Shown here in pieces: positions 1 through 11,619 of a stretch of 11,619 nucleotides of DNA (its first letter is position 1; every line of letters starts with the position of its first letter). This stretch comes from Lachnospiraceae bacterium (GTDB taxonomy: Bacteria > Bacillota > Clostridia > Lachnospirales > Lachnospiraceae), in NCBI GenBank assembly GCA_021199395.1, contig JAJQIE010000218.1, positions 1 through 11,619 of the forward strand, written 5' to 3'. The notes beneath the pieces were generated by a model, which was not told the origin of the DNA, did not search any database, and saw only the letters and a program-made list of their open reading frames with translations. A program made the position numbers and the translations under genes.

Positions 1-820
1 CTTCTGACTCCTGCGTCATTTCCCGCACAAACCCGGTAATACCCTCCGGCTCATAAAAAAGAATATCCTCTGCCGCCTCAGGTTCGCCCTTCGCGCAGCG
101 AACTTCCATGGGCGAACCGTCCTGCAGCCGAGCGCAGCGAGTGGACGTTTCCATTCCATCGCGGACGGCAGCATCCACACGTCTGTCTACAAAATGGATT
201 TTCAGCTCCGGATTCAGATAAGCGGTCTGATGCAGACGGCTTTTCAGCTCTGTAGCGGAGAACCAGGTTTTTTCAAAAATCTCCGGATCCGGCAGAAACT
301 GAATCCGCGTACCCGTCTCCTTTGTCTTTCCGATCACCGGCAGCAGGCCATTTTCCAGTTCAATGACAGGGATGCCCCGCTCATATCGATCGTGATGAAT
401 TTTTCCTCCGCGCATCACCTGTACATCGAGCCATGTCGATAATGCGTTGACGACAGAGGAGCCAACACCGTGAAGCCCGCCGCTGGTCTTATAAGCCGAA
501 CCGTCGAATTTTCCGCCCGCATGCAGCGTCGTAAAGACAAGACGCTCCGCCGACATTCCCTTTTCGTGCATACCGACCGGAATCCCGCGTCCGTTGTCCT
601 GCACGGTCGCAGAACCGTCCTTCTCCAGATAAACCTCAATCTGGCTGCAATACCCCGCAAGATGCTCATCTACAGAATTGTCTACGATCTCATAGATCAG
701 ATGATTGAGTCCCTTGCGCGATACGCTGCCGATATACATACCAGGGCGCTTGCGCACCGCTTCCAGTCCCTCCAGGACGGATATGCTGCTCGCGTCATAG
801 GTGTCATTGGTCTTCGCCAT
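1..820 (-). CDS. DNA gyrase / topoisomerase IV subunit B (GyrB/ParE family), 3' part cut by window edge
   Basis: This is the ATPase subunit of a type IIA DNA topoisomerase, which uses ATP to drive strand passage together with a GyrA/ParC partner. The 273 visible residues start at ATG 820, with an AAAGGAAG ribosome binding site about 11 bases upstream. GHKL ATPase motifs are present: EIVDNSVDE (44-52), DNGRGIP (75-81), and [14 protein letters not shown] (115-128), followed by the [11 protein letters not shown] segment (170-182). Residues 223-247 are an extra 25-residue insertion coded by a 75-bp repeat (positions 79-153). It sits between the FVDRR strand and the [11 protein letters not shown] motif, where ordinary GyrB has a short loop at the start of the transducer domain. 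The gene starts 25 bases after the acyltransferase-like gene and is probably in the same operon as topB. The [18 protein letters not shown] stretch recalls the second, ParE-like B subunit of Lachnospiraceae, but I cannot decide between gyrB and parE from this fragment. Confidence 0.93.
79..153 (-). repeat. 75-bp palindromic in-frame repeat, copy inside gyrB/parE
   Basis: This 75-bp unit matches the tandem units at 11455-11604 without gaps; it has 67 of 75 identical bases compared with 11455-11529. It codes for residues 223-247 of the GyrB/ParE protein (pattern METxxRxARxQDGSxMEV followed by RCAKxEP). The outer stem is GGTTCGCCC (81-89) with GGGCGAACC (110-118). An inner hairpin TTCGC-gca-GCGAA (90-102) lies inside it. 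All six reading frames are open. Whether it is mobile is inference; its presence in an unrelated gene in the same frame is seen directly. Confidence 0.9.
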
Positions 821-845
821 TTTTGTATTGCTTCCTTTCTGCTTA

Positions 846-1511
846 TCAGTATTTCTCAACCACTTCACCGCGCTTTTTATAGACAGAGTTCGCCGGTACG
901 ACCTCCCGCACAGACGAGAGCGGATAGATATTCGAGCGCGGTCCGATGACTGTACCCGGATTCAGAACAGAACCGCATCCCACTTCCACTTCATCCCCAA
1001 GCATCGCGCCGAATTTTTTCAGTCCGGTTTCCATGCGCTGTGTGCCGTCCTTTACTACAACCGGCTTTTTGTCGGACTTTACGTTTGACGTAATAGAGCC
1101 TGCTCCCATATGCGCTTTATAGCCAAGAATCGAATCGCCGACATAATTGTAATGCGGCACCTGCACTTTATTAAAAAGTATTACATTTTTCAGCTCCGTC
1201 GAATTTCCCACAACAGCGCCCTCGCCGACAATCGCATTGCCGCGGATAAACGCGCAGTGGCGAATCTCCGCATTTTTCCCAATAATCGCCGGGCCGTGGA
1301 TAAAGGCGGTCGGCGCTACGGTCGCGCTTCTCGCGATCCAGACGTCCGCGCCGCGTTTTTCATATTCCTCCTCCGATAATGTATTGCCGAGCTCAATAAT
1401 AAACGCGCTGATCTTTGGCAGCACCTCCCAGGGATATTCCGCGCCCTCGAACAGATTCTTCGCAATCGTTTCATCCAGATTATAGAGATTCTTTATTTTA
1501 CAGGTTTCCAT
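846..1511 (-). CDS. Left-handed beta-helix (hexapeptide repeat) acyltransferase-like protein, related to GlmU C-terminal domain
   Basis: This 221-residue protein starts at ATG 1511 behind a perfect AGGAGG (1520-1525, 8-base spacing). Residues 1-56 form a helical N-terminal part, and residues 57-135 and 168-195 carry imperfect hexapeptide repeats with I/V/L at the turn positions (for example [20 protein letters not shown] and [20 protein letters not shown]). These build a left-handed beta-helix. Clostridial proteins of this kind are often labelled UDP-N-acetylglucosamine pyrophosphorylase, but the nucleotidyltransferase domain and its N-terminal GXGTRM-type motif are absent, so that reaction is not supported. 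An acyl- or acetyltransferase on a sugar nucleotide is plausible, and the substrate is unknown. The gene lies 19 bases after topB and 25 bases before gyrB/parE, so co-transcription is likely. Confidence 0.8.
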
Positions 1512-1530
1512 AATTCATTCCTCCTGATTG

Positions 1531-3711
1531 TCAAAATTTATGCGCCTTCCCTTTTTTATAATATTTTGCAGCCTCATCAAACAGCGGACGCATCGAAAGC
1601 GAATTATTAATCGAAAGAACCGCGTCTGTGCGCGACCGGATAAAATCCTCCAGCTTCCCCATATATTCATCGCTCGTGATCGTTCCCTCCGCCACATAGG
1701 TAAGGCCTTTTTCCCAGCTGGCGGTGAGCTCCGGGTTCAACAGGGAGCGAATGGAATAATACACCACATCGTGAATCATCTCTCCCTGGAGAGTCGGCGT
1801 CAGGATCTGCGTCTTTTTATTCAGTGCAATATAGTCATTGGAAACCAGCTTTTTCAGGATTTCGGCGCGTGTAGCGCTCGTGCCGATCCCGCTTCCCTTT
1901 ATCTGGGCGCGCAGCTCCTCATCCTCAATCAGCTGGCCGGCGTTTTCCATTGCCAGAATCATCGAACCGGAATTATAGCGTTTGGGCGGTGAAGTCTCGC
2001 CCTCCCGGATTCCAAGGGAACGGACGGACAGCTGCATTCCCCTGCGCAGTCCCTTCAGAGCATCAAGCAGATCCGTGCCATATTCCGATTCCGTGTTTTC
2101 TGATATACCGCCATTTTTATTTTCATTTTCTGCCGCACTATATGAAGCGTCCTCGCTCTCGCCACCCGAAAGCAGAGCAGGGCGGTTTTGCTGCTCGGAT
2201 TTCTTTCTTCGGTCGTTTGGGTTGCCCGCCACTTTAAAGTAGCCCTCAGACAGCAGCACCTTAAAGGAATAGAAAAACCGCTCTTTTTCCATAACCGTCA
2301 CCATGCTGACCCGCTGAAATTCGGCAGCAGGATAAAAAATACTCAAAAATCTTCGCACAATAGCGGCGTACACGCCGTAGCCATGTCCCTTCAGAGAACC
2401 CAGAGCGCCTAAGCCCTGTCCGGTCGGAATAATCGCATAGTGATCGGTAATCTGCTTATCATTGACATATCTCGTCCGGGCGATTGTCTTATATGAGCCG
2501 CCGGAGAGGATTTCCTCCGCATATTCCGCGGCGGGAGGAAATTTTTTCAGACCAGAGATGTTTTTAGAAATTTCTTTTGCGACCGCTGTGGAAAGCACCC
2601 TGGCGTCCGTTCGCGGGTAGGTGACAAGCTTTTTCTCATATAATTCCTGAACAATCCTGAGCGTCTCATCCGGGCTGATTTTGAACATACGCGAGCATTC
2701 ATTCTGTAATTCAGCCAGATTGTAAAGCAGCGGCGGATTCTTTTTTTCTTTCTTTTTTTCAATAGAATCTATCCGCGCCGTCTCGCCGCCCGAAGCCGGA
2801 AGCATATTATCCGGCAGGGAAGCCTGTCCGGGAGCTGTCTTATGATTTTGCCCGATAAGCCCCGCGCTTAGCGGCATCAGTCTGAAAATCAGCGCTACGG
2901 CGTCCTTTTTATCGCGAAATCCATTCTCCTTATATAGCTTGGGCGAGAGATACAGGTCTGAGCCTTCCACCGCGCGAAATTCGCCCTCCAGCAAATGCCC
3001 CTGAAGGTCAATGCCCTGCACGACCCGGTAAAACGGGGTCTTTACGAACTGGCGGATTTCACGCTCACGCCGCACGACCATGCCCAGCACGCAGGTCATC
3101 ACGCGTCCAACCGATATGACCGCATATTTTTTCCCAAGATAATTTGAGATCGCATTGCCATATTTCAGGGTCAGGAGACGCGAGAAATTAATTCCCATCA
3201 GGTAGTCTTCCTTCGCGCGAAGATAGGCGGCGGAGGCCAGATTGTCATACTCCGAAAGATCCTTCGCATCCTCGATCCCCCTGTGGATTTCCTCCTCAGT
3301 CTGGGAATCAATCCAGACGCGTAAGCGCTTCTTGCCATGTACCTTCGCTTCCTGTTCAACCAGCCGATAGATATATTCTCCTTCCCGTCCGGAATCCGTG
3401 CATACATAAATCGTATCCGTATCCCTGCGGTTCAGAAGGCCGCTTACAACTGTAAACTGTTTTTTCACAGAGGGAATTACTTCGTACAAAAACTGCTCCG
3501 GAAGAAACGGCAGGGTATCCAGGCTCCACTTCTTATATTTGGGGTCATATACCTCCGGATAGCTCATAGTCACAAGGTGTCCGACGCACCAGGTCACCAC
3601 ATAGGAATCCGATTCCAGATAGCCGTCGCCGCGTCTCATGTTTTCTTTTAATGCCTTTGCAAATTCCTGCGCCACGCTCGGTTTCTCCGCAATGAACAGT
3701 GATTTTGCCAT
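1531..3711 (-). CDS. topB: DNA topoisomerase III (type IA)
   Basis: This type IA topoisomerase relaxes and decatenates DNA through a covalent 5'-phosphotyrosine. The 726-residue protein starts at ATG 3711 behind GAGGAGGG (3717-3724). The Toprim domain shows IAEKPSVA (7-14) and the acidic DSGREGE (106-112). The catalytic tyrosine is Y365 in LVTYPRTDARVL, and ITDHYAIIPT (421-430) and GSGIGTSATRAEIL (607-620) are conserved core motifs. SVGRVMTCVL (200-209) replaces the usual SVGRVQTPTL. Two segments look inserted compared with standard topoisomerase III: about 283-323 (Lys/Glu-rich at the end) and 496-546 (Asn/Ser/Glu-rich, probably disordered). There is no C-terminal zinc-finger cluster. The gene leads a probable three-gene operon from the promoter at 3777-3805. 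Confidence 0.95.
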   Translation of the reverse strand: MAKSLFIAEKPSVAQEFAKALKENMRRGDGYLESDSYVVTWCVGHLVTMSYPEVYDPKYKKWSLDTLPFLPEQFLYEVIPSVKKQFTVVSGLLNRRDTDTIYVCTDSGREGEYIYRLVEQEAKVHGKKRLRVWIDSQTEEEIHRGIEDAKDLSEYDNLASAAYLRAKEDYLMGINFSRLLTLKYGNAISNYLGKKYAVISVGRVMTCVLGMVVRREREIRQFVKTPFYRVVQGIDLQGHLLEGEFRAVEGSDLYLSPKLYKENGFRDKKDAVALIFRLMPLSAGLIGQNHKTAPGQASLPDNMLPASGGETARIDSIEKKKEKKNPPLLYNLAELQNECSRMFKISPDETLRIVQELYEKKLVTYPRTDARVLSTAVAKEISKNISGLKKFPPAAEYAEEILSGGSYKTIARTRYVNDKQITDHYAIIPTGQGLGALGSLKGHGYGVYAAIVRRFLSIFYPAAEFQRVSMVTVMEKERFFYSFKVLLSEGYFKVAGNPNDRRKKSEQQNRPALLSGGESEDASYSAAENENKNGGISENTESEYGTDLLDALKGLRRGMQLSVRSLGIREGETSPPKRYNSGSMILAMENAGQLIEDEELRAQIKGSGIGTSATRAEILKKLVSNDYIALNKKTQILTPTLQGEMIHDVVYYSIRSLLNPELTASWEKGLTYVAEGTITSDEYMGKLEDFIRSRTDAVLSINNSLSMRPLFDEAAKYYKKGKAHKF

Positions 3712-3741
3712 TCATACCCTCCTCTTTATAATTGCAGCATA

Positions 3742-3782
3742 TATAATGAAGCCGCCGCAAAATACACGACAGCTTCATTATA
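3742..3782. repeat. 11-bp inverted repeat overlapping the topB promoter
   Basis: TATAATGAAGC (3742-3752) and GCTTCATTATA (3772-3782) are perfect inverted copies separated by 19 bases. The right arm contains the -10 box of the topB promoter on the minus strand, and the left arm lies in the leader. It could be a protein-binding operator. It is followed by a T-rich run on the plus strand, but no plus-strand gene precedes it, so a plus-strand terminator is less likely. Confidence 0.6.
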
Positions 3783-3805
3783 GTTTTTTCTTTTCTTTTT
3801 TGCAA
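3777..3805 (-). promoter_or_regulatory. Sigma-A type promoter of topB operon
   Basis: On the minus strand, TTGCAA (3800-3805) is separated by exactly 17 bases, nearly all A/G, from a perfect TATAAT (3777-3782). The predicted start of transcription is near 3770, about 60 bases before the topB start codon. Confidence 0.8.
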
Positions 3806-3815
3806 TCGTATTTTT

Positions 3816-3844
3816 CACCCCGGCCAAACTGTTTGGCCTCGGTG
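3816..3844 (-). other. Hairpin between rnpB 3' end and topB promoter
   Basis: GGCCAAAC (3822-3829), one base, then GTTTGGCC (3831-3838) form a perfect 8-bp stem. It is extended by CACC (3816-3819) with GGTG (3841-3844) beyond a two-by-two mismatch. It lies 28 bases after the mature rnpB 3' end and could end or stabilise that transcript, but there is no T-run after it on the minus strand, so it is not a standard intrinsic terminator. A protein-binding palindrome upstream of topB is the alternative. Confidence 0.5.
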
Positions 3845-3871
3845 TAACCTGCAACAATTTATTTCAAATGT

Positions 3872-4404
3872 AAGTGGGACGATAAGCCGGGTTATGTCGT
3901 GAGTGATCATCTATCTGGACCTGTCGTTGCCGACAGGCTCTAGCGACCTACCTGAAGCTGGCGGGCAGCCTGATGGTTCTCTTTCGCTTCTATGCGGTCT
4001 TGCTTCGGATGGGGTTTACATATGCCGCTTCTGTTACCAGATCTGTCACGCTCCCGAAGAGCACTGACATAAAACACGCCTTCACGTGTTCTTTAAGCGC
4101 GGTAGTCTCTTACACTGCCCTTCCACCCTTACCGTTCCAAAAGCTGCTTCGCCACTCATGCGTATTCCGCATCGAGTCTGCAAAGCGTTCTCCCGGACCG
4201 GCGGTACATTTCTGTTGCACTATCCCTGGAGTCGCCTCCGCCGGACGTTATCCGGCATCCCTGCCCTGTGAAGCCCGGACTTTCCTCGACTGGTATCTTT
4301 CGATGGGTTCACCCTTCCCGCAACGACGGGACATTTCTATCGATACGCCCTCCACGCAGCGAGCTATACAGCGAACAGGCCAGCCGCGACCACTTGTCCC
4401 GCTT
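3872..4404 (-). ncRNA. rnpB: RNase P RNA, class A
   Basis: This is the catalytic RNA of RNase P, which removes 5' leaders from pre-tRNA. On the minus strand the conserved regions appear in order: GAGGAAAGTCCGGGC (4273-4287), AGTGCAACAGAAA (4209-4221), GGTAAGGGTGGAAGGGCAG (4115-4133) and ACCCGGCTTATCG near 3880-3894. The ends pair as helix P1: AAGCGGGAC (4396-4404) with GTCCCACTT (3872-3880), with one mismatch. Ends were set by P1 and by the promoter, so they are uncertain by a few bases. At about 533 nt it is far longer than E. coli rnpB (377 nt). The extra length lies 5' of the first conserved block (P3 region), in P12, and after the third conserved block. The L15 loop (about 3961-3985) reads CAGGCTGCC, so the usual GGU that pairs with the tRNA CCA end is not obvious. 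Confidence 0.95.
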
Positions 4405-4413
4405 ACGCGGCGT

Positions 4414-4442
4414 ATTTTATCACAAACCCGCTTTTTTGTAAA
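4414..4442 (-). promoter_or_regulatory. Promoter of rnpB
   Basis: On the minus strand, TTTACA (4437-4442) and TAAAAT (4414-4419) are 17 bases apart. The predicted start near 4407 falls within a few bases of the P1 helix of rnpB, which fixes the 5' end of the RNA. Confidence 0.8.
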
Positions 4443-4456
4443 TCATTTAATTTCCC

Positions 4457-4488
4457 AAAAAGGCGGCAGAGATGGATCCCCGCCGCCT
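4457..4488 (-). terminator. Intrinsic terminator of the sugar-uptake/GH3 operon
   Basis: On the minus strand, AGGCGGC (4482-4488) and GCCGCCT (4461-4467) form a 7-bp GC-rich stem with a 14-base loop, followed by a T-run (complement of 4457-4461). It lies 29 bases after the GH3 stop codon and just upstream of the rnpB promoter. Confidence 0.85.
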
Positions 4489-4517
4489 GATCGCGTTTTT
4501 TCTGATTACTTCCAGAT

Positions 4518-6923
4518 TCAGGGAATGATTTCGCCCTCCGTGTAGAATCCCCTTGTCCTCTGATCCGTTTCTTTGGTTTCCCTGACATAAAATTCCCCGG
4601 TCAGGCGAATATCCTGACTGGAAGCTCCTACCAGAACACAGTATTTCCCTTTCTCAACCACCCATTTCATATTCTCATCAAGGAATGACGCCTGAGATGC
4701 TTTCATACAAAAGCGAATTGTTTTTCTCTCGCCTTTGCGCAAAGGCACGCGGCAAAAGCCCGCAAGCTCACGCTCCGGTCTTACCATGCTTGCCGTCTCA
4801 TCGCTGAGATAAAACTGAACCACCTCATCGCCGTCATATTCACCTGTGTTCTCCACATCGACCGTAAAAGCGATCTCGTCCTCACTCCCGATCTCCGTGT
4901 TCTTGATCTGAAGGTTCGAATAAGTAAATTCCGTATAGGATAATCCATGCCCAAAATAGTAGAGCGGGAATGCGGTGTCATTTATGTATCCGTTTGGGTT
5001 CCGTATCATTCCAGTATGTCCAGCGCCCACGTATCCGCTGCCACGCGGAAGGGAATAGTAAACAGGAAGCTGCCCCACGTTTCTGGCCGCGGTCACAGGC
5101 AGACGCCCGGACGGGCTGTACGCACCGAAGAGCAGCTCGCAAAGAGCCTTCCCGCCCTGCTCTCCGGGCTGCCAGACCTCAAGTATCGCGTCGAAGTGTG
5201 ACGCTACATACTCATTTGAGAGCGGACGCCCGTCAAAATGCAGTACAACTGTCTTTTTCCCAAGCGCATAGATTTTTCTCGCAAATTCCTCCTGTCTCCC
5301 CGGAAGTCCGATATTGGTTGAATCAACACCCTCCCCGACAGTAGAGGTTACGCCCCAGCCGTTTTTGCCGCCAAGGGTAAGCAATACAAGATCCGCTTCA
5401 GCGGCACAGTCCAGAGCCGTCTCCATTTCACCCAGATCGCTTCCGGCACAATTGATCCCCCTTGCGCAGCGAACCTGCGCATCAGGAAGATATTCCTTCA
5501 CAGACTGGTACAGGCTCTTTGTATCGGGAAATTCCCTGCGGATCCTTTTCTCGATCCTCGGAGAACAGTCCCGCACCCTGCCCGGACAGCTTTGCTCGAT
5601 ATCATACACGATCAGTCCAGGCTCTTCAAAAATCTGACCGTCTTCTTCTCTGGTCATTGTCATATCAATAACCGCGGGATAGGAAAATGTTCCAAAATAG
5701 CTTCTGACACTGTCCGCGTGAGGTCCAACGACAGCAATACGAAGACCTTTTTCACGCTTCAGCGGCAATGTATGATTCTGATTTTTCAGCAGAATCACGC
5801 TTTCCCTGGCGAGCTTCTCATTGATAAGCTTTACCTCCGGAGCCTCGACAGACGCACGGAAAAGCTCCCTGTCCGGATACGGATTTTCAAACAGCCCCAG
5901 ACGGAATTTCAGTGTCAGAACCCTTTTTACCGCGGCATCTACCGCTTCCATCGTAAGCCGTCCTTCCTCGATTTCCCTTTTCAGCTCATAGGTATAGCCC
6001 TTGGGACGCGGGTATTCTACATCAAGTCCGGCCTTCAGTGCACGGACGCCTGCCTCCGTGAAGGTGTCCGCTACATGAAACGGATCAACCAGCCGGTCCA
6101 CCGCAATATAGTCAGACACAGCAATTCCTTCAAAGCCGAGCTCGCCCCTCAGTATTGTTGTCAGAAGCTTATGGGACCCGGAAACCGGCTCTCCGTTCAG
6201 AGAACAGTAGGAGGTCATCACGCCCGGAAGCCCACATTCTGTGATTGCCGCCTGAAAAGGCTTACAGTGTGTTTCCAGCAGGCTTCTCTCAGGGATCGGA
6301 TTACCGCCCATGTTCAGGCCGCCATCCGTAACACCATGCCCGACAAAGTGTTTTGCCGTAGCCGCTACGCCCTGGCTCAGGTCGTCAGACTGCAGCCCCG
6401 CTATAAATGAGCATCCGATAGCCGATGCGAGCGCGGGATCCTCGCCGTAGGTTTCCGTCACTCTCCCCCACCGCGGATCACGGGAAATATCCAGCACCGG
6501 TGAGAGCGCCTGGCGGAATCCGACAGCAAACATCTGCTGCCGGATCACGTCTCCCATTTCCCGTACAAGAGTATCATCAAAAGTTGATGCCTGACCGATC
6601 GCGCTCGGAAATACAGTCGCACCTGTGAACTGTCCTCCCGCTGACGCTTCGCAATGAATCAGCGCCGGTATACCAAGCTCCGTCTCTTCTGTCAAAAACT
6701 TCTGCAGCCGGTATACATATTCCATAATCGGTTCTACACTGTCTGCCACAGTGAAAGCGCCCACATGTCCGATCCCCTGCGGCACATATTCCTTAAAATC
6801 AGGAATATCCTCTGAAATCGTCACCAGACAGGTGATCTGGTCAATCTTTTGTTCAAAGCTCATGCGGGACATTAAATCTTCAACGCGCTCCTCAATCGGC
6901 CGCGATGCATCTTTATATATCAT
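4518..6923 (-). CDS. Glycoside hydrolase family 3 beta-glycosidase (beta-glucosidase/beta-xylosidase type)
   Basis: This 801-residue GH3 enzyme releases a terminal beta-linked sugar with a retaining mechanism. The start is ATG 6923, with AAGGGG (6931-6936) 7 bases upstream; the frame stays open 25 codons further but without a ribosome binding site. The N-terminal TIM-barrel domain has LSPVLDISRDPRWGRVTE (140-157), the substrate-binding KHFVGHG (191-197) and the nucleophile D271 in GIAVSDYIAV. The C-terminal part has the alpha/beta sandwich (LARESVILLKN) and a fibronectin-III-like domain (VVQFYLSDE onward). No signal peptide is visible, so it should act in the cytoplasm on sugar imported by the adjacent ABC system. 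It is the last gene of the operon, 49 bases after the binding-protein gene. Sequence alone does not settle glucose versus xylose specificity. Confidence 0.93.
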   Translation of the reverse strand: MIYKDASRPIEERVEDLMSRMSFEQKIDQITCLVTISEDIPDFKEYVPQGIGHVGAFTVADSVEPIMEYVYRLQKFLTEETELGIPALIHCEASAGGQFTGATVFPSAIGQASTFDDTLVREMGDVIRQQMFAVGFRQALSPVLDISRDPRWGRVTETYGEDPALASAIGCSFIAGLQSDDLSQGVAATAKHFVGHGVTDGGLNMGGNPIPERSLLETHCKPFQAAITECGLPGVMTSYCSLNGEPVSGSHKLLTTILRGELGFEGIAVSDYIAVDRLVDPFHVADTFTEAGVRALKAGLDVEYPRPKGYTYELKREIEEGRLTMEAVDAAVKRVLTLKFRLGLFENPYPDRELFRASVEAPEVKLINEKLARESVILLKNQNHTLPLKREKGLRIAVVGPHADSVRSYFGTFSYPAVIDMTMTREEDGQIFEEPGLIVYDIEQSCPGRVRDCSPRIEKRIRREFPDTKSLYQSVKEYLPDAQVRCARGINCAGSDLGEMETALDCAAEADLVLLTLGGKNGWGVTSTVGEGVDSTNIGLPGRQEEFARKIYALGKKTVVLHFDGRPLSNEYVASHFDAILEVWQPGEQGGKALCELLFGAYSPSGRLPVTAARNVGQLPVYYSLPRGSGYVGAGHTGMIRNPNGYINDTAFPLYYFGHGLSYTEFTYSNLQIKNTEIGSEDEIAFTVDVENTGEYDGDEVVQFYLSDETASMVRPERELAGFCRVPLRKGERKTIRFCMKASQASFLDENMKWVVEKGKYCVLVGASSQDIRLTGEFYVRETKETDQRTRGFYTEGEIIP

Positions 6924-6972
6924 AGCGCTGCCCCTTTTTACAATTTTGATGTACTGCTTCTGTCTCTTTGAA

Positions 6973-7932
6973 TTACTCTGTCTCAGCCTCTGCGTCATCG
7001 CTCAGATAGTCAGCGACATTATCAATTGTCACTTCCTCAAACGGAACCTTTACATCTTCAATATCCGCCGGATCCTCTCCATCGCGGATGCTGGCAAATA
7101 CTTCCGCCCCGGCCTGTGCCTGCGCTCTCGCGTTCTGGAGAACTGTCATGCTCATTTCGCCGGCCTGTACAGATTCAAGAGCCGCATCGCTTCCGTCAAT
7201 TCCAATCACAATCACGCCGTCCAGTCGATCCGCGGACTTCAGGGCTTCGATTACGCCAAGAGCAGCATCATCATTCTGGCACACAATCGCGTCAAACGAT
7301 TCAAAAGCCTGCATGCAGTCTTCCGCTGTGCTCATTCCCAGATCCTTCTGATTCTCTACATTGTACTCCGCAAGGATTTCAATATCATCCCTCTCTGCAA
7401 GCGTATCCTCAAGTCCTGCCTTGCGGTCAATATACTGCTGATCGTTTGGCGTCCCCGTGAAATACAGGATCTGCGCGTTCTCCGGCAGAGTTTCAAGCAG
7501 ATACTCGCCCTGCACAACGCCCGCGTCGTAGTTTTCGGAGCCGATGTAAATATACTTTTCATAATCGTCCCCGCCTGTTACGGACGTCAGGAATGTCACA
7601 TAAGGCAAATCCGCGGCAATCGCAGCCTCAAGAGCCGGAACGGAACCATCCAGATCATTACTGATCGCTGAGACAACGTCTGCACCCTGAACAATAAAGT
7701 CATCGATCTGTCCATTCTGTACGTTGGTGTCTCCTCCGGCATCTGTCACCACGATCGACATCCCAAGCGCTTCCGTCTCTTCCTTGAGATATTTGCGGAA
7801 TGTCGCGCAATAGTCATAGGTATCACTGTTGTTTGCGAACCCTACCAGAAAATCCTCTTCCGCAAGTACCGGACCTGACATTGAAAATGCCACTGCTCCT
7901 GCCATCATTATCGCTGTTACCTGTTTCTTCAT
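6973..7932 (-). CDS. Sugar ABC transporter substrate-binding protein (RbsB-like, Peripla_BP_4 family)
   Basis: This 319-residue binding protein captures the substrate outside the cell and delivers it to the neighbouring ribose-type permease. The start is ATG 7932, with AAGGAGG (7941-7947) 8 bases upstream; an in-frame ATG 18 bases further upstream lacks such spacing. Residues 1-24 form a signal peptide (MKKQ, hydrophobic core, SGPVLA) with probable cleavage after A24. No lipobox cysteine follows, which is unusual for a Gram-positive binding protein. Family motifs include FLVGFANNSDTYDYC near the mature N-terminus, DDFIVQGADVVSAISNDLDG, and the CQNDDAALGVIEALKSA and VIGIDGSDAAL segments typical of RbsB-like domains. 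The C-terminus is very acidic (SDDAEAETE). The ligand is probably a mono- or small oligosaccharide; the adjacent GH3 gene suggests a beta-glycoside or its product. Confidence 0.9.
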   Translation of the reverse strand: MKKQVTAIMMAGAVAFSMSGPVLAEEDFLVGFANNSDTYDYCATFRKYLKEETEALGMSIVVTDAGGDTNVQNGQIDDFIVQGADVVSAISNDLDGSVPALEAAIAADLPYVTFLTSVTGGDDYEKYIYIGSENYDAGVVQGEYLLETLPENAQILYFTGTPNDQQYIDRKAGLEDTLAERDDIEILAEYNVENQKDLGMSTAEDCMQAFESFDAIVCQNDDAALGVIEALKSADRLDGVIVIGIDGSDAALESVQAGEMSMTVLQNARAQAQAGAEVFASIRDGEDPADIEDVKVPFEEVTIDNVADYLSDDAEAETE

Positions 7933-7976
7933 GCTTCTTTCCTCCTTCATGATATTGGTTTTTATTTGCAGAGACC

Positions 7977-8000
7977 GCCGCAGGCGAATATCGCTCCGGC
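7977..8000 (-). other. Small hairpin between permease and binding-protein genes
   Basis: Within the 81-base gap, GCCG (7977-7980) pairs with CGGC (7997-8000) and GCGA (7984-7987) with TCGC (7991-7994). Such intercistronic stems can protect upstream or downstream mRNA and help a binding protein be made in excess, but the stem here is short and that role is only a guess. Confidence 0.35.
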
Positions 8001-8013
8001 AGCCCCGTACTGC

Positions 8014-8973
8014 TCACTGACTCTTTTTGTCTTCCTTTGTTTTCATGTCAATTGTCACCGCTCCTGCAATCAGCACGCCCTTCACAATTAGCTGATACTG
8101 TGTCGATACGTGGAGCAGGTTCAGAATATTATTGATCAGACCGACGATGATCGAACCGATCAGCGCGCCCGTAACGGTTCCGATCCCGCCAAGGAAGCTG
8201 GTCCCGCCGACAACTACCGCAGTGATCGCGTCAAATTCATAGCCGTCGCCAACGCTGGGCATACCGGCCATCAGTCTTGCCATCAGCACAACGCCGGCCA
8301 GCCCGACAAACGCTCCGCTCAGCGTGAATATTTTTCGTTTCTCATGGTTCACACGCACGCCGGAGGCGATTGCCGCTTTTTCATTTCCGCCAATCGCGTA
8401 GATATTGATACCCAGCTGTGTATATTTCATAATCACAGCTACGATCGCCACGGCCGCAAACATAATCACTACCGGAACCGGTATCGGGCCGATGCTGCCC
8501 TGTCCGAGAAAACGAATCTTTGTGACACCGCCGATTGATTTTCCATTTGTATACAGCTGAACAATTCCCTCTGCGACATTTGTCATTGCCAGCGTCGCTA
8601 TAAATGGCTGCAGTTTAAACTGCGTAACCATGAATCCATTGAGCCATCCCGCTGCCATTCCGATCAGGATCCCGACCACGATCGCAAGCGGAACGCTCCC
8701 CGTCGCCACCAGCACGCCCGCTGAAAAACACATGGACGTCGTGCAGACAAGTCCGGCGGAAAGATCAATCATACCGGATACGATCAGCATTGTCTCACCG
8801 CAGGCAATAATCGTCACAACGGATATCTGCTTGAGTATATTGAGCAGGTTCTGCGGCTTTAAAAAATTCTGATTGATCAGCGCAGAGGCGATGAACAGGA
8901 TTACCAGAATGATAATAATGCCGTATTTTCGATAAATCGTACTAAGCTTCATTTTCTGCTGAGTGTCTTTCAT
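8014..8973 (-). CDS. Ribose-type sugar ABC transporter permease (RbsC-like)
   Basis: This 319-residue membrane permease belongs to the BPD_transp_2 (CUT2) family and forms the sugar channel with the RbsA-like ATPase. The start is ATG 8973, with GGAGGTGG (8983-8990) 9 bases upstream; an in-frame start 7 codons earlier would lie over that ribosome binding site. After a short charged N-terminus, the protein has about eight to ten hydrophobic spans, beginning GIIIILVILFIASALI. Family motifs are NLLNILKQIS, ETMLIVSGMIDLSAG and the cytoplasmic VVGGTSFLGGIGTVTGALIG loop that contacts the ATPase. The start overlaps the end of the ATPase gene by 32 bases, which indicates translational coupling. Confidence 0.94.
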   Translation of the reverse strand: MKDTQQKMKLSTIYRKYGIIIILVILFIASALINQNFLKPQNLLNILKQISVVTIIACGETMLIVSGMIDLSAGLVCTTSMCFSAGVLVATGSVPLAIVVGILIGMAAGWLNGFMVTQFKLQPFIATLAMTNVAEGIVQLYTNGKSIGGVTKIRFLGQGSIGPIPVPVVIMFAAVAIVAVIMKYTQLGINIYAIGGNEKAAIASGVRVNHEKRKIFTLSGAFVGLAGVVLMARLMAGMPSVGDGYEFDAITAVVVGGTSFLGGIGTVTGALIGSIIVGLINNILNLLHVSTQYQLIVKGVLIAGAVTIDMKTKEDKKSQ

Positions 8974-10468
8974 AATTTCTGTCCACCTCCACAATCTTTT
9001 TCATGATCAGATCCTGTGTCGCTTCTTTGCTTGACAGCTCGCCAGCACACTTGCCGTTCGCGATCACCATAATACGGTGACTCATCGACAGCACTTCCGG
9101 CATATCTGACGAAATCAGTAAAATAGCCATTCCCTGAGCGGCCAGCTCCACGATCAATCGATAAATTTCCTGTCTGGCCCCGACGTCAATTCCTCTGGTC
9201 GGTTCATCAAGGATCAAAACGCTGACATCCCTGACAAGCCATTTCCCCAATACCAGCTTCTGCTGGTTCCCGCCGCTGAGCGTTCCGACCAGCGTGTCAA
9301 TTCCGGGTGCTTTGATATCCAGCCTCTCATAAATATCCGTCACGTTTTTCTGGATTTTCGGTCCATCCAGGATCCCATGTCTGGTAAACAGATCCTCATT
9401 CGCGAGAACTACATTCTCACGGATCGACCTCACGCCGACAAAACCATATTCCGCCCGATCCTCCGTCACCATTGCGATACCGTGGTTCACAGCGTCCCGG
9501 ATATCCCGGATCTGGCACGGCTCTCCATCTATCCGTATTTCTCCCGAATCATATCTGTCCATCCCAAATATGGCACGGGCGATTTCGCTTCTCCCGGCGC
9601 CCATCATGCCCGCAAAGCCCAGGATCTCTCCTGCGTGAAGGGTAAAGCTGATATTTTCGAAGACTCCTTCGCTGTTCAGATTCTTTACCTCAAGGACGGT
9701 GCGTCCTGCCGCGCTGGTAAGCGGCGGATAGATTTCCTGTACCTCCCGGCCCACCATCATCGATATCATCTGATCCTGGTCAATATCAGTCAGTCTGCCT
9801 GAGCCTATATACTGCCCGTCCCGCAGTACCGTATAGTCATCGCAGAGCTCAAATACCTCATCCAGCCGGTGAGAGATAAAGACAAAAGCAATTCCCTTTT
9901 CTTTCAGCTCGCGTATCTTGTCAAAGAGAATCGCCGTCTCCATCCCGGTCAGAGCGGAGGTGGGCTCGTCCATAATCAGAACCTTTCCATTCCTGGAAAC
10001 CGCCTTGAGTATCTCTATCATCTGCCTCTGCGCGACGCTGAGATCTCCCATTTTTGTGTCCTGGCCATAATCCAGTCCCATGAAGGAAAGCCAGTATGCG
10101 GAATCCTCCGCGCGCTTTTTCTTGTCCACAAATCCGTGTACCTTTGGCTCCCGCCCCAGATACAGATTCTCAGCAATCGTCAGCTCCGGGACAAAATTCA
10201 GCTCCTGAGAAACGATCGCAATACCGAGGTCAATCGCATCCTTTTCACTTTTCAGATGAACCTCCCTGCCCTGATAGATCACTTCTCCGTCGTAATTTTT
10301 ATATGTACCTGATAAAATCTTCATCAGGGTACTTTTGCCCGCGCCGTTCTCACCAAGAAGCGCGTGGATGCATCCGGCGCGGATATCCATATTCACACCG
10401 TCCAGCGCAACTACCCCCGGAAACTCCTTGCGAATATTTCTCAGCTCTACAACAACCTCGTTATTCAA
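8942..10468 (-). CDS. Ribose-type sugar ABC transporter ATP-binding protein, two fused nucleotide-binding domains (RbsA-like)
   Basis: This 508-residue ATPase powers CUT2-type sugar import. I start it at TTG 10468 because GGAGGTG (10474-10480) lies 5 bases upstream; the frame is open 28 codons further, but that stretch has no ribosome binding site and contains the downstream LacI-type operator. Domain 1 has Walker A GENGAGKST (39-47), signature LSVAQ (143-147), Walker B VLIMDEPTSAL (163-173) and H-loop SH (199-200). Domain 2 has a degenerate Walker A GMMGAGRS (287-294), an intact LSGGNQQ signature (397-403) and VLILDEPTRGID (417-428), with SSD in place of the H-loop. This asymmetry is normal for RbsA/MglA/XylG proteins. 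It is the first gene of the operon. Confidence 0.94.
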   Translation of the reverse strand: MNNEVVVELRNIRKEFPGVVALDGVNMDIRAGCIHALLGENGAGKSTLMKILSGTYKNYDGEVIYQGREVHLKSEKDAIDLGIAIVSQELNFVPELTIAENLYLGREPKVHGFVDKKKRAEDSAYWLSFMGLDYGQDTKMGDLSVAQRQMIEILKAVSRNGKVLIMDEPTSALTGMETAILFDKIRELKEKGIAFVFISHRLDEVFELCDDYTVLRDGQYIGSGRLTDIDQDQMISMMVGREVQEIYPPLTSAAGRTVLEVKNLNSEGVFENISFTLHAGEILGFAGMMGAGRSEIARAIFGMDRYDSGEIRIDGEPCQIRDIRDAVNHGIAMVTEDRAEYGFVGVRSIRENVVLANEDLFTRHGILDGPKIQKNVTDIYERLDIKAPGIDTLVGTLSGGNQQKLVLGKWLVRDVSVLILDEPTRGIDVGARQEIYRLIVELAAQGMAILLISSDMPEVLSMSHRIMVIANGKCAGELSSKEATQDLIMKKIVEVDRNYERHSAENEA

Positions 10469-10473
10469 TATTT

Positions 10474-10480
10474 CACCTCC
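10474..10480 (-). promoter_or_regulatory. Ribosome binding site that decides a TTG start
   Basis: GGAGGTG on the minus strand lies 5 bases before TTG 10468. No ATG or GTG of the same frame between here and the VVVELRNIRKEF family start has comparable spacing, so the rare TTG initiator is the best choice. Confidence 0.7.
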
Positions 10481-10534
10481 AGTCACCAGCTCCGCCAGAT
10501 ATTTGACAGGATCATTGCTTACCTGAGCGGAGAT

Positions 10535-10550
10535 GTTTAAACGTTTTATC
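10535..10550. promoter_or_regulatory. LacI-type operator O1, in the operon leader
   Basis: GTTTAAACGTTTTATC is identical to the copy at 10668-10683. It is an imperfect palindrome centred on CG, with 6 of 8 positions symmetrical, the hallmark of LacI-family sites. It lies about 40 to 55 bases downstream of the predicted transcription start. A catabolite (cre) site is an alternative reading, since cre sites are also CG-centred. Confidence 0.75.
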
Positions 10551-10595
10551 AACTATTTGCCACCAAAATTTTAATTTTCTCTTTTTTATATTGCT

Positions 10596-10624
10596 ATCAT
10601 AACAAACAAATTTCAAAATATCAA
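10596..10624 (-). promoter_or_regulatory. Promoter of the ABC transporter/GH3 operon
   Basis: On the minus strand, TTGATA (10619-10624) and TATGAT (10596-10601) are separated by 17 bases inside a very AT-rich stretch. The predicted start near 10589 gives a leader of about 120 bases. The promoter lies between the two identical operators. Confidence 0.75.
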
Positions 10625-10667
10625 CAATAATTTTACAATTTTCACAATTATTTTTTCGTCATTTTTT

Positions 10668-10683
10668 GTTTAAACGTTTTATC
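10668..10683. promoter_or_regulatory. LacI-type operator O2, upstream of the operon promoter
   Basis: This is the second identical copy of GTTTAAACGTTTTATC, in the same orientation and 133 bases from the first. It lies roughly 80 to 95 bases upstream of the predicted transcription start, a layout that suits repression by DNA looping between two sites. The LacI-family regulator encoded just upstream is the natural candidate ligand. Confidence 0.75.
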
Positions 10684-10781
10684 TAAATTCCGCTCGCGCC
10701 TGTGCACAGAACAAAATGGGCAAGCATTCGGGGCATCATATTTGCAGCGATGCAAGCAGCGGGGTATTAAACCCGTGAGCG
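10684..10781. other. Intergenic stretch between operator O2 and the regulator's terminator
   Basis: No gene is supported here. The segment has a short imperfect inverted repeat GGGT-attaa-ACCC (10762-10774) and TTGC-agcgat-GCAA (10742-10755), next to GC-rich words such as GCAGCGGGG. It may be a decayed intergenic repeat, but there is no second copy in this window to compare with. Confidence 0.3.
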
Positions 10782-10819
10782 AATAAAAACGCGAAGCAGA
10801 GTCCTCATTCTGCTTCGCG
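10782..10819 (-). terminator. Intrinsic terminator of the LacI-family regulator gene
   Basis: CGCGAAGCAGA (10790-10800) and TCTGCTTCGCG (10809-10819) form a perfect 11-bp stem with an 8-base loop. On the minus strand it is followed by TTTTTATT. The stop codon of the regulator (10805-10807) lies in the loop, so the upstream arm codes for the last residues of the protein. Confidence 0.9.
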
Positions 10820-11619
10820 TCCATATCTGGCCGTACTTCCCTTCACCAGTAAGGTTGGCCGATAATTGATGATCATTCTTTTCTTATCCTTCCCCTCGAA
10901 CCGTTCAACCGCCTCTATCATTTTTTTCCCGATGAGCTGTCCCATTTCTTCCGCCGGCACATTCAATGTGCTTAAAGGCACCTCAAGAGAGTCTCCAAAA
11001 GGAACATTGTCGCACCCGATCACTGACAGGTCGTCCGGAATCCGCACCCCATACATGCGCGCGCTCTGATAAATGCCAAAAGCCATCTCATCATTCATTG
11101 AAAAAATGGCGCTGACACGTTTGCCCAGCAGATATGACAGGGACTGTTTTCCACTTTTTAATGTATAGTTTCCTTTGTAGATAAGCTCCTCATCAAAAGG
11201 AATCCCTTCTTCCGCCAGGGCTTTGCTGTATCCATCCAGACGATCCTGCGTCACCTTAAAATCCTGCGTACCTGCGACGCATCCGATCCGGCGGTGTCCA
11301 AGCTCCAGAAGATGACGGGTTGCCAGATACGCGGCTTCATTATAATCAAAGACAACGTCTATACCGCCACAGGAAAACCCACTCTCATCCATTGTGATCA
11401 CTGGAATGCCCAGGCGATCCATGTATTCCCGGAGCTGTTGTCGTTCACACTCCACAGGTTCGTCCTTCGCGCAGCGAACCTCCATGGACGAACCGTCCTG
11501 CCGACGAGCGCTGCGAGGGGGCGTTTCCACAGGTTCGTCCTTCGCGTAGCGAACCTCCATGGACGAACCGTCCTGCCGACGAGCAATGCGAGGGGGCGTT
11601 TCCACAGGTTCGTCCTTCG
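10805..11619 (-). CDS. LacI-family transcriptional regulator, 5' part outside window, with in-frame tandem repeat insertion
   Basis: This is the effector-binding part of a LacI/GalR-family repressor; the helix-turn-helix N-terminus is beyond the window edge. Visible family motifs are LGIPVITMDES, HLLELGHRRIGCVAGT, the F.MNDEMAFGIYQSARMYG helix (the family's N-D element), and VRIPDDLSVIGCDNVPFGD. These define a periplasmic-binding-protein-like fold that binds a sugar. Before residues ECERQQLREYMDRLGIPV there are at least two full copies and part of a third of a 25-residue repeat (ARRQDGSSMEVRCAKDEP), read from the 75-bp DNA repeat at 11455-11619. This insertion falls in the N-terminal subdomain of the effector domain. 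The frame is open to the window edge. The gene ends in its own terminator and lies upstream of the ABC/GH3 operon, which it probably represses through the two operators. Confidence 0.9.
   Translation of the reverse strand, partial: KDEPVETPPRIARRQDGSSMEVRYAKDEPVETPPRSARRQDGSSMEVRCAKDEPVECERQQLREYMDRLGIPVITMDESGFSCGGIDVVFDYNEAAYLATRHLLELGHRRIGCVAGTQDFKVTQDRLDGYSKALAEEGIPFDEELIYKGNYTLKSGKQSLSYLLGKRVSAIFSMNDEMAFGIYQSARMYGVRIPDDLSVIGCDNVPFGDSLEVPLSTLNVPAEEMGQLIGKKMIEAVERFEGKDKKRMIINYRPTLLVKGSTARYGREAE
11455..11529 (-). repeat. 75-bp palindromic in-frame repeat, tandem unit 1 in the LacI-family gene
   Basis: The outer 9-bp stem is GGTTCGTCC (11457-11465) with GGACGAACC (11486-11494); the inner hairpin is TTCGC-gca-GCGAA (11466-11478). 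The unit codes for the 25 residues nearest the ordinary LacI sequence and has no stop codon in any of the six frames. It differs from unit 2 at 3 of 75 positions and from the gyrB/parE copy at 8 of 75, all without gaps. Confidence 0.92.
11530..11604 (-). repeat. 75-bp palindromic in-frame repeat, tandem unit 2 in the LacI-family gene
   Basis: The unit follows unit 1 directly. The stem is GGTTCGTCC (11532-11540) with GGACGAACC (11561-11569), unchanged. The three differences from unit 1 change C to Y and S to I in the protein and create one TAG in a non-coding plus frame; the coding frame stays open. Confidence 0.92.
11605..11619 (-). repeat. 75-bp repeat, start of tandem unit 3, cut by window edge
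   Basis: The last 15 bases repeat the first 15 of units 1 and 2 (CAGGTTCGTCCTTCG). The array therefore continues beyond the window and its total copy number is unknown. Confidence 0.85.

Follow-up and report, generated by a model that had tools for sequence, protein, structure and literature searches.

Why does the same short sequence lie within two unrelated protein-coding genes of one Lachnospiraceae contig? We addressed this question in a window of 11,619 nt that comprises the whole contig. The initial annotation of the window had proposed a mobile, protein-tolerated palindromic element of a clostridial genome, possibly undescribed, which adds 25 residues each time and behaves like Rickettsia palindromic elements (RPEs).

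Copies of the element within the window

The repeat itself proved to be real. Three units of 75 nt, all on the + strand, align without gaps; relative to unit 11455–11529, unit 79–153 is identical at 67/75 positions (89%) and unit 11530–11604 at 72/75 (96%). Their E-values range from 2e-33 (the query against itself) to 1.3e-22, which excludes chance similarity. Both host genes are on the − strand, and we confirmed that the units are read in the same orientation and codon phase in each (xETPPR..ARRQDG..). The features of the window are as follows; scores for model R1 come from a model built from 16 copies, with window copies 1 and 2 among its training set.

2..820, − strand: host gene 1, a GyrB/ParE-type DNA topoisomerase subunit B, interrupted by the contig end (homologue comparison)
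77..172, − strand: insert of 32 residues seen when the topoisomerase subunit is aligned with homologues, corresponding to copy 1 plus about 21 nt (homologue alignment; AlphaFold)
79..153, + strand: element copy 1 (75 nt), antisense in the GyrB/ParE-type gene; model R1 gives 83.5 bits, whereas Rfam GA-cis gives 26.1 bits (77–156), below the gathering score of 34.7
81..118, + strand: head hairpin of copy 1, a 9-bp outer stem and a 5-bp inner hairpin (structure of the 16-copy alignment A2; DNA fold)
123..147, + strand: tail hairpin of copy 1; the family consensus has G.G and tandem G.A internal loops
10805..11617, − strand: host gene 2, the C-terminal part of a putative LacI-type regulator with an open 5′ end (LacI by sequence reading only)
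11455..11529, + strand: element copy 2 (75 nt), antisense in the LacI-type gene; 93.4 bits with model R1
11457..11494, + strand: head hairpin of copy 2 (DNA fold; family structure)
11499..11523, + strand: tail hairpin of copy 2 (family structure)
11530..11604, + strand: element copy 3 (75 nt), which forms a tandem with copy 2; 92.7 bits with model R1; 36.9 bits with Rfam GA-cis (11528–11607), above the gathering score
11605..11619, + strand: beginning of a fourth tandem unit, broken off at the contig end (unit alignment)

Because the window is the whole contig and its end falls inside the array, the array in the LacI-type gene is incomplete. The proposed addition of 25 residues holds for the 75-nt units with their shared phase but not for the extra segment of the topoisomerase, which spans 32 residues (96 nt). 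Had GyrB/ParE homologues in general carried this segment, that would have spoken against mobility, but 28 of 29 aligned homologues lack any insert at the position of copy 1. The AlphaFold model places topoisomerase residues 223–247, predicted with pLDDT <50, between two strands.

Structure, Rfam identity and distribution

Further copies are abundant in the source genome, where we identified 93 element matches at E<=1e-3 despite 72% completeness (our copy catalogue leaves out three of them, C124:2-39, C107:1710 and C156:3123). Two congeners have 42 and 89 matches, 15 of the 89 in the latter (G032) being outside the copy set, and at least 12 matches are present in 12 of 36 genomes of the genus, hereafter g1. 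The named host records are Lachnospiraceae/Clostridiales; the named carrier records are metagenome assemblies, and the remaining ones look like drafts too. Tandem arrays of the element occur. Contigs often end, or contain N runs, inside such arrays.

The element comes in sizes of about 75/78 nt and, with an additional hairpin, 114/117 nt. It consists of a more constant tail and a head hairpin with a stem that varies in sequence among copies while pairing is kept. In the covariation analysis, 94% of cells are paired and both sides have changed in 41 cells, versus 11.7 in shuffles and at most 6 in slid controls. Neighbouring copies often have the same head: among 62 pairs lying no more than 10 kb apart, 23 share it, compared to a mean of 4.2 and a maximum of 11 across 1000 shuffles (11 of 206 copies, with no clear outer stem, were omitted).

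We found that the element matches the covariance model of the Rfam GA-cis RNA (RF02987) over all 88 positions, with the same head and tail hairpins. Among the 11 GA-cis matches listed for the window, L031 and L034, 8 reach the gathering score of 34.7 (best 59.3 bits); some units, including window unit 79–153, fall below it. Judged by this model, the element is a member of the GA-cis group, previously catalogued only as a candidate RNA that reportedly lies upstream of genes. Across Lachnospiraceae, GA-cis is present in 29 of 397 sampled genomes and 26 of 334 sampled genera. The hairpin is thus not undescribed, as had been considered possible, though a search of the open-access literature identified no report of GA-cis mobility or intragenic presence.

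Position and reading frame in genus g1 and other genera

Outside g1, only 2 of 83 GA-cis copies lie inside ORFs (1/68 and 1/15) and 81 lie outside; 43 of 68 are just upstream of a start codon, versus 4 of 68 at the mirror position, and 66 of 72 have an AGGA-leader. In g1, 100 of 170 copies are in frame within long ORFs (59%, compared to 65% for random positions). Start-codon counts there – 47/166 downstream on the same strand and 83/166 upstream on the opposite strand – are blurred by internal ATGs.

Length and stop content also separate g1 from other genera. Of 146 anchored g1 copies, 103 have a length divisible by three and 43 do not, whereas elsewhere only 7 of 41 do; 17 of 19 g1 tandem spacings are likewise multiples of three. 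Sixteen copies average 4.94 stop-free frames of six, versus 3.17 in structure-preserving shuffles. The average is 4.57 for g1 copies in genes, 3.83 for other g1 copies and 1.65 for other genera, though g1 units also have a higher G+C (0.64 versus 0.52), which alone lowers stops. With open flanks of 100 codons per side, the frame is kept in 76 copies and not kept in 13.

Both orientations occur among the 100 in-frame intragenic copies of g1, with 70 antisense, and 56 of these 70 share one codon phase. In this favoured frame the 75-nt form encodes a peptide with a net charge of 0, a GRAVY of -1.39 and zero aromatics, while the 78-nt form (GRAVY -0.34, net +2) has no hydrophilicity advantage. Peptide tolerance therefore explains the phase bias only partly. 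Host proteins in g1 include RpoD, ValS, LeuS, IleS, MurF, MutS, Mfd, GyrB/ParE and an M3 oligopeptidase, and the insert of one host maps between the residues that match 404 and 405 of PDB 3ahm, suggestive of loop tolerance. These proteins probably carry extra element-derived peptides, as far as sequence allows us to judge.

A cis-regulatory RNA whose structure is what selection maintains within genes, the peptide being incidental, would accommodate the strong covariation, the Rfam family and the placement of copies from other genera just upstream of start codons. It sits poorly, however, with the near-random intragenic placement in g1, the absence of the copies from homologues and the antisense majority. 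For antisense copies the strand modelled by Rfam is not in the mRNA – an argument that is not conclusive, because the complement strand can fold too. We consider this explanation improbable and, given the antisense majority, rejected a simple cis-regulatory role within genes as the main reading.

Mitochondrial byp elements are skipped by ribosomes. The g1 inserts might likewise be removed from RNA or skipped and so never appear in protein, an idea compatible with strong hairpins within coding DNA. Skipping has no need, though, of lengths divisible by three or stop-poor frames, both of which are enriched in g1, and one antisense codon phase is favoured. We regard skipping or removal as very improbable.

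Insertion, mobility and relation to known systems

Six insertion sites in a congener were checked against relatives. Four of them, occupied by copies of 78, 78, 75 and 114 nt, are exactly empty in relatives, with target duplication absent (gap 0); no exact empty site was identified for the other two (L308:1617 and L309:2615). A pyrimidine is found at position -3 of the insertion in 13 of 16 sense copies, 28 of 33 antisense phase-1 copies and 58 of 64 unassigned copies, and the target flank resembles the element’s own end. Together with the dispersed copies, in-frame insertions and covarying hairpins, the empty sites bear out the proposed mobile, protein-tolerated palindromic element. The exact empty sites also make it extremely improbable that the copies arose from faulty assembly or are ancestral segments that other lineages have lost. 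The draft nature of the metagenome assemblies and the frequent breaks and N runs in arrays would favour such an origin, but the element is common to several independently named assemblies and recurs, with at least 12 matches each, in 12 of 36 g1 genomes.

Which machinery might move it? One possibility is that the element derives from REP/RAYT or IS200/IS605 repeats and was moved by a Y1 tyrosine transposase that some genomes have since lost. REP elements are described as small hairpin repeats sometimes within genes (PMC3733652). Four of the six sites show no target duplication, which resembles IS200/IS605-derived elements and differs from classical MITEs; hairpins lie close to both element ends, the target flank is similar to one of these ends, and Y1 genes are present in 18 of 40 genomes of the genus, the source genome included. 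Yet carriers G013, G015, G030 and G035 have no Y1 transposase (PF01797) at E<=1e-5, the element model matches none of 12 Y1 loci examined, the constant GTAG or CGTC tag of REP/RAYT hairpin ends is absent (16 copies of A2, by eye), and head-tail spacer bases vary. We consider this origin possible but unlikely, and plain Y1/RAYT mobilization is unsupported by gene content or by the element model at those loci. Among other candidates, phage spread gained no support from an exact tail pattern, which gave 0 matches in viral_contigs, and inspection by eye alone led us to set aside integron attC sites, group II introns and tRNA-like ends.

The sequence comparisons are best read as a non-autonomous hairpin element, a member of GA-cis, that probably invaded coding DNA and is translated there. 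In the ancestor of one g1 clade, the element may have lost its AGGAGG leader, its lengths may have settled mostly at multiples of three and its stop codons may have become scarce. Intragenic insertions would then be translated as mostly hydrophilic loop peptides without killing the gene. More speculatively, a folded single strand could be recognized by its shape, excised by a cut after the element’s own TTCCA end and joined, in an IS200/IS605-like manner and often nearby, after a similar (Y)TTCNN site. We lean toward the broader view that GA-cis is a mobile hairpin family, not simply a regulatory RNA, and that in one Lachnospiraceae genus it left the 5′ untranslated regions and entered reading frames, evolving lengths divisible by three and few stops, seeding peptides in dozens of proteins, essential ones included, often spreading nearby and re-inventing its stem.

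This view would change the reading of an Rfam RNA family. It would also mean that nature has already run a series of peptide-insertion experiments in conserved enzymes, and may account for broken assemblies and unexpected additional protein segments in the group. Elsewhere, GA-cis lies nearly always outside ORFs, has an AGGA-leader and follows no length rule, whereas in g1 it often lies within genes, usually keeps the frame, has few stops and is not characteristically upstream of genes. Because non-coding relatives exist in other genera, the step from untranslated to coding can be studied by comparison.

To our knowledge, Rickettsia and Wolbachia are the main sources of known palindromic elements that sit in frame. 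Two other systems offer partial parallels. PARCELs are presented as 25-residue coding repeats with dyad symmetry that form tandem domains in ORFs to which no function has been assigned (PMC2996958); by that description, not by sequence, they differ from the g1 element, which is scattered through housekeeping enzymes. The coding palindromes of Nematomorpha mitochondria are described as inverted repeats inside functional protein genes, both arms encoding conserved protein parts (PMC6649704), while the g1 hairpin is an added insert absent from homologues.

The closest likeness is to RPEs and their Wolbachia counterparts (WPEs), which are described as palindromic repeats in frame in conserved protein genes, RPEs being 100–150 bp long and found in Rickettsiales (PMC3767692, PMC2229807). 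The g1 element likewise inserts in frame into preexisting ORFs, as the initial annotation anticipated from two genes, and does so across many unrelated genes. Unlike RPEs, it resides in Lachnospiraceae/Clostridiales, its stem varies among copies and is often shared by neighbours, and it has 5′-UTR relatives in other genera. The element thus acts like RPEs yet appears to be another family, set apart by the description of RPEs rather than by their sequence, and would bring an RPE-like way of life to a Lachnospiraceae lineage.

Structure and relatives of the repeat

The initial annotation described three 75-bp units in the window, two of which match the unit at 11455-11529 at 67 (79-153) and 72 (11530-11604) of 75 positions. 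Alignment and searches bore out both these places and these identities.

79-153, + strand: unit within the GyrB/ParE-type topoisomerase subunit gene (- strand)
3867-4324, - strand: bacterial RNase P class A RNA (Rfam, 226 bits)
11455-11529, + strand: unit within the LacI-type regulator gene (- strand)
11530-11604, + strand: adjoining unit within the same LacI-type gene

Read in its own direction, each unit opens with a head made up of a 9-bp outer stem, a 5- or 6-bp inner hairpin, and a ~7-nt internal loop that mostly has AT at its end. A few free bases separate the head from a tail, CTGCCGCCGAGCnnnGCGAGGGGGCGTTTCCA, which forms a hairpin whose stem includes a G.G mismatch as well as tandem G.A mismatches. 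Across 16 ungapped 75-nt copies, hand-picked out of 38, the proposed structure was 94.3% paired, and both sides had changed in 9 of its 22 pairs; compensatory cells numbered 41, versus 11.7 in shuffles and at most 6 in slid structures. As read from the alignment, the 78-nt and 75-nt forms differ by one inner-stem base pair and one tail-loop base, a net three nucleotides. Some copies reach 114 or 117 nt through an additional 39-nt hairpin within the tail. This GC-rich module, GGTGGCATCC..GGGCGGGATATCC, is nested in tails at three extracted loci (L309:3691-3804, L042 ~4520-4560, and L033 ~2800) and leaves the longer copies divisible by three. A second tail type, TGGCAGGTGCGC..GCGCGTGCC, with variants, sits on GA-cis-like heads in the window's genus and in other genera.

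Places carrying the second tail type
G000:C42:2153 (window's genome)
G032:C124:6114 (genome G032)
Extracted loci L394, L396, L397, L399, L401

An Rfam scan of three sources gave 11 matches to the GA-cis RNA (RF02987), eight of which reached the gathering score; the highest-scoring one, at 59.3 bits, spanned the whole model. Family-wide, the GA-cis model, scoring up to 10 candidates in each genome, matched at E≤1e-5 in at least 29 of 397 genomes and at least 26 of 334 genera, and at least 115 places were listed outside the window's genome. GA-cis reportedly entered the literature as a candidate cis-regulatory RNA of a Coprococcus. The Rfam 15 paper includes GA-cis (RF02987) as one table row, and we found no other paper naming either. 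The open-access literature yielded no earlier report of the element's mobility or intragenic presence.

The window is an entire contig, one of 353 in a draft genome of 2.28 Mb that is 71.6% complete; our survey as a whole draws on draft assemblies. One unit used as a blastn-type query gave 59 matches in this genome at E≤10. A covariance model (R1) built on the 16 copies gave at least 114 at E≤0.1, at least 93 of these at E≤1e-3, and at the latter threshold at least 42 in genome G013 and at least 89 in G032, these counts being lower bounds, since no more than 150 candidates per genome received a score. Under stricter filters (E≤1e-3), R1 was run on 60 genomes, among them the window's own, and matched 19. 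All 19 are among the 36 of the genus, 12 of them with at least 12 matches; none of the 24 genomes from the order's other families matched. Over 150 genomes of the same family, R1 at E≤1e-6 matched only the window's genome and one other (two matches). The exact tail pattern, searched in one genome per species across 84,980 species, occurred in 38 stretches, all in metagenome assemblies titled Lachnospiraceae or Clostridiales.

Placement in coding DNA

Our catalogue covers three genomes and comprises 221 of their 224 matches at E≤1e-3 (the missing three are from the window's genome); we analyzed the sequences of 206 copies, the other 15 all being from G032. By a mechanical ORF rule, 134 of 179 arrays lay inside long ORFs, 16 inside an ORF near its edge, 14 in partial overlap, and 15 outside. 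A stricter rule required 60 open codons on each side and was applied to 187 units of at least 70 nt, 17 of which were discarded for short flanks. By this rule, 100 of 170 copies from the window's genus were in frame within an ORF, versus 65% of positions drawn at random from those loci. At 100 codons per side, 76 copies kept the frame, 13 with long one-strand open flanks broke it, and 78 were not within a single long ORF.

Other genera were sampled at 72 GA-cis places in 14 genomes, four of which were discarded for short flanks. Here 1 of 68 copies lay inside an ORF, versus 56% of random positions, as did 1 of 15 further places with full flanks, which brought in nine more genomes. In 43 of the 68 copies, a 100-codon ORF on the element's own strand has its start codon no more than 80 nt downstream (11-22 nt away in 31 of them), as against 4 of the 68 at the mirror position. 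One other-genus copy (locus L393, G338:C8:3765-3846) lies within a 458-codon open frame, and another (G282:C3:42441) is also within an open frame; given these two, coding insertion may have more than one origin.

Among copies with both anchors, lengths were divisible by three in 103 of 146 from the window's genus versus 7 of 41 from other genera, and 17 of 19 tandem spacings in the genus were likewise divisible. The 16 units of the genus had a mean of 4.94 stop-free frames of six (all six in 5), versus 3.17 in shuffles keeping their pairs and composition. Over all copies the mean was 4.57 in genes, 3.83 in the remainder of the genus, and 1.65 in other genera, though G+C differs as well (0.64 in the genus versus 0.52). 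In 70 of the 100 in-frame copies the gene reads the element's antisense strand, 56 times in one codon phase; the 30 sense copies divide 12, 9, and 9 among the phases. In the preferred antisense frame the 75-nt form reads ETPPRSARRQDGSSMEVRCAKDEPV, with net charge 0, GRAVY -1.39, and no aromatics; its two remaining antisense frames carry +7 and +3. The 78-nt form in the same frame has net charge +2 and GRAVY -0.34, no comparable advantage. These patterns are more in keeping with selection for tolerated peptides, at least as a partial cause, than with codon-guided insertion.

Host proteins and empty sites

Judging from the open frames, the inserts are probably translated. We scanned 30 hand-picked ORFs of the 90 listed hosts (20 from the window's genome, 10 from G013) against NCBIfam; 22 matched at E≤1e-20, several with scores under the curated cut-off, as expected because the ORFs are partial or interrupted. 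Identified hosts include MutS, RpoD, ValS, LeuS, IleS, MurF, Mfd, AddB, GyrB/ParE, CobB, ApgM, ArgJ, NAD synthase, LacZ, and an S41 peptidase. AlphaFold modelled the topoisomerase fragment with a mean pLDDT of 72 and placed the insert between two strands with pLDDT <50; stretches 1-16 and 99-119 also have pLDDT <50.

The window's 32-residue topoisomerase insert is absent from 28 of 29 aligned homologues, and the remaining one (genome G001) has a different, 24-residue insert. In this orthologue (L178) the insert occupies the same loop and looks unrelated; it is perhaps a decayed copy or the mark of an insertion hot spot. A uridine-kinase-like protein on contig C124 has two inserts, the first absent from all 16 aligned orthologues and the second at a site whose length varies across relatives. 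An M3 oligoendopeptidase carries a 57-residue insert between the residues matching 404 and 405 of PDB 3ahm. Contig C124 (right end of locus L031) also holds a LacI-type N-terminal fragment, assigned by reading, that terminates in the repeat opening the window's C-terminal LacI-type fragment; the two may belong to a single gene that the array divides.

Six G013 copies were compared with orthologous sites in twelve relatives. For four of them (copies of 78, 78, 75, and 114 nt), one or more relatives have an exact empty site, the flank matches, extended to the junction, joining with a gap of 0. No exact empty site was found among the twelve for L308:1617 and L309:2615, and some of the six copies were common to other relatives. 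A different dispersed repeat of ~150 nt (L309:205-357) had many matching places in most of 12 relatives searched.

Possible mode of movement and comparison with known elements

We tallied left flanks, leaving out copies that lack an AG start or are preceded by another unit. The base three positions before the element tends to be a pyrimidine, mainly C: it is one in 13 of 16 sense copies, 28 of 33 antisense phase-1 copies, 58 of 64 unassigned copies, and 5 of 6 and 2 of 3 in two small antisense groups. A weaker T preference precedes it, and the flank as a whole resembles the element's own TTCCA end. That likeness, together with terminal hairpins, shape-level conservation, and the lack of target duplications, suggests that the element transposes as a single strand, in the manner of IS200/IS605 elements. 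However, Y1_Tnp was absent at E≤1e-5 from four carriers that are 90-100% complete, and at 12 Y1 loci the element model matched nothing, even with the threshold set at E≤10.

Among 62 pairs of copies at most 10 kb apart, 23 have a head in common, versus a mean of 4.2 and a maximum of 11 in 1000 shuffles, and 19 of these 23 have both copies on one strand. This pattern suggests that the element is copied locally. That coding DNA was invaded by a mobile, translated hairpin element related to the GA-cis RNA is what we regard as the best explanation, and a quite probable one; the peptide of the 78-nt form and the second ORF-internal copy from other genera slightly reduce our confidence in it.
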